Source of the DNA: Marinobacter nauticus
GTDB lineage: Bacteria; Pseudomonadota; Gammaproteobacteria; Pseudomonadales; Oleiphilaceae
Direction: 5' to 3'
Assembly: GCF_003634635.1 (NCBI RefSeq)
Contig: NZ_RBJB01000003.1
Location: 186,001-250,000 of the forward strand
DNA: 64,000 bases
Under the pieces are notes generated by a model. It worked only from the letters and a program-made list of their open reading frames with translations, did not search any database and was not told the DNA's origin. Within the stretch, counting starts at the first letter, position 1. Every line of letters starts with the position of its first letter. Of this stretch, positions 1 through 64,000 are shown one piece after another. The translations under genes were made by a program, and so were the position numbers.

Positions 1-960
1 GGGCCTCACGCTGAACGCCTGCAGCGCTGGCTGGCAGCAGGTTACCACGGCCAGATGGCCTACATGGCCGACCATGGCGACAAACGTTACACACCCGACT
101 CCCTGGTACCCGGGACCACCCGGGTCATTTCCGTCCGACTGGATTACCTGCCAGCACCTGACAACCCGAAACAAGTGCTTACTGACCGGGAACGGGCCTA
201 CGTTACTCGCTACGCCCTGGGGCGCGACTACCACAAACTGATGCGCAAACGCCTGGCCACGCTGGCAAAATGGATTGACGAGGCTGTCAGCGGCTATGAC
301 TACCGAGCATTTGTCGACAGCGCGCCGGTACTTGAGCGCGGACTGGCTCAACGAGCCGGACTGGGTTGGATTGGCAAAAACAACATGCTGATTCACCCCA
401 AAGCCGGTTCGTTCTTTTTTCTGGGAGAAATCTTCACCAATGCGCCTCTGCCCCTGGATGCACCGTTCGACAGCCAACACTGCGGCTCTTGCGCTGCCTG
501 CCTGGACGTATGCCCGACCGACGCCTTTGTAGGCCCTCACTTACTGGATGCCCGGCGCTGCATCAGCTATCTCACTATTGAACTGAAAGGACCGATCCCG
601 GAGGAGCTGCGTTCACAAATGGGCAACCGGGTATTCGGCTGCGACGATTGTCAGCTGGTCTGCCCCTGGAACAAGTTCAACAAGCCCACCGACGAGGAAG
701 ACTTCAAACCGAGGCATGGTCTGGACAATTCATCCCTGGCGGAGCTGTTCCTGTGGACCGAACAGGAGTTTCTGAAGCGCACGGAAGGGTCAGCAATACG
801 GCGCACCGGCTATGAAAACTGGCTCAGGAATCTGGCGGTGGGACTGGGCAACGCCCCCAGCACCATTCCGGTGGTGGAGGCACTCAAAGCCCGGGCCGAC
901 CACCCGTCGGAACTGGTCCGCGAGCACGTGGCCTGGGCCCTGAAACAGCACGGACTATAG
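1..960 (+). CDS. queG: Epoxyqueuosine reductase QueG (5' partial)
   Basis: QueG reduces epoxyqueuosine to queuosine, the last step of wobble-base modification in GUN-decoding tRNAs, in the cytoplasm using cobalamin and two 4Fe-4S clusters. The frame is open from base 1, so the start lies left of the window and about 50-60 N-terminal residues are missing. Two ferredoxin-like cysteine sets are visible: [12 protein letters not shown] near base 480 and [11 protein letters not shown] near base 640. The C-terminal part looks helical, as in the family. The stop overlaps the convergent orn stop by 6 nt through a shared CTATAG. The same neighbour (orn) is found in P. aeruginosa. Internal ATGs at 55 and 64 are not the true start because homology continues upstream of them. 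Confidence 0.95.
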
Positions 961-1497
961 CTTGAAGAAATGGTCCCGGTAGTGGCGCAGTTCATTGATG
1001 GAGTCACGGATATCGTCCAGAGCCAGATGACTGCCCTGTTTCTTGACTCCTTCCAGCACGTCCGGGCGCCAGCGGCGGGCCAGCTCCTTTACCGTTGAGA
1101 CATCGAGATTGCGGTAGTGGAAGAAGGCTTCCAGTTTGGGCATGTATTTCACCAGAAACCGCCGATCCTGACCAATACTGTTGCCACAGAGCGGAGATTG
1201 TCCTGGCTCCAGATGTTTGCCCAGAAACTCAAGGGTTTGCTGCTCGGCCTCTGCCTCGCTGATGGTACTCTCTTTGACCCGTTGGGTCAGACCACTGGCA
1301 CCATGGGTGCGGGTGCACCATTCATCCATCTGCTCCAGCAGGCTGTCAGGCTGGTGAATTGCAATCACCGGCCCCTCTGCCACGATATTCAGCTGGGAGT
1401 CGGTGATGATGCTGGCCATCTCGATAATGCGTTCTTGCTCGGGATCCAGACCGGTCATTTCCAAGTCAATCCAGATCAGGCGGTCGCCGTTACTCAT
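955..1497 (-). CDS. orn: Oligoribonuclease (DEDDh 3'-5' exonuclease)
   Basis: Orn degrades 2-5 nt RNAs, including pGpG from c-di-GMP breakdown, in the cytoplasm. That matters here because several c-di-GMP proteins are encoded in the same window. The 180 aa length matches the family. The DEDD residues are visible: D11 and E13 in [10 protein letters not shown], an Asp in the GQDRRFL block, and the C-terminal [10 protein letters not shown] block with the His/Asp pair. It is divergent from rsgA (105 bp between starts) and convergent with queG, with stops overlapping by 6 nt. The start is an ATG and the protein begins MSNGDRLIW, as in homologues. Confidence 0.96.
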
Positions 1498-1602
1498 CTC
1501 GCTGTTACCTATGCTGTTTTGTCGGGTAGATGAAGTTCTGTGTATTGTCCACGATTCACGTATGATGTGATACCCAAACGCCGGTTAACCGATTGAACGC
1601 AG

Positions 1603-2658
1603 ATGGCAAAACGACGATTGAACAAACGCCAGCAATGGCGCATCGAAAAGATCCAGAAAGAACGGACGGTGAGAGCTGCACGCAAGGAAAAAGCGGTGGA
1701 AGAACAGGCTGCCGCCGGTGAGCTTGGCCCTGAGCAGAATGGACTGGTGATTGCCCACTACGGCCAGCAACTGGATATCGAGGCGATTGAAGGCCCGGAA
1801 TCCGGGCAGGTGTTCCGCTGTTTCGTCAGAGCCAACATTGACAGCCTGGTGACCGGAGACCGGGTGGTCTGGCGCCCGGGCAAAAGCAAAACCGGCGTGA
1901 TTGTTGCCCGCTGTGAACGGGAAAACCTGCTGCAGCGCCCGGACAACTTTGGCGCGCTAAAACCAGTGGCCGCCAATATCGACCATATCATTCTGGTCAT
2001 TGCCCCCGAGCCCGAGCCCCACGACAACCTGATCGATCGTTATCTGGTGGCGTCTGAAAGCTCTGACATTCCGGCGGTAATCCTGCTGAACAAGACAGAT
2101 CTGATTAACGACGACAACCGGGATCAGATCGAAGCCCTGCTGGCCAGATATCAGGCGCTGGGCTATGAGGTGGCGCGCACTTCAGCCGCAGAAACCGCAG
2201 GCACGCCAGCCCCGGAAGTGGAAGCTCTGGTGCGGAATCAGACCAGTGTCTTTGTGGGGCAGTCCGGCGTGGGCAAGTCTTCCATCATCCAGACGCTGTT
2301 ACCGGATGAGCTGCTGCGAGTGGGCGCGGTCTCCGAGAGCACCGGCAAAGGCGTGCATACCACCACCACCGCAAAACTGTTTCACCTGCCCGGCGGGGGT
2401 GATTTGATCGATTCTCCGGGCATCCGGGAGTTCGGTCTCTGGCACATGACGCCGCAGGAAGTGGAATACGGCTTTCGGGAAATCCGGCCGCTGATCGGGC
2501 TCTGCAAGTTCCGCAATTGCCGGCACATGGGAGATCCGGGCTGCGCTCTGGACGCAGCTGCCGAGGCTGGCGAGATTTCAGCGGAACGCCTGAAGAGCTT
2601 TCATCGCATCCTTCAGGATATGACCGATCAGCAGGCTCGTGGTCTCAAGCTCACCTGA
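1603..2658 (+). CDS. rsgA: Ribosome small subunit biogenesis GTPase RsgA
   Basis: RsgA (YjeQ) is a circularly permuted GTPase that checks late 30S maturation. The order of motifs shows the permutation: NKTD near residue 163 comes before the P-loop GQSGVGKSS (about 219-227) and the DSPG motif (about 270). An OB-fold precedes these. A C-terminal zinc knuckle, CKFRNCRHMGDPGC, lies near residue 300-314. The N terminus is very basic (MAKRRLNKRQQWR), usual for this rRNA-binding protein. The length of 351 aa is normal. Position between orn and motB/motA matches P. aeruginosa synteny. Confidence 0.96.
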   Translation: MAKRRLNKRQQWRIEKIQKERTVRAARKEKAVEEQAAAGELGPEQNGLVIAHYGQQLDIEAIEGPESGQVFRCFVRANIDSLVTGDRVVWRPGKSKTGVIVARCERENLLQRPDNFGALKPVAANIDHIILVIAPEPEPHDNLIDRYLVASESSDIPAVILLNKTDLINDDNRDQIEALLARYQALGYEVARTSAAETAGTPAPEVEALVRNQTSVFVGQSGVGKSSIIQTLLPDELLRVGAVSESTGKGVHTTTTAKLFHLPGGGDLIDSPGIREFGLWHMTPQEVEYGFREIRPLIGLCKFRNCRHMGDPGCALDAAAEAGEISAERLKSFHRILQDMTDQQARGLKLT

Positions 2659-2674
2659 ACCCACAGAACCAACG

Positions 2675-3634
2675 CTACCAATTCAGCTCACCCGGAGCGG
2701 GCTCTTCTTTCGGTTGGAACCAGTCGCCACCTTCCAGCTTTTCCAGAGCCTGCTGCTCCTGCTCCTCCGTCGGGCGAGTAAGATCAATCAGCGGCTGATC
2801 GGAGCGCCCTGCTCCGGTCTCGATACTGTCGGCAGTCTTTTTGTTCAGAACAATAATGGAAATGCGACGGTTTACCGGAGCCGTGGGATTACTCCTGTCG
2901 AACAGCACCGAATCACTCAATCCCACCACCCGGGCGATCTGCTCCAGCCGGACGCCGCCAGCCACCAGCGCTCGACGCGCTGTGTTGGCGCGATCTGCAG
3001 ACAACTCCCAGTTGGTGTAACCAGGTCGGCCACTAAACGGCGTGGCGTCGGTATGACCTGTAATGCTGAGCTTGTTGTTGACTGACCCCAGGGTCTTGGC
3101 CAACTCAAACAGAATGTCCTGAGAGTAGTACTTCAACTCTGCCCGACCACTGTCGAACATGGGCCGACCGGACCGGTCTACAATCTGAATTCTCAAACCT
3201 TCATCAGTAATGTCGATCAGCAACTGATCCTTGAACTCCTGCAGGGTCTGATTCTGTTCGATCCGTTCCTGCAACTCCTGGAAAAGCTCCTGCATTCGGC
3301 GCTGCTCCAGAGTGTCCGCCAGTTCATCCACCACCTCGTCTTCAATCTGGATGGTACTGGCTTCCTGATCCTGGGTAGATTCCTCGATGACCGAGGCACT
3401 GCCCTCAAGGTCTACCGGGTTGGGCGAGCCGCCTTCGGTAAAGCCAACAGGATCCTTGAAGTAGCCTTCGACTGCCCTTTTCTGTTCGGGGCTCGCCGTG
3501 GCGGTGAGCCAGAGCACCAGAAAAAACGCCATCATCGCGGTCGCAAAATCGGCAAACGCAACTTTCCAGGAGCCGCCGTGATGCCCGCCGACAACCTTTT
3601 TCTTGCGTTTGATGATGATCGGCTGTTCTTCCAA
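2675..3634 (-). CDS. motB: Flagellar motor stator protein MotB
   Basis: MotB is the peptidoglycan-anchored half of the proton-driven flagellar stator. A basic N-terminal tail is followed by a single membrane helix carrying the essential proton-accepting aspartate (D29 in VAFADFATAMMAF). An acidic linker with coiled-coil character (about 85-145) leads to an OmpA-like peptidoglycan-binding domain (about 150-275) containing LSITGHTDATPF and ELSADRANTARR. It lies 30 nt downstream of motA in the same operon. The stop is 16 nt from the convergent rsgA stop, leaving no room for a separate terminator. Confidence 0.95.
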   Translation of the reverse strand: MEEQPIIIKRKKKVVGGHHGGSWKVAFADFATAMMAFFLVLWLTATASPEQKRAVEGYFKDPVGFTEGGSPNPVDLEGSASVIEESTQDQEASTIQIEDEVVDELADTLEQRRMQELFQELQERIEQNQTLQEFKDQLLIDITDEGLRIQIVDRSGRPMFDSGRAELKYYSQDILFELAKTLGSVNNKLSITGHTDATPFSGRPGYTNWELSADRANTARRALVAGGVRLEQIARVVGLSDSVLFDRSNPTAPVNRRISIIVLNKKTADSIETGAGRSDQPLIDLTRPTEEQEQQALEKLEGGDWFQPKEEPAPGELNW

Positions 3635-3664
3635 GATACTCTCCGAGGCTAACCAGGCTTTTTG

Positions 3665-4516
3665 TTACTTTGAGCGAACGTGGTCATTGAGCTCCTGAAA
3701 TCCCGGTCGCTTTTCAGTAGGGAGTGCCTTGCGCCCAAATTCGATTGCCATTTGGGGAGCCTGTCCTGACACCGTCGCGACAATGGCCGATTTAACACAC
3801 TCGTAGGCTTTCAGCTCATATTTGGCGGCATGCTCAAGCGCAATCGAGGTTGGCCCGACAAAACCATACCCCATCCAGATGCCGAGAAAGGTACCAACAA
3901 GTGCTGCCGCAACGCTCAAGCCGATTTTCTCCGGCCCTTCCGTGAGGAACCCCATGGTGATAACGATCCCGAGCACGGCGGCGACAATACCCAGCCCTGG
4001 CAGAGCATCAGCAATCTTGTTGACCGCATGAGCAGGCTCTTCAAGCTCGTGCTGTCGATTTTCGATTTCGTTTTCCATCATGCCTTCCAGCTCATGCGGC
4101 GCCATGTTTCCAGAGCTGATGATACGCAGGTAATCGGTGATGAAATCCAACAGGTGTTTGGATTTCATAATCGCCGGATAACGACTGAAGATCTGGCTCG
4201 ACTCCGGATTATCGATGTCCTCCTCAATGGCCATGACGCCCTGCTTGCGGGACTTGTCGAACACCTCATAGAGCAGACTTAACAAATCCATGTAATAGGA
4301 TTTATTGAAAGGAGACCCGGTCAGCAACCGGATACACGCCTGAAACACCTCTTTTACCGTGTGTAACGGGTTGGCGATGATAAATGAACCAACGGCCGCT
4401 CCGCCGATAATCAGGATCTCTGTCGGCTGCCACAAAACCGCCAGATTGCCGCCGTGCAGAACGTACCCACCAAGAACGCACGCAACAACGACCACAGCTC
4501 CAATGATCAATAACAT
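3665..4516 (-). CDS. motA: Flagellar motor stator protein MotA
   Basis: MotA is the four-helix stator subunit that conducts protons with MotB and turns the rotor through its cytoplasmic loop. I chose the ATG at 4514-4516 (MLLIIGAVVVV), giving 283 aa. This is the family's usual start and length; an open frame continues upstream to 4648 but the extra 44 residues are not MotA-like. Paired helices lie near the N terminus and at about 165-225, with the conserved block ADALPGLGIVAAVLGIVITM. The large cytoplasmic loop lies between them. It is first gene of the motAB operon and divergent from psd (195 bp between starts). Confidence 0.94.
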   Translation of the reverse strand: MLLIIGAVVVVACVLGGYVLHGGNLAVLWQPTEILIIGGAAVGSFIIANPLHTVKEVFQACIRLLTGSPFNKSYYMDLLSLLYEVFDKSRKQGVMAIEEDIDNPESSQIFSRYPAIMKSKHLLDFITDYLRIISSGNMAPHELEGMMENEIENRQHELEEPAHAVNKIADALPGLGIVAAVLGIVITMGFLTEGPEKIGLSVAAALVGTFLGIWMGYGFVGPTSIALEHAAKYELKAYECVKSAIVATVSGQAPQMAIEFGRKALPTEKRPGFQELNDHVRSK

Positions 4517-4711
4517 GGTGACTATGCACGCCTTTTGTCTGGTTAACGGCCGGGGCCGGTTACTACCCGAAGCTGGCTCAGCCGGGAACACCCAAAATGT
4601 GATCTGATAATAGCAAGCATCAACCGTAACAGCGAAGCTGTGAAACAATTTCTATACACTGCGCCGGGTTTGGTAGACTACCGCGCTTTATGATCGCAAG
4701 AGTCTCCCGGA

Positions 4712-5572
4712 ATGCTTGATAAACTGTTTGTTCTTAGCCAATACGTCACACCCCAGCTGGCGGTTTCCCGCCTGGCAGGCCGTCTGGCCGACAGCGAGAG
4801 CACTCCAGCCCTGAAAAACCGTGTGATCAAATGGTTTATCGGCCGCTATGGCGTGAACATGAGCGAGGCCGCTGAGCCAGACTTTACCGCCTACCCCACG
4901 TTCAACGCGTTTTTTACCCGTGCACTCAAGCCGGGCGCTCGCACCATAGACCCCGCACCGGAAACCCTCACCAGCCCGGTGGACGGCGCCATCAGCCAGA
5001 TTGGCCAGATCAGCACAGACCGTGTATTCCAGGCCAAGGGACAGTCATTCAGTCTCACTGAACTGCTCGGCGGCGATGACGAACGGGCCGAGCCCTTCCG
5101 GGAAGGCGAGTTCGCCACTATTTACCTGTCGCCCAAGGATTACCACCGTATTCACATGCCCATGGCTGGCACCCTGAAAGAAATGGTCTACGTACCCGGG
5201 AAGCTGTTCTCAGTCAATCCGGTAACCGCCGAAAATGTGCCGAACCTGTTCGCCCGAAACGAACGGGTGGCCTGCCTGTTCGACACCGAGGCGGGCCCCA
5301 TGGCTATGGTATTGGTCGGCGCGATGATTGTAGGCAGCGTGGAAACCACCTGGGCCGGCGTGGTAGCCCCCAATTCCGGCAAAGTTACGCAATGGCAGTA
5401 CCGCGGAGACGATGCCCCTCAGTTTGAAAAGGGTCAGGAAATGGGCCGTTTCCGCCTGGGCTCAACCGTCGTGCTGGTGATGCCCAAGGGTGCAGTTAAA
5501 TGGCAACCGAACCAGGTGGCCGAGAAAACGGTACAGCTGGGTGAAGCCTTCGGCAAACTGAACGTCAAATAG
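4712..5572 (+). CDS. psd: Phosphatidylserine decarboxylase proenzyme
   Basis: Psd makes phosphatidylethanolamine from phosphatidylserine at the inner membrane. The C-terminal motif RFRLGSTVV contains the LGST self-cleavage site that splits the proenzyme into beta and alpha chains and converts the serine to the pyruvoyl cofactor. The other conserved blocks are present: FFTRALKPGAR, SPVDGAISQ and YHRIHMP. At 286 aa it has the normal length. The gene ends 6 nt before the convergent epmA stop. In P. aeruginosa psd also sits near motAB, the PilZ gene and fimX. Confidence 0.95.
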   Translation: MLDKLFVLSQYVTPQLAVSRLAGRLADSESTPALKNRVIKWFIGRYGVNMSEAAEPDFTAYPTFNAFFTRALKPGARTIDPAPETLTSPVDGAISQIGQISTDRVFQAKGQSFSLTELLGGDDERAEPFREGEFATIYLSPKDYHRIHMPMAGTLKEMVYVPGKLFSVNPVTAENVPNLFARNERVACLFDTEAGPMAMVLVGAMIVGSVETTWAGVVAPNSGKVTQWQYRGDDAPQFEKGQEMGRFRLGSTVVLVMPKGAVKWQPNQVAEKTVQLGEAFGKLNVK

Positions 5573-5578
5573 CAGGGC

Positions 5579-6547
5579 TCAGGCCCGCTCAATCGGAAAC
5601 GCAATAACGTCCTGAATGTTGCGACTGCCCAGCTTGAGCATCAACAGGCGGTCAAGGCCCATGGCCACACCGGCGCATTCCGGCAGGCCTGTCTCCAGCG
5701 CTGCCAGAAAAGACTCGTCCAGCGCCATCTCCGGCTTGCCACTGGCACGCCGGAGATGGTTATCGGCGGCAAAACGGGCCCGCTGCTCGGCCGGATCGGT
5801 CAACTCCCAGTAACCATTACATATCTCCAGGCCATGAATGTAGAGCTCAAACCGGTGCGCCACTCTGAAGCCCTGATGCTCAGAGATGCGTGCCAGAGCG
5901 GCCTGGGAGGCGGGATAGCGGGTAATGAAAACCGGTTGCTCACAGCCCAGCTTCGGCTCCACCACGAAACTCATGACCAGATCCAGGCAGCCATCCCGGC
6001 CGAGGCCGGCCAGCTGTTCCGGCTCCAGCCACTGCTCACAGTAGCGTTCAAGGTCCCGGTCGGTGATGGTCATCGGGTCGATACCCGCAATGGACTGCAT
6101 TGCCTCACGGTAGCTGAGGGTTACCGGCGGCGAGCACTCCAGCCAGCCACAGACCAGATCTGCGACTTCCCGCATCAGCTGTTGATCGTCAAAGCCAACG
6201 CGGTACCACTCCAGCATGGAGAATTCCGGATTGTGACGTTTGCCGCGCTCACCGTTACGAAACACCCGGGCAATCTGGAATATTGATCCTGAACCTGCGG
6301 CCAGCAGCCGCTTCATGTGATACTCAGGGGAGGTCTGCAACCAGCCCCCCTGAACGCCGCCAGCGTCGACCGCAGAGGGAATGCCGTCGAGATTGACGTC
6401 GGTTACGCCGTGGCGTCCCAGTACCGGGGTTTCTACCTCCAGCACCCGCCGCTCAGAAAAAAAGCCGCGCACGTGGGCCAGAAGCTGTGCGCGGCTTTCC
6501 AGAGCGGCCCGGGAGGCAGAGGGCTGCCAGACAGGGCGATCAGTCAT
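5579..6547 (-). CDS. epmA: EF-P--(R)-beta-lysine ligase EpmA
   Basis: EpmA (PoxA/GenX) is a truncated class II lysyl-tRNA synthetase homologue that attaches (R)-beta-lysine to a lysine of elongation factor P instead of to tRNA. Class II motif 2 is visible as RVFRNGERGKRHNPEF, and motif 3 near the C terminus as GVAMGLDRLLML. There is no anticodon-binding domain, and the 322 aa length fits. It lies 9 nt downstream of efp on the same strand, with epmB divergent just beyond. Its substrate, its target and the enzyme producing (R)-beta-lysine are thus encoded together. Confidence 0.95.
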   Translation of the reverse strand: MTDRPVWQPSASRAALESRAQLLAHVRGFFSERRVLEVETPVLGRHGVTDVNLDGIPSAVDAGGVQGGWLQTSPEYHMKRLLAAGSGSIFQIARVFRNGERGKRHNPEFSMLEWYRVGFDDQQLMREVADLVCGWLECSPPVTLSYREAMQSIAGIDPMTITDRDLERYCEQWLEPEQLAGLGRDGCLDLVMSFVVEPKLGCEQPVFITRYPASQAALARISEHQGFRVAHRFELYIHGLEICNGYWELTDPAEQRARFAADNHLRRASGKPEMALDESFLAALETGLPECAGVAMGLDRLLMLKLGSRNIQDVIAFPIERA

Positions 6548-6556
6548 GATCGATGA

Positions 6557-7132
6557 TTAGCTGCTTTTGACGCGGTTGACGTATTCACCGGAGCGGGTAT
6601 CAACCTTCAGCACCTCACCAATGGTGATGAACAGGGGCACGTTCACAACGGCACCTGTGGACAGGGTCGCGGGCTTGGAGCCACCCTGGGCAGTGTCGCC
6701 TTTCATGCCGGGATCGGTATCAACCACTTCCAGCTCGACAAAGTTCGGCGGGGTCACGGTCAGCGGCGCGCCGTTGTACAGAGTCACGGTGTAAACGTCC
6801 TGCTCTTTCAGCCACTTGACGGTATCGCCAACCGCCTTGGCATCAGCCGCGTACTGCTCGAATGAGCCATCAGTCAGCATGAAGTGCCAGAACTCGCCAT
6901 CGGTATACAGGTATTCCATATCCTGCTCGACAACGTCGGCCGCTTCCAGAGACTCTCCGGATTTGAAGGTACGCTCCCACACCCGGTTGGTCATGAGGTT
7001 GCGCAGCTTGACCCGGTTGAATGCCTGGCCCTTGCCCGGCTTGACGAATTCATTCTCGAGCATGATACAAGGGTCGCCATCCAGCAAAACCTTGAGACCG
7101 CTGCGAAATTCGTTGGTAGAATATGAAGCCAT
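6557..7132 (-). CDS. efp: Elongation factor P
   Basis: EF-P rescues ribosomes stalled at polyproline stretches by binding between the P and E sites. The modified lysine is visible at exactly position 34 in the loop KPGKGQAF, as expected for an EF-P that is beta-lysylated by EpmA/EpmB. Three beta-barrel domains are implied by the 191 aa length and the C-terminal [12 protein letters not shown] signature. It is upstream of epmA (9 nt gap) and divergent from epmB, with only 45 bp between start codons. That gap must hold both promoters. Confidence 0.97.
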
Positions 7133-7177
7133 GAAATGTCCACCTGACAGACTGTCGTTAAAATTTCAAAGGTCGCT

Positions 7178-8245
7178 ATGATACAGCGAACCCCCGCCCG
7201 TATAGAAGCCCGCGATGCCAGCCATCCACCCGGTGTCCGGGTTGAACCTGGCAACACACCGGACTGGCAACAGATACTGAGCCAATCGGTTACTACGCCG
7301 GAACAACTACTGGAACGTCTGGGGCTCGCTCCGGAGGACTGGTACAGAGGCGCCGCCTGCGGCCACAGACTGTTTCCGATCCGGGTGCCCGAGCCCTACC
7401 TGGCACGGATTGAGCCAGGCAACCCGGATGACCCCTTGCTGCGGCAAGTACTTCCTGTCGCCCAGGAGGCGGAGGTTCATCCCGATTTCGTATCGGACCC
7501 GCTGGAAGAGGCGTCGGCCATCCAGACCACCGGCCTTATTCGCAAATACACCAGCCGTGCCTTGCTCATGATCACGGGACAATGCGCTATCAATTGCCGC
7601 TACTGTTTTCGTCGGCATTTTCCCTACGGCGATCACCGTCTTGGGCCGGAAGACCGACGCCAGGTCATCGACAGCCTGTCCGCCAGCCCGGAAATCAACG
7701 AAGTGATTTTCAGTGGTGGTGACCCACTGGCAGTGAACGACCGCCTGCTCTCGCAATGGGCCGAACTGCTTGGTGACATCCCCCATCTTCGCCGGTTGCG
7801 CATTCATTCCCGCCTGCCCGTGGTGATACCACAGCGGGTATGCGACAGCCTGATTGACTGGCTGTCCCGAACCCGACTGCAAAAGGTCCTGGTGGTGCAC
7901 GTGAATCACCCGGCAGAAATAGACCAGGCCACCCGCCAGGCATTCCGACGTCTGAGCGAGGCCGGGGTTACCCTGCTGAACCAGAGCGTAATCCTCAGAG
8001 GTGTCAACAATAGCAGCGCCACACTCTCAGCCTTGAGCGAGACGCTGTTCGAAGCGGGGGTTATGCCCTATTACCTGCACGCCTTTGATCCCGTCTCCGG
8101 TGCCCGGCACTTCTCCGTGAGCGACACCGACGCCATCCGGATAGTTAACGAAATGCTGGAAAATCTGCCCGGCTTCCTGGTTCCAAAGCTGGTTCGGGAG
8201 CTTCCCGGCCGCGCCAGCAAGACCCCGCTGGACCTGGGCTCGTGA
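7178..8245 (+). CDS. epmB: EF-P beta-lysylation protein EpmB (lysine 2,3-aminomutase family)
   Basis: EpmB (YjeK) is a radical SAM, PLP-dependent aminomutase that converts L-alpha-lysine to (R)-beta-lysine for EpmA. The radical SAM cluster motif CAINCRYCFRRHFPY (CxxxCxxC) is near residue 130. The SGGDPL block and the PLP-lysine region near the C terminus (FLVPKLVREL) are also present. Its 355 aa length is typical of EpmB, shorter than clostridial lysine aminomutases. The start codon is 45 bp from the efp start, giving a compact divergent EF-P module. Confidence 0.94.
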   Translation: MIQRTPARIEARDASHPPGVRVEPGNTPDWQQILSQSVTTPEQLLERLGLAPEDWYRGAACGHRLFPIRVPEPYLARIEPGNPDDPLLRQVLPVAQEAEVHPDFVSDPLEEASAIQTTGLIRKYTSRALLMITGQCAINCRYCFRRHFPYGDHRLGPEDRRQVIDSLSASPEINEVIFSGGDPLAVNDRLLSQWAELLGDIPHLRRLRIHSRLPVVIPQRVCDSLIDWLSRTRLQKVLVVHVNHPAEIDQATRQAFRRLSEAGVTLLNQSVILRGVNNSSATLSALSETLFEAGVMPYYLHAFDPVSGARHFSVSDTDAIRIVNEMLENLPGFLVPKLVRELPGRASKTPLDLGS

Positions 8246-8422
8246 GACCTGTCGCAAAAGATGGCCCATTTTCACTTGTCAAAGATTGTCAACTCGTGAT
8301 TTTCTCGCTTTTTGTCGTTGCTTTGCTATCTTAAAGTGCAAGATCCATAAACAATAACGACCTGTATTTTCGGCGTTTTCGCTGAGTTACAACTACCGCG
8401 GTCCCGACATTGGCGTGAGAAC

Positions 8423-10237
8423 ATGGATGGTAAGATCCTGAAACCAGAGCTCAAGGTTCCTGAACAGAAAACAGCCAGCCTGTCGTTTTGCGACACCAGC
8501 CCCAAGGCCTTTCGCGCCTGGGCGGATCAGTTGCCGATGGCCAATACCGGTGAGGCATCTCGTCAGCTATATCACGCGATCATTGAGCTGAACCATCTGT
8601 TCCTGTCGCCGCTCCAGCGCCTGCAATTTCTGGAAATCGTACGGGACAAGATTCATTTTGTCTGTAATGAGCTATCGCGACACTTCCTCGGGCTCGCCAT
8701 CGCGCTGCCTGAAAAGCAACGAAAGATTGCCAATCTGACCCAGGCACTTCAGCTGCATCTGGCCGCCGGGTACAAGCTTTGTCTGCTTGAATACGTCGAC
8801 AATGGCGGAGTAGACAAACACCGGCGCCAAATTGCCACGGCAATCCATAGGGCAATGTCGGAGCTGGCCGCCACCATACTTCGGTCCCATCAACTGTATT
8901 GTCCGAGCCCGGCCAGCAGCTGGCTGGAATGCCATCGCATGTTCCGTTTTGCGCACCGGAACAAACTGGCCAACATGGAGGTGGATGACGACACCCTCAC
9001 GCACCGACGAGCCAGTACGGTTGTCGACAGCTACAAACGTATTCTTCTGCTTGGCTGTGCGCGGCCTAACCAACTGCGTCAGGCCGAATTGACACAGGTA
9101 TATGACCTGTTCGAATCCTGGACCGAGCACTGCCAGTGTGCCCCGGATCTGGGCCCCGACAGCCTGTTCGTCATCAATATGGAAAAAGACAATCCGCCGG
9201 TCTACCGCAGCCTGCTCGAAAATACACCGGGCAATGAAAGCTTCAGCTTCGACACCCGCGATCTGTCCACCCTGCTGGCAGAGACCCTGCACGCCAGGCG
9301 CCAAGACGGCCATGGAGGCGAAGCTCTCAAGATTCCCTCCACGGTGAGCGATACCTTACTTACGCACCTGAGCCAGGCACTCGGCATTCTGGCCAAGCGC
9401 AACTTTAACCGCATCGCCAGCCAGGGCACGCTGGAAGTGTGCGTAGGTCTCACCGCTGCGCACTACTTCGTAGCCGGCCAGAAAGCGTTCTCGGAGTTCC
9501 TGGATGGCAACGAAAGCAGTCATCTCGAATCCGATAACCTGTTTATCCGGAATGCCAATCGCAAGGCAGATGCCTGGTCCGGCGCACACGATGCCGGCCC
9601 GAACGAAGACCGGCTGCATTCTGCCGATGCCCCGATCAACTTCCGTACCAGTGGTGGCAGTCATCAGCCCTCCGGCAGCCAGGACAAAAACCGGCCGCGA
9701 TCGCACCATGCGCTACTGGTCAACACCAGCCCGGGCGGCTACTGCGTAGCTTGGGAGAGCAATGTCCCGGCATCACTCCAGGCCGGTGAAATTCTGGGTG
9801 TACGAGAACAGAGCTCGCACCCCTGGAGCATTGCCGTTGTGCGCTGGCTGCGCCAGATCCGCAACCAGGGCACTCAGGTGGGCATTGAGCTACTGGCGCC
9901 GAGCGCCGCGCCCTGTGCCGTGCGACTTATCCAGAAAGTCGGCAACAGCAGCGAGTACCTCAGGGGCCTGCTGCTGCCCGAAATCAGCGTGGTCAATCAG
10001 GCCGCGACACTGATTACCCCGCGACTGCCGTTCCAGACCGGCAGCCGGATCTCGCTGCTGCAAGATGGCCGGGAAGACCAGGGACAGCTACTGAAAAAGG
10101 TCTCGGCCACTGGCAGCATCAGCCAGTTCGAGCTGAAACTCCAGAATCCCATCACCCCAACTGCCGGCCGTGGTGCTCCCCCATCAACGCCAGGCACTAC
10201 GGAAGACGAATTTGACTCACTGTGGCCGTCGCTTTAA
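8423..10237 (+). CDS. PilZ-domain protein upstream of fimX
   Basis: A 604 aa cytoplasmic protein with a long helical N-terminal part (about 1-400) and a probable PilZ domain at about 420-510. The PilZ signature is visible: an RPR motif near residue 422 followed by NTSPGG at 434-439, matching RxxxR...[D/N]xSxxG, then a GIELL strand. A variable Ser/Gly/Arg-rich linker precedes the domain. PilZ domains bind c-di-GMP. It sits directly upstream of the fimX homologue (102 nt), the arrangement I recall for PA4958-fimX, which suggests a role with FimX in c-di-GMP control of type IV pili or surface motility. The exact function is not known to me. The ribosome binding site before this ATG is weak. Confidence 0.8.
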   Translation: MDGKILKPELKVPEQKTASLSFCDTSPKAFRAWADQLPMANTGEASRQLYHAIIELNHLFLSPLQRLQFLEIVRDKIHFVCNELSRHFLGLAIALPEKQRKIANLTQALQLHLAAGYKLCLLEYVDNGGVDKHRRQIATAIHRAMSELAATILRSHQLYCPSPASSWLECHRMFRFAHRNKLANMEVDDDTLTHRRASTVVDSYKRILLLGCARPNQLRQAELTQVYDLFESWTEHCQCAPDLGPDSLFVINMEKDNPPVYRSLLENTPGNESFSFDTRDLSTLLAETLHARRQDGHGGEALKIPSTVSDTLLTHLSQALGILAKRNFNRIASQGTLEVCVGLTAAHYFVAGQKAFSEFLDGNESSHLESDNLFIRNANRKADAWSGAHDAGPNEDRLHSADAPINFRTSGGSHQPSGSQDKNRPRSHHALLVNTSPGGYCVAWESNVPASLQAGEILGVREQSSHPWSIAVVRWLRQIRNQGTQVGIELLAPSAAPCAVRLIQKVGNSSEYLRGLLLPEISVVNQAATLITPRLPFQTGSRISLLQDGREDQGQLLKKVSATGSISQFELKLQNPITPTAGRGAPPSTPGTTEDEFDSLWPSL

Positions 10238-10339
10238 ATAGTGCGGCCCGTCAACTGCCGGCATGGCCAGGGTTGTTATTGCTGGCCAACCCCTGCATCA
10301 TTCATCCGTGAATATCCGGCACCACGAGACGTCTGACGA

Positions 10340-12424
10340 ATGCAGAAGAAAAACACGACCGTACACCTGCTGATTCTTGACCCATCACAAAACGATGCGG
10401 AATCCATGGTCAGCTTGCTCCGCAACTCCGGCAAGGCTACCCGCGCTCACCGGATTACCTCGGAAGAAGATCTGGAAGAAGCGCTCAAGACCTCCAACTG
10501 GGACTTGCTGCTGGCACGCGACCTGGAACAGGAATTCGGGGCAGACGATGCTCTGGCCATGGTCAAGCGCATGGACAAGGACATCCCCTTCGTTCTGCTG
10601 ACCGAGGAATACAGCCGCGAGCGTACCGTCAACATCATCCGTGCCGGTGCCCAGGATGCCGTACCCTTTCAGTATACCGACCAGCTCGTTCTGGTGGTCA
10701 AGCGGGAGCTGGCAGCTCTTGATGAGCGCCGCAAACGCCGGGTACTGGAATCTCATCTGCGTGAGGCCGAGCAGCGTTGCCAGTTGCTGCTGGAAAGTTC
10801 CAAGGATGCCATTGCCTACATCAACGATGGCATGCACATCTATGCCAACCAGTCCTACATGGAATTCCTGGGCTACGACGACATCGACGAGCTGATTTGT
10901 ATTCCGGTGCTCGATACCCTTACGCCGGAAAGCCAGGAGAAATACAAGGAGTTCATGAAAGCGTTCGCCGAAGAGCGCAAAGATGGCATGACTCTGAACT
11001 GCACCGCGCGCCGCAGTGACGACCACGAATTGAATGTCACCATGTCGGTGTCCGCAGCCACTTACGACGGAGAGGCCTGCACCCAGATCGTTCTGCAACC
11101 GGAACACAGTGATGCCGAGCTGGAGGAAAAGCTGAAACAGATCAGCAGCCAGGATTTGCTGACCGGCCTGTACAATCGTCAGTACCTGATGGATGCCCTG
11201 GCCCAGGCTATCGCCACGGCTGGCAAGGACAACAAGACCGGCGCCCTTGCCTACATTGCCCTGGATAATTTCCTGAGCATGAAGAGCCAGGTCGGCATCT
11301 CCGGCGCGGATCTGTTGTTGGGCGATCTCGCCACCCTGCTTCGGGAACAGGCCGGCGACGAGGCTACCCTGGCCCGCCTGAGCGACGATGCCTTCTGCCT
11401 CATGTGCCTGCCCTGTGATGAAGCCAGCATGGAAAGTCTGTGCGAGCGCATCCGTAAAGCGGTCGAGGACCACTTGTTCGACATCAACGGCCGGACGGTT
11501 CCGCTGACCGTGTCCATCGGTATCGCCGCGATCACGGAAAACTCACCAAAGGCCGAAGAACTCATGGGCCGGGCCCATACTGCCTCGGCCGATGTAAAAA
11601 AACAGGAAGGCCACGAGCGTGGCAACGGCATCCTGGTCTATAACCCGGCTGAATACGAGAGCCTCGATGAAACCAACTCGGTGGAGGCCATTCTCAAGGC
11701 TCTGGACGATAACCGTTTCCGGCTGCTGTTCCAGCCCATCATCAACCTGCGCGGTGAGGGTGAGGAGCATTACGAGGCCTTTGTCCGGATGCTCAACAAA
11801 GACAACGAAGAAGTATCGCCGTATGACTTCCTGCCGCCGATGGGACCCAGCGATACCGCCATCAAGATCGACCGCTGGGTTATCCTGCAAACCATCAAGC
11901 AGCTATCGAGCCACCGCTCAAGGGGCCACGACACTCGCCTGTTCCTGAACATCACAGCCGAGACGCTGCAGGACAAGACCTTCACGCCCTGGCTCAGCGT
12001 TGCCCTCAAAGCTGCCCGCTTGCCGGGAGATTCGCTGATCTTCCAGATCCGCGAAGGCGATGCCAACAACTACATGAAGCAGGCCAAGGACTTCACCAAG
12101 GCGGTGCACGAACTGCACAGCAAGGTATCCATTTCCCAGTTCGGCTGCGCACTCAATCCGTTCAACACCCTCAAGCACATTGAGGCGGATTACGTGAAGA
12201 TTGATGGTTCGTTCACGGAAGAGATTCAGAAGAGTGACGAGGCCAAAGAGCAGGTCAAGGAAATGGTCAAGAGCCTGCAGAATGCCGGCAAGCTGACCAT
12301 CATCCCGCTGGTGGAAAACGCCGGCGTTCTTGCGACGCTCTGGCAGGCAGGCGTGAACTACATTCAGGGCTACTACCTGCAGGCGCCGGTACCGGAGATG
12401 AACTACGACTTCGGCGACAACTGA
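10340..12424 (+). CDS. fimX: FimX-like REC-PAS-GGDEF-EAL protein with degenerate catalytic motifs
   Basis: At 694 aa, this matches FimX in size and architecture: receiver-like domain (about 1-130), PAS (about 140-260), degenerate GGDEF (about 270-430) and EAL (about 445-690). The GGDEF signature is replaced by LSDDAF. In the EAL domain the signature reads EAF, and the DDFG catalytic loop reads SQFG. The protein should therefore bind c-di-GMP rather than make or cut it, as P. aeruginosa FimX does when it localises to a pole and promotes type IV pilus assembly. Gene order (PilZ gene, fimX, serB) supports orthology. A strong bidirectional terminator follows. Confidence 0.9.
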   Translation: MQKKNTTVHLLILDPSQNDAESMVSLLRNSGKATRAHRITSEEDLEEALKTSNWDLLLARDLEQEFGADDALAMVKRMDKDIPFVLLTEEYSRERTVNIIRAGAQDAVPFQYTDQLVLVVKRELAALDERRKRRVLESHLREAEQRCQLLLESSKDAIAYINDGMHIYANQSYMEFLGYDDIDELICIPVLDTLTPESQEKYKEFMKAFAEERKDGMTLNCTARRSDDHELNVTMSVSAATYDGEACTQIVLQPEHSDAELEEKLKQISSQDLLTGLYNRQYLMDALAQAIATAGKDNKTGALAYIALDNFLSMKSQVGISGADLLLGDLATLLREQAGDEATLARLSDDAFCLMCLPCDEASMESLCERIRKAVEDHLFDINGRTVPLTVSIGIAAITENSPKAEELMGRAHTASADVKKQEGHERGNGILVYNPAEYESLDETNSVEAILKALDDNRFRLLFQPIINLRGEGEEHYEAFVRMLNKDNEEVSPYDFLPPMGPSDTAIKIDRWVILQTIKQLSSHRSRGHDTRLFLNITAETLQDKTFTPWLSVALKAARLPGDSLIFQIREGDANNYMKQAKDFTKAVHELHSKVSISQFGCALNPFNTLKHIEADYVKIDGSFTEEIQKSDEAKEQVKEMVKSLQNAGKLTIIPLVENAGVLATLWQAGVNYIQGYYLQAPVPEMNYDFGDN

Positions 12425-12437
12425 TCAACGGCCGCTT

Positions 12438-12475
12438 AACCAAAAAGGGCGAGATCATTCTCGCCCTTTTTGGTT
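12438..12475. terminator. Bidirectional intrinsic terminator between fimX and serB
   Basis: A perfect 17 bp stem (12438-12454 with 12459-12475) closes on a TCAT loop. The GGGCGAGA/TCTCGCCC core is flanked by A-rich and T-rich ends, so it can work on both strands. It lies between the convergent fimX and serB stops. Confidence 0.9.
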
Positions 12476-13708
12476 TCAGAGGTGGGTATTCTGAAGCGTT
12501 TGATTGGTCTCGCTTTCCCGGAACCCGATCAGGTACAGGATGGCATCCAGACCTAAGGTGGAGATGGAGTGGCGTGCCGACTCCTTGACCAGTGGCTTGG
12601 CCCGGAAAGCAACTCCCAGGCCCGCCTGACTGAGCATTGGCAGATCATTGGCGCCGTCCCCAACGGCAATCACCTGTTCCCGGGAAATGTGCTCTTTCTC
12701 AGCTATTTCCAGCAACAACTCCGCCTTTCGCTTACCATCTACAATCTGACCTTTCACCTCACCGGTTACTTTGCCGTCGATAATCTCCAGCTCGTTGGCG
12801 TAGATATAGTCAATGCCCAGCTTACCCTGAAGATGACGAGCAAAATAGGTGAAGCCGCCAGACAGGATGGCGGTCCGATAGCCCAGCGCCTTCAGACTGC
12901 GAATCAGGTGCTCGGCCCCTTCGGTCATTCGCAGCCTGTTGGCGATCCCTTCAAGCACCGACTCGTCCAGCCCCTTCAACAGGGCCAGGCGCTCGGCAAA
13001 GCTCTGACTGAAATCCAGCTCACCCTGCATGGCACGCTCGGTGATCTCAGCGACCTGCTCACCGACTCCCGCTTCATGGGCCAGCTCATCGATCACCTCA
13101 GCTTCAATCAGCGTGGAGTCCATATCGAACACCACCAGCCTGCGGTTGCGTCGGAAGATCGAATCTTCCTGGAAGGCGATATCCACATTCATCTCGCCGG
13201 CAATGTGCAGGAAATCGGCCCGAAGCTGTTCAAGATCCGAGGGCGTCCCCCTTACCGAGAACTCGACACAGGCAATACGGTTTTCCGAGGTGTTCAGCGA
13301 CGGCCTTGCCGACAGCCGGGTAATATTGTCAATGTTCAGGCCATGGCGGGCCGTAATCGCCGACACTCTGGCGATCTGCTCAGCCTTGATGTCGCGGGAA
13401 AGCAGGGTCACGATGTAACAGGCCCGGTTGCGGCCCTCAGCCCAGGCCTGATATTCCTGCTCGGTAATCGGCGCAAAATGCACCTGCAGATCCAGCGCGT
13501 GCAGCCGGAACAGCAAATCCCGGATTACCGGAGAGGATTTTGACTCATCCGGGATCTCGATCAGAATGCCCCAGGTCAGATGGTCATGAATGACCGCCTG
13601 GCCTATATCCAGAATGCGGACATCGTAACGCCCCATGATTCCGGTGATTTCCGAGGTCAGGCCGGGTTTGTCCCGGCCCGATACGTTTACCAGCACCAGC
13701 TCACTCAC
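12476..13708 (-). CDS. serB: Phosphoserine phosphatase SerB
   Basis: SerB removes phosphate from L-phosphoserine in the last step of serine synthesis; serA, the first step, is at 54.4 kb in this window. The N-terminal half carries ACT-like domains ([20 protein letters not shown]). The C-terminal half is the HAD hydrolase with the nucleophile motif [18 protein letters not shown], an ILSGGF motif and the metal-binding [11 protein letters not shown]. Length is 410 aa. The start codon is GTG at 13708 and overlaps the end of parC by 8 nt (GTGAGTGA), so the two genes are probably translationally coupled. Confidence 0.95.
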
Positions 13709-16007
13709 TGTCTGTATTCTCCCCGCTCTGGGCTTCTTCCTCGGCCCGCGCAGCCGAAGGAATCACATCAATACCATCCACACGCTGCAGGCCCCGTGGC
13801 AGCTTGTGACCACGACGGCCCCGCTCACCCAGATAGTGCTCAAGATCGCCAAACCGCAGGCCAAGCTTGCGCTTGCCCGCTTTCACTTCCAACTGATCCT
13901 CTTCACCGAACACGGCGACAGCAACCACGTATTCCTCGCGATTCTGCACCCGGGCGGAGGGAATACTGATGATCTTGTTACCTTTACCCTTGGCCAGCTC
14001 CGGCAGCTCGCTGAGCGGGAACACCAGCATGCGGCCCTCATTGGATATGGCCGCCAGGTACAGGGTCGATGCCGTTTCCGGAATCATCACCGGTGGCATG
14101 ATTCTGGCGCCTTTGGGTACGCTGACCACGGCCTTGCCCGCGCGATTCTTGCTGATCATGTCGTTCAGCGACGTGACGAAACCATAGCCACCGTCGGTGA
14201 CCAGCAGTGTCTTACGTTCGGGATTACCCATCAACAAACCGGAGAAAGTAGCTCCGGAGGGGGGATTGATCCGCCCGGTCAGGGGCTCGCCCTGCCCCCT
14301 GGCAGACGGCAGACTGTGGGCCATTAATGAATAGGCCCGGCCGGTGGAATCCAGGAAAATCGCCTGCTGGTTGTTGCGCCCCTTCGCCGCCAGAGCAAAA
14401 CGGTCGCCAGACTTGTAGCTGAGACCAGCGGGGTCAATGTCGTGACCCTTGGCCGCGCGAACCCAACCCTTATCGGACAGCACCACCGTCACCGGATCGT
14501 TGGATACCAGATCGGTTTCGCTGAAGGCGCGGGCTTCCTCCCGCTCGACAATCGGCGAACGGCGGTCATCACCAAAGGTCTCGGCATCCTGCTCGAGTTC
14601 GGTCTTGATCAGTTCGCGAAGCCGATCTTCTGAGCCCAGAATGGCCTGCAGCTCATCGCGCTCGGCGGAGAGCTCATCCTGTTCGCCGCGAATTTTCATT
14701 TCTTCGAGCTTGGCCAAATGCCGGAGTTTCAGCTCCAGAATGGCCTCGGCCTGCTCCGCCGACAAACCAAAGCGCGCCATCAGTTCGGCCTTGGGCTTGT
14801 CTTCGGTGCGGATAATCTCGATTACCTCATCAATATTGAGGTAGGCAATCAACAAGCCTTCCAGAAGATGCAGCCGGGCCAGCACCTTGTCCAGGCGATG
14901 CTGCAAACGGCGTGTTACCGTTGTTTTCCGGAATGCCAGCCACTCGGTCAGAATGGTGTACAAGCCTTTTACGCCTGGCCGGCCATCGTTGCCAATCACG
15001 TTGATGTTGACCCGATAGGTCTTCTCCAGATCGGTACTGGCAAACAAGTGAGCCATCAGCCCGTCCAGATCAACCCGATTGGAGCGGGGCACAATCACCA
15101 GACGGGTCGGATTTTCATGATCCGATTCATCGCGCAGGTCTGCCACCATGGGCAGCTTCTTGGTCTGCATCTGCTGGGCAATCTGCTCCAGCACCCGGTT
15201 TCCGGAGACCTGGTGGGGCAAATCAGTGATCACCACTTCGCCATTCTCGCGCATCCAGCGTGCGCGCATCCGCAGCGAACCTCGCCCGGTCTCGTACATC
15301 TGGCGCAAGTCTTTGCGGGGAGTGATGATTTCAGCCCTGGTTGGGAAATCCGGCCCCTTGATGTGCTCACACAGCTCATCTACGGACGCATCGGGCTGAT
15401 CCAGCAAGCGAATACAGGCGGCTGTAACTTCCCGAACATTATGGGGTGGAATATCCGTCGCCATACCAACGGCAATACCCGTGGTACCGTTGAGCAGCAC
15501 GTGCGGAAGCCGGGCCGGAAGCACCGAGGGTTCTTCCATGGTGCCATCAAAGTTTGGCACCCAATCCACGGTGCCCTGCCCGAGCTCACTGAGCAGCACT
15601 TCCGCAAAGGGTGCCAGCCGCGATTCGGTATATCGCATGGCGGCAAAGGATTTGGGATCATCCGGAGACCCCCAGTTACCCTGCCCGTCTACCAGCGGGT
15701 AGCGGTAAGAAAACGGCTGGGCCATGAGCACCATGGCCTCGTAACAGGCACTGTCGCCGTGCGGGTGGAACTTACCAAGCACATCACCCACGGTACGAGC
15801 CGATTTCTTGTACTTGGAGGTGGACTTCAGCCCCAGCTCCGACATGGCGTATACAATCCGCCGCTGTACGGGCTTGAGCCCGTCCCCTACGTTGGGCAGA
15901 GCCCGGTCCAGAATGACATACATGGAATAGTCCAGGTACGCCTTCTCGGTGTAGTCCCGGAGTGATACCCGCTCGAAACCTTCATCCGTTGTCTGAAACT
16001 CTGGCAT
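13701..16007 (-). CDS. parC: DNA topoisomerase IV subunit A
   Basis: ParC cuts and rejoins DNA when topoisomerase IV decatenates daughter chromosomes. The winged-helix core, including the catalytic Tyr in AMRYTESRL, is followed by the C-terminal beta-pinwheel. I chose the ATG at 16005-16007 ([16 protein letters not shown], 768 aa) because GAGG lies 5 nt upstream and homologues begin there; an open frame runs 15 codons further. The quinolone-resistance-determining region reads [12 protein letters not shown], with wild-type serine and glutamate at the usual resistance sites. The stop overlaps serB. The partner parE is about 7 kb to the right, as in Pseudomonas. Confidence 0.96.
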
Positions 16008-16180
16008 GGACGCCTCTTTGCCTTGGATGCCTATCAATGTTGTGGCGCACATTATATGGACGCCAGCCCCGATACACCAATTTCCAATAGCGGAATTCCC
16101 GCATGGAGACTCTGTAAGGTGAGCCGTATTCTCGCCACAGTGATTAGAACGCCGTTTACTCTCTGAACAAGCGGAAACCT

Positions 16181-16435
16181 ATGAAACCCAATCTCAAAGC
16201 CTGCGGGCAAGCCATGGTTACGGCCATGGTCAATGCGGTTCTGGCCGTTGCCCTGATGCTCCTGGTGGAGTTTGCCATCAGTGGTACCTTCCAGGTTCCC
16301 GAGCCCTATATCTGGGCGGGGGTACTGATATGGGCCGTTATTTTCGCCGCCCAGTTCCTCCGTCAACGGCATCTTTGCCGTGCCTGTGAACAGACTGACG
16401 AACCTTCATCCGCCGAAACCGTCGGCAAATCCTGA
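16181..16435 (+). CDS. Small two-helix membrane protein, unknown function
   Basis: An 84 aa ORF in the gap between parC and the chemoreceptor gene. Two hydrophobic segments (about 14-32, VNAVLAVALMLLVEFAI, and about 43-60, YIWAGVLIWAVIFAAQF) are followed by a basic and polar tail containing two cysteines (CRACEQ). This predicts a small inner-membrane protein with both ends in the cytoplasm. The ribosome binding site is poor, so it could be spurious, but a well-formed two-helix pattern on the strand of the next gene favours a real gene. I do not recognise the family. Confidence 0.5.
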   Translation: MKPNLKACGQAMVTAMVNAVLAVALMLLVEFAISGTFQVPEPYIWAGVLIWAVIFAAQFLRQRHLCRACEQTDEPSSAETVGKS

Positions 16436-16528
16436 CCCATATCAAGGGCCTGGCATCTCAAATGTGACAAATCTGCCCCCCCTGCTACGCTTTGGATAAG
16501 ACATTAACGTCGAAGCCTGGGGGGTTAG

Positions 16529-18166
16529 ATGACCGCTCTGAAGAAACTCGGATTACGCACCAAAATCGCACTTCCTTTTGCCATCACGGCGCTTGCCTTG
16601 GTCATCGTCGGTGTCTTCAGCGTTCTGACGGCACGTAATCTGGTTTCCGATACCGACGACATAGCCGCCACCTACCTGCCTTCGGTCAGCCAGATCCTCA
16701 ATGGTGACCGCGATCTCTATCAGGCACTGGTGGCCCAAATGACACTGCTGGACCAGGCCTTCAACAATGAAGACACCTCCGGAGCTCTGGAGGATTTCAA
16801 TGAAAACACCGAGCAAGCCAGGCAGCGCTTCCTGGAAAGCTCTCAACGCCTTGCAGGAACGGGCATTTCGGATGTCAGCGACGGATTCGAAGGGGCATTT
16901 GATCGCTGGGAACAATCCGCTCGGAGGGTGATGGAGCTGGCCTCAAACGGCAATCCGGAACAAGCCCGGAGTCTCGCTGCCACAGAAACAGCCCCATTGT
17001 TTGACCAACTCCGGGATTATTACGACAACGCCGGTGCTCACGCTGACGAGCAGGCTCAACAACGTTCCGCTGAAGCCTCCGCCGAAGGCACTTCCAGTTC
17101 GGCCACCGTTCTTGCGATCACCGTGATTGCCATCATTATCGCCATTGCGTTGTTCTTTGTATTCATGAAACTGATCATCTCTTCGATCAGCGCCCTCCGG
17201 GATCAGCTCGACAACATTGCCCAGGGCGAAGGCGACCTGACTCAGCGGGTTCCGGTAACGGTCGAGGATGATCTCGGCAAACTGGCCAGAAGTTTCAACC
17301 AGGTACTGGAAAACCTGCAGGGCATGATCGGGTCCATTCAGAATCTGAGTCGCGATCTCGGTGCGGGTGCCACCGAGCTGGCCACTGCCGCCCGGGACAA
17401 CAACGATGGTGTGACCCGCCAGACCGACTCCATTTCCATGGTGGCCACCGCTATCAACGAAATGCAGAGTGCGATTGAAGAAGTAGCCGGGAACGCCTCC
17501 CGCGCCGCAGAGATCACTCGCGAAGCGGAAACCAAGGGGAACAACAGCGCCCAGATCATCCGCAACTCGTCGAAACAGGTGCACCGCCTGGCCGCCCAGA
17601 TTTCCAAAGCGGTTGAGGTTATCCGCAAACTTTCTGCGGATTCCGACAACATTACTTCGGTGCTGGATGTCATTCGCGGCATTGCCGAGCAGACCAACCT
17701 GCTGGCTCTGAACGCCGCCATTGAGGCTGCCCGGGCCGGTGAGCAAGGCCGTGGGTTCGCCGTGGTGGCGGATGAAGTCCGTACTCTGGCGCAACGCACC
17801 GGCCAGTCGACAGAAGATATTCAGACCATGATAACCGCGCTGCAGACCGGTGTTTCGGACGTCGTGAGCGTGATGGAGACCGGCAGCAAGGAGGCCACCG
17901 AAACCGAACGGCTGGCAACGGAAGCGGAACAGGAACTCCAGGCCATTCTGGAAGCGATCTCCAGTATCACCGACGTCAACACCAGTGTGGCGTCCGCCAC
18001 CGAAGAGCAGACTCAGGTGGTAGATGAAATTAACCGGAGCATTACTGATATCAATGATCTGGCTGCGGCCAGTGCCGATCGGTCCAAAGCCATCGATGGC
18101 ATTGCCAAATCGCTGGAGAGCTATGTCAGGGAGCTGGAACAACAGACAGGGCGGTTCCGGGTTTAA
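16529..18166 (+). CDS. Methyl-accepting chemotaxis protein
   Basis: A 545 aa transmembrane chemoreceptor. TM1 lies at about 12-34 and TM2 at about 192-214. Between them is a periplasmic four-helix-bundle sensor of about 155 residues, rich in Glu and Gln. A HAMP domain ([20 protein letters not shown]) is followed by the long signalling coiled coil. The conserved CheA/CheW-binding tip is clear: [18 protein letters not shown] followed by [17 protein letters not shown]. There is no obvious CheR pentapeptide at the C terminus. A G-rich ribosome binding site precedes the ATG. The ligand cannot be inferred. Confidence 0.94.
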
Positions 18167-18199
18167 CCGGACCGCCGCGTCATCGCCGGAAGGATCCGA

Positions 18200-18781
18200 T
18201 TACTGGCGAATGCCTTCTACCGAGATTTCGATTTCCACGGTTTCGGAGGCTTTGCCAAGATCCATGGGAATGCCGAAATCCTTCAGGCGCAACTCGGTTT
18301 CAGCCTCAAAACCCATGCGATAGCCTCCCCAGGGGTCTTCACCGTGGCCAACCAGCTCCGCATCCAGGGTGATTTCCCGGGTAACGCCACGCAGAGTCAG
18401 ATCACCAATGATGTCCGCCTCACCGGCCTCGTCAACCACTACGCGCTTGCTTTTGAACGTGGCTTCCGGGAACTCACTCACATACAGGAAGTCTTCGCTG
18501 CGCAAATGCTTGTCGCGCTCGGCATGGTTGCTGTCAACGCTGGAGGTATCGATCGTTACTGATACAGAGCTGTTTTCGGGATTGTCCGCATCGTAGGTGA
18601 ACTCACCATCAAAATCGTTGAATCGACCGTACAGCCAGCTGTAGCCCAGATGGGAAATCTTGAAGGTTACGAACTGGTGCGTGCCCTGGGTATCGAAGGC
18701 GTAAGTACCGCTGTGCTCGTTTGCCTGCACAGAGGCAACCATCGCGGCTGAAATGGCTGAAGCCAGAAGAATCTTCTTCAT
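18200..18781 (-). CDS. YceI-family periplasmic lipocalin-like protein
   Basis: A 193 aa exported protein. The signal peptide MKKILLASAISAAMVASVQA is followed by a mature YceI domain beginning GTYAFDTQGTHQFVTFKI. YceI proteins are eight-stranded barrels that bind polyisoprenoid or amphiphilic lipids in the periplasm. Typical blocks include FDFDGEFTYD-like residues, SVDSNHAERDKHLRSEDFL and GDLTLRGVTREITLD. The cytochrome b561 gene lies 60 nt upstream on the same strand. This pairing of cytochrome b561 with YceI is common and suggests an operon in isoprenoid quinone or redox handling. Confidence 0.93.
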   Translation of the reverse strand: MKKILLASAISAAMVASVQANEHSGTYAFDTQGTHQFVTFKISHLGYSWLYGRFNDFDGEFTYDADNPENSSVSVTIDTSSVDSNHAERDKHLRSEDFLYVSEFPEATFKSKRVVVDEAGEADIIGDLTLRGVTREITLDAELVGHGEDPWGGYRMGFEAETELRLKDFGIPMDLGKASETVEIEISVEGIRQ

Positions 18782-18841
18782 TATTCACTCCTTTTGAGTC
18801 TGTTTTGCGTTGCGTTAAGAGAGTTAGCTGTCCCGGAACTG

Positions 18842-19390
18842 TCAGGCCAACCCAAGCATTCTGCGAAGCGTACTGTCCCGGTCGATCAAGTGATGCTTCA
18901 ACGCCCCCAGCGCATGAACGCCGGCCAGGACGACAATCGCCCAGGTGCTCCAGTAATGGATGGCTCCCGCCGTATCTTCGAGGCCTTTCACCTGGCCTGT
19001 CACCGATGGCACCTGAAACCAGCCGAACACATGGATCGCAGAGCCGTCAGCCGTTGAAATCAGATAGCCACTGATCATGGCGACAAAGATCAACAGATAC
19101 AGCGCCACATGCGCCAGGTGAGCAGAAACCACCTCCCAGCGCTGGTGATTGGGCAAAGGCCTGGGCAGCGGGCTTAACAGCCGCCAGACCAGTCTGAGCA
19201 CCATCGCCATGAACAGGAGAATACCCACGCTGCGGTGGATGTCCGGCCCCTGTCGGTACCAGGGATCATAATAAGAGAGATCGACCATCCAGAAGCCCAG
19301 GGCAAACAGGCCGATAATGGTGACGGCCACCAGCCAATGCAGCAGGATTGCCACCCACCCGTATGCGTCTTCTGAATTCTTTGCCTGCAT
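18842..19390 (-). CDS. Cytochrome b561-type diheme membrane protein
   Basis: A 182 aa four-helix inner-membrane cytochrome of the prokaryotic b561 family, which moves electrons between the quinone pool and periplasmic acceptors. Candidate heme-ligand histidines are in WVAILLHWLVAV (helix 1), GPDIHRSVGILL (helix 2) and the C-terminal VLAGVHALGALKHHLI. I chose the ATG at 19388-19390 (MQAKNSEDAYGW), which has GGAGG 11 nt upstream. The frame is open for 16 more codons, but the residues there are not b561-like. It probably forms an operon with the downstream yceI-type gene. Confidence 0.92.
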   Translation of the reverse strand: MQAKNSEDAYGWVAILLHWLVAVTIIGLFALGFWMVDLSYYDPWYRQGPDIHRSVGILLFMAMVLRLVWRLLSPLPRPLPNHQRWEVVSAHLAHVALYLLIFVAMISGYLISTADGSAIHVFGWFQVPSVTGQVKGLEDTAGAIHYWSTWAIVVLAGVHALGALKHHLIDRDSTLRRMLGLA

Positions 19391-19551
19391 AAAAACAATC
19401 GCCTCCGTTGCTGATGTGGACCCAAACGGCTTTTCCACGTCCTCCAGATAAGATCAGCATAGTCTAGAAGGACAGAGAGCTGACCAAAATCAAAATGTTT
19501 TGCTGGCCTGCATCAGATTTTCTGACCATAGCATCCACGATCCGCAAACAC

Positions 19552-19617
19552 TTGACAGCAACCACTTTGGTCGTATGCGGTTTTACGGATTGTTGAAAAT
19601 TATGACAGCGATAAACT
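19552..19617 (+). promoter_or_regulatory. Candidate sigma70 promoter region for the micro-gene
   Basis: Two weak-to-moderate options: TTGACA (19552-19557) with TATGCG (19574-19579) at 16 nt spacing, or TTGTTG (19590-19595) with TAAACT (19612-19617) at 16 nt spacing. Either would start a short transcript covering the 15-codon ORF at 19674 and ending at the terminator at 19732. A small GC hairpin (GCCCC/GGGGC, 19637-19650) would lie in the leader. Confidence 0.4.
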
Positions 19618-19673
19618 TTAACCATACTTTTAATCCGCCCCGTCCGGGGCCTCAGTGACCGAGAGGAAACGAC

Positions 19674-19721
19674 ATGGAACTTGAATTTGACGAGTCTGTG
19701 GTAGTACCCAGCAACAACTGA
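19674..19721 (+). CDS. 15-codon micro-ORF with strong RBS and own terminator
   Basis: ATG to TGA encodes MELEFDESVVVPSNN, an acidic 15-residue peptide. AGAGGA lies 6 nt before the ATG, an excellent ribosome binding site. An intrinsic terminator begins 10 nt after the stop. Together with promoter-like sequence upstream, this looks like a complete tiny transcription unit in the 580 bp gap between the cytochrome b561 gene and the EAL gene. It could be a secreted or regulatory small peptide, a leader peptide controlling read-through into the EAL gene, or a small RNA in which translation is incidental. I do not recognise the peptide. Confidence 0.5.
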   Translation: MELEFDESVVVPSNN

Positions 19722-19731
19722 TTTGATACAG

Positions 19732-19756
19732 ACCCGGCTACTGCCGGGTTTTCTTT
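19732..19756 (+). terminator. Intrinsic terminator after the micro-ORF
   Basis: ACCCGGC (19732-19738), TACT loop and GCCGGGT (19743-19749) form a perfect 7 bp GC-rich stem followed by TTTTCTTT. It ends the micro-gene transcript and separates it from the EAL gene 214 nt downstream, or acts as an attenuator for it. Confidence 0.85.
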
Positions 19757-19861
19757 ACCACCGTTTTAATGCCTGAAAGATACAAACTGTTTCGTCTTTT
19801 ATGCATTAAGTAGTGGTAATGGTTCTTGTTTTTTGGCAACCTTCGACGAATTGATGAGGTA

Positions 19862-19880
19862 ACGCCTGAATTTCAGGCGT
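19862..19880. promoter_or_regulatory. Perfect 19-bp palindrome upstream of the EAL gene
   Basis: ACGCCTGAA-T-TTCAGGCGT has 9 bp perfect arms around one central base, with no T-run afterwards. It lies about 90-110 nt upstream of the EAL gene start, so it looks like a protein-binding operator rather than a terminator. A second small inverted repeat, GTACTTCAGTAC, follows at 19922-19933. No regulator can be named. Confidence 0.45.
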
Positions 19881-19970
19881 CCATGCCAGGGACACAGGCA
19901 CAGTGGCTAACAGATTGGCGTGTACTTCAGTACTGCGCCAATGTATTCGTTGAAGGGTACAGACCTGCCT

Positions 19971-21254
19971 ATGTCCCACAATCTTCCCGATTCGCTACCC
20001 GCGCCGGAAGTAGACCTGCTTTCCCCCATGCTTAATCAGCAGGGTCAGGTGTGGACAGCGGATTTTCGCGGGCTCAAACTGCGCACCGCCCTTCAGCCGA
20101 TTTACAGCATTTCCCACAAACGTACCGTCGGTTATGAAGCCCTGATCCGGGCCTTCGATAACGACAATTCAGCTGTTCTGCCTTTGCACCTGTTCGAGCT
20201 GCCCGCATCCGAAGCCGAAAATCTGTTGCTGGACAGACTCTGCCGGTACCTGCACATTCGCAACTACAGCGAGATCAAGGATCAGGTCAACTGGCTGTTC
20301 CTGAACGTCTCCCCGAGGGTGGTCACCTCCGGCTCTCAATCCGATTCCTTTTTTGGACAATTGCTTGAGAAAACCGGGCTGCCGCCACATCGAATCGTAA
20401 TGGAAATCGTTGAACAGCCAACCGACGATGCTGAACGGCTACGGGATACCGTTGCCTACTACCGCAAACTGGGGTGTCTGACCGCCATTGACGATTTTGG
20501 TGCCGGGCACTCCAATTTCGAGCGCATCTGGAATCTGTCACCGGACATCGTCAAGCTGGACCGTACCCTGCTGACCCGGGCAACCGAAGATCGCCGCGCC
20601 AGGCAGATACTGAACGGCATGGTATCCCTGCTGCATCAATCTGGCTGCCTGGTGTTGCTGGAAGGAGTGGAAACCCGGGATCAGGCCATGATTGCCATTG
20701 ATGCCGGTGTCGACTTTGTACAGGGCTTCTACTTTCGCCGACCCTGCCTGGAACTGGACGAACTGCCCCAAAGCACAATGAATTTCGAGGATTTGCTCGA
20801 AGAGTACAAAAGCAGCAAGCAGATTAGCCACGACCCGACCCAACTGGTCGTCAACCATTTCAGCGGGCCTTTCCGGCGGGTGATCGAACGCCTGCAGAAG
20901 GGTCTGTCCATGGATCAGGCCTGCTTTGAGCTGCTCAGCCACCACACGGTTTCCCGCTGCTATCTGGTGGACGATCAGGGCGTTCAGCTGGAAGACACTC
21001 TGGTTTCCGAGTCCGCCGTTAAAAAGCAGGACCCAAGATTCCGACCACTGGAAAACACCAGCAGTGCAGACTGGTTTCGCCAGCAGTATCTCCGCCAGGC
21101 GCTGGCCCAGCCAGAGAACATTCATGTGACCACTCCCTATCTGTGCGTCACTGGCGCCTACATGTGCGTGACCCTGTCACTGGCCTTCCGTCAGGACGGC
21201 AAACTGCGGGTACTCTGCTGCGATATTCTTGCCAACGCGGATCACAACCCGTAA
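19971..21254 (+). CDS. EAL-domain c-di-GMP phosphodiesterase with C-terminal sensory domain
   Basis: The 427 aa protein starts with an EAL domain (about 35-275) whose catalytic set looks complete: QPI and YEALIRA (EAL), LNVSP, MEIVE, AIDDFGAGHS, VKLD, LEGVE and the VQGFYF glutamine. It should hydrolyse c-di-GMP to pGpG. The remaining 130 residues resemble the PAS/CACHE-like C-terminal domain of YkuI-type proteins. There is no membrane segment. The start is uncertain: ATG at 19971 (MSHNLPDSLPAP) or 19941, or GTG at 19920; none has an ideal ribosome binding site. The stop overlaps the convergent SLC13 gene by 13 nt. Confidence 0.88.
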   Translation: MSHNLPDSLPAPEVDLLSPMLNQQGQVWTADFRGLKLRTALQPIYSISHKRTVGYEALIRAFDNDNSAVLPLHLFELPASEAENLLLDRLCRYLHIRNYSEIKDQVNWLFLNVSPRVVTSGSQSDSFFGQLLEKTGLPPHRIVMEIVEQPTDDAERLRDTVAYYRKLGCLTAIDDFGAGHSNFERIWNLSPDIVKLDRTLLTRATEDRRARQILNGMVSLLHQSGCLVLLEGVETRDQAMIAIDAGVDFVQGFYFRRPCLELDELPQSTMNFEDLLEEYKSSKQISHDPTQLVVNHFSGPFRRVIERLQKGLSMDQACFELLSHHTVSRCYLVDDQGVQLEDTLVSESAVKKQDPRFRPLENTSSADWFRQQYLRQALAQPENIHVTTPYLCVTGAYMCVTLSLAFRQDGKLRVLCCDILANADHNP

Positions 21255-23008
21255 ACCACCGCAATCACCGCGACCGTTACCAACCCCACCAGCACATTCA
21301 TGGGCAACCCCACTTTCACGAAATCGGAAAACCGGTAGCCACCAGGACCAAACACCATCATATTGGTCTGATACCCCAATGGCGTGGCGAAGCTGGCGGA
21401 GGCTGCCATCATCACTGCAATAACAAAGGGTTCTGCAGGCACCCCCATGCTCCCGGTCATCGACAGCACAACCGGAATCACCAGTACAGCTGCGGCATTG
21501 TTCGTGATGACCTCGGTCAGAAACGACACAGCGCAGTATACGAGAAACAGTGTTAGCAGCACCTGGCCTGCACTGAAAGCCAGAATACCCTCGGCCATAA
21601 ACGCCGCTGCTCCGGTTTCCTCCAATGCCGCTCCCAGCGCAAAGGACGCTGCGATGGTGAGGATGACCGGCACATCCACCGATTTCTGAGCCTGCCCCAC
21701 CGAGCAGCAGCCGGACAGGATCATCAGAGCGGCTCCCAGTAAGGCGGCGTTGAGCATACTCATCACCCCGCAGGCCGCCAGGCTCACCAACACAAGCAGG
21801 ATCCCCCAGGAAAGCCAGGCCCGGTCATGTCGGGGCGTTTCCGTTTCCAGGTCGTTGATGAGCAGAAAATCCTTGTTGTAGCGCTGACGGCTGACGAAGG
21901 CCGGACGCGCCTCAAGCAGCAGGACGTCGCCAGGTTTCAGGCGAATGTTGCCGAGGTTGCCTGACACACGCTCGCCGCCCCGGGCCACCGCCAGCACCAC
22001 GGCGCCGTAACGGTCCCGGAACCTTGCGTCCCGGATGGTCAGGCCCAGCACATCCGATTGCGGAGACAAAGCGGCTTCCACTAACCGCCGCTCGGCACGA
22101 TCCTGACTGAGACTGGGCTCATCGTCGTGCACCGACGGCACGATGCCATTGATGCGCAACAGGTCAGAGATCGCCTGGGTATCGCCCGCAAACACCAGCC
22201 GATCGCCGCCGCGCAGCCGTTCTTCCGAGGGAACGGCAGTGACCACACTGCCATCCCGCTCGATTTCCACCAGATACAATCGCTCCAGTTCCCGCAAGCC
22301 AGCTTCACCTACGGTCCGACCCACCAGCGGACCTTCAAAGGACACCGCCACTTCCAGCGTGAACTCCCTCATGGAGCCAAACTTCTGCTGATCCTTACGG
22401 TCTGGCAGCACCCGCGGCATGACCAGAAGCATGACCGCCAGACCGATAATGGCCACCGGTAAACCAACCGCCGTAATGGAAAAGATCGAGAACCCGGCCT
22501 CACCGGTCAGCTGCTGATACTGACCATTCACAACCAGATTGGTGCTGGTGCCAATCAGTGTCAGTGTGCCGCCCAGAATCGCTGAGTAACTCAGCGGAAT
22601 CATCAACTTGGAGGGTGAAATACCGATCTTCCGGGACCAGGCATGGACGGCGGGAATCATGGTGGCAACCACCGGTGTATTGTTGAGGAAGCCACTCAGC
22701 AGGGAAACCGGCAGCGCTATGCGAGCCTGCGCGGAACGGACCGATTTGGGATTGCGAAGCAGATGGTTAACCAGCAGATCGACACCGCCGGAATGATGAA
22801 TGCCTGCGGCCACCACAAACATGGCCACCACGGTGATCAAGCCGCTGTTACTGAATCCGGCCAGCGCCTGATCGGCGGAGATGATGCCACTGGCACTGAG
22901 CACCACAAGCACCGCCATCATCACCAGATGCGGTGCAAAGCGGCCTGAACTCATCAATAGCAGGGCGGTAAGCGCCAACCCCAGGGAAAACCATCCTTGC
23001 CAGTCCAT
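21242..23008 (-). CDS. SLC13-type anion permease with two TrkA-C (RCK-C) domains
   Basis: This 588 aa inner-membrane transporter has about five or six N-terminal helices, then two cytoplasmic TrkA-C domains (about 200-370), then the second helix set. SLC13-like motifs are visible: SGFLNNTPVVATMIP and the GGTLTLIGTSTNLVV block; the C-terminal repeat has EVITNNAAAVLVIP and ASFATPLGYQTNMMV. Proteins of this type carry sulfate, dicarboxylates or other anions with sodium; the substrate is not evident. I chose the ATG at 23006-23008 (MDWQGWFSL); an open frame extends 15 codons upstream without transporter-like sequence. Confidence 0.9.
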   Translation of the reverse strand: MDWQGWFSLGLALTALLLMSSGRFAPHLVMMAVLVVLSASGIISADQALAGFSNSGLITVVAMFVVAAGIHHSGGVDLLVNHLLRNPKSVRSAQARIALPVSLLSGFLNNTPVVATMIPAVHAWSRKIGISPSKLMIPLSYSAILGGTLTLIGTSTNLVVNGQYQQLTGEAGFSIFSITAVGLPVAIIGLAVMLLVMPRVLPDRKDQQKFGSMREFTLEVAVSFEGPLVGRTVGEAGLRELERLYLVEIERDGSVVTAVPSEERLRGGDRLVFAGDTQAISDLLRINGIVPSVHDDEPSLSQDRAERRLVEAALSPQSDVLGLTIRDARFRDRYGAVVLAVARGGERVSGNLGNIRLKPGDVLLLEARPAFVSRQRYNKDFLLINDLETETPRHDRAWLSWGILLVLVSLAACGVMSMLNAALLGAALMILSGCCSVGQAQKSVDVPVILTIAASFALGAALEETGAAAFMAEGILAFSAGQVLLTLFLVYCAVSFLTEVITNNAAAVLVIPVVLSMTGSMGVPAEPFVIAVMMAASASFATPLGYQTNMMVFGPGGYRFSDFVKVGLPMNVLVGLVTVAVIAVVYGL

Positions 23009-23104
23009 AACTCGGTCTTTTCCGGTTTGAAAACTGGCAGGATAGCGAGGCAAAGCAATTCTGAGAAAGAATAACTATCGATTTTTATAGCTGATTATGG
23101 AATA

Positions 23105-25048
<1,944 letters not shown>

Positions 25049-25094
25049 TCAGGCTGAAAGATCAACGGTTGTTTTGTGGCGGCGCCAAGTGGTT

Positions 25095-25592
25095 TCAGTT
25101 TTCAAGCGTCCGAACCAGTGGCTGCTCAGTCAGACCCTGCACACGAATCTGCTGCCAGCCCCGAGGCTCAACCGCAAGTACCGCACAGGGCGAGGTGATC
25201 ACCTGGGCCACCATCATGTCCGGCGCCGGTTCATTCACCCGCATGTCGAGCACCAGACTCTCGCCTTGCGCCAGCGCAGACTGGAGCCCGACGCTGTAAC
25301 CGGCGGTTGGTTTCTGGCCGAGCGTGACCATCACCAGTGCCTCCCGGGCCAGATCAACCTTGCGCACCACATCCGTGGCCATATTCTGGCCACTGACATC
25401 CAGGAGTGCTTCGCGACCGGCCTCCGAACGCACAAACGCCACCCCCGGCCCCGTCAGGCCGCAATAAGCGGACTGGGTAATCTGCCGCACCATGACACCC
25501 TCACCCTCGCCGGGACCGCCCGTGGCGCTGCACGCCGCCAGAAACAGCATCGCAGCGGAGGTGATAAATGATCGAACCAGAGTCCTGTTCAT
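25095..25592 (-). CDS. PrcB-like lipoprotein, overlapping the subtilisin gene
   Basis: A 165 aa lipoprotein with a signal peptide ending in the lipobox LAAC at residues 18-21. The mature part resembles the PrcB C-terminal domain: LGQKPTAGYSVGLQSA and the terminal APDMMVAQVITSPCAVLAV block are typical. In Treponema denticola, PrcB is an accessory lipoprotein of the dentilisin (PrtP) subtilisin complex. Here the ATG overlaps the stop of a subtilisin gene by 4 nt (ATGA), so the two are translationally coupled and likely act together at the cell envelope. Chaperone or subunit are both possible roles. Confidence 0.8.
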   Translation of the reverse strand: MNRTLVRSFITSAAMLFLAACSATGGPGEGEGVMVRQITQSAYCGLTGPGVAFVRSEAGREALLDVSGQNMATDVVRKVDLAREALVMVTLGQKPTAGYSVGLQSALAQGESLVLDMRVNEPAPDMMVAQVITSPCAVLAVEPRGWQQIRVQGLTEQPLVRTLEN

Positions 25593-28198
25593 TGAACTGC
25601 TTTTGCTCCGTCGTTGGTCGAGGGCGCCCGGTCAGGCTCCAGTAATCTGTAACCTTTAAACCCGGGCCTGGGAAGGATATCAGGGTTGGAGGTAGAAATG
25701 GTTGGACGCGAGAAACTGGTGGTCATGCGGATATCAGACAGGCTTTGGCCGTCTTCTATGGTGATCACTTCTCGCAAGCCTGAAACAGGATACTCCGCAC
25801 AGGCTTCACCCGCCTGACAAATCAATCCATCTCCATCTAGATCTGTTCCAGCAACCAGAAAGTACTCACCAGGGGTAACTTCAGAAAGCCGTCTCGGTTC
25901 TTCTCCATCGTCCGGCTCAAACCTGAAGCGATACTGACCGTTCTCGACATCTGCAACGACCTGAGACTGCGCAAGATAAAAGCCGCCATCAGTCGGCTCT
26001 TTGCTTACAAGCAAGACGAAATGTCGCCCGGCATCTCGAGCACGCTCATCGCTGAGCAGCTGCCCGATGACGGGGATGCTCAATGTGTTCGGGGATAGAT
26101 CGACCTCGTATGCAATATCAACGGCCCCTCTGGCTGGCTCATCGGGGTCCAGGAGATCTGGTTTGAGTGTCAGCATTAATTCCAGATCACCACTTTCTGC
26201 ACTCCCGGATAGTTCAGCGCCCAGCCATTCCGGCTGACTCGCGACCATTTCGGCGGAAACCGAGGCGTCTCCGAATTTCTGAATCTCAACCAACTGTGTT
26301 GATATACCTTCATTGCTAAGGCTAACCACGGCGGGTGAAGCAGAAAGGACAGTGACAGGTTCACCGTCGATAGCCTTGGCCACAGCTTTGCCTGCATCGA
26401 TAATCCCCCACCCCAGGCGATCAGTTCTGCCATCCTGAGGCTGTGTTAGCAGTCCCGATTCTAACCACCCCCTAACGGTTACTGTGTTCAGGTTCGGCAT
26501 TTCCGACTTCATCAAGGCCAAAACACCAGCTACATGCGGCGATGCCATGGAGGTGCCCTGCAGCCCACGATAACCCGGCACAGAAACACTTCCACGACGC
26601 TCTCCGCTGGTCGACCAGACCACGTCGGCCAGGCCATCAAGATTGCCATCCCGGCTCGCATCGCCCCCAGGAGCCGCAAGGTCAATCCAGCTACCGAAAT
26701 TGGAATAAGAGGCGGGGCGGCCTCCAGCGTCAACGGCACTGACTGAAAGCACATGACTGGATGCCGCCGGATACGACGGTACTGACGTAGCCGAATTTCC
26801 GGCGGCTGCCACAAATAGCAGACCTTCACTCACTCCATATCGCAGCGCGCTTTCCAGCGCTTCGATCTGGGGCAGCCCACCCAGACTCATATTAACGACC
26901 TGAGCTTTTGGCGATCCACCGCTGGTTTCACCTGTTACCCAGCGAATCCCGGCTATGAGCTGATCCGACGTACCAACGCCACCCTCACCAAGCACACGCA
27001 CCGGAACAATCTTGCTTTCAAAAGCAATTCCGCCAATCCCCTCATTGTTGAGGGCGGCCCCGATAGTGCCTGCTACGTGGGTGCCATGATAAACATCTCC
27101 GCCAACGCTACTTCCGGGATCAACCGGCTCACCACCATCGATAAAATCTCGACCTTCCGGGGCGACATTCTGCTGAAGATCCGGATGCCAATGACCTTCA
27201 CTGTCTTGCAGAAGGCCGCTATCCAACACAGCAACGTGAACGGGCGTCAAGCCAGCGTTACCGATCTGCCAGGCGATCGGCGCATTAACGAGGTCGTAGT
27301 GCCAGTTCAGGGAATAATCTGGTTCATCAATCGGCGTAGCCTGGGTGCGAAAGAAATAATTAGGAACCACCGACTTGTATTCCGGCCGCTTTCTCAGCTC
27401 TCTGATCCATTCAAGCGTGATCTGTTGGCCAGCAATCCCACTATTTGCCGCTGATGAAGTCGCCACTACAGGCATTGATACCAGCCAGTCCGCACCGCCC
27501 AAATGCCGCCCTGAGACTCCAGCATTTACGGCGAAACTACTGGTCTTTCCCTCCGCCATGGAGACCAACGCCTCGCCCTGAACAAAGTCATAGTCAGGCC
27601 AATCAAAATTCAGTTGTGTTGCGGTTCCGACGGAGTTCTTGGATATAACGTAACGGGCAGGCCCACTACCGAGAGTACGCACTGTCAGGCTGTATTCCCC
27701 TTCCGCTTCATCCCCCAACTCGACAACAACACGAGACCCGGCACTTCCAGTCTCCGCGCTATCGACTATTCTTCCGTTATCCGTCAGTTCAATCCTTAGT
27801 GCCGGATTACCTGCCCGACTACCAAAAGCCTCGAGTACAATCGCCTGGCCTTTTGCCATAGGCACGTTGTAGAGGTCCTCAGCATCGCTCTCGTAGCTAA
27901 AAATAACGCCTTGATCCGTGAGCGTCGGATAGCTCCCACCACTGCCTGCCAGGTAACCGGCCAGCACAAAGTTGTCCGGCAGTCCCAGTGAAACGGTCGC
28001 AGGTCTCGCCCCATCCAGCCCCAACTGGTCCATCGTGTCCTGATCAACCCGGCTGTTGGCTTCAATACTGATAACCCCGGAAAGCGGACTGGGCGGCGCT
28101 ATCGGTGCAACGGCATCGGAACCGCCCGAACCACCGCCACAACCGGTGAGCAATGCCATCCCTGGCACCACAACAAAAGCAAGACTCGACAATCTCAC
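25589..28198 (-). CDS. Lipoprotein subtilisin-like (S8) serine protease
   Basis: An 869 aa exported lipoprotein (lipobox LTGC, C20, then a Gly/Ser-rich tether). A pre-peptidase-like beta domain lies at about 75-190 and a propeptide-like region at about 195-285. The S8 catalytic domain (about 295-615) shows D326 in VAVLDSG, H371 in HGTHVAGT, the oxyanion N468 in AAAGNS and S550 in GTSMASPHVAG. Two further beta domains (about 620-850) follow. It starts at GTG 28198. The stop overlaps the PrcB-like gene by 4 nt. It probably acts on extracellular proteins while anchored to a membrane; the substrate is unknown. Confidence 0.93.
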   Translation of the reverse strand: MRLSSLAFVVVPGMALLTGCGGGSGGSDAVAPIAPPSPLSGVISIEANSRVDQDTMDQLGLDGARPATVSLGLPDNFVLAGYLAGSGGSYPTLTDQGVIFSYESDAEDLYNVPMAKGQAIVLEAFGSRAGNPALRIELTDNGRIVDSAETGSAGSRVVVELGDEAEGEYSLTVRTLGSGPARYVISKNSVGTATQLNFDWPDYDFVQGEALVSMAEGKTSSFAVNAGVSGRHLGGADWLVSMPVVATSSAANSGIAGQQITLEWIRELRKRPEYKSVVPNYFFRTQATPIDEPDYSLNWHYDLVNAPIAWQIGNAGLTPVHVAVLDSGLLQDSEGHWHPDLQQNVAPEGRDFIDGGEPVDPGSSVGGDVYHGTHVAGTIGAALNNEGIGGIAFESKIVPVRVLGEGGVGTSDQLIAGIRWVTGETSGGSPKAQVVNMSLGGLPQIEALESALRYGVSEGLLFVAAAGNSATSVPSYPAASSHVLSVSAVDAGGRPASYSNFGSWIDLAAPGGDASRDGNLDGLADVVWSTSGERRGSVSVPGYRGLQGTSMASPHVAGVLALMKSEMPNLNTVTVRGWLESGLLTQPQDGRTDRLGWGIIDAGKAVAKAIDGEPVTVLSASPAVVSLSNEGISTQLVEIQKFGDASVSAEMVASQPEWLGAELSGSAESGDLELMLTLKPDLLDPDEPARGAVDIAYEVDLSPNTLSIPVIGQLLSDERARDAGRHFVLLVSKEPTDGGFYLAQSQVVADVENGQYRFRFEPDDGEEPRRLSEVTPGEYFLVAGTDLDGDGLICQAGEACAEYPVSGLREVITIEDGQSLSDIRMTTSFSRPTISTSNPDILPRPGFKGYRLLEPDRAPSTNDGAKAVQ

Positions 28199-28288
28199 GG
28201 CGTCTCTCTTATTCTTTGTTGAAACTGTTCACAGAGTATACGGCCAGACATCCCTGATCGACCTGTGTCAGACCTTCACGGGCCCCAT

Positions 28289-28320
28289 GAAAAAACCCGC
28301 GGGCCTTGGCATCGCGGGTT
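28289..28320 (-). terminator. Terminator downstream of the TRAP permease gene
   Basis: AACCCGCG (28294-28301) pairs with CGCGGGTT (28313-28320) around an 11 nt loop. On the minus strand the hairpin is followed by six or more T residues (28295 down to 28289), 30-60 nt after the permease stop. Confidence 0.85.
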
Positions 28321-28348
28321 CTTTCATAGTACTTCGCTTCTCCTGGCC

Positions 28349-30400
28349 TTACAAAGCGTAGAAAAGCATGGGCACAAAGGCCACCAGCAGAAGCGTGGGA
28401 ATCATCACAACCAGCGGCAGCAACAATCTCTCATAGCGGTGCCAGAAGGTGCCGGTACGTTCCGCTGCCAGCACTTCGGTTTCACCCACCACCTGCCGGG
28501 TCAGCAGGTGATTCAGGGCAACCGGCGGGCTGAGATAGCCAAGTTCAAATGCCACCAGGCAGACGATCCAGAAATGCAGTGGATCAATGCCAATCTGTAG
28601 GGCCGGTTGGGCAATAGTGGCGGAAACCAGTATGACGGCACCGAACGGATCCATCACCATCCCGATCACCGTCAGCATGACCACGATTACCAGCATGGCA
28701 ATCCAGGGGCTGGTCAGATCCTCCGGGAACAGGGCATGAACAATATCAGAACGCTCAAGAATACCGCCCAGGCAAATCGAGAAACCAATCAGCGCCAGTA
28801 GTGCGCCAATGTGCACAGCCGAATCGCTGGCAGCCGCTGTGCTTCGGGAGAAAAACGCACTGGTACGGCTCTGGCCTTCGTCACGGCTATTCCGGCCGGC
28901 GTCCAGGGCAACCAGCGCCAGCATTACCAGCGGCAAAATCAAAGGCGCACTGTACTCGTTGAATTGAAGCCCCAGGATCGCCCAGATGGCCAGGATCACT
29001 GCCGTTGCCGTCAGTGCATAAGGCAACAACGGTCGCAGCTCCATGACGGCCGCGCGGAATGCACCCGGGGCCGGCCTTGGTCTCCAGTTGCCTTCGGTCT
29101 TACACACCACAAAGGAGAACAGGGTGGCCGACATGATGAACACCCAGAACCCCCATCCATACATTTCGGTGGTGGTCACTTCCTTGTTCAGTGCGGCAAC
29201 CACCACAATCAGCAGGCAGGGATTGAGCACCACCCCAAGGCTGCCCGACATGGCGGTCGTGGCCAGTGACAATTGACGCCCTGCCCCGGCCCGCCGAAGC
29301 TCGTCGTAGACAACCCCGCCCACGGCCAGAATGAAAATGCCGGAGGCTCCGGTAAATGCTGTCGGGAAGGCAGTGGCAAAGATGATTACCGAAGCCAGCA
29401 AGGGTGCAGGCAGATTGAAGGGCTTCACCAAGTTCAGCAACAGCTCTGGAACCCGGGTCTGTTTGAGCATCATGCCCACCAGCACGTACAGTCCGATGTT
29501 GATGAACATGGAGGACAGGTTCGACATCATGCCGAAGTAGATTGCCAGCCCGGAGGAGTAGCCATCCACAAAGAAAAAATAGCTCATGGCAATGAAGCCC
29601 ATGGTGCAATACAGCGGCACCACAAGGCCGGAAGCCAGCGCCAGACTGCCCGCCCTCATTCGCTCCGGCACATAGACGAAGCGAAAAGCATTGATGATCA
29701 TGAACAGCCCGAACACGCCTGCCCAGGCGTACTGCAGGACAATGTTCGCCTCAGACCCCGGAGACTGAGCCAGCCGGCCCATGTAAGCGTTCAATGACAG
29801 CACCATCAGGCCGTTGATGACGAACTGCACGCCCTGGCTTAAACGCCACTCCGCCCGATTGCGGGGCAGACGCAAAGCAATGTGGTCGGCATCCATTGCG
29901 GCAATGGCGGCAGCCAGAGCAAACATGCCGATAAACAGGAACTTGGTCAGGTCTATGTTATCGAGCAGGAAGTCGGCCAAACCCTGCTCTACAGCCTTGT
30001 AGACACCGAGCGCCCAGGTGGCGTGTTTCTGGTTTTCGGCAAACTGCAGGTGGCGCTGCTCACACAGCGCCAGGTTACTCTGCAGGGACTGCCGGATAGC
30101 CTGGGGATCCGGCGGCGAACTGAACAGGTCGTCCGGGTCTGGCTTATAGGCCTGGACCCGTCGCTCTACCTCTTTATCAATGTCCATGAAAAGGTTGCAG
30201 GTAGGCTCTGTTGCATCCGGATTGAGCAGGTAATAGTTAGGCCATACCTGCTCGCCGACCCATAGCAACCGGGAGTGGAGCGAGTTGCCCATCCCCAGCA
30301 GCAGGGTGGCCAGAAGCAACAGCAGCAGAATCATCCCATGCAGTCTGTGCATGGGATACAACGTTCTTACGCCGGTTGCAGTCATTGCGCGCCAGTTCAT
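28349..30400 (-). CDS. TRAP transporter permease, fused small and large subunits
   Basis: A 683 aa inner-membrane protein with about 16 predicted helices. A first hydrophobic helix (MHRLHGMILLLLLLATLLLG) is followed by a periplasmic stretch of about 120 residues, a four-helix DctQ-like part (about 165-300) and a DctM-like large part. The large subunit shows typical blocks such as FATAFPTAFTGASGIFILA, SGSLGVVLNPCLLIVVVAA and VIGMVMDPFGAVIL. TRAP permeases import organic anions with sodium. It lies 16 nt downstream of the binding-protein gene. The large N-terminal periplasmic loop is unusual for TRAP permeases. Confidence 0.88.
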   Translation of the reverse strand: MNWRAMTATGVRTLYPMHRLHGMILLLLLLATLLLGMGNSLHSRLLWVGEQVWPNYYLLNPDATEPTCNLFMDIDKEVERRVQAYKPDPDDLFSSPPDPQAIRQSLQSNLALCEQRHLQFAENQKHATWALGVYKAVEQGLADFLLDNIDLTKFLFIGMFALAAAIAAMDADHIALRLPRNRAEWRLSQGVQFVINGLMVLSLNAYMGRLAQSPGSEANIVLQYAWAGVFGLFMIINAFRFVYVPERMRAGSLALASGLVVPLYCTMGFIAMSYFFFVDGYSSGLAIYFGMMSNLSSMFINIGLYVLVGMMLKQTRVPELLLNLVKPFNLPAPLLASVIIFATAFPTAFTGASGIFILAVGGVVYDELRRAGAGRQLSLATTAMSGSLGVVLNPCLLIVVVAALNKEVTTTEMYGWGFWVFIMSATLFSFVVCKTEGNWRPRPAPGAFRAAVMELRPLLPYALTATAVILAIWAILGLQFNEYSAPLILPLVMLALVALDAGRNSRDEGQSRTSAFFSRSTAAASDSAVHIGALLALIGFSICLGGILERSDIVHALFPEDLTSPWIAMLVIVVMLTVIGMVMDPFGAVILVSATIAQPALQIGIDPLHFWIVCLVAFELGYLSPPVALNHLLTRQVVGETEVLAAERTGTFWHRYERLLLPLVVMIPTLLLVAFVPMLFYAL

Positions 30401-30415
30401 GGTCAGGCTCTCCGC

Positions 30416-31426
30416 TTATTCCCGGTTTTCCGCTGTACACTCGGAGGCGCCGGGATTGCTGGCACATCGGATCTTGCTGAGCAGGCTCAGCATTTTCGGG
30501 TGATAAACGTTGGGAGCTCCGTCAACCCCATCGCGCATTTCCAGACGGTTCTGGCGGAACATCTCCTGGTAACCAACGATGTCCTTTTCCGGGATCCGTA
30601 TCCACTGCTCGTCAGGAATCCCGTTTTCCTGGCTTTTAATCAGATTCATTGCCTGTGGGTACATGCCCCAGGCAACTTCCCGGGCCTTCTGGGCCGTGTC
30701 GTCTTCGATCACGCCATCACGGGCAATGATCTGAATGGTCAGCTGGGCAAGCGGATAGTCGACAATGCCACCCTTGTCGCCGATCCCTTTGTACAGCTCC
30801 AGAGCCTGGTAGGCGAACGCAGGCGCATAGGCAGTATCGACCGACCCATTGTTGAACTTGCCAGCAAAGTTGGTGATATCAGAGGGAACCACCGTCGCTT
30901 TTACATAGTTCACCATGTGAATGGCGTCTTTCTGGTAGTCCAGGGTGGCAATACGCTTTCCGGCCAGCTCGCCCGCTGTATCAATGCTGCGATCATTCAC
31001 AAACAGATAACCGGCACCCGCCGGTACAATGCCCAGCACCTCATAGCCACCGTCCTTCATGAGGGACGCTGCCTTGGGCTGTGCCAGGGTGGCCAGCAGG
31101 GTTTTCAGGTCGTCGTAACTTGGCAGGGCACCGACGGCACTGATGCTTCCGGTAAAACGATTGAATGGACGAATACGGATGTCGGTCGCGGCGACGGCAT
31201 CGCACTGGCCCGCGTTGAAGTCGCCAATGGCCACGCCTTCATCAGTGTAGGGCTTGAGTTGGAAATCGACCCCATGGGCTTTCATTTCCAGAGCGTAGTC
31301 CTTGACCATGTTGTAGACGTCGCCGTTAGCGCCGATGACATCAAACACACACATGGAAACCGACTGGGCAGATGCCAGTGGTGCGACAATGGCAAGAGAC
31401 AAGGCTGCAAGGGATTTGCGAATCAT
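30416..31426 (-). CDS. Periplasmic solute-binding protein of TRAP-type system
   Basis: A 336 aa secreted protein with a cleavable signal peptide (cleavage near LASAQS). The mature protein begins VSMCVFDVIGANGDVYNMV and belongs to a group of putative solute-binding proteins found with fused TRAP permeases, not to the classical DctP type. Binding-protein-like segments include CDAVAATDIRIRPFNRF, GELAGKRIATLDYQ and NNGSVDTAYAPAF. Its gene is immediately upstream of the permease and downstream of a lipoprotein gene, so the three form one operon. The ligand is unknown. Confidence 0.82.
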   Translation of the reverse strand: MIRKSLAALSLAIVAPLASAQSVSMCVFDVIGANGDVYNMVKDYALEMKAHGVDFQLKPYTDEGVAIGDFNAGQCDAVAATDIRIRPFNRFTGSISAVGALPSYDDLKTLLATLAQPKAASLMKDGGYEVLGIVPAGAGYLFVNDRSIDTAGELAGKRIATLDYQKDAIHMVNYVKATVVPSDITNFAGKFNNGSVDTAYAPAFAYQALELYKGIGDKGGIVDYPLAQLTIQIIARDGVIEDDTAQKAREVAWGMYPQAMNLIKSQENGIPDEQWIRIPEKDIVGYQEMFRQNRLEMRDGVDGAPNVYHPKMLSLLSKIRCASNPGASECTAENRE

Positions 31427-31489
31427 GACGACCTCCGGGTCATTCTTGTGTTTTTGATCTTTAAGTCATAGATAACTGAAAGGCCAGCC

Positions 31490-32554
31490 TCAGAGCAGGC
31501 CTTCCAGATCCATGGTTTCAACGTTCTCGGTATTGCGCTCCGGACTCATCTTGCCGAAGAAGGTCCGTGGTGTGCGGTGGCCGTAGTTGGCGCTCCAGTG
31601 TTTGTCCGATGCGAACTGGACAATCCTGCGGGCCACTTCGTCCACAAGCCGATATTCTTCCCAAACCTCGATGCGCTCTTCAGCCTCTGCGAATTCCGAA
31701 ATGGCCTGTGCCAGCACCTGCGGTCGCCCAAAGGTTTCCGCAGCGACTACCTGAACGGCGTAAGAGGCACGGATACCGGACTCAACACTCAGCTCTGCGC
31801 TGTTTTCCATCACCTGCCAGGGGTCTGGAGACAGGTCCGGTCGGGTGTCAGGCAACAGTAACCAGACGAGGGCGCGAACGGCGTTGGGCAAACCGCCCCA
31901 TTTTTCATTATCCACGCACTGGGCGGCACGCTCGGCCTGGGGCGCAATGTTGCGAGGCACACCCGCCAGGGCGCCGGAGTTGGAGTCGTTCACAATGGCC
32001 TGCATCCCCGTTAGCAGCCCGAGCAGGAACGTGAGTTCGTCCTGATCACTGAAAAGGAACGGGCATTCCAGAGGTTCGGCTGCCGGGTCAAAATCGTAGG
32101 CGGCCATGGCACGCTTGAAGGCTTCGTAGCGGCGCTCAGCGGTGCGCGCGTAGAGTCTTTTGGAGACTTCCCGGGCATCTTTGGCGGCGGGAACATCGCC
32201 ACGGTATTCCGCCCGCAGATAAGCCAGTTCAGCCTCCCAGGCCCGGTATTCCATGCAATTCGCCGCCAGCAGCATGAGCAGGGAACCGGTTGAGTCCGGT
32301 GAATCAGTGACTCTCGAAAACGAGTAAACCAGCGGATCCGTGCCCTCACCCAGCGCACAGGCCATGCCCGGATCGGACATCTGCATAACGTAGGGGGTTG
32401 CCTCGGACTCCGAGTAGTTCGACAACACGATGCCGGTGGTGGTGTAGATAGGGTTGGCAGAACATCCGGCCAGCAGCAGTACCGAACTTCCCAGCATTGC
32501 CTGGCGAACACGAGCCGAGAACCGACGCGCTTGAGAGACCATTGAGGAGATCAT
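31490..32554 (-). CDS. TatT-like lipoprotein of the TRAP cluster
   Basis: A 354 aa lipoprotein (lipobox LLAGC near residue 31). The mature part is alpha-helical with blocks resembling the TRAP T-component (TatT, TP0956 type), for example DSTGSLLMLLAANCMEYRAW and the helix repeats around 110-150. TatT in Treponema is a helical trimeric lipoprotein that pairs with the binding protein. The position directly upstream of a binding protein and TRAP permease supports that role. The first ATG (32554) has the better upstream purine run. The assignment rests on context and moderate pattern similarity. Confidence 0.65.
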   Translation of the reverse strand: MISSMVSQARRFSARVRQAMLGSSVLLLAGCSANPIYTTTGIVLSNYSESEATPYVMQMSDPGMACALGEGTDPLVYSFSRVTDSPDSTGSLLMLLAANCMEYRAWEAELAYLRAEYRGDVPAAKDAREVSKRLYARTAERRYEAFKRAMAAYDFDPAAEPLECPFLFSDQDELTFLLGLLTGMQAIVNDSNSGALAGVPRNIAPQAERAAQCVDNEKWGGLPNAVRALVWLLLPDTRPDLSPDPWQVMENSAELSVESGIRASYAVQVVAAETFGRPQVLAQAISEFAEAEERIEVWEEYRLVDEVARRIVQFASDKHWSANYGHRTPRTFFGKMSPERNTENVETMDLEGLL

Positions 32555-32848
32555 AATTCGACCTGTCTGACATTGTTTTTGTATGTAAGGGAGTGCGAGA
32601 AATTCTTATCACATTTAATTCTCGTCAACCCGTGAACCAGCTCCGGATACCTCTGGCCAGAGCTCGAACGAGAGCAAGAATGCGAGGAATATTGTCAGAC
32701 AGAAATGGCTTTATTGCCGAAACCGACATGCCGATCAGGCCAATGGCCCGGGATGAATCGAATTTTTTTATTATTTATTGTTTTATAACAATGAGTTAAA
32801 TATGTAGCGCATTTCGGAACAAGCGTGCCACTTTGTGACTTGTGCACA
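32555..32848. other. Divergent-side intergenic region between TRAP lipoprotein and atuR
   Basis: About 294 bp without a convincing gene. It holds the promoter of the minus-strand TRAP operon and the 3' end of atuR. An AT-rich stretch at 32759-32800 includes a 16 bp palindrome, ATTGTT-TTAT-AACAAT (32777-32792). The decamer CTGTCTGACA (32563-32572) recurs inverted at 32693-32702. An ORF of 68 codons at 32593 lacks a ribosome binding site and recognisable features. Confidence 0.5.
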
Positions 32849-33478
32849 TTAACATTGATCAAGACCCAGCATCGCCATCACCTGATCGGTCAGTCCATCG
32901 AGGGTCAGACCACCCCGTTCCGGGCGATACCAGGTGACCGTCCAGCTCAGGGCGCCGGTCAACATTCTTCGGGTAATGAAAGGGTCCGCTCCAAGCTGGT
33001 GTTCCTTCGACAGCTGTTGGAGCGTAGACAACCACAGGTCTTCATAGATATCCCGCAACTCCAGCACTTCAGCCTGGGAGCTTTCCGAAAGACTGCGCCA
33101 CTCATACACCAACACCGCCATGGCCTCTCCGGTCTGGCCGTTAATCGACTCCAGTTCTGCCCTGATCAGCGCCCGCAGTTTTTCTCTCGCTGAATCCGCC
33201 TGGTCGGCAGCGGCCTGCATCAAGGCGGTATTCAGCCGAATGGTCTCGACCATCACCGCCTTGAGAATTTCCTCCTTGGTGCGGAAATGGTGGAACAAGC
33301 TCCCTGACTGAATACCCACAGCCGCCGCCAGATCCCGCACCGTCGTGCGCTCGTAGCCTTTATCCCTGAACAGTCTTGCTGCTTCGTTTAACAGACGCCC
33401 GCGGGCGCTGGCGGGATCAGATACAAGTTGCTCGGCAATGAGGGATTGCAGGATTGGGTTCTGGTTCACAAAGGCCAT
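32849..33478 (-). CDS. atuR: TetR-family repressor of the atu cluster
   Basis: A 209 aa TetR-type regulator. The N-terminal helix-turn-helix is clear: [20 protein letters not shown], then [18 protein letters not shown] and RTKEEIL. The C-terminal ligand domain is helical. It is divergent from atuA, as AtuR is in P. aeruginosa, where the repressor is released when cells grow on acyclic terpenes. The inducer is probably an acyl-CoA intermediate. An operator-like palindrome at 33531-33548 lies between the two genes. Confidence 0.88.
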
Positions 33479-33523
33479 CCGGTTGTCTTGCTGGGACTTT
33501 TTATTCTACCCGAGATTTGCCTG

Positions 33524-33553
33524 TTTACAAACCAAGCGCTTGCTTGGTATTGT
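33524..33553 (+). promoter_or_regulatory. atuA promoter with overlapping TetR-type operator
   Basis: ACCAAGC-GCTT-GCTTGGT (33531-33548) is an 18 bp inverted repeat with a central AAGCGCTT, like operators of TetR regulators that sense acyl-CoAs. It sits inside a possible promoter, TTTACA (33524-33529) and TATTGT (33548-33553) with 18 nt spacing. A bound repressor would block RNA polymerase. The atuA ATG is about 60 nt downstream. Confidence 0.6.
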
Positions 33554-33610
33554 CGTTTCGATCGTTGGATAACCTCTCGCCAGTGCGGGTATCAGAACAA
33601 GGCCAAGAAC

Positions 33611-35407
33611 ATGTCAGACGCCAGCAAAACCATCCGTATCGGTTGCTCCGCCGCTTTCTGGGGCGATACCGAAACCGCCGCAGCCCAACTGGTACGCCAG
33701 GGCAATATTGATTACCTGGTCGCCGATTACCTGGCCGAGATCACCATGTCGATCATGGCCGGCCAGAAGATGAAAGACCCGACTCAGGGCTACGCCCGGG
33801 ATTTTGTGCAGACGGTGATGGCGCCTCTGCTCGGCGAGATAAAGGATAAAGGCATCCGGGTTCTGGCCAATGCCGGTGGAGTAAACCCGGTGGCTTGCCG
33901 CGATGCTCTGCAGGCCCTGTGTGAAAAGGCCGGCGTCGATCTGAAGATTGCGCTGGTGCTCGGCGATGATCTGTTGATGAAAAAGAAAAAGCTGGGCGAT
34001 GCCGACATTACTGAAATGACCACCGGTCAGCCCTTCCCCGCCATGATGGTGAGCCTGAACGCCTATCTGGGTGCGCCCGGCCTGGTGGCGGCCCTGGAAC
34101 AGGGTGCCGACGTCATTATCACCGGCCGTGTCGCAGACAGTGCGCTGGTGCTGGCGCCGCTGGTGCATGAATTCGGCTGGCGCTGGAACGACTACGACAA
34201 ACTGGCCCAGGGCAGCCTGGCCGGGCATTTGCTGGAATGCGGCGCCCAGTCTACCGGCGGTAATTTCACCGACTGGGAACAGGTGGCTGATGGCTACGCC
34301 AATATGGGCTTTCCCATCGCCGAGGTCAGCGCCTCTGGCGATTTTGTGATGACCAAGCCCGAGGGCACCGGCGGCATGGTCAGCAGGGGCACTGTGGGCG
34401 AGCAGCTGGTGTATGAGATTGGCGACCCACGGGCTTACCTGCTGCCAGATGTAACCTGCGATTTCACTCAGGTGACACTGGAGGAAATCGACAAGGACCA
34501 GGTCCGGGTGTCCGGTGCCAGGGGACTGCCGCCGACAGACAGCTACAAGGTGTCAGGCACCTGGCCAGATGGATTCAAGTGCACAGTGACGTTCCTGCTG
34601 GCCGGCCTTGATGCCCGCGCCAAAGCACAACGAGTGGCGCAGGCTATTCTGGCCAGGACGTCAGCGATGTTTGCCGAGCGCGGCCTGCCGGATTATTCCG
34701 AAACCAGTATCGAATTGCTGGGCACCGAGACTACCTATGGCCCCCATGGCAAGGGCGACCAATGCCGGGAAGTGGTGGTGAAGATTGCCACCGCCCATCC
34801 GAAGAAAGAAGCCCTGGTGCTGTTTTCCAGGGAAATTGCCCAGGCCGCTACCGGTATGGCGCCTGGCATCACCGGTATTGTCGGCGGTCGGCCAACCGTG
34901 TGGCCGAAGATTCGTTTGTATTCCTGTCTGGTACCGAAATCGGAGGTGGCGGTTTCGGTGGATCTGGCAAGTGAGAAGTCTGAGGTGGAGGTAGCGACCG
35001 AAGGTGGTTTCAATCCGGGCGATCTCGCGGCTGAGCCGGAGTCCCGGATGGAGGTGGCAACGGATACCACAGTGCCGCTGCTCAAGCTGGCTTGGGCGCG
35101 GTCCGGGGATAAGGGCGATCACAGCAATATTGGGGTGATCGCGCGGGATCGAGAGTATGTTCCTTATATTGAGGCTGCGTTAACGGAACAGGCGGTGGCC
35201 GAGTGGATGGCTCATACGCTGAATCCTGAGTCCGGCAAGGTGACTCGCTGGTCTATGCCTGGGTTGCATGCGTTCAATTTCTTGCTGGAGCACAGTCTAG
35301 GTGGCGGCGGTGTGGCGTCGCTTCGGATTGATCCGCAGGGTAAGGCGTTTGCTCAGCAGTTGCTGGAGTTTCCGGTGCCTGTGCCTTCGAATCTGGTTCC
35401 TCAATGA
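33611..35407 (+). CDS. atuA: Acyclic terpene utilisation protein AtuA
   Basis: A 598 aa cytoplasmic protein of the AtuA family (DUF1446 N-terminal domain plus a C-terminal AtuA-like domain). The N terminus [17 protein letters not shown] and the block [19 protein letters not shown] are typical; the C-terminal domain starts near [19 protein letters not shown]. AtuA is required for citronellol/geraniol growth in P. aeruginosa, but its biochemical activity is not established to my knowledge. I chose the ATG at 33611 because the preceding 61 codons run through the promoter and operator. Third codon positions become strikingly G/T-rich in the last 300 nt. Confidence 0.92.
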
Positions 35408-35481
35408 ATGTATTAACCCCGGTTCTGGGGCAAGAGCCCCGACAGGGCATTACTTCCCTGAGCTTGGGTGCAAGCGCCCCA

Positions 35482-35577
35482 CCGGGGTACAGCCTTCCGG
35501 GACACGCCGTAAATGCGTCCGTGTAGGCTTGAGCGCAGCTTCCCTGCTGCGCACAGTCCCGGAAGGCTGTACCCCGG
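35482..35577 (+). repeat. Structured repeat copy 1 (type A core, forward)
   Basis: Perfect 22 bp arms (35482-35503 and 35556-35577) enclose a 52 nt core. The inner arm end is TTCCGGGAC. The core contains a small hairpin around TCC and a 7 bp hairpin GCGCAGC/GCTGCGC. The outer stem extends by a further GCGC pairing after an internal loop. It lies between atuA and atuB, about 75 nt after the atuA stop and 55 nt before the atuB start. Confidence 0.85.
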
Positions 35578-35631
35578 CGGAGCGCCCGAACGTTTTTCGT
35601 GGATTCTTTGGATTGGAATAGGGAATTTTGT

Positions 35632-36498
35632 ATGAGTTATCAGTCTGTTCTTCGCCCGGGCTTGTTTGAAGGCCAGGTTTTTATTGTCACCGGTGGCGGT
35701 TCGGGGATTGGCCGCTGCACGGCTCACGAACTGGCGGCGCTCGGTGCCCGGGTTGCGCTGGTGGGTCGTAAGCAGGAGAAGGTAGACGCGGTTAAGGCCG
35801 AAATTGAGGAAGACGGCGGTATTGCCAGCGCCCATGCCTGCGATATTCGCGAGGAGGAGTCGGTCAAGACCACGGTGAAGGCCATTATTGAGACCCACGG
35901 CGGTCTGAACGGGGTGGTGAACAATGCCGGCGGGCAGTTTGCGTCTCCGTTAACAGGCATTAACCAGAAGGGGTGGGAAACCGTGGTGCGCACGAACCTG
36001 ACCGGCGGTTTTCTGATTTCCCGGGAGGCCTATACCCAGGCCTTGAGTAAAACCGGCGGTTCGATTGTGAACATTGTGGCGGATATGTGGGGTGGTATGC
36101 CTGGCATGGGCCACTCAGGGGCCGCACGGGCCGGGATGGTGAATTTTACCCAGACGGCCGCGGTCGAATGGGCGCCGTCCGGGGTTCGGGTGAATGCGGT
36201 GGCGCCGGGGTGGATTGCGTCCAGCGGGATGGACAACTACCCGACCCATATGAAGTCGTGGATTCGCAGCCTGGCGGATGCGGTGCCGATCAAGCGGATG
36301 GGTACAGAATCAGAGGTGAGTTCGGCGATCTGTTTCCTGCTTAGCCCGGGCGCGGCGTTTATCAGTGGTGATTGTCTGCGGATTGACGGCGCGGCGTCCC
36401 AGGGTGGGCGTGTGTGGCCGATGCCGAAGGCGCAGAATAACGAGCCCTATAACGGTTTCCATCGGGCGGTAACGCCGAAAGTGTTGAGTGACGACTGA
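35632..36498 (+). CDS. atuB: Short-chain dehydrogenase AtuB
   Basis: A 288 aa SDR enzyme. The cofactor motif VTGGGSGIG is at about 21-29, NNAG near residue 103, and the catalytic region around 150-170 is atypical, reading MWGGMPGMGHSGAARAGMV where a YxxxK motif is expected. In P. aeruginosa AtuB is assigned to terpenol or downstream hydroxy-intermediate oxidation. The start at 35632 (MSYQSVLRPGLF) has AGGG upstream; the longer frame enters the repeat spacer. Third positions are about 69% G or T in the first 58 codons (my hand count). Confidence 0.9.
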   Translation: MSYQSVLRPGLFEGQVFIVTGGGSGIGRCTAHELAALGARVALVGRKQEKVDAVKAEIEEDGGIASAHACDIREEESVKTTVKAIIETHGGLNGVVNNAGGQFASPLTGINQKGWETVVRTNLTGGFLISREAYTQALSKTGGSIVNIVADMWGGMPGMGHSGAARAGMVNFTQTAAVEWAPSGVRVNAVAPGWIASSGMDNYPTHMKSWIRSLADAVPIKRMGTESEVSSAICFLLSPGAAFISGDCLRIDGAASQGGRVWPMPKAQNNEPYNGFHRAVTPKVLSDD

Positions 36499-36507
36499 GG
36501 ATTTCCC

Positions 36508-38124
36508 ATGCAGGTACTGGAAACAACAATAAGCCCCCAGTCCGACGAGTTCCGGGCCAATGTCGAGGCCATGGAAGCGCATATCTCGACTTTCCGGGAT
36601 GTGGAGCAAAAGGTTCTGGACCTGGCGGAATCGGCCCGGGAGAAGTTTACCAAGCGAGGCAAGCTGCTACCGCGGGATCGCATCAATCGGTTGCTGGATC
36701 GTGGCAGTGAGTTTCTGGAGCTGTGCTCCCTGGCCGGTTACAAGATGCATGATGACAAAGACGGTTCCATGGCCGGAGGCGGGATTATTGCCGGCATCGG
36801 CAGAGTAGCCGGAGTACGCTGCCTGGTGGTCGCAAGCAACAGTGCCATCAAGGGCGGAACCATTACTCCCGCCGGTCTGGACAAAACCCTGCGACTGCAG
36901 CAGATCGCCATGGAGAACAAATTGCCGGTGGTATCGCTGTCAGAATCCGGCGGCGCCAACCTGAACTATGCCACCGATATCTTCGTGCTGGGCGCCCGGG
37001 GCTTTGCGAACCAGGCCCGGATGTCTGCAGCCGGTATTCCACAGGTAACCGTCGTCCATGGCAACGCCACTGCCGGCGGGGCCTATCAGCCGGGCCTGTC
37101 GGATTACGTAATTACCGTACGCGAGCAGGCGAAGATGTTCCTGGCCGGCCCGCCGCTTTTAAAAGCCGCGACCGGTGAGGTCGCCACCGATGAGGAACTG
37201 GGTGGAGCAGAAATGCACGCCACCGTTGCCGGCACCGCCGAATACCTGGCGGAAGACGATGCGGATGGCATCCGCCAGGCCCGGGAGATTCTGGGCGCCC
37301 TGCCCTGGAACGAAAACCTGCCACTACGCCAGGAACCACAGTGGGATGAGCCGCTGTATCCGGCGGAAGAGCTGCTGGGCGCAATTCCTTCCGATGCCAA
37401 GAAACCCTACGACGTGCGCGAGATCCTCGCCCGCATCGCCGACGGCTCTCGATTCCTGGATTTCAAGAACGATTACGACAGCCAGACGGTGTGCGGCACC
37501 ATCCGGATTCACGGCCACAGTGTAGGTATTATCGGCAACAACGGCCCGATCACCCCTGCCGGCTCCACCAAGGCTGCGCAGTTTATCCAGCTTTGCGATC
37601 AGGCAGGCACGCCTATTCTGTTTCTGCATAACACCACCGGATTCATGGTCGGCACCCACTCCGAACAGAACGGCATCATCAAACACGGGTCGAAGATGAT
37701 TCAGGCCGTGGCGAACTGCCGGGTACCAAAACTCGCCGTGGTGGTGGGCGGTTCCTACGGCGCCGGCAACTACGCCATGTGCGGCCGGGGCCTGGACCCG
37801 AGATTCATCTTCGCCTGGCCCAACAGCCGCACCGCCGTCATGGGCCCCGCGCAGGCCGGGAAAGTCATGCGCATCGTGGCTGAAGAAAAACAACGCAAAA
37901 GCGGTATCGAGCCGGACGAAAAGACCCTGTCGTTCCTGGAACAGGCGACCGCCAAAAAGCTGGAAGACGGTTCCACCGCCCTTTACGGCACGGCCAGGCT
38001 CTGGGACGACGGCCTGATCGATCCGCGGGATACCCGCCGTGTCCTGGCCATGGTGCTTTCCGTTTGCCGTGAAGCCGAACAACGACCACTGCGACCCAAC
38101 GTTTACGGCGTCGCCCGTTTCTGA
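36508..38124 (+). CDS. atuC: Geranyl-CoA carboxylase beta subunit (carboxyltransferase)
   Basis: A 538 aa carboxyltransferase of the acyl-CoA carboxylase family, which transfers CO2 from biotin on AtuF to the gamma-methyl of cis-geranyl-CoA. Two crotonase-like halves are visible. The acyl-CoA-binding oxyanion regions include SLSESGGANLNY and GNATAGGAYQPGLSDYV in the first half; IGNNGPITPAGSTKAAQF, LHNTTGFMVG and GGSYGAGNYAMCGRGLDPRF are in the second. It follows atuB by 9 nt. Methylcrotonyl-CoA carboxylase (liu/mcc) is the close alternative, but the complete atu gene order makes AtuC the better call. Confidence 0.92.
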   Translation: MQVLETTISPQSDEFRANVEAMEAHISTFRDVEQKVLDLAESAREKFTKRGKLLPRDRINRLLDRGSEFLELCSLAGYKMHDDKDGSMAGGGIIAGIGRVAGVRCLVVASNSAIKGGTITPAGLDKTLRLQQIAMENKLPVVSLSESGGANLNYATDIFVLGARGFANQARMSAAGIPQVTVVHGNATAGGAYQPGLSDYVITVREQAKMFLAGPPLLKAATGEVATDEELGGAEMHATVAGTAEYLAEDDADGIRQAREILGALPWNENLPLRQEPQWDEPLYPAEELLGAIPSDAKKPYDVREILARIADGSRFLDFKNDYDSQTVCGTIRIHGHSVGIIGNNGPITPAGSTKAAQFIQLCDQAGTPILFLHNTTGFMVGTHSEQNGIIKHGSKMIQAVANCRVPKLAVVVGGSYGAGNYAMCGRGLDPRFIFAWPNSRTAVMGPAQAGKVMRIVAEEKQRKSGIEPDEKTLSFLEQATAKKLEDGSTALYGTARLWDDGLIDPRDTRRVLAMVLSVCREAEQRPLRPNVYGVARF

Positions 38125-38154
38125 TTTCCACACTGATTTACCGGGAGAACAACA

Positions 38155-39315
38155 ATGAAATTCACAGCCGAACACGAAGCCCTCAGAAAGACCGTCCGCG
38201 ATTTTGTCGAAAAGGAAATCAATCCTCACTGCGATGAATGGGAAGAGGCCGGCGAATTTCCCATTCACGACCTGTTCAAGAAACTCGGCAACCTGGGCCT
38301 GCTGGGCATCCAGAAGCCGGAGGAATACGGCGGCATGGGCCTGGATTACAGCTACAACCTCGTGGCTGCTGAAGAACTGGGCATGGCCAAGTGCGGCGGT
38401 GTTCCGCTAGCCGTGGGCGTACAGACCGACATGTGTACCCCCGCGATTGCGCGCTTCGGTTCCGATGAATTGAAACGGGATTTCCTGGCCCCGGCTATTG
38501 CCGGCGATATGGTGGGCTGTATCGGTGTGAGTGAAGTGGGCGCAGGCTCCGATGTGGCCGGCCTGAAAACCACGGCTAAGAAAGACGGCGATGACTACGT
38601 CATCAACGGCTCCAAGATGTGGATCACCAACTCCCCGAAAGCGGATTTCATGTGTCTGCTGGCCAACACCAGCGACGACAAACCCCACAAGAATAAAACC
38701 CTTATGATCGTGCCCATGAACACACCGGGCATCACCTTCAGCCCGCACCTGAACAAGCTGGGCATGCGCTCATCAGAAACCGCCCAGGTGTTTCTGGACG
38801 ACGTGCGAATTCCCCAACGCAACCGCATCGGCGCAGAAGGCACCGGCTTTATGATGCAGATGCTGCAGTTCCAGGAGGAGCGCATGTGGGGGGCCGCCAA
38901 CGTAATCAAGGCCCTGGAAAACTGTGTCACGCAGACCATTGAATACTGCCGCGAGCGCAAGACCTTTGGCCAGCCGCTGATCGACAACCAGTACATTCAT
39001 TTCCGCCTGGCGGAGTTACAGACCGAAATCGAAGCGCTGCGCGCGCTGACCTATCAGGCCTGTGAGCTGCACATTGAGGGCAAAGATGTCACCAAGCTGG
39101 CGTCGATGGCGAAACTGAAGGCCGGGCGTCTGGGTCGAGAAGTGACCGATGCTTGCCTTCAGTTCTGGGGTGGCAACGGTTACATGTGGGACAACCCCCT
39201 GTCACGGGCTTACCGCGATGTGCGGTTGGTCTCCATCGGCGGCGGTGCCGACGAAATCATGCTGGGCATCATCTGCAAGCTGATGGGCACCTTACCTGGC
39301 AAGAAACGCGACTAA
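38155..39315 (+). CDS. atuD: Citronellyl-CoA dehydrogenase AtuD
   Basis: A 386 aa FAD-dependent acyl-CoA dehydrogenase that would oxidise citronellyl-CoA to geranyl-CoA. Family blocks are IGVSEVGAGSDVAGLKT (FAD/substrate loop), NGSKMWITNSPKADF, and the C-terminal LQFWGGNGYMWDNPLSRAYRD, which carries the region of the FAD-binding helix. Spacing from atuC is 30 nt. The catalytic glutamate position cannot be assigned with certainty by eye. Repeat copy 2 follows 30 nt after the stop. Confidence 0.92.
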   Translation: MKFTAEHEALRKTVRDFVEKEINPHCDEWEEAGEFPIHDLFKKLGNLGLLGIQKPEEYGGMGLDYSYNLVAAEELGMAKCGGVPLAVGVQTDMCTPAIARFGSDELKRDFLAPAIAGDMVGCIGVSEVGAGSDVAGLKTTAKKDGDDYVINGSKMWITNSPKADFMCLLANTSDDKPHKNKTLMIVPMNTPGITFSPHLNKLGMRSSETAQVFLDDVRIPQRNRIGAEGTGFMMQMLQFQEERMWGAANVIKALENCVTQTIEYCRERKTFGQPLIDNQYIHFRLAELQTEIEALRALTYQACELHIEGKDVTKLASMAKLKAGRLGREVTDACLQFWGGNGYMWDNPLSRAYRDVRLVSIGGGADEIMLGIICKLMGTLPGKKRD

Positions 39316-39345
39316 CGTTTGGAGTTTGGAGTCAGGCCTCGCGGT

Positions 39346-39437
39346 CAGGTAGGGCTTTCCGGGACACGCTGTGAATACATCCATGTACGCTTGACTGCAG
39401 CATCCCTGCTGCAGACAGTCCCGGAAAGCCCTACCTG
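39346..39437 (+). repeat. Structured repeat copy 2 (type A core, forward)
   Basis: Perfect 20 bp arms (39346-39365 and 39418-39437) enclose a 52 nt core, same length as copy 1 and identical at about 41 of 52 positions. Differences are compensatory in hairpin 2 (CTGCAGC/GCTGCAG versus GCGCAGC/GCTGCGC in copy 1). The inner arm end TTCCGGGAC is shared with copy 1, while the outer arm is different. It lies between atuD and atuE. Confidence 0.85.
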
Positions 39438-39498
39438 CCCCCAAGGCCCCGAACATTGCGACTGGTACCCGATTGCCGCCCGAAAACGGAGCCTTTTT

Positions 39499-40314
39499 AT
39501 GGAACAGCTACCCCAGTGCGAAACCCTGATTCTTGAAAAACAGGGCCCCACCCTGTTCATCACCATCAACCGCCCCGACGTCCGCAACGCCATGAGCCTG
39601 CAAATGGTGGCTGAACTGTCCACCATCTTCAGCGAGATCGAAAACGACACCAGCATTCGCGCCGCCGTCATCCGCGGCGCAGGTGGACACTTCTGCGCCG
39701 GCGGCGATATCAAAGACATGGCCGGCGCCCGGGGCCAGAAAGCCGGCGAAGGCCGCGACGACCCGTTCTACAAACTCAACCGCGCCTTCGGCCAGATGAT
39801 CCAGCAAGTCAACGAATCCTCCAAAGTCGTCATCGCCATCACCGAAGGCGCCGTCATGGGCGGCGGCTTCGGCCTGGCCTGCGTCTCCGACCTGGCCATC
39901 GCCGGCCCGACTGCCAAATTCGGTATGCCGGAAACCACCCTCGGCGTCATCCCGGCCCAGATCGCCCCGTTCGTTGTCGAACGCATCGGCCTGACCCAGG
40001 CCCGTCAACTGGCCTTGCTGGGTTTGAGAATCGACGCAACGGAAGCCTGCAAACTCGGCATCGTTCACCAGGTTGCGGAATCCGAAGAACAGCTAAGCGA
40101 CATGCTGAACCAGGCTCTGGAACGGGTACGCCTGTGCGCCCCCGATGCCACGGCAGAAACCAAGGCCCTACTGCACCGAGTGGGACATGAAGCCATGGCC
40201 GGTTTGCTGGATGACGCCGCTGAAAAATTCGCGGCCGCCATCCGCGGGCCCGAGGGCATGGAAGGCACTATGGCGTTCATGCAAAAGCGTGAGCCAAAGT
40301 GGGCCGAGAGTTAA
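39499..40314 (+). CDS. atuE: Isohexenylglutaconyl-CoA hydratase AtuE
   Basis: A 271 aa crotonase-family hydratase that adds water to isohexenylglutaconyl-CoA, the product of geranyl-CoA carboxylase. Oxyanion-hole blocks are AAVIRGAGGHFCAGGDIKDM and EGAVMGGGFGLACVSDLAIA. I chose the ATG at 39499 because GGAG lies 7 nt upstream; the longer frame runs backward through repeat copy 2. Third codon positions are about 76% A or C in the first 72 codons (my hand count), the opposite of atuB and the end of atuH. Confidence 0.9.
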   Translation: MEQLPQCETLILEKQGPTLFITINRPDVRNAMSLQMVAELSTIFSEIENDTSIRAAVIRGAGGHFCAGGDIKDMAGARGQKAGEGRDDPFYKLNRAFGQMIQQVNESSKVVIAITEGAVMGGGFGLACVSDLAIAGPTAKFGMPETTLGVIPAQIAPFVVERIGLTQARQLALLGLRIDATEACKLGIVHQVAESEEQLSDMLNQALERVRLCAPDATAETKALLHRVGHEAMAGLLDDAAEKFAAAIRGPEGMEGTMAFMQKREPKWAES

Positions 40315-40382
40315 CGAATACAAATATTAAACAAGCCACTGAACAATCATTGGGCAGGCAAACACCCAAGGTCGCGGGAGCG

Positions 40383-40490
40383 CCACTGGCGGGATAAGCC
40401 TCCGGAAAATTTCGAAGGCCAAGGATGGCCTGAGAGAAGCGCACAGGGATGTGCTCGTAGCGGTTTTCCGGAGGCTTATCCCGCCAGTGG
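40383..40490 (-). repeat. Structured repeat copy 3 (type B core, reverse)
   Basis: Perfect 27 bp arms (40383-40409 and 40464-40490) enclose a 54 nt core in reverse orientation relative to copies 1, 2 and 4. The two core hairpins read GGCCAAGGATGGCC and GCACAGGGATGTGC on the plus strand. The arms are unrelated in sequence to those of copies 1 and 2. It lies between atuE and atuF, ending 51 nt before the atuF start. Confidence 0.85.
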
Positions 40491-40541
40491 TGCGGACGAA
40501 CACCAACCTGGGGCGGTCCAGTAACAAGGTAGATAACGCTT

Positions 40542-42500
40542 ATGCTAAAAAAACTACTAATCGCTAACCGAGGCGAAATCGCCGTCAGGGTCATCCGCAC
40601 AGCCAAAGCGCTGGGCTACCGAACCGTTGCCGTCTACTCCGAAGCCGACGCCAACACCCTGCACGTTGAACAAGCCGACGAAGCCGTCTGCATCGGCCCG
40701 GCACAGGTTGCCGCCTCCTACCTCAACGCCGACGCCATCCTCGATGCCGCAAAGAAAACCGGCGCCGACTGCATCCACCCGGGCTACGGCTTCCTCTCTG
40801 AAAACTCCGGCTTCGCCAAAGCCGTCAAACAGGCCGGCCTCACCTTTGTAGGCCCTCCCGAAAACGCCATTGAACTCATGGGCAGCAAACGCCGCTCGAA
40901 AATCGCCATGCAGGAAGCCGGCGTGCCCGTAGTCCCTGGCTACGAAGGCAACAACGCTAGTGATGATGAACTCATCGCCGCAGCCCAGGACATCGGCTAC
41001 CCCCTCATGCTCAAAGCCTCCGCAGGTGGCGGTGGCCGGGGCATGCGCCTGGTCGAGAGCGAGAGCGAGTTGGCCGACAACATTAAAAGGGCCCGCTCAG
41101 AAGCCAAACAGGCCTTCGGTGACGACGAACTGATCATCGAAAAAGCGGTCATCGAACCCCGGCACGTGGAAATCCAGGTTTTCGCAGACCACCACGGCAA
41201 CGCCGTTTACCTGGGCGAGCGGGACTGCTCCGTACAGCGCCGGCACCAGAAAGTGGTTGAAGAAGCGCCCTCACCTTTTGTCACCCCGGAACTGCGTAAG
41301 GCCATGGGCGAAGCTGCTGTCAAAGCGGCCCTGGCCTGCGGTTACGAGGGCGCCGGTACCGTGGAATTCCTGGTCGACAAAGACCGCAATTTCTACTTCC
41401 TGGAAATGAACACTCGCCTGCAGGTAGAACATCCGGTCACCGAACTGATTACCGGCCAGGATCTGGTGGCCTGGCAGTTGATGGTCGCTGAAGGCCGCCC
41501 GCTGCCTCTGGCCCAGGATGACATCCAACTCAATGGCCACGCCATCGAAGTGCGACTTTACGCCGAAGACCCGGCCAGTGGTTTCACCCCGCAAACCGGT
41601 ACCCTGCACCAGTTCACCCCGGCCGAAGGCGAAGGCCTGCGGTTTGATACCGGCGTGCGCTCCGGTGACGTGGTCAGCCCCCACTACGATCCCATGCTGG
41701 CGAAAGTCATCGCCTGGGGCCAGAACCGGGACGAAGCCCGTCGCCGCCTGATCCGGGCGCTGGAAGACACCACAGTCTTTGGTGTGACCACCAACCGCCA
41801 TTTCCTCAGCCGCATCATCGCCGATGACACCTTTGGTGCCGGTGAAGCCACCACGGCCTTCCTGCAGCAGGCCTTCAAGAATGATCCGTCACTGGCGCCC
41901 CAGCCGCTCACCATCCGCGAGCTGGCCCTGAGCGCCTGCGCATTGAGCCTCGGCCAATCCGCCCAGAAAGGCTGGAGTAACGCCCCCGCCACCGTCATGC
42001 CGATGAAGCTTGAGGCCCGGGACGAAACCGTGGAACTGCTGGTTCGGCACAGTGGCCACAAACTGCTGGTGGCCCACGGCGAAGAACACTATGAATTGCA
42101 ACTGCAAAGCCAGGAACCAGGCCTGCTGTGCATTATCGACAACGGGGTTCGTCAGCGGTGCCAATACTACCGGAGCGGAGATTCCCTATATTTGCAGGCG
42201 TTCGGCCGTTCCTGGTGCGTTCGGGATATTACGCACCAACCCGCCCAAGGTGCCCTGGGCACCGGCAGCGGCAAGGTCCAGGCCACTATGGACGGTGCCA
42301 TTATTGATGTACTGGTGGCAGAGGGAGATCAGGTGGAACAGGGCCAGACCCTGGTGATTCTGGAAGCCATGAAAATGGAGCATCCGGTTAAGGCGGATCG
42401 CAGGGGCACCGTTGGCCAGTTGCTCGCCCGCAAAGGAGACCAGGTCAAGCGTGGCCAACTTCTGGCAGACGTGCAGTCCACTGAGGAGGCAGCATCATGA
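40542..42500 (+). CDS. atuF: Geranyl-CoA carboxylase alpha subunit (biotin-containing)
   Basis: A 652 aa biotin-dependent carboxylase subunit. The N-terminal biotin carboxylase domain begins KLLIANRGEIAVRVIR and has the glycine-rich ATP loop KASAGGGGRGMRLV and the EMNTRLQVEHPVTEL block. The C-terminal biotin carboxyl carrier domain ends with the biotinylation motif LEAMKMEHP. It works with AtuC. The stop overlaps the atuG start by 4 nt (ATGA). The 5' 450 nt are rich in C- and A-ending codons, fading further in. Confidence 0.92.
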   Translation: MLKKLLIANRGEIAVRVIRTAKALGYRTVAVYSEADANTLHVEQADEAVCIGPAQVAASYLNADAILDAAKKTGADCIHPGYGFLSENSGFAKAVKQAGLTFVGPPENAIELMGSKRRSKIAMQEAGVPVVPGYEGNNASDDELIAAAQDIGYPLMLKASAGGGGRGMRLVESESELADNIKRARSEAKQAFGDDELIIEKAVIEPRHVEIQVFADHHGNAVYLGERDCSVQRRHQKVVEEAPSPFVTPELRKAMGEAAVKAALACGYEGAGTVEFLVDKDRNFYFLEMNTRLQVEHPVTELITGQDLVAWQLMVAEGRPLPLAQDDIQLNGHAIEVRLYAEDPASGFTPQTGTLHQFTPAEGEGLRFDTGVRSGDVVSPHYDPMLAKVIAWGQNRDEARRRLIRALEDTTVFGVTTNRHFLSRIIADDTFGAGEATTAFLQQAFKNDPSLAPQPLTIRELALSACALSLGQSAQKGWSNAPATVMPMKLEARDETVELLVRHSGHKLLVAHGEEHYELQLQSQEPGLLCIIDNGVRQRCQYYRSGDSLYLQAFGRSWCVRDITHQPAQGALGTGSGKVQATMDGAIIDVLVAEGDQVEQGQTLVILEAMKMEHPVKADRRGTVGQLLARKGDQVKRGQLLADVQSTEEAAS

Positions 42501-43321
42501 GCCGGCTACAGCAGCGCACAGTGTTTATAACCGGCGGCAGCCGGGGAATCGGCCGGGCCATTGCCCTGGCCTGTGCCCGGGAAGGCGCCAACGTGGTCAT
42601 TGCAGCGAAAACCGATACCCCGCATCCGAAACTACCCGGCACCATCCACACGGTCGCTGAGGAAATTCGCAACGCCGGAGGCCAGGCGCTACCGCTGGTA
42701 CTGGACGTGCGGGATGAACGACAGGTCCGCCAGCGAATAGACGAAGCCGCCGGTTATTTTGGCGGTATCGATGCCCTGGTGAACAACGCCGGGGCGATAC
42801 GCCTGACCGGTGTCGAAAACCTGAAAGTGAGCCGATACGACCTGATGCATCAGGTCAACGCCCGGGCCGTATTCACCTGCAGTCAGGCGGCCCTGCCCTG
42901 GCTGAAGGAATCCGGTGGCCACATTCTCAGCCTGTCGCCGCCGCTGAACCTGAATACCCGGTGGTTTTCCCAGTACGGGCCATACACCACCACAAAATAC
43001 GGAATGACCATGCTCAGCATGGGCATGGCCGAGGAGTTCCGACGCTATGGCATTGCCGTGAACTGCCTGTGGCCAAAGACTCTGATTGCCACTGCCGCCA
43101 TAGAACACGAAGTGGGCGGACCTCAATTGATGGCGCAGGGACGAAAGCCGGAAATCATGGCCGATGCTGCGGTCAGCATACTGTCCCGCAGTGCGGACGA
43201 ACTGACCGGGCAAGCGCTGATTGACGAGGATGTACTTCGTCAGGATGGCGTGAAGGACTTCGAACACTACCGGTATGCCGCAGGCGACAAGCCACTGCTG
43301 CCGGATCTGTTCCTGGATTAG
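42497..43321 (+). CDS. atuG: Short-chain dehydrogenase AtuG
   Basis: A 274 aa SDR of the HSDL2-like group. The cofactor motif FITGGSRGIGRAIA is near the N terminus, NNAGAIRL near residue 95, and a YGPYTTTKYGMTML segment holds the catalytic YxxxK (YTTTK). It likely oxidises a hydroxy intermediate or terpenol in the same pathway; AtuG's exact substrate is not established to my knowledge. Translationally coupled to atuF through ATGA. It ends 68 nt before atuH. Confidence 0.88.
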   Translation: MSRLQQRTVFITGGSRGIGRAIALACAREGANVVIAAKTDTPHPKLPGTIHTVAEEIRNAGGQALPLVLDVRDERQVRQRIDEAAGYFGGIDALVNNAGAIRLTGVENLKVSRYDLMHQVNARAVFTCSQAALPWLKESGGHILSLSPPLNLNTRWFSQYGPYTTTKYGMTMLSMGMAEEFRRYGIAVNCLWPKTLIATAAIEHEVGGPQLMAQGRKPEIMADAAVSILSRSADELTGQALIDEDVLRQDGVKDFEHYRYAAGDKPLLPDLFLD

Positions 43322-43389
43322 CCGCGGAGCAATGGGTTGGTCCGCGGTTCAAAACCTACAAAGACAATGACGACTGAAACGGACGCACC

Positions 43390-45219
43390 ATGAGCCAAGA
43401 CATCGTAACCGCACGCGACATCATGCGCAGCCTGCCCACGGTTCTGAAAAAATTTCCCTTCGTGGCAAAAGGGCTTTACTACTACCGGGTAAAGGACGAC
43501 AAAAAAGAGCTGACCCTTGGCAAGCTGGTAGAGCGCAACGCTGACAAACACCCCACGCGCCCTGCCATTCTCTTCGATGATCGCAGCATTACCTGGGCAG
43601 AACTGGATGCCTGGAGCAATCGAATTGCCCATTACCTGAAAGATCAGGGGCTGGTAAAGGGCGATGCCATTGCGGTACTGCTGGAAAACCGACCGGAACT
43701 ACTGGCGACCGTGGTTGGCGCAGCCAAGGTCGGCGTGGCCTGCGCCATGCTGAACACCTCCCAGAAAGGCAAAGTGCTGGCCCACAGTATCAACCTGATC
43801 GAGCCACGACTGCTGGTGGTTGGTAGCGAACTGATCGACAATGCCGAGTCGGTTCGTGGAGAGGTTCAGCTCCGGCACACGCATCCCCTGCTCTACCTGC
43901 ACGACGGCAACACTCTGAACACCTTTGGTGACGCACCGGAGGGCTACGTCAATCTGGCCCTGGAAGTCAGCCGCCGGCCCTCAACCCGACCGGTCCTGAG
44001 CAACGCGGTAACCATGGGCGATACCGCCGTGTATCTTTACACCTCAGGCACCACCGGCCTGCCCAAGGCGGCGCCCGGTTCACATCGCAAATTTATCAAA
44101 GCCTACGGCGGCTTTGGCATGCTCTCCCTGGCCATGGAACCGGAAGACGTCCTGTACTGTACGCTGCCGCTGTATCATGGCACCGCCCTGCTGGTGTGCT
44201 GGGGCTCGGTCCTCGCCGGTGGCTCTGCCATCGCCCTGCGCCGAAAATTCTCCGCCAGCGCCTTCTGGGACGACGTCCGCCGCTACAACGCCACCACTTT
44301 CGGCTACGTGGGCGAGCTGTGCCGCTACCTGCTGAATCAACCTCCCGGCAGCCAGGACCGCAACCACGGCCTGACCAAAATGATCGGCAACGGCCTGCGC
44401 CCCTCCATCTGGAAAGAATTCAAGGAACGCTTTGGCATCGACAAGGTGGCTGAACTGTATGCCTCATCAGAAGGCAATATCGGCTTCAGCAACTTTTTCA
44501 ACATGGACAACACCGTGGGCTTCTCCACCGCGCCCTACAAACTGGTCAAGTACCACGAAGGCACCCGGGACCCGATCCGCAACGACAAGGGCCGTCTGGA
44601 GGAAGTGGAAAAAGGCCAGCCCGGCCTGTTGATCGGGGAGATCAACAAGAAGTGGGCATTCGAGGGCTACACCCAGAAGGAAGCCACTGAGAAATCCATC
44701 CTGCGCGATGGTTTCAAGAAAGGCGATGCCTGGTTCAATACCGGTGATGTATTAAAAGAAATCGGCTGCCGTCACCTGCAGTTTGTCGATCGCATGGGCG
44801 ACACCTTCCGCTGGAAGGGAGAGAACGTATCGACGACGGAGGTGGAAAATATCATTGATGGCTCCGGCATGGTGGAGGAAGCCATTGTGTACGGGGTCGA
44901 GATTCCCAAAACCAACGGCAAGGCGGGCATGGTAACGCTGGTGCCTCAGTCCAATGGTTCGGCGTTCGATATCAACAAGCTGTTTGGTTATCTTCAGGAG
45001 AATCTGCCGGCCTATGCGGTGCCGGTGCTTGTGCGGGTGACCAATGCCATCGAGAAAACGGGAACGTTCAAGTACCGGAAGGTGGACATCCAGAAGCTCG
45101 GCTATTCGCTGGAGCGGTCAGAAGACGATGTGTACGCCTGGCTGCCCGGTTCGTCCGGTTATACGTTGCTGACTCCGGAGCTAGTCTCGGATATTGATTC
45201 GGGGGATGTTCGGTTTTGA
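43390..45219 (+). CDS. atuH: Very-long-chain-type acyl-CoA synthetase AtuH
   Basis: A 609 aa AMP-forming ligase of the FATP/ACSVL group, which would activate citronellate or geranate to the CoA ester. The P-loop-like motif YLYTSGTTGLPKAAPGSHRK is near residue 215, an ELYASSEGNIGFSNF adenylate block near 355, and FVDRMGDTFRWKGENVSTTE marks the hinge. It closes the atu operon. Over the last 72 codons, G or T occupies about 71% of third positions (my hand count), unlike atuE. Two structured repeats lie downstream. Confidence 0.9.
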   Translation: MSQDIVTARDIMRSLPTVLKKFPFVAKGLYYYRVKDDKKELTLGKLVERNADKHPTRPAILFDDRSITWAELDAWSNRIAHYLKDQGLVKGDAIAVLLENRPELLATVVGAAKVGVACAMLNTSQKGKVLAHSINLIEPRLLVVGSELIDNAESVRGEVQLRHTHPLLYLHDGNTLNTFGDAPEGYVNLALEVSRRPSTRPVLSNAVTMGDTAVYLYTSGTTGLPKAAPGSHRKFIKAYGGFGMLSLAMEPEDVLYCTLPLYHGTALLVCWGSVLAGGSAIALRRKFSASAFWDDVRRYNATTFGYVGELCRYLLNQPPGSQDRNHGLTKMIGNGLRPSIWKEFKERFGIDKVAELYASSEGNIGFSNFFNMDNTVGFSTAPYKLVKYHEGTRDPIRNDKGRLEEVEKGQPGLLIGEINKKWAFEGYTQKEATEKSILRDGFKKGDAWFNTGDVLKEIGCRHLQFVDRMGDTFRWKGENVSTTEVENIIDGSGMVEEAIVYGVEIPKTNGKAGMVTLVPQSNGSAFDINKLFGYLQENLPAYAVPVLVRVTNAIEKTGTFKYRKVDIQKLGYSLERSEDDVYAWLPGSSGYTLLTPELVSDIDSGDVRF

Positions 45220-45270
45220 TCCTGACTTTTGGAGAGGGGCCTCATAACCTAGCCTGCAACGCTTGGTGAC

Positions 45271-45380
45271 AGTGAGTACGGGGTGCCCCTCCCAAAAACC
45301 GCTACAAGCACATCCATGTGCGCTTCTCTCCGGCCATCCATGGCCTCCGACATTTTTGGGAGGGGCACCCCGCACTCACT
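45271..45380 (+). repeat. Structured repeat copy 4 (type B core, forward)
   Basis: Arms of 28 bp (45271-45298 and 45353-45380) pair at 27 positions with one A/C mismatch and enclose a 54 nt core. Core hairpins are GCACAT-CC-ATGTGC and GGCCAT-CC-ATGGCC. An outer CTTGG/CCAAG pairing extends the stem after an internal loop. It lies 51 nt after the atuH stop. Confidence 0.85.
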
Positions 45381-45462
45381 TCCGAGCCAAGGAGTGATAG
45401 TCAGTTTACTGAAAAACCTAGCTTTTCTCCCTGACTATTACTGCGAAGCTGACCGGCCGTGA

Positions 45463-45556
45463 TGGGGAACGCTTCCAAAAAATTTTGAGGGCCATGGATG
45501 GCCCGAAATAAGCGCACATGGATGTGCTTGTAGCGGTTTTTTGGAAGCGTTCCCCA
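45463..45556 (-). repeat. Structured repeat copy 5 (type B core, reverse)
   Basis: Perfect 20 bp arms (45463-45482 and 45537-45556) ending inward in A6/T6 enclose a 54 nt type B core in reverse orientation. Hairpins are GGCCAT-CC-ATGGCC and GCACAT-CC-ATGTGC. The outer arm (TGGGGAACGCTTCC) is unique to this copy, and a GGCCG/CGGCC pairing extends it after an internal loop. It is 59 nt from the quinone oxidoreductase stop. Confidence 0.85.
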
Positions 45557-45615
45557 GCGCGGCCCACACCGAAACCTAAAGGCTAGGAGGGAGGCTACCC
45601 CTCAGGCTCCAAGAA

Positions 45616-46596
45616 CTATTCTTCAACCCGCAAAACGATCTTGCCAGTGGCCCGACGCCCCGTGAGTGCCCCAAGCGCCGCGGCATATTCCTCGAACGGG
45701 AACACTTCGCTGACCTTGGGATCGATCTTGCCGTCGGCATACATCTGCAACAGCTCCATCATGTTCTGGGCACTGGTCTGCGGCTCGCGCTGGGTGAAGC
45801 TACCCCAGAATACACCTACCACAGAACAGCCCTTGAGCAGCGTCAGGTTCGCAGGAATCTTGGGGATATCCCCTGCGGCAAAGCCGATCACCAGGTGGCG
45901 GCCGTTCCAGCCCATGGTGCGCAGGGCCTGTTCGGTGAAATCTCCGCCGACCGGGTCGTAGATCACATCCACACCTTTACCCTTGGTCAGTTTCTTCACC
46001 GCATCTTTCAGCGATTCCTCGGTGTAGTTCACCAGTTCATCGGCGCCGGCTTCCTTGGCCACCGCGAGTTTTTCAGCGGAGCTGGCCGCCGCAATCACTT
46101 TCGCTCCCATGGCCTTGCCCAGCTCCACGGCCGCCAGGCCAACACCGCCGCTGGCGCCGAGTACCAGCAAGGTTTCGCCAGACTGCAGGTTGCCACGCTG
46201 CTTGAGCGCGTAATAGGAGGTGCCATAAACCATCATGAAAGCCGCGGCTTTCTCATCGGACATAGAGTCCGGGATTGGCAACAGGTTGGATTCGGGAGCA
46301 ACCACTTCTTCGGCGAACGCACCCCAGCCGGTCAGGGCGGCTACCCGGTCTCCGGGTTGGAAACGGGTGACTTTTTCGCCCACCTCGAGCACTTCACCGG
46401 ACAGTTCACCGCCGGGGGAAAACGGCATGGGCGGCTGGAACTGGTATTTGCCCTGAATGATCAGGGTGTCCGGGAAGTTCAGGCCTGCAGCCTTGACCCG
46501 GATTTTTACGCCGCTGCCTTTTACGTCCGGGCTGGCAATGTCTTCGATGACCAGATTCTCTGCCGGGCCATAGTCTTTGCACAGAATGGCTTTCAT
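45616..46596 (-). CDS. NADPH:quinone oxidoreductase-type medium-chain dehydrogenase
   Basis: A 326 aa MDR-family oxidoreductase without the catalytic and structural zinc cysteines, so of the quinone oxidoreductase or enoyl reductase group. The GroES-like N-terminal domain includes AAGLNFPDTLIIQGKYQ, and the Rossmann motif LGASGGVGLAAVELGKAMGA is near residue 145. A role alongside the atu pathway is possible but not shown; it is convergent with it and separated by two repeats. The start MKAILCKDYGP is standard. Confidence 0.9.
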   Translation of the reverse strand: MKAILCKDYGPAENLVIEDIASPDVKGSGVKIRVKAAGLNFPDTLIIQGKYQFQPPMPFSPGGELSGEVLEVGEKVTRFQPGDRVAALTGWGAFAEEVVAPESNLLPIPDSMSDEKAAAFMMVYGTSYYALKQRGNLQSGETLLVLGASGGVGLAAVELGKAMGAKVIAAASSAEKLAVAKEAGADELVNYTEESLKDAVKKLTKGKGVDVIYDPVGGDFTEQALRTMGWNGRHLVIGFAAGDIPKIPANLTLLKGCSVVGVFWGSFTQREPQTSAQNMMELLQMYADGKIDPKVSEVFPFEEYAAALGALTGRRATGKIVLRVEE

Positions 46597-46751
46597 GGTT
46601 GCTCCTGGGCTGTCTGTCTTACCCTGATGGCGTCAGGGCGGGTCTGATTTGATGTTGTAATTGACCAGGATCAAGCTAAACGCACAGAGCCCGTGAAGCA
46701 AATCAAGGCTGCTTATTCATGGCAATAAGCCCGGCTGATAAGCCGGCGGAT

Positions 46752-47321
46752 TCAGAACAGTACAGCGCCCGCTACCACGGCGACGATGATCATCACACCG
46801 GCGGCCAGAAGCCCATACCTGACGCCGGGAGACAGGGTTTGTGAGTGTTGAACCCGGGCTGGGCTGTCTTCGTCGTGATTGACCAGTTTCTGGTCTTCGC
46901 TGGAGCGCCGAATCAGGTCAATCATTTCCTCACACTGGTGGCTGGAGAACGCCGCCGGGTTGAAGTCCGGTAACTGGTGCTTGTCCAGAAAGGCCTGCAC
47001 GTCGGATGACAGGGGTACATACTTCATCGACCAGTTGGAGAAGGTCGGGACGTCCAGCGGCTCTTCAATCAGCATGCGGATATTGCGGTGGCGAGAGTCC
47101 TGACGGATTCGTTCGAAGGTTTCCCGGACAAATTCTTCCTCGCCCTCAAGGTACTGGAAAAACCGGTTGTCGCCATAATACAAGCCACCGACCAGGCCTG
47201 CCCGACCGTTATTTCTTCGGGACACCATGAGAATTCTGGCCACGTGGGGTTCGACACCCTTTTCCAGGGGCTGGGCTTCAAACGTTGCTTCGCTGGCGTA
47301 GGCGAGTCGCATCAGGGCCAT
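46752..47321 (-). CDS. BLUF blue-light sensor with C-terminal membrane anchor
   Basis: A 189 aa protein with a BLUF domain that binds FAD and senses blue light. With the ATG at 47319-47321 (GGAG nine nt upstream) the key residues fall at family positions: Y8 in LAYAS, N37/N38, Q56 in FFQYLEG, and W97/M99 in NWSMKYV. A helical extension and a charged linker follow, and the last 21 residues (YGLLAAGVMIIVAVVAGAVL...) form a hydrophobic helix ending at the C terminus. This predicts a tail-anchored photoreceptor, unusual for short BLUF proteins. A frame continues 21 codons upstream without similarity. Confidence 0.9.
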   Translation of the reverse strand: MALMRLAYASEATFEAQPLEKGVEPHVARILMVSRRNNGRAGLVGGLYYGDNRFFQYLEGEEEFVRETFERIRQDSRHRNIRMLIEEPLDVPTFSNWSMKYVPLSSDVQAFLDKHQLPDFNPAAFSSHQCEEMIDLIRRSSEDQKLVNHDEDSPARVQHSQTLSPGVRYGLLAAGVMIIVAVVAGAVLF

Positions 47322-47504
47322 ATTGCAGTACTCCGGATCAATCAAACGGGAAACAAGGCAGTGATACGCGTAACTGTCGCGCAACAGATCACATTGGCCG
47401 AATCGGCCATCAACGCCTGAAGATGAATCCCGGGACGAATTCCGCTATTCTTCCAGCCTTTCACCCACGCCCCGGACCGAATTTCGTCAAATCAGAGCTG
47501 CCCC

Positions 47505-48122
47505 ATGTTTGACATCATCTATACTCTTGAAATGATTGGCGTTGTGGCGTTTGCCATTTCCGGCATGATCGTCGCCCGGTCCAAAAACATGGATCCGGTG
47601 GGTGTTTTTGCCATCGGTTTTATTACCGCTCTGGGTGGCGGCACATTGCGGGATCTGATCATGGACAATCACCCGCTGTACTGGATCAAGCACCAGGAGC
47701 AGCCGATCATGATCCTGGCCATGGCAATCGTGTTCAGCTACTGGAGCCGGGCCCATTCCCTGAAAGAATCGAGAATCGTCTTCCCGGACGCCATCGGCCT
47801 TGGCATTTTTTCCATTCTCGGTGCGCAACTGGCTCTCGATCTGGGCCACTCCTGGTTTATCGCTTCCATGCTGGGTGTAATGACAGGCTGCTTCGGCGGC
47901 GCCCTGCGTGACACCCTGTGCAACGAAGTTCCCTTTATTTTCCGCAAGGACCAGATCTACGCCTCTATCGCCTTCGCCGGTTGCTGGCTGTACTTTGTGT
48001 GCCAGTGGTTGCTGGAGAGCGAATCCATGGCGCTGACTATTGGCCTGCTGTTTATCGTGATTGTTCGCATGCTCGCGGTGCGCTTTGATATCCGCCTGCA
48101 ACGAGACCAGATGCTGAACTGA
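47505..48122 (+). CDS. TRIC-family (UPF0126) cation channel
   Basis: A 205 aa inner-membrane protein with seven predicted helices in two homologous halves, each with a glycine-rich GGGxLRD motif: ITALGGGTLRDLIMDN and TGCFGGALRDTLCNEVPFIF. This is the bacterial YicG/YadS family, related to trimeric intracellular potassium channels. It is divergent from the BLUF gene, with 183 bp between starts, and could share its regulatory region. Physiological role in bacteria is unclear. Confidence 0.9.
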   Translation: MFDIIYTLEMIGVVAFAISGMIVARSKNMDPVGVFAIGFITALGGGTLRDLIMDNHPLYWIKHQEQPIMILAMAIVFSYWSRAHSLKESRIVFPDAIGLGIFSILGAQLALDLGHSWFIASMLGVMTGCFGGALRDTLCNEVPFIFRKDQIYASIAFAGCWLYFVCQWLLESESMALTIGLLFIVIVRMLAVRFDIRLQRDQMLN

Positions 48123-48254
48123 ACTCTGAATCATCCCTTGGCGTGAGGCGCCTGAGCCGGTAACATTGCCGTTTTTTCACCCAATTCACGTTTTCCGCAC
48201 GCAAACTGACTTTCAAACTCCCTAATCCAGGCATTCTAGAGGCAGACCCAAGTC

Positions 48255-49553
48255 ATGCTTGAACGACTGTTCCAACTCCAGGCCCACGGCACCACTGTCC
48301 GTAAAGAAGTGGTAGCTGGCATTACCACCTTCCTGACCATGGCCTACATCATCGTGGTCAACCCCAGCATCCTGTCGTCCACCGGCATGGATTTCGGAGC
48401 CGTTTTCGTGGCCACCTGTCTGGCCGCAACCATCGGTACGCTGATTATGGGCCTCTGGGCAAACTATCCAATTGCCCTGGCCCCCGGCATGGGCCTGAAC
48501 GCCTTTTTCTCGTTCACGGTCGTCGGCAGTATGGGATACAGCTGGGAAGTGGCGCTGGGCGCTGTCTTTCTCTCCGGGTTTATTTTCTTCATTCTGAGTG
48601 TGGTCAAGATCCGGGAATGGATCATCAACAGCATTCCGATGTCCTTACGCTTTGGCATTTCCGCCGGCATCGGATTCTTTCTTGCTCTGATCGCACTGAA
48701 AAACGCCGGCATCGTGGTAGATAACCCTGCGACCCTTGTGGGTCTGGGCGACATTAAAGTGGCTGAGAGCCTGCTGTTCTTCGCAGGATTCGTACTGATC
48801 TGTGCACTTTCATTCCGCAGAATCACCGGCGCCGTAATGATCGGCATCCTTGCTGTTACCGTGGCCGCCATGATGCTTGGCATGGTGGAATACAAAGGTT
48901 TTGTGTCTGCCCCACCCAGCCTTGCCCCCACCTTTATGCAACTTGATCTGGCCGGCGCACTGAATGTTGGCATGATCAGCATTATCTTTGCCTTTCTGTT
49001 CGTGGATCTTTTCGATACCTCCGGCACCCTGATCGGAGCAGCCCAGCGTGGTGGATTGCTGGATAAAGATGGCAAGCTGCCCCGTCTCGGACGAGCTCTG
49101 ATGTCGGATTCCGTCGCAACCATGTCAGGCGCAGCCCTGGGTACCTCAACCACCACCAGCTATATCGAATCAACCGCTGGCATTTCCGCCGGTGGTCGCA
49201 CAGGACTGACGGCGGTTGTCGTCGCCCTGCTTTTCCTCGCCTGTTTGCTGCTGTCACCGATCGCGAGCATCATCCCTGCCTATGCGACCGCACCGGCCCT
49301 GTTCTACGTCGCCGTGCTGATGGCAAGCGGCCTCAAACTGATCGATTGGGATGACATCACCGACGCCGCACCAGCGATCGTCACGGCACTGACCATGCCG
49401 CTGACCTTCTCTATTGCAAACGGCATTGCCCTGGGTTTCATCACCTACGCCGTGATCAAGGCGTTGTCTGGCCGCTGGTCCGATCTTAACGCCAGTGTCG
49501 TTACCATTGCCGTTGTATTTGTTCTGAAATTCATGTTCCTGGACGCCGCCTGA
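48255..49553 (+). CDS. NCS2-family purine permease (AzgA/AdeQ-like)
   Basis: A 432 aa proton-coupled nucleobase transporter with about 14 helices. Typical blocks are EVVAGITTFLTMAYIIVVNP, ALAPGMGLNAFFSFTVV, FLFVDLFDTSGTLIGAAQR and ALGTSTTTSYIESTAGISAG, which mark the adenine/hypoxanthine/guanine branch. The apt gene begins 31 nt after its stop, so uptake of adenine and its conversion to AMP are encoded together. I looked for a purine riboswitch in the 130 nt leader and saw none. Confidence 0.93.
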   Translation: MLERLFQLQAHGTTVRKEVVAGITTFLTMAYIIVVNPSILSSTGMDFGAVFVATCLAATIGTLIMGLWANYPIALAPGMGLNAFFSFTVVGSMGYSWEVALGAVFLSGFIFFILSVVKIREWIINSIPMSLRFGISAGIGFFLALIALKNAGIVVDNPATLVGLGDIKVAESLLFFAGFVLICALSFRRITGAVMIGILAVTVAAMMLGMVEYKGFVSAPPSLAPTFMQLDLAGALNVGMISIIFAFLFVDLFDTSGTLIGAAQRGGLLDKDGKLPRLGRALMSDSVATMSGAALGTSTTTSYIESTAGISAGGRTGLTAVVVALLFLACLLLSPIASIIPAYATAPALFYVAVLMASGLKLIDWDDITDAAPAIVTALTMPLTFSIANGIALGFITYAVIKALSGRWSDLNASVVTIAVVFVLKFMFLDAA

Positions 49554-49584
49554 GCGGCGCCCAGAGTAATCACCGGATCCGCCC

Positions 49585-50127
49585 ATGGACTATTTTTCCG
49601 AGAGCATCAAGAAAGCCATCCGCACTGTGCCGGACTGGCCCAAACCCGGCGTCTCCTTCCGGGACATCACCACGGTCCTTCAGGACAAAACGGCATTTCG
49701 TAAACTGATCGATGCCTTTGTCCATCGCTACCATGGCCAGCACATTGATGCGGTTGCCGCCGTCGATGCCCGAGGCTTCATTATTGGCTCGGCGCTGGCC
49801 TACGAGCTGAATGCGTCTCTGGTACTCGTGCGCAAGAAGGGCAAACTGCCCTTCGACACCCTGGTGGAAGACTACGAACTGGAATACGGCACGGCTTCCG
49901 TCGAGCTGCACGAAGACGCTTTCAAACCCGGCGACAAGGTCATCCTGGTGGACGACCTGATTGCCACTGGCGGCACCATGCTGGCCGCAACCCGTCTGAT
50001 CCGCCGTATCGGTGCTGAAATCGTAGAGGTCGCAGCCATGATTGATCTGCCGGATCTGGGTGGCTCACGCAAGCTGCAGGAAGAAGGTCTGCAGGTTTAT
50101 ACTGTCTGCTCATTCGAAGGAGACTGA
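49585..50127 (+). CDS. apt: Adenine phosphoribosyltransferase
   Basis: A 180 aa enzyme that converts adenine and PRPP to AMP. The PRPP-binding loop [17 protein letters not shown] is near residue 120. The N-terminal motif [15 protein letters not shown] and the [14 protein letters not shown] block are family hallmarks. It follows the NCS2 permease gene by 31 nt, consistent with an adenine salvage operon. The FAH-family gene follows within 14 nt on the same strand. Confidence 0.96.
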
Positions 50128-50141
50128 GCGGAGGCGCCACC

Positions 50142-50804
50142 ATGGGCGATTATCAGCATCACTGGAAAGATGGAACACCGGTTCATCTTCCCCTTGGCAA
50201 AATCGTTTGTGTGGGGCGCAACTACGCCGAACACGCCCGGGAGCTGAACAACCCGGTACCGGAAGAACCGCTGCTGTTTATCAAACCCTCCACCGCAGCG
50301 GTTCATATCACCCGCCCACTGGTCTACCCCAGAGGCCAGGGTGCGGTGCACTTTGAAACCGAACTGGCCGTACTTATCGGCCGCCCCCTGACCAATGCCT
50401 CCGCCAGCGAAGTGGAAAGTGCCATTCTCGGTTATGGCCTGGCCCTGGACCTCACCTTGCGGGACGTGCAAAGCAGCCTGAAAGAAAAGGGACACCCCTG
50501 GGAGCGCGCAAAGGCCTTCGACGGCGCCTGCCCGCTTTCACCGTTCGTTGCCGCCGACCAACTTGCCAAGGGCAACCTGAACTTCACACTGGATATCGAC
50601 GGCCAGCGCCAGCAGACCGGGAATACCGGCGACATGCTGAACCCGATCGTGCCCCTGATTGCTCATATGAGCACCCAGTTCACCCTGTTACCCGGCGATG
50701 TGGTGCTGACTGGCACGCCCAAAGGCGTTGGCCCGCTTGTCAGCGGCCAGACTCTGTCCCTGGAGCTGGAAGATGTGTTATTTGTGGAGACCACAGTGGT
50801 CTGA
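50142..50804 (+). CDS. Fumarylacetoacetate hydrolase-family protein (YcgM-like)
   Basis: A 220 aa FAH-fold enzyme, the size of acylpyruvases and oxaloacetate tautomerase/decarboxylases. The active-site and metal-binding residues are visible in VCVGRNYAEHARELNNPVP, HFETELAVLIG (Glu-x-Glu) and GLALDLTLRDVQ (Asp). PGDVVLTGTPKGVGPL lies near the C terminus. The 14 nt gap to apt suggests co-transcription, though no metabolic link is obvious. Specific substrate unknown. Confidence 0.9.
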   Translation: MGDYQHHWKDGTPVHLPLGKIVCVGRNYAEHARELNNPVPEEPLLFIKPSTAAVHITRPLVYPRGQGAVHFETELAVLIGRPLTNASASEVESAILGYGLALDLTLRDVQSSLKEKGHPWERAKAFDGACPLSPFVAADQLAKGNLNFTLDIDGQRQQTGNTGDMLNPIVPLIAHMSTQFTLLPGDVVLTGTPKGVGPLVSGQTLSLELEDVLFVETTVV

Positions 50805-50864
50805 ACGCAACACGGATACGGATATTCAGACGAGCTGCAAACTTCCCGTAGAACAGGCACTACC

Positions 50865-52169
50865 ATGGCCAGGAAACCCGTTACTTCACGCACAGGACGC
50901 TTCTTCAAACTCGCAGGCATGACCGCCACGGTGGCGGGCCAGTACGCCGGCCAGAGAGCGCGGCGCATGTTCCGCACCGAAAATGACGAAGGCGCCCAGA
51001 GCGAAAGCTACACCCGGATGGCCGGGCAAATTGCCGATACCCTGGGCGAGCTCAAGGGGGCGGTGATGAAGGTGGGGCAGATAGCCTCCCAGACCCAGGA
51101 CTTCCTGCCCAAAGAATTCTCGGACGCGCTGGAAAAACTCCAGAAAGAAGCACCACCGATGCCATTCGAGGTGATTCTGGAACAGGTGGAAAGTGAGCTG
51201 GGCAAGCCGGTTGGCGAGCTGTTTGAATACCTGCAGGAAACACCCTACGCCTCTGCCTCCATCGGCCAGGTACACCGCGCCCGCCTGCACGATGGCACGG
51301 ATGTGATCGTGAAAGTGCAATACCCCGGCGTGGATGAATCCTGCGACTCCGACCTCAAACAGCTACGACTGGCCCTGAAGCTCGGCGGCCTGTTGAAAAT
51401 GCCCAAGGAGACGGTTGACCAGCTGTTCGGCGAAATCCGGGTGCGACTGAAGGAAGAGCTGGATTACGAGAACGAGGCGCGAAACCTCAAGCTGTTCCAC
51501 GAATTCCACAATGATCAGCCGTGGGTGATCATCCCGGAGGTGGTCGACAGCCATTCAACCCGTCGGGTCCTGACCCTGGGGCTGGTGGAGGGCGACCACG
51601 TCAGCAAGGTCACACCGAAACACTACTCCCAGGAAACCCTCAACCTGATTGGCCACCGGATTTTCACGATCATGGCCGATCAGCTGTTCCGGTTCCAGTG
51701 CATTCACGGCGACCCTCACGCGGGCAATTTCGCCTACCGGCCGGATGGCACCATTATCATGTATGACTTCGGCTGCGTGAAGAAACTCAAACCGGAGATT
51801 GTCGAAGCCTACCGCAAAGCCTTGATCGCAGCGCTGGATGAGGACTACCAGGCCCTGGACCAGTACCTGATCGACCTGGGCGCTCGCGTGGACAGCCAAC
51901 CGGCGGTCGATGAAGCCTATTACGCCATGTGGAGGGATATCCTGATCATCCCGTTCCTGAACGATGAGCCCTACGACTTCGCCGAGGCCGATATCCATAA
52001 ACACGTGGCCGCAAAAACCAGCACGGTGTTCAAATATCTGGATTACTTCAAACCACCGGTCGAGAGTATTTTCATAGACCGGATGATTGCGGGGCATTAC
52101 TGGATGCTAAAACGCTTAGGTGTTCAGGCCGCATTCAGAAGTGAACTGGAGAAATACCTCCGAGGCTAA
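50865..52169 (+). CDS. ABC1/UbiB-family atypical kinase
   Basis: A 434 aa protein kinase-like protein. The signature KxGQ is in GAVMKVGQIASQTQDFLP, the alanine-rich loop in YASASIGQVHRARL, the lysine in VIVKVQYPG, the catalytic loop in CIHGDPHAGNF and the metal-binding DFG in IMYDFGCVKK. It lacks the C-terminal membrane helices of true UbiB (about 540 aa), so it belongs to the shorter COQ8-like relatives of uncertain function, possibly linked to lipid or quinone metabolism. It ends 8 nt before the convergent sirtuin gene. Confidence 0.9.
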   Translation: MARKPVTSRTGRFFKLAGMTATVAGQYAGQRARRMFRTENDEGAQSESYTRMAGQIADTLGELKGAVMKVGQIASQTQDFLPKEFSDALEKLQKEAPPMPFEVILEQVESELGKPVGELFEYLQETPYASASIGQVHRARLHDGTDVIVKVQYPGVDESCDSDLKQLRLALKLGGLLKMPKETVDQLFGEIRVRLKEELDYENEARNLKLFHEFHNDQPWVIIPEVVDSHSTRRVLTLGLVEGDHVSKVTPKHYSQETLNLIGHRIFTIMADQLFRFQCIHGDPHAGNFAYRPDGTIIMYDFGCVKKLKPEIVEAYRKALIAALDEDYQALDQYLIDLGARVDSQPAVDEAYYAMWRDILIIPFLNDEPYDFAEADIHKHVAAKTSTVFKYLDYFKPPVESIFIDRMIAGHYWMLKRLGVQAAFRSELEKYLRG

Positions 52170-52177
52170 CGCCAAGT

Positions 52178-52855
52178 TCACAAATAACGCGAAACCCACT
52201 CCCGCACCCCTTCCGAGGCCCCTTTGCGAATCACCCGTGCCCGGGAGACGGACGCAGGTTCGCCGGGATCAATCACCGTGATGGGCACATCAATGTCCAC
52301 CTCGTAGACCAGCCCTGCCGCCGGATATACCTGCAGCGACGTACCCACAATCAGCAACTGATCTGCGGTGCGCACCACCTCTGCCGCCGCATCCAGCATC
52401 GGGACTTCTTCGCCGAACCAGACGATATGGGGCCGAAGCTGGGCACCGCGATCACAGGTATCCCCGGGATTGATGTCGTTGTAGCCGATGTCGTAAATGA
52501 GGTCCGGATAGGCGGAACTGCGGGCCTTGGTGAGTTCACCGTGCAGGTGCAGCGCATTGCTCGAACCGCCGCGCTCATGCAGGTCGTCCACATTCTGGGT
52601 GACCACGGTCACCTGAAAACGGCTTTCCAGCTCCGCCAGCAAGCGGTGCGCAGGATTGGGCTGGACGGTTTGAAGTTGCCGCCTGCGCTCGTTATAGAAC
52701 CTCAGCACCAGATCCCGGTTGCGCTCGAACGCCTCCGGCGTGGCCACGTCGTACACACTGTGCTGCTCCCACAGCCCACCGTTGTCCCGGAAGGTGGAGA
52801 GGCCGCTTTCGGCGCTGATTCCAGCGCCGGTGAGTACAACAATGTGCTCTTGCAT
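52178..52855 (-). CDS. cobB: Sirtuin-type NAD-dependent deacylase lacking zinc cysteines
   Basis: A 225 aa Sir2 protein. The NAD-binding motif LTGAGISAESGLSTFRDNGG, TQNVDD and the catalytic HLHGEL are present. The FYNERRR segment holds the Tyr/Arg pair (YxxR) that in CobB and SIRT5 favours succinyl-lysine. The module between HGEL and RPHIVWFGE, which usually carries four zinc-binding cysteines, has only one Cys (GDTCDRG), so no zinc site is possible. Its ATG shares one base with the stop of the upstream FAD oxidase-like gene (TGATG). The symbol refers to the family. Confidence 0.88.
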   Translation of the reverse strand: MQEHIVVLTGAGISAESGLSTFRDNGGLWEQHSVYDVATPEAFERNRDLVLRFYNERRRQLQTVQPNPAHRLLAELESRFQVTVVTQNVDDLHERGGSSNALHLHGELTKARSSAYPDLIYDIGYNDINPGDTCDRGAQLRPHIVWFGEEVPMLDAAAEVVRTADQLLIVGTSLQVYPAAGLVYEVDIDVPITVIDPGEPASVSRARVIRKGASEGVREWVSRYL

Positions 52856-54258
52856 CAGTCGAAGATCTTGCCCGGGTTCATGATGTTATTGGGATCGAAC
52901 ACCTGCTTGATACCGCGCAGGTAGGCAATTTCCGCCTCGCTGCGGGTGTACTGCAGGTAGGGTTTCTTGGTCATGCCCACACCGTGCTCAGCAGAGACAC
53001 TGCCCTGATAACGCTCGACAATTTCAAATACCCACTTGTTCACCTGCTGGCATTTTTCGAAGAAATCTTCCTTCGCCATGTCCTCCGGTTTGAGGATGTT
53101 CAGGTGCAGGTTGCCGTCACCAATGTGGCCGAACCAGATGATCTCGAAGTCCGGGTAGTGTTCGGTAACCACGTTGTCGATTTCCTGGAGGAAGCCCGGC
53201 ACCTTGGAAACCACCACCGAAATATCGTTCTTGTAGGGAATTCGCGGCGCGATGGATTCGGAAATCCGCTCACGCAGTTGCCAAAGGTTCTGTGCCTGGG
53301 TTTCACTCTGGCTGATGACGCCATCCAGCACCCAGCCTTCTTCCACACACTGCTCAAACAGTGCCATGGCATCGTCCATCACCTGATCAGAAACAGCCTC
53401 GAACTCCAGCAACGCATAATATGGAGCCTCGGTCTCGAACGGTGCCTGAACCTGGCCGTGGGCCAGTACATGCCCCATGGCCTGGTGAGAGAAAAACTCG
53501 TAGGCGGTCAGATCCAGTTTTTTCTGGAAAGCCTGCAAGACATCCATGGTGTTGGTGAGGTCATTCAGGCCCAGCACCAGCACGGTCAGGTCGTCCGGCT
53601 TGCGGGTAAGCTTCATGGTGGCTTCGGTAATGAAACCCAGGGTGCCCTCGGCACCGATGAACAGATGTCGCAGATCGTAGCCGGTGTTGTTCTTGGCCAG
53701 ATCCTTGTTCAGATCCAGCACATCACCTTTACCGGTCACCACTTTCAGTCCGGCAACCCAGTCCCGGCTCATGCCCCAGCGAATGACCTTGATGCCGCCG
53801 GCATTGGTGGACAGGTTGCCACCGAGCTGGCTCGACCCGGCGGAGGCAAAATCCACCGGATAGTACAGGCCGTTTTCTTCGGCAAAGGTCTGCAGTTGCT
53901 CGGTCACCACCCCGGCCTGGCAACGTACGGTGCGATCACTGGCGTTGAAATCCAGAATCTGGTTCATGTTGTCGAACGCTACCACCACTTCGCCATTGGC
54001 GGCCACGGCGCCTGCACTCAGGCCGGTACGTCCGCCCGAAGGTACCAGAGCCACCTGATTGTCATTGGCAAACTTCACCAGCGCCTGCACCTGCTCCGTG
54101 GTTTTCGGCAGGACAATGGCCAGCGGCTTGGGCGGGTAGATTTTGGTCCAGTCCTTGCCGTAATTGTCCAGATCCGCAGGATCGGTGAGAACCTTGCCCG
54201 GGTTTTCGGAGGTGGCAACCAGCTCTTTAAGGGAAGCGATGATCTGTTCGGAACTCAT
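52855..54258 (-). CDS. FAD-linked dehydrogenase, probably D-2-hydroxyglutarate dehydrogenase
   Basis: A 467 aa flavoenzyme of the GlcD/D2HGDH family. The PCMH-type FAD domain has ALVPSGGRTGLSAGAVAANG and SSQLGGNLSTNAGGIKVIRW. The C-terminal domain has the metal-site blocks IIWFGHIGDGNLHLN and VSAEHGVGMTKKPYL. It is divergent from serA (189 bp between starts). SerA-type enzymes can reduce 2-ketoglutarate to D-2-hydroxyglutarate, and D2HGDH reoxidises it; this gene pairing is known in pseudomonads. D-lactate or glycolate dehydrogenase are alternatives. Confidence 0.85.
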   Translation of the reverse strand: MSSEQIIASLKELVATSENPGKVLTDPADLDNYGKDWTKIYPPKPLAIVLPKTTEQVQALVKFANDNQVALVPSGGRTGLSAGAVAANGEVVVAFDNMNQILDFNASDRTVRCQAGVVTEQLQTFAEENGLYYPVDFASAGSSQLGGNLSTNAGGIKVIRWGMSRDWVAGLKVVTGKGDVLDLNKDLAKNNTGYDLRHLFIGAEGTLGFITEATMKLTRKPDDLTVLVLGLNDLTNTMDVLQAFQKKLDLTAYEFFSHQAMGHVLAHGQVQAPFETEAPYYALLEFEAVSDQVMDDAMALFEQCVEEGWVLDGVISQSETQAQNLWQLRERISESIAPRIPYKNDISVVVSKVPGFLQEIDNVVTEHYPDFEIIWFGHIGDGNLHLNILKPEDMAKEDFFEKCQQVNKWVFEIVERYQGSVSAEHGVGMTKKPYLQYTRSEAEIAYLRGIKQVFDPNNIMNPGKIFD

Positions 54259-54447
54259 GGATGTGTCAGTCTCTTCGAAGTTGGGCCAGGGCCTGTTCAG
54301 AGATCACTCACAAAGAATTGATTCAGGCAAACCGGCGCGCTGTGAAAATCTGCGTTTATGGTATCATACCGCCCCTGTTCTGTGAGCCAGGCCGACGATC
54401 CCTGGCTGCAGGTCATTTCACGTGACGAAAGGTTCGGAAGCAAGCCC

Positions 54448-55677
54448 ATGTCAAATACGTCTCTCGAAAAGAGCAAAATCCGGATCCTGCTGCTGGAAGG
54501 CGTGCATCAATCTGCCATTGATACCCTGAATGCCGCGGGTTACACCAATATCGAGTATCTGACCCATTCATTGGGTGAGGAAGAGCTGATCGAGAAGATT
54601 GCCGATGCGCACTTCGTTGGTATCCGCTCTCGCACCCAGTTGACCGAGAAAGTATTTGAAGCCGCCAGGAAGCTGGTGGCTGTGGGCTGCTTCTGTATCG
54701 GCACCAACCAGGTTGACCTGCAGGCCGCGACCCGCCGTGGCGTGGCCGTGTTCAACGCGCCTTTCTCCAACACCCGTTCCGTGGCAGAACTGGTTCTGGC
54801 CCAGGCCATCCTGCTGCTGCGCGGCGTGCCGGAAAAAAACGCCAAAGCCCACCGTGGCGAGTGGCTGAAATCCGCCAAGAACAGCTATGAGATTCGTGGC
54901 AAGAAGCTTGGCATCATCGGTTACGGCAACATCGGCACCCAGTTCAGCGTGCTGGCCGAAAGCCTGGGAATGGACGTCTATTTCTACGACGTGGTTTCCA
55001 AACTGCCGATTGGTAACGCCACGCAAGTGGGCACGCTACAGGAACTGCTGAACATTTCCGATGTGGTTTCCCTGCACGTACCGGAGACTCCGGCAACCAA
55101 ATACATGTTCAAGGCCGAGCAGTTTGCCCAGATGAAGCCGGGCAGCATTCTGATGAACGCTTCCCGCGGTACCGTGGTGGATATCGACGCCCTGGCCGAT
55201 GCGCTGAGCTCCGGTAAACTGCTGGGCGCGGCCATCGACGTATTCCCGGTGGAGCCCAAGTCCAACGACGAAGAGTTTGTCTCGCCACTGCGCGAGTTCG
55301 ACAACTGCATCCTGACTCCGCACGTGGGTGGCTCAACCATTGAAGCCCAGGAAAACATCGGGCGCGAAGTGGCCGAGAAGCTGGCCATGTACAGCGACAA
55401 CGGCACCTCCGTTTCTTCGGTGAACTTCCCGGAAGTGGCGCTGCCGTCGCACCCGAACCAGCACCGCCTGCTGCACATTCACGAGAACGTGCCGGGCGTA
55501 ATGTCGGAAATCAACCAGGTGTTCTCCGAAAACGGCATCAACGTCTGTGGCCAGTACCTGCAAACCAAGGAAGATATTGGTTATGTGGTGGTCGATGTGG
55601 ACAAGGCCTACGGTGAGCTGGCGCTGGAAAAGCTCCGCCAGGTAAAAGGCACTATTCGCTGCCGCGTACTGTTCTGA
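54448..55677 (+). CDS. serA: D-3-phosphoglycerate dehydrogenase
   Basis: SerA oxidises 3-phosphoglycerate in the first step of serine synthesis. The 409 aa protein has the NAD-binding motif GIIGYGNIGTQFSVLAESLG and the catalytic Arg in MNASRGTVVDID, Glu in VFPVEPKS and His in ILTPHVGGST. A C-terminal ACT domain starting near HRLLHIHENVPGVMS should bind serine for feedback inhibition. I chose the ATG at 54448 (MSNTSLEKSKIRILL); an open frame begins 30 codons upstream inside the promoter region. A strong terminator follows. Confidence 0.96.
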   Translation: MSNTSLEKSKIRILLLEGVHQSAIDTLNAAGYTNIEYLTHSLGEEELIEKIADAHFVGIRSRTQLTEKVFEAARKLVAVGCFCIGTNQVDLQAATRRGVAVFNAPFSNTRSVAELVLAQAILLLRGVPEKNAKAHRGEWLKSAKNSYEIRGKKLGIIGYGNIGTQFSVLAESLGMDVYFYDVVSKLPIGNATQVGTLQELLNISDVVSLHVPETPATKYMFKAEQFAQMKPGSILMNASRGTVVDIDALADALSSGKLLGAAIDVFPVEPKSNDEEFVSPLREFDNCILTPHVGGSTIEAQENIGREVAEKLAMYSDNGTSVSSVNFPEVALPSHPNQHRLLHIHENVPGVMSEINQVFSENGINVCGQYLQTKEDIGYVVVDVDKAYGELALEKLRQVKGTIRCRVLF

Positions 55678-55695
55678 CAGACAGCTGCCTTCAAG

Positions 55696-55730
55696 AACCG
55701 GAGCATCCCCCTGGGAGCTCCGGTTTTTTT
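55696..55730 (+). terminator. Intrinsic terminator after serA
   Basis: AACCGGAGC (55696-55704) pairs with GCTCCGGTT (55717-55725) in a 9 bp stem, followed by TTTTTTT. It starts 18 nt after the serA stop. Confidence 0.92.
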
Positions 55731-55865
55731 ATGCCATTTCGGGCCACAACGCCGCATTTCAACAAAACTTCATGCTGCCGCCCTTGAGATTCGGCCATAC
55801 GTAGCCATGCTGAAAAGTACCAGTCATTCAAACCGGGCCGGAACAGGCCCAGCATGGAGGTAATT

Positions 55866-56150
55866 ATGTCCTTGAAGGAATCTCTGCAGAAGAAACTGGA
55901 AACCCAGACCGAGTACTGGAGCAAACAGATCGACAGCCTGCGTGCCGAAGCCGACGAAAAGATGGCCAAGGCAAAGGATGACCAAGCGGAAGCCGAAATT
56001 CAAAGAGAGTTTTCCGAGCGCATTCAGGCCGTTGAAGACCACATCGAGACTGCCCGAAGCAAACTGGGCGAACTCAAGGACTCCGGCGAAGATCAGCTGG
56101 AGGATCTGAAGAAGCGAATCGACGAATGGCTGCCGAGCAACACCAACTGA
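55866..56150 (+). CDS. Small acidic coiled-coil protein, unknown function
   Basis: A 94 aa, highly charged protein that is almost entirely alpha-helical with heptad-like spacing (SLKESLQKKLETQTEYWSKQ through LKKRIDEWLPSN). No signal peptide or membrane helix. A near-perfect ribosome binding site (GGAGGT) lies 4 nt before the chosen ATG at 55866; another ATG lies 12 nt upstream. It stands as a single gene between two terminators. I do not recognise a function; size and composition resemble small stress or structural coiled-coil proteins. Confidence 0.8.
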   Translation: MSLKESLQKKLETQTEYWSKQIDSLRAEADEKMAKAKDDQAEAEIQREFSERIQAVEDHIETARSKLGELKDSGEDQLEDLKKRIDEWLPSNTN

Positions 56151-56168
56151 TTGCGACAGCCAGAAAGC

Positions 56169-56199
56169 AAAAAGCCCCGGCATAAACCGGGGCTTTTTT
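56169..56199. terminator. Bidirectional terminator between coiled-coil gene and OmpA lipoprotein gene
   Basis: AAAAAGCCCCGG (56169-56180) pairs with CCGGGGCTTTTTT (56187-56199) around a CATAAA loop. A-rich and T-rich flanks make it work for both converging genes. Confidence 0.93.
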
Positions 56200-56219
56200 G
56201 TTGAATGCTGAGCAGGATA

Positions 56220-56876
56220 TTACTGCATCGGCACCAGCGTCAGCTCAACGCGACGGTTCTGCTCACGACCCGCAGCCGTATCGTTGGAAGCAATCGGGTA
56301 GCGCTCGCCATAACCGGTGGCCCGGGTACGACGGGGCTCAATGCCCTGATTCAACAGGAAGTCACGGACAGAAGACGCGCGACGCTCGCTCAACAGCTGG
56401 TTGTAGCTGTCTGAACCGGTGCTGTCAGTATGGCCTTCAATCTGGATGATGGTTTTGTCGAACTCTTTCAGAACCAGAGCCACAGACTCAAGAGTGCCGG
56501 TAAAACCGGAACGGATGGTGGACTGATCCGTATCAAAGGTGATGTTACCCGGCATGATCAGGTCGATCTGGTCACCATTACGGACGACGCGAACACCGGT
56601 ACCTTCCAGCTTCTGGCGCAGCTGGGCTTCCTGGCGATCCATGTAGTAGCCGATACCGCCACCCACGGCCGCACCGCCAGCGGCACCAATCAGTGCGCCT
56701 TTGCCACGATCACTGCTGCTGGAGGTTGCTGCGCCAATAGCAGCACCACCGATCGCGCCAATAATACTGCCCTTGGTGGCATTCGAAGTTTTCTCTTCCC
56801 CGGTATACGGGTCATAGGTCATACAGCCACTCAGGCCAACAGTTGCTACCGCAAAGGCAAGAATTGTCTTTTTCAC
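56220..56876 (-). CDS. OmpA-family outer-membrane lipoprotein with glycine zipper
   Basis: A 218 aa lipoprotein. The signal peptide ends in lipobox LSGC. A glycine-zipper segment (about 36-80, GSIIGAIGGAAIGAATSS and GALIGAAGGAAVGGGIGYY) is followed by a C-terminal OmpA-like peptidoglycan-binding domain (IIQIEGHTDSTGSDSYNQ, LSERRASSVRDFL, RRVELTL). It tethers the outer membrane to the cell wall. I chose the GTG at 56876 (VKKTILAFAVATV) because GGGAG lies 6 nt upstream and it gives a normal signal peptide; an ATG 18 codons upstream would not. Confidence 0.9.
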   Translation of the reverse strand: MKKTILAFAVATVGLSGCMTYDPYTGEEKTSNATKGSIIGAIGGAAIGAATSSSSDRGKGALIGAAGGAAVGGGIGYYMDRQEAQLRQKLEGTGVRVVRNGDQIDLIMPGNITFDTDQSTIRSGFTGTLESVALVLKEFDKTIIQIEGHTDSTGSDSYNQLLSERRASSVRDFLLNQGIEPRRTRATGYGERYPIASNDTAAGREQNRRVELTLVPMQ

Positions 56877-56933
56877 TGTCTTCTCCCGCTTCTGTAATCG
56901 TTGGTCCGGAGCTTTTGGCACTACAGCCACTGC

Positions 56934-57923
56934 TTACTCCGAGAATGTATCGATAATGGTATTGAATACCGTCGCCTGCAAATCCTGCGCTTCGTTCACA
57001 AGATGATGACGACCGTCCGGTATTCTTCGTTCCTTCACTGAGGAAAATTTATTCCGGATAATCCTCAGATTGTGCTGCCAGTCTACCGTCAGATCCTTCT
57101 CACCCTGCACCACGGTGACCGGAAAATCCACCGGCCTCGCCGACTCAATGTGCGGCACCCATTGTCGCAATGCAGTCACCCAATCGACATGAACCGCTCT
57201 TGCCTGCAACGGGTCGTGTTCCCGCAGGAACCGAAGAAAGCGGGTATCGCCACTGTTCGGGCCGAATACCCGTTTCCAGCGAGTCAGGAACGGTTTGACC
57301 AGACTGTGGAGAATCTTTGCCCCCAGCCAGCCCATAGGCCTTACCAGTGGCGCCAGCAACACCACTTTGCGGAACGCCGAGGACTCCCGGTTGTGGTGGT
57401 TCGACAGCAGGTAGTCAATCAATATTGCGCCACCCGTACTCTGCCCCACTGCGTACCAGGGCCCCCGAATCTTGTCCCTGACCTTCGCCATTACTTCCGA
57501 CAGTACGGCCTGGTACTCCAGGAAACTGCCAATGGCGGCCGGCGTGCCACTCGACAATCCGTGCCCGGGCTGATCGTAGGCCAGAACATCGAAGCCTGCA
57601 CCAAGACAGCGGTCAATCAATTGGGTATACAGACCCACATGATCAAAATAACCATGCAGAATGAACACCGTGCCTTTCGGGCTGGCGCTCTCCGGCAGCC
57701 GGAAGTAATGCACCATCACTTCATGCCGCTCGGCACAGATGTACCCCTGATGGTAGACCACATCCGGATGCTCAACCCAAAGATCAAGGCCATAGAACCG
57801 GCAATACGCCTCCATCTCGGAACTCAGTTCTCGGCTGGCGGACGGATCAAACGGTTCCAGACGGTCCAGCAGGGAATGTCTGTCCCAATTCGGTATTTCT
57901 ATGGTATCTGTTTTCCAGTACAC
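56934..57923 (-). CDS. Alpha/beta hydrolase, lysophospholipase-like
   Basis: A 329 aa serine hydrolase. The oxyanion motif VFILHGYFDHVGLY is near residue 90, the AYDQPGHGLSSG block near 120 and the nucleophile elbow AVGQSTGGA (GxSxG) near 165. A late Asp (QGEKDLTVDW) and His (GRHHLVNEA) complete the likely triad. This resembles monoglyceride lipase/lysophospholipase proteins. No signal peptide is seen. It lies 57 nt upstream of the OmpA lipoprotein gene on the same strand and is divergent from a second hydrolase gene. Confidence 0.85.
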   Translation of the reverse strand: MYWKTDTIEIPNWDRHSLLDRLEPFDPSASRELSSEMEAYCRFYGLDLWVEHPDVVYHQGYICAERHEVMVHYFRLPESASPKGTVFILHGYFDHVGLYTQLIDRCLGAGFDVLAYDQPGHGLSSGTPAAIGSFLEYQAVLSEVMAKVRDKIRGPWYAVGQSTGGAILIDYLLSNHHNRESSAFRKVVLLAPLVRPMGWLGAKILHSLVKPFLTRWKRVFGPNSGDTRFLRFLREHDPLQARAVHVDWVTALRQWVPHIESARPVDFPVTVVQGEKDLTVDWQHNLRIIRNKFSSVKERRIPDGRHHLVNEAQDLQATVFNTIIDTFSE

Positions 57924-57993
57924 GTAGAGTTAAACGCCTGTCATGAATCCATAAATGCCAGTCATCCTAACGCATTCACAAGGGAGAACACAG

Positions 57994-58887
57994 ATGTTCC
58001 AGCCGCTTCTTGAGGCCGGGTTGAGAGGGACCATGCACCGTTTTGTGAAGCCCGTCCTGTCCCGGGCGTTTCCGTTATCGGTGCAGCGCCGATACACCCG
58101 GGAAGCTTATCGAACATCCTACCCGCCTAAAGACGTCAGTTTCGCGTGGGAAGACCTGGGCGATGTACCGGTGCTGCGCGCCTCCCCGGAAGACCGTTCT
58201 GGCGGCACCGTGCTGTATTTTCACGGCGGAGGCTATGTTATGGGCTCTGCCGATACCCACCGGGGCATTGCCGGCCATCTGGCCAAATTCTCTGGCTGCG
58301 ACGTACTGATCCCGGACTACCGGCTGGCGCCGGAGCATCCGTTTCCAGCCGCGCCGGACGATGCCGAAGCCGTATATCTGGCCTTGATCAACCAGGGGGT
58401 AAGCCCCGGCTCCATTGCCCTGGCCGGAGATTCCGCCGGCGGCGGTCTGTCGGTGGTACTGGCCATGCGATTGCGCGACCACGGTCATCCACTGCCCTCA
58501 TCCGTCACCTGCTTCTCGCCCTGGACAGATCTGTCAGAAAAGGATCTTTACACTCCGGAATGTGAACCGGTCCTGCACGCTGCCTGGACCTTCAAAGCCG
58601 CGAAAATGTATGCCAACGGCGTACCTTTGACGCACCCGCTGGTGTCGCCGGTCTACGGTGACCTGAGTGGCCTGCCTCCCCTGCTGATTCAGGTCGGAAG
58701 CCAGGAAGTTCTGCTCAACGACGCCCGTCGATTGGCGGAGGCGGCCAAACAGGAACACGTGGAAACCACGCTGGAGATCTACAACAATCTCTGGCATGTA
58801 TTCCAGGTGCACGCCGCGCAGCTTGACCGGGCCAGAGACGCTCTGGCCGTTGCCGGGCGTCACATCAGGCATCATCTTCAAGCCTGA
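57994..58887 (+). CDS. HSL-family alpha/beta hydrolase (esterase/lipase)
   Basis: A 297 aa esterase of the hormone-sensitive-lipase family (bacterial family IV). The HGGG oxyanion motif in [13 protein letters not shown], the [16 protein letters not shown] block and the nucleophile GDSAGGGL are classic. The Asp/His of the triad are near the C terminus ([11 protein letters not shown] and NLWHVFQ). I chose the ATG at 57994 because GGGAGA lies just upstream. The stop overlaps the convergent GIY-YIG gene by 23 nt. It likely acts on medium-chain esters; a PHA or lipid role cannot be told. Confidence 0.9.
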
Positions 58888-59143
58888 CGACACCCCGGAT
58901 CAAAGCTTCCTTTCGAACCTTGGGCCAGCGCTTGACCTGCCATTCCAGTCGGGAGGCGCGGCTCCTGTCGCCGGCAGGTACATGGAACTCCAGGGTTAAC
59001 GGCCCTTTACCTCTCAGGCTCCGGGCACCTTTAGGTGCCCCCGCCTGATGCTCGGCAAACCGCCGCTCCACATCTGTGGCAATTCCGGTGTAGAGGCTAC
59101 CCGATGCGGTGCGAACAAGGTACAGATACCAGTTCTCAGCCAT
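58865..59143 (-). CDS. GIY-YIG domain protein (YhbQ-like)
   Basis: A 92 aa single-domain GIY-YIG protein. The signature is [20 protein letters not shown], followed by ERRFAEHQ with the conserved Arg/His region, and a Glu ([11 protein letters not shown]) fits the metal site. YhbQ-type proteins have been linked to DNA damage responses in E. coli. The start overlaps the stop of the DMT transporter gene by 8 nt (ATGGCTGA), so it is the last gene of a four-gene overlapping operon. Confidence 0.9.
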
Positions 59144-60041
59144 GGTTCAACGCCTGCTCCCGGTCACGGACTTTCTTCTGCTGCAGCCATAATCCCGCAA
59201 TGATCAGCACCAGCCCGACGTAGGTCGAGGTGAGAATAACTTCGCCCAGAATGAAGTAGATAAACACCAGGGACAGAAAAGGCGAGATAAAAATCAGATT
59301 GCTCACTTTCGAGGTGTTTTCTGCTTTTTTCATGGCCTGGGACCACAGCACAAAGGCTATGCCCATTTCAAAAACGCCGACGTAAACCGCAGCGGCCATC
59401 GAACTCCCGACCGGCATGACCAACCCCGCCGTCTGCCAGCACACCAGCACAATGACCGGCAGTCCAAATAGAAAATTCAGAAACAGGCCAACCACCGGGT
59501 CCCGGGTATCCCGGGTGGCAATAATCCAGTAAGACGCCCAAACCAGCGTGCTGCCCAACGCCAGCGAGACACCGAGCGGGTCCGAGAATGAGAGCGAGGT
59601 TACCGCACCGCGGGTGGCGATCACTACCACTCCGGCGTAACACACCAACCCCGCCAGAATATCGATCCTGCGCAGTTTCTGCCCCAGAAACGGCACCGAC
59701 AGATAGGCCAGCACCAGTGCCCAGGTGTAGTTCAGAGGCTGGGCCTCCTGGGCGGGCAGACGGTCGAACGCGCCAAACAGCAGAAAGTAATACAGACAGG
59801 GATTGATCAGCCCCATCAGCATGGACTGCAGGTATTGGCCACGCCGCAAACGGAACACCAGTCCCCAGCGCCCCTGTAGCATGAGGATAGCCGCCATCAC
59901 GACGATGGATGCGGTACAGGCCACCAGCAGCATCTGAACCGGCGCAAGATCCGCCAGTGACAATTTGAAGGCGGTAGCAACGGTCGACCACAGCAGCACC
60001 GTGGCAAGGCCGTACATCATGGCCTGTTTCTGATCAGTCAT
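59136..60041 (-). CDS. EamA-type drug/metabolite (DMT) transporter
   Basis: A 301 aa inner-membrane protein with ten predicted helices in two EamA repeats. It begins [21 protein letters not shown] chose the ATG at 60039-60041 because GGAG lies 7 nt upstream; the 400 aa frame starting at 60338 runs through the coding region of the response regulator. Its start overlaps the regulator stop by 8 nt. DMT proteins mostly export small metabolites; the substrate is unknown. Co-translation with a two-component system suggests a shared stimulus. Confidence 0.9.
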
Positions 60042-61419
60042 GCCCATGCTCCAAATCCGACTCCAGCCAGCGATACAGTGTTCTGCGATTAATGCCGAGT
60101 ATCTGGGCCGCCCGGCGTTTATTACTATCAACGGCAGCCATGACCCGGCGCACGTAATCCTGCTGGAGCATCTCCAAGGTGGGCCATTCGGAAAGTTTCC
60201 CGGGCGAAGCGGCAACGGCAGCCTGAACAATCCCGCCCTGGCGCTTCCGGATGCGTTCGGGCAAATGCTCGGGCTGTATGGTATCGCTTTCACAAAAAGT
60301 GACCGCCCTCTCAATCGCACTGGACAGCTCACGCACATTGCCCGGAAACGGATAATCGCGGAGTATCCTTAACGTGACGTCACTGAACTTCAGGAACCCC
60401 CGGCTGTGACGACGTGCTGCCTCACCCAGAAAATGCATGGCCAGCAATTCAACATCCTCATCCCGCTCCCTCAGGGGAGGCACCGTTAACGACAGGGTTT
60501 CGAGACGATAATACAGGTCTTCGCGGAAATGGCCCTGCTCAACAGCCCGAAGCAAATCCACATGCGTTGCCGCCAGAATGCGAACATCCACCATTTCCTC
60601 ATGGTCAGCCCCCACTGGTTTGATGCAGCCCTCCTGCAACACCCGAAGCAGTTTGGCTTGCAGCGCCAATGGCATTTCACCAATCTCGTCCAGCAGCAAG
60701 GTGCCACCGTTCGCCTCTGCAAACAGCCCCCTACGGGCCTGCCGTGCACCGGTAAAAGCACCAGCCTCGTGACCGAAGAATTCACTTTCCATCAAGTCTG
60801 GCGGTATACCGGCACAATTCACCGCAAGGAACGGCCGTGCTGAGCGCTCACTTTGCTGGTGGATTGCCCTCGCAACCAGTTCTTTCCCGGTTCCACTTTC
60901 GCCATTAATCAGAACCGCGGCCTGACTGCGGGCAACCTGGCGAATGTCTGACCTGAGGCGATCCATCATCGCACTGCCGCCGATCAAGCCCATGTTTTCA
61001 TCGCCGCCGCGCCCGGACTGATATTCCGCCAACTGCCGGTTCAGATCTGCCTGGGCCAGCAACCGTTTGATCTTTAACCGGAGATGATCCGTTGAGAGCG
61101 GCTTGGTCAGAAAATCATCAGCGCCGGCCTTCAAAGCATCGACCGCCTGGTCCACCGTCCCAAACGCGGTAATCACGATAAAGGGAATACCTGGATGCTC
61201 GGCCTGCTGAAGCGACAGAATCTCCAGACCGTCACCATCGGGCAAGCGCAGATCCGACACGATCAGGCCCGGGCGTTCGTCTGTCAGAGCAGTCCGCGCC
61301 TCGGCCACCATACTGACCCTGCGTACGCGGTAACCATCCACTTCCAACTCCTCCATCAGCAGCTGGCCAAGGCTGGCGTCATCTTCTACCAGCAAGATGG
61401 TTACAGGCCGGCTGCTCAT
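60034..61419 (-). CDS. Sigma54-dependent response regulator (NtrC/DctD type)
   Basis: A 461 aa activator. The receiver domain (about 5-115) has the phosphorylation Asp in LIVSDLRLPDGDG and the Lys in FLTKPL. The AAA+ domain has Walker A GESGTGKE, the sigma54-contact loop GAFTGA intact, and Walker B GGTLLLDEIGEM. A Fis-type helix-turn-helix (NKRRAAQILGINRRTLYRWL) ends the protein. The chosen ATG at 61417-61419 (MSSRPVTILL) overlaps the kinase stop by 4 nt. It likely binds the TGCCAC half-sites at 62922-62944. Confidence 0.93.
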   Translation of the reverse strand: MSSRPVTILLVEDDASLGQLLMEELEVDGYRVRRVSMVAEARTALTDERPGLIVSDLRLPDGDGLEILSLQQAEHPGIPFIVITAFGTVDQAVDALKAGADDFLTKPLSTDHLRLKIKRLLAQADLNRQLAEYQSGRGGDENMGLIGGSAMMDRLRSDIRQVARSQAAVLINGESGTGKELVARAIHQQSERSARPFLAVNCAGIPPDLMESEFFGHEAGAFTGARQARRGLFAEANGGTLLLDEIGEMPLALQAKLLRVLQEGCIKPVGADHEEMVDVRILAATHVDLLRAVEQGHFREDLYYRLETLSLTVPPLRERDEDVELLAMHFLGEAARRHSRGFLKFSDVTLRILRDYPFPGNVRELSSAIERAVTFCESDTIQPEHLPERIRKRQGGIVQAAVAASPGKLSEWPTLEMLQQDYVRRVMAAVDSNKRRAAQILGINRRTLYRWLESDLEHGHD

Positions 61420-62888
61420 TGGCCCACCTCTTTCGGAAAATACAGCGCCATACCACAACCACCCAACTCGCTATCAATCACCTCAACGGATCCCCCATGT
61501 TCTTTCATGACACTCTGAACCACTGCCAGCCCTAACCCTGTGCCTTCGCCGGCCGGGCGGGTGCTGAAGAACGGCTCGAAAACCCTGGCGTGATGCTCCG
61601 CCGGTATACCAGGGCCATCGTCCTCGACCCGGAACACCCAAAACTCCCCGGTCTCGCCGACAGAGAGCGCGACCTGTTTCCGGCCAGCCTGACAGGCATT
61701 TCTCACCACATTCAGACACGCCAGGCCAACCCGGAGCGGCTCTGCCCGTGTCGGCATCGGCCTGTCAAAAGCGTCGGCTTGCAGCGAAACCGCCTGGCAG
61801 CGCCTGTCTTCACGGGCGCGGGTAACGACGTCCTCGAGAATGTCTGCCAGGTTTACGGGTCGCCGGGACTCGGGCACATGCCGGAAACAGTCCAGCAGTT
61901 GCTGGATAATCATGGTCATCCGGTCCACCTGATGTTCGATATCATCCAGATGCCGTTGCTGCTCCTGCTCCAGCCCGGCCCTGGCCAGAATGCGGGCCCG
62001 GCCCTGAATAACGTTCAGAGGCGCCCCCAGTTCGTGAGCTACCCCGCCTGCGACCCGGCCAATCATCGCCACTTTCTCCTGGTATTCCAGCTGTTCTGCC
62101 AGCGCCCGTTCCCGGGCAATCCTGTCTTCGATTTCGGCCTCGGCCTCGGCCATTCGTTCGCCCAGAGCACGAATGCCCTGCTGAATCTGACGCAGCTCCT
62201 GTGGCCCTGCCCCCGGTGTCTCCAACCGCCAGGCGCCCGGTTGCAGAGAGGCCATGCTCTCCAGCAAACGGTTCACATGTCGCCCCACGGTGCGGTAATG
62301 CCCCAGAACGACAACGAGGATGATGGTGGCCGCAATCATCGACCAGATCACCACTGCCCACCAACGGCTGGTGGCTACCAGATCATGGAAATCACTGCGT
62401 TGCCGCGTTACCTGCAACAAACCCTGAATCCGCCCGTCTTCCGCAACCAGCGGCGTGAACTGGGAAAACACCGACTCGCCATCCACCCAACGAAACGCGC
62501 CCCCGAGCTCACCACTGGCGATTGCCTTTTCGGCGCTGGCGCTATTGGTGACATCGGAGTCAGCAACACCGAGACTGGCCACCCGGTCACCCTCTGCGTC
62601 AAACACCGAGGCCCCGGAAATGCGCCCGATCTGGAAGATGGATTTCAGGGATTCGCCCAGGACCAGTTCATCGCTTTCGGCCAGCGCCTTACTCACCGGC
62701 CCGCTGACCGCTCGCGCCACCAGTTCCAGGTCTTCACGAAGGCGATCGTTCAGAGCGCGCTCTACCGCCCCCATGCCAATGTAGATAGCAATGCCACTGA
62801 ACAGCAGCAGCGGCACTACAATACTGAGCACCAACGTTAATTGCAGCGACCGGAACAGTGCTCCCACCCGTTTTCCCATCAACGCCAT
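61416..62888 (-). CDS. Membrane sensor histidine kinase
   Basis: A 490 aa kinase. TM1 is at about 15-38, followed by a periplasmic or extracytoplasmic sensor region of about 145 residues (to about 178), then TM2 (WWAVVIWSMIAATIILVVVL) and a coiled coil. The phosphoacceptor H-box is GGVAHELGAPLNVIQG. ATPase boxes are VRNACQAG, VEDDGPGIPAEH and GEGTGLGLAVVQSV. The layout resembles DctB/NtrB-class kinases paired with sigma54 activators. The start is uncertain: ATG at 62888, or GTG at 62897. Its stop overlaps the regulator start by ATGA. Confidence 0.9.
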   Translation of the reverse strand: MALMGKRVGALFRSLQLTLVLSIVVPLLLFSGIAIYIGMGAVERALNDRLREDLELVARAVSGPVSKALAESDELVLGESLKSIFQIGRISGASVFDAEGDRVASLGVADSDVTNSASAEKAIASGELGGAFRWVDGESVFSQFTPLVAEDGRIQGLLQVTRQRSDFHDLVATSRWWAVVIWSMIAATIILVVVLGHYRTVGRHVNRLLESMASLQPGAWRLETPGAGPQELRQIQQGIRALGERMAEAEAEIEDRIARERALAEQLEYQEKVAMIGRVAGGVAHELGAPLNVIQGRARILARAGLEQEQQRHLDDIEHQVDRMTMIIQQLLDCFRHVPESRRPVNLADILEDVVTRAREDRRCQAVSLQADAFDRPMPTRAEPLRVGLACLNVVRNACQAGRKQVALSVGETGEFWVFRVEDDGPGIPAEHHARVFEPFFSTRPAGEGTGLGLAVVQSVMKEHGGSVEVIDSELGGCGMALYFPKEVGQ

Positions 62889-62921
62889 AAACACCACTCT
62901 GCAGAAATGTCACAGCCTTTC

Positions 62922-62944
62922 TGCCACATGTGGCATTTTGCCAC
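62922..62944. promoter_or_regulatory. Candidate enhancer site: three TGCCAC half-sites
   Basis: TGCCAC-AT-GTGGCA (62922-62935) is a perfect 14 bp palindrome, and a third half-site TGCCAC (62939-62944) follows after TTT. It lies about 34 nt upstream of the kinase gene and is centred about 114 nt upstream of the predicted start of the sigma54 promoter on the other strand. That is the usual place for an NtrC-type enhancer. The binding protein is inferred to be the neighbouring regulator. Confidence 0.55.
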
Positions 62945-63021
62945 AAGACAGATTACTGAGCTTTAACCATAGAGCATCCATAAACTACTGTTTTTATTGC
63001 CTTTATAGAGAAATTAAAACC

Positions 63022-63037
63022 TGGCACGGGAATCGCT
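63022..63037 (+). promoter_or_regulatory. Candidate sigma54 promoter upstream of the DUF4168 gene
   Basis: TGGCAC (63022-63027), GGGAA spacer and TCGCT (63033-63037) match TGGCAC-N5-TTGCW with one mismatch. The GG and GC dinucleotides are exactly 10 nt apart, as sigma54 requires. The transcript would start near 63048, leaving a leader of about 60 nt before the DUF4168 ATG. Confidence 0.6.
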
Positions 63038-63109
63038 ATTGTCACATCGACATTCACAAGTTTGTGGCTGGACGACCGAGCCGGCCTCATTAAAACCAGG
63101 AGTAAAGCT

Positions 63110-63499
63110 ATGAACAAACTGCTTGTATCCATCACCGCATCTCTGGCACTGCTGGCAACCGCACCGGTGATAGCACAACAGAACCCGGCCCCGGCCGAAC
63201 AGGGCTCGGGTTACAGCAACCCCGCCGCCGCAGGCAGCCAAAGCACCAATTACAGCGATGCTGAGCTGAAACAATTCATTGAGGCACAATCCGGTGTTAT
63301 GGAAGTGCGAGAGGAATACATCGAGAAGATCGAATCAGCCGAGTCTCAGCAGAAGGCCCAGGAACTGCAGATGGAAGCCAATGATGAAATGGTCTCGGTG
63401 ATCGAAGACGTGGGTATCGATATCCCCACCTATAACGCCATTGCCACCGCTTACAGCAGTGAGCCGAAGGTACGCAACCGCGTTGACGCTCTGATGTAA
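63110..63499 (+). CDS. Secreted DUF4168-family protein
   Basis: A 129 aa exported protein. The signal peptide (MNKLLVSITASLALLATAPV, cleavage after AQQ or IAQ) is followed by a Pro/Gly/Ser/Asn-rich stretch and a DUF4168 helical domain beginning YSDAELKQFIEAQSGVMEVR. The C-terminal block is DIPTYNAIATAYSSEPKVRNRV. I chose the ATG at 63110 since AGGAG lies 7 nt upstream; upstream codons do not look coding. Function is unknown. Transcription is probably from the sigma54 promoter at 63022, under control of the divergent two-component system. Confidence 0.9.
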   Translation: MNKLLVSITASLALLATAPVIAQQNPAPAEQGSGYSNPAAAGSQSTNYSDAELKQFIEAQSGVMEVREEYIEKIESAESQQKAQELQMEANDEMVSVIEDVGIDIPTYNAIATAYSSEPKVRNRVDALM

Positions 63500-63525
63500 A
63501 TTTCCTGCATCCGGTTCGTCGTCTG

Positions 63526-63549
63526 GCCCCGCTTCGGCGGGGCTTTTTT
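63526..63549 (+). terminator. Intrinsic terminator after the DUF4168 gene
   Basis: GCCCCGC (63526-63532), UUCG-type tetraloop TTCG and GCGGGGC (63537-63543) form a perfect stem, followed by TTTTTT. It shows the DUF4168 transcript is monocistronic. Confidence 0.95.
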
Positions 63550-63654
63550 GTGGCTGTTCGTCTGGCGTTTACACATCGGCCTTTTCTCCTCGGTCTGTTG
63601 TGTTACCTTTTCCCTCTAGACTCAAATGCGCCGGATTCTGGAGCCCTGAATACA

Positions 63655-64000
63655 ATGACCAAACGCCACCCGCTTCTCAGCTTCAGCCTCGTTGCCACTG
63701 CGGCAGTGATGCTGCTGACCGGCTGCTCCGACAATGGCTCCTCGTCAGCCGCGCAGAGTTCGGCGGACGGCAAACCAGAGTATCCGGTCACCTGGCGCTT
63801 TGCCCTGGAAGAGATTGAAGGCAGTGTTCAGCATCTTTACGCACAGCAGTTCAGGGAACAGGTCGAAGCGCTGTCTGGTGGAAGGATTGAGGTCGATGTC
63901 TTTCCTTATGGCTCTTTGGGCACCTCGGCCCAACTGACAGAACTGACTCGCAACGGCTCAGTCAACCTGGCCTTTGCCTCGCCCGGCCACCTGGCCGATA
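63655..64000 (+). CDS. TRAP transporter substrate-binding lipoprotein DctP-like (3' partial)
   Basis: Open from ATG 63655 to the window end (115 codons visible). The signal peptide ends in lipobox LLTGC near residue 24. The mature part begins a DctP-type fold: YPVTWRFALEEIEGSVQHLY, ALSGGRIEVDVFPYGSLG and SVNLAFASPGHLAD match the start of TRAP binding proteins. GGAG lies 11 nt before the ATG. A lipid anchor is less common than a cleaved signal in DctP proteins. The permease genes would be expected to the right of the window. It is unrelated in sequence to the TRAP binding protein at 30.4 kb. Confidence 0.88.
   Translation, partial: MTKRHPLLSFSLVATAAVMLLTGCSDNGSSSAAQSSADGKPEYPVTWRFALEEIEGSVQHLYAQQFREQVEALSGGRIEVDVFPYGSLGTSAQLTELTRNGSVNLAFASPGHLAD

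Follow-up and report, generated by a model that had tools for sequence, protein, structure and literature searches.

Five copies of a long inverted repeat, with arms that are complementary within each copy but that differ between copies, lie within about 10 kb of the Marinobacter nauticus genome (assembly GCF_003634635.1), and this raises the question of what the repeat is and how its two arms stay matched. The window analyzed here is the whole 64,000-nucleotide stretch of contig NZ_RBJB01000003.1 from positions 186,001 to 250,000, and all coordinates refer to this window. Our analysis indicates that the five sequences belong to a large family of repeats scattered through Marinobacter and many other gammaproteobacterial genomes. 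Each is a long hairpin tipped with two loops of the kind that the global RNA regulator CsrA binds, and its two sides change together, apparently because DNA copying rebuilds one side from the other.

All five copies predicted originally were recovered. The strand given for each is the folding strand, which we refer to as the GGA strand. Copy 1 (35482 to 35577, minus strand) has perfect 22-bp arms at 35482 to 35503 and 35556 to 35577 and a 52-nt core at 35504 to 35555. Copy 2 (39346 to 39437, minus strand) has perfect 20-bp arms at 39346 to 39365 and 39418 to 39437 and a 52-nt core at 39366 to 39417. Copy 3 (40383 to 40490, plus strand) has perfect 27-bp arms at 40383 to 40409 and 40464 to 40490 and a 54-nt core at 40410 to 40463. 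Copy 4 (45271 to 45380, minus strand) has 28-bp arms with one mismatch at 45271 to 45298 and 45353 to 45380 and a 54-nt core at 45299 to 45352. Copy 5 (45463 to 45556, plus strand) has perfect 20-bp arms at 45463 to 45482 and 45537 to 45556 and a 54-nt core at 45483 to 45536. Copies 4 and 5 are the left and right members of an inverted pair separated by a spacer at 45381 to 45462. In 27 of 28 listed pairs closer than 300 bp (several of them orthologs of one another), the GGA strands point outward from the spacer, and an outer repeat, CCTAGCCTG/CAGGCTAGG, was seen around some pairs.

To determine whether such structures could arise by chance, we searched the window for perfect inverted repeats with arms of 16 bp or more and spacers of 3 to 200 nt. 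Seven were found: five are these elements, a sixth joins elements 4 and 5, and the seventh is an unrelated 17-bp palindrome at 12438. Twenty dinucleotide shuffles gave none. Either strand of each copy folds 7.75 to 11.25 standard deviations below its shuffles. The observation that prompted this study is thus confirmed, with one exception. The original prediction included an extra short GC pairing outside an internal loop in at least four copies, but such pairing outside the arms is hardly more frequent than between mismatched flanks (a Watson-Crick run of 5 or more in 24% of 181 elements against 21%, and of 6 or more in 6% of both), and we rejected an outer basal stem. Two core types, A and B, had been proposed and had been said to align with each other. 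They do align once copies 3 and 5 are reverse-complemented, but they are one element in two orientations rather than two separate types. The inner-arm sequence TTCCGGGAC is indeed shared by copies 1 and 2, although the inner arm is conserved in most of 74 aligned copies.

We next examined how widely the element is distributed, since the finding of only five copies without relatives had been named beforehand as grounds for rejecting its novelty. This was not the case: there are 54 strong copies in this genome, and matches were found in 60 of 61 genomes of the genus and in 48 of 274 genomes sampled from the class (this genome included). A core-only pattern search of the genome gave 14 hits (0 for the reversed pattern), and 13 of the 14 have arms of 20 to 30 bp with at most two mismatches, so the arms are not an artifact of searching for arms. 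A generic core query gave no match in plasmids, Escherichia coli genomes, or phages, although the query was short and the BLAST low-complexity filter was on, so that this absence is weak evidence.

The original prediction also knew of no name for the element, but that it has no relative with a name was not supported. It resembles the Rfam family TwoAYGGAY (RF01731), which likewise has two adjacent hairpins with A-N-GGA-Y loops enclosed by a long, poorly conserved outer stem on the same strand. It has been proposed to bind CsrA (PMC4333381) and is listed as probably RNA and probably not cis-regulatory (PMC2864571). Subthreshold matches to this model were found at 18 places in this genome (best, 40.6 bits; copy 5, 28.7 bits), but none reached the gathering score of 43 in the window, in this genome, or in 20 loci of other families, and below the cutoff the model also gave a signal in 1 of 14 control genomes. 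The architecture and the A-GGA-Y of the loops fit the family, and the first N of the loop is Y in 125 of 181 5' hairpins and 100 of 181 3' hairpins. The stem and junction sequences differ from those of TwoAYGGAY, and here the element is an interspersed repeat with dozens of copies per genome. The Yersinia sRNA family Ysr224 (RF02770), listed among the 20 most prevalent sRNAs (PMC9029176), has a consensus that contains the type A core read on the opposite (ATCC) strand. It matched weakly (23.3 bits, on the other strand of copy 2), far below its cutoff of 70, and the family model ends soon after the core. Rows for mir-642, mir-193, Ms_IGR-4, snoZ247, and H19_2 were set aside as chance, as the two microRNA rows fit long hairpins, the other three lie outside the elements, and all score below the cutoff. 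We found no paper describing this repeat family; a study of Alcanivorax sRNAs (PMC9788540) describes different CsrA-related RNAs.

Inspection of the cores revealed that 181 of 185 elements carry two GGA hairpins with CANGGANG loops on one strand, and that these are 23 to 25 nt apart in 174 of the 181. The loop A and the closing C-G are present in at least 177 of 181, whereas the first N takes all four bases (GGA was required, and the closing positions had to pair, when loops were picked). This matches the published CsrA/RsmA consensus (RUACARGGAUGU, an ANGGAX hexaloop, with bridging of 10 to 63 nt), and the spacing is one that a single CsrA dimer can bridge. A CsrA gene is present in 53 of 53 genus genomes that are at least 90% complete and at most 5% contaminated, although one of the genus genomes, G049, has CsrA but no element. 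As in the CsrA decoy RNAs of the CsrB/RsmZ type, GGA lies in ANGGAN hexaloops closed by C-G, but here there are only two sites, on dispersed copies. In consensus scans, no conserved promoter or terminator was found at a fixed distance, and the promoter score upstream of the GGA strand was no better than on the other side and slightly worse (P = 0.04); a dedicated promoter is not supported. The GGA strand is sense and antisense to flanking codirectional genes equally often (52 against 51).

In order to determine how the arms change, we compared copies within and between genomes. On 74 elements, 17 of 18 arm pairs show two-sided changes and 98.6% of arm cells pair, G.U included, although these rows were picked by an arm-based finder. 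A further comparison was made in G190, a genome outside Marinobacter with dozens of near-identical copies. Among 35 copies counted there were 5 matched double substitutions (4 of them transversions) and 7 single events in 2,030 sites, a rate near that of core singletons (6 of 1,872), and 0.024 doubles would be expected from independent mutation. Three copies that the finder had missed add two single events, making 9 singles in 38 copies and, by our arithmetic, 0.027 doubles expected. One copy (L336) has lost the same base pair from both arms, and the core is inverted relative to its flanks in 8 of 36 classifiable copies; such inversion was clear in G190 only. In G158, also outside Marinobacter, there were 10 doubles against 12 singles, 6 of these 12 from one chimeric copy. 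Among Marinobacter orthologs with flanks of 92% identity or more and conserved outer arms (20 pairs, 491 positions), there were 7 doubles and 6 singles, against 0.068 doubles expected.

These counts have limits. The element finder needs a perfect 7-nt inner arm, so that single changes there are undercounted (shown for G190; the Marinobacter counts carry the same bias), and it missed copies L020, L133, L218, and L220 of this genome and L362, L365, L367, and L372 of G190. Of the 44 G190 matches, 38 were counted; L336 and L358 were set aside for indels, L367 and L370 were set aside as diverged, one has other arms (L269 at 655), and one was not retrieved. Of one set of 80 loci, only L025 to L027 were used. 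The Marinobacter double/single count and the constraint estimate given below used only ortholog pairs with conserved outer arms, so arm divergence there is biased low. Many orthologous pairs were left out of the arm counts as replaced alleles: 8 of 24 at a flank identity of 94% or more, 35 of 57 at 88 to 94%, 173 of 206 at 80 to 88%, and 172 of 184 at 70 to 80%. At two G190 positions one copy carries a mismatch where another carries the matched pair, so some pairs may arise in two steps.

The mismatches that remain in the arms differ between the strands. In 209 Marinobacter elements, 55 are G.U on the GGA strand, 5 are G.U on the other strand, and 24 are of other kinds. The bias holds by gene context (sense, 14:0; antisense, 16:1; convergent, 13:2; divergent, 8:0), although in the two small classes "inside" and "edge" it is 2 against 1 each. 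Folding of the GGA strand is thus probably selected too. Outside Marinobacter the bias is weak or absent: 8 against 3 in 32 elements, 4 against 2 copies in G190 counting one edge position, and 2 against 3 in G158 without the chimera.

Taken together, we consider it somewhat more likely than not that the five sequences are copies of one dispersed repeat whose GGA strand folds into a 20- to 30-bp stem capped by a junction with two small hairpins, and whose arms are maintained by copying. The sequences themselves establish the architecture, the loop consensus, the spread of the family, matched changes in the two arms at rates far beyond independent mutation, core inversion in one genome, and strand-biased wobble tolerance in Marinobacter. 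The remainder is inference. In this view, replication stalls at the hairpin and switches template to the other arm, copying a mutation into it or erasing it (quasipalindrome template switching), which would explain why arms diverge freely between copies yet remain nearly perfect within each, and selection then keeps copies whose GGA strand folds well. The most speculative step, inferred from sequence alone, is that this strand, when transcribed, acts as a binding site or decoy for CsrA/RsmA. The original interpretation is partly supported: the element is neither a terminator nor a classical RAYT-dependent REP, and both forces that had been proposed, selection on structure and a copying process that rebuilds one arm from the other, leave traces.

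Template-switch maintenance of RNA hairpins has been put forward before (Monttinen and Loytynoja 2022; PMC8794818) and predicts perfect stems, matched multibase changes, and loop inversion. That study speaks of rRNA and microRNA and calls the evidence for stem maintenance circumstantial, whereas here it is a repeat family with many recent copies to compare. How both sides of an RNA stem change together is an old question, and a repeat with 20- to 43-bp stems and dozens of near-identical copies in one genome gives many replicate stems in which single and matched changes can be counted, and which could be followed on a plasmid. If the loops do bind CsrA, tens of dual sites per genome would be an unaccounted-for load on a global regulator in many Gammaproteobacteria. 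A broader reading, which is not excluded but which we regard as unlikely, is that gammaproteobacterial genomes carry a dispersed array of dual-site CsrA landing hairpins whose long stems are continually rebuilt by template switching, and are thus kept folded without stepwise compensatory mutation, with the collective copy number tuning Csr activity species by species. Recently multiplied copies would then show, nearly event by event, how compensatory changes in RNA stems arise.

The alternative that survives best, although we consider it doubtful, is pure selection on RNA structure, in which mutations hit the arms independently and compensatory mutations are fixed one at a time because the folded RNA is useful. 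Strand-specific G.U tolerance is consistent with this notion, as are a core divergence of 0.74% against 4.3% just outside in 20 conserved ortholog pairs and the G.U intermediates seen between genomes G000 and G111. However, matched changes exceed the independent expectation about 100-fold in Marinobacter orthologs and roughly 200-fold in G190, and several are transversions without a wobble route. Single arm changes in G190 are about as frequent as core changes, so selection against them there is weak, and a matched one-base deletion is very unlikely by two hits.

Less likely still is that the GGA strand is a single-stranded DNA transposition substrate, a hairpin recognized by a transposase or recombinase (REP/RAYT-like or attC-like), such that only folding copies move. 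Matches per genome vary from 0 to at least 68, occupied and empty orthologous sites were seen, the near-identical G190 copies have shared, repeated flanks, and the GGA strand also folds slightly better with DNA parameters (145 of 181). However, a search confined to the Y1 family found no Y1/RAYT transposase in this genome, with its 54 elements, or in 12 of the 34 genus genomes with 55 or more matches, and RAYT dependence was rejected. Among 36 copies of this genome with arms of 25 bp or more, no two share the outer arm (best, 11 of 14 nt), so recent movement with arms is not seen here. With regard to a MITE, which would have terminal inverted repeats, a target duplication, and a related autonomous element, the observations are the shared repeated flanks in G190 and the outer repeat around some pairs, with the transposase search confined to the Y1 family. 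REP/BIME elements with RAYT, and CGTC repeats, also are short palindromic intergenic repeats with many copies and inverted pairs (PMC3733652, PMC2817692), but the stems here are about 20 to 43 bp instead of 5 to 13 bp, and there are two inner hairpins and no dependence on Y1 transposase.

A terminator or messenger end-protecting hairpin between genes is very unlikely. The element is found more often between convergent (54) than divergent (26) genes, and in G111 an element (L198) stands where this genome has an ordinary hairpin (L116) between convergent genes. However, no T-run at a fixed position follows the stem on either side, only one strand shows wobble tolerance even where the other strand is the one read from the neighbors, and the loops would not need a CsrA consensus. 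The notion that arms are made at insertion by inverted duplication of the flanking target, suggested by arms outside Marinobacter that look arbitrary and reach 43 bp (one, in L285, seemed to read as a gene end, although an open-frame scan did not list it), is largely refuted, since copies within G158 and G190 and three of four seen in genome G309 have related arms, Marinobacter arms share a G-rich consensus, the two empty sites (among those seen) that carried arm-like sequence are better read as deletion remnants, and orthologous elements with different arms share orientation at single sites.

We first established whether the five copies predicted in the window could be recovered. All five were found where they had been placed, with the cores and arms originally described, and the observation is confirmed. 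To determine how unusual such structures are, we searched the window for perfect inverted repeats with arms of 16 bp or more and spacers of up to 200 nt. Seven were found, whereas 20 dinucleotide shuffles of the window contained none. Five of the seven are these elements. A sixth joins copies 4 and 5 and is a 32-bp perfect inverted repeat made by their opposed cores (window positions 45294-45325 and 45510-45541). The seventh, at window positions 12438-12475, is a 17-bp perfect palindrome with a 4-nt loop that is unrelated to the elements. When copies 3 and 5 were reverse complemented, all five copies proved to be one element. The original prediction also proposed an extra short pairing outside the arms, but this was hardly above chance. 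Its interpretation, that either selection on structure or a process rebuilding one arm from the other maintains an element without a known name, is partly supported by the analyses that follow. The five window copies lie in and beside a gene cluster that includes atuA (acyclic terpene utilization), carboxylase, acyl-CoA dehydrogenase, and enoyl-CoA hydratase genes.

A search with the core sequence alone found 14 places in the genome, with none for the reversed pattern, and 13 of the 14 have arms of 20 to 30 bp. A covariance model built from 24 copies then found 66 matches in the genome, 54 of them strong (77 bits or more); nine of the 12 weaker rows are the same places on the other strand. The same model matched 60 of 61 genomes of the genus, which is taken to be Marinobacter because the closest named loci are Marinobacter, with from 3 to at least 68 matches where present, 68 being the number of candidates scored; one genome (G049) has none. 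A second model, built in the other orientation, matched 48 of 274 genomes of the class, including the present genome. It also matched 17 of 299 genomes drawn from the phylum, an unstated number of which lie outside the class, and all 17 belong to the same class. Elements are several times denser than the genome average in two stretches, one at 1370065-1540154 of contig 1 in the genome designated G013 and the other at 109039-277085 of contig 2 in the present genome. In the genome designated G574, six elements lie in a row about 227 bp apart (contig 1, 94426-95650), forming a tandem array.

In order to determine which strand matters, we examined the mismatches in the arms. Of 185 distinct Marinobacter elements, 129 had perfect arms. 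Of the mismatches, 50 were A.C on the ATCC strand, which is G.U on the GGA strand, 3 were the reverse, and 21 were other. With more loci, the counts were 55, 5, and 24 in 209 elements (two-sided binomial P of about 1e-11 for 55 against 5, treating mismatches as independent). The bias held in the four gene contexts (sense, 14:0; antisense, 16:1; convergent, 13:2; divergent, 8:0) and was 2:1 in each of the two small remaining classes. A DNA process blind to strand would give equal numbers. The bias is weak or absent in other families. The GGA strand also folds better as RNA in 162 of 181 elements and, less clearly, as DNA in 145 of 181.

Further inspection of the conserved head revealed that, on the GGA strand, 181 of 185 elements have two hairpins with a GGA loop. 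The loop is CANGGANG. In the two hairpins, the A is present in 178 and 181 of 181 elements and the closing C-G in 178 and 177, and both N positions vary; GGA itself and some pairing at the closing positions were required by the selection. The GGA-to-GGA spacing is 23 to 25 nt in 174 of 181 elements. The SELEX consensus of CsrA is RUACARGGAUGU, and CsrA bridges sites 10 to 63 nt apart, best above 18 (PMC7652899). RsmE prefers an ANGGAX hexaloop directly on a stem (PMC4005645). The related Rfam family TwoAYGGAY has been proposed as a CsrA binder (PMC4333381). CsrA was found in 59 of 61 genomes of the genus and in all 53 that are at least 90% complete and at most 5% contaminated. The present genome carries a second, divergent CsrA-like gene (contig 1, 1042299-1042460) besides the canonical one on contig 7.

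Orthologous sites show both occupied and empty states. Between the present genome and the genome designated G111, with flanks of about 87 to 97% identity, many elements are the same allele, and many others differ in arms and often in core type; a few locus pairs (L186/L215 and L232/L123) share outer arms but not core type. At one site (locus L198), G111 has an element between convergent genes where the present genome (L116) has an ordinary short hairpin. Single-element sites keep the same orientation in this comparison, and across Marinobacter single-element sites, 388 ortholog pairs agree in orientation and 13 do not, although pairs are not independent. At one site (window positions 39316-39460, compared with a region near 4571 of locus L164 in the genome designated G101), the element and adjoining intergenic sequence look identical in the two genomes, although the flanking sequence differs by about 10%. 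This suggests exchange of a very short tract, and whole alleles thus appear to move between species. Among 20 conserved allele pairs (flanks of 92% or more), 491 arm positions show 7 matched double changes and 6 single ones, 5 of the latter being G.U on the GGA strand, whereas independence predicts 0.068 doubles. Three of the seven doubles come from one pair, so they are not all independent events, and single changes in the innermost 7 nt are missed by the element finder that was used.

The clearest case is a genome of another family, G190, which has about 40 copies nearly identical in 31-bp arms and core. In 35 copies without indels, we counted 5 matched double substitutions, 4 of them transversions, and 7 single events inside the arm, at a rate (7 of 2030) near that of core singletons (6 of 1872); independence predicts 0.024 doubles. 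The finder had dropped three more such copies because of a single change near the core, and with these included there are 9 single events in 38 copies and, by our arithmetic, 0.027 doubles expected. Of the two copies set aside for indels, L336 has lost the same base pair from both arms, and L358 carries a matched change plus a one-sided deletion. Two older copies, L367 and L370, carry further matched transitions and also unmatched changes and were not counted. Two of the matched changes have a partner copy with only one side changed (L311 on the same contig as L353, L323 beside L305), so copying may act on an existing mismatch. In 8 of 36 classifiable copies, the core is inverted relative to the flanks. 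In G190 the element sits inside a larger nested-hairpin repeat (L269, L302 to L312, and others) whose flanks are shared between copies, some of them near contig ends. Recombination between copies also occurs, as copy L381 in a further genome (G158) joins arms of two subfamilies. Copies within G158 and G190, and three of four seen in the genome designated G309, have related arms, so copy-specific arms are best read as divergence from shared arms.

Homogenized arms and inverted spacers are what template switching between inverted repeats does (PMC8604942, PMC8794818), although ordinary recombination between the arms could also invert the core. The matched changes, the strand bias, and the structure of the head are read directly from sequence, whereas the copying mechanism and any binding or regulatory role involving CsrA are inferred. 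We consider the copying mechanism probable, but the CsrA role is only a tentative suggestion. Against the latter, orientation to genes is random (52 sense, 51 antisense, 54 convergent, 26 divergent, 19 inside a predicted frame, and 7 at edges), no promoter or terminator signal was found, and one genome has CsrA without the element. Y1/RAYT transposases are not required. The head is a known type of RNA motif, and the mechanism is a known type of mutation. New here, as far as our literature searches show, are the repeat family itself in Gammaproteobacteria, its strand-biased arms, and the many replicate stems in which matched changes can be counted.

Elements closer than 300 bp form inverted pairs, with the GGA strands pointing outward in 27 of 28 listed cases, several of them orthologs. 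Some pairs, such as those at 10514-10760 of L164 and at window positions 45215-45600, are enclosed by CCTAGCCTG/CAGGCTAGG and carry TAGTC...GACTA inside the spacer. In the pair spacers of loci L174 and L178, a different palindromic repeat (GTAGGTCGGATTAGCC...) lies between two elements.
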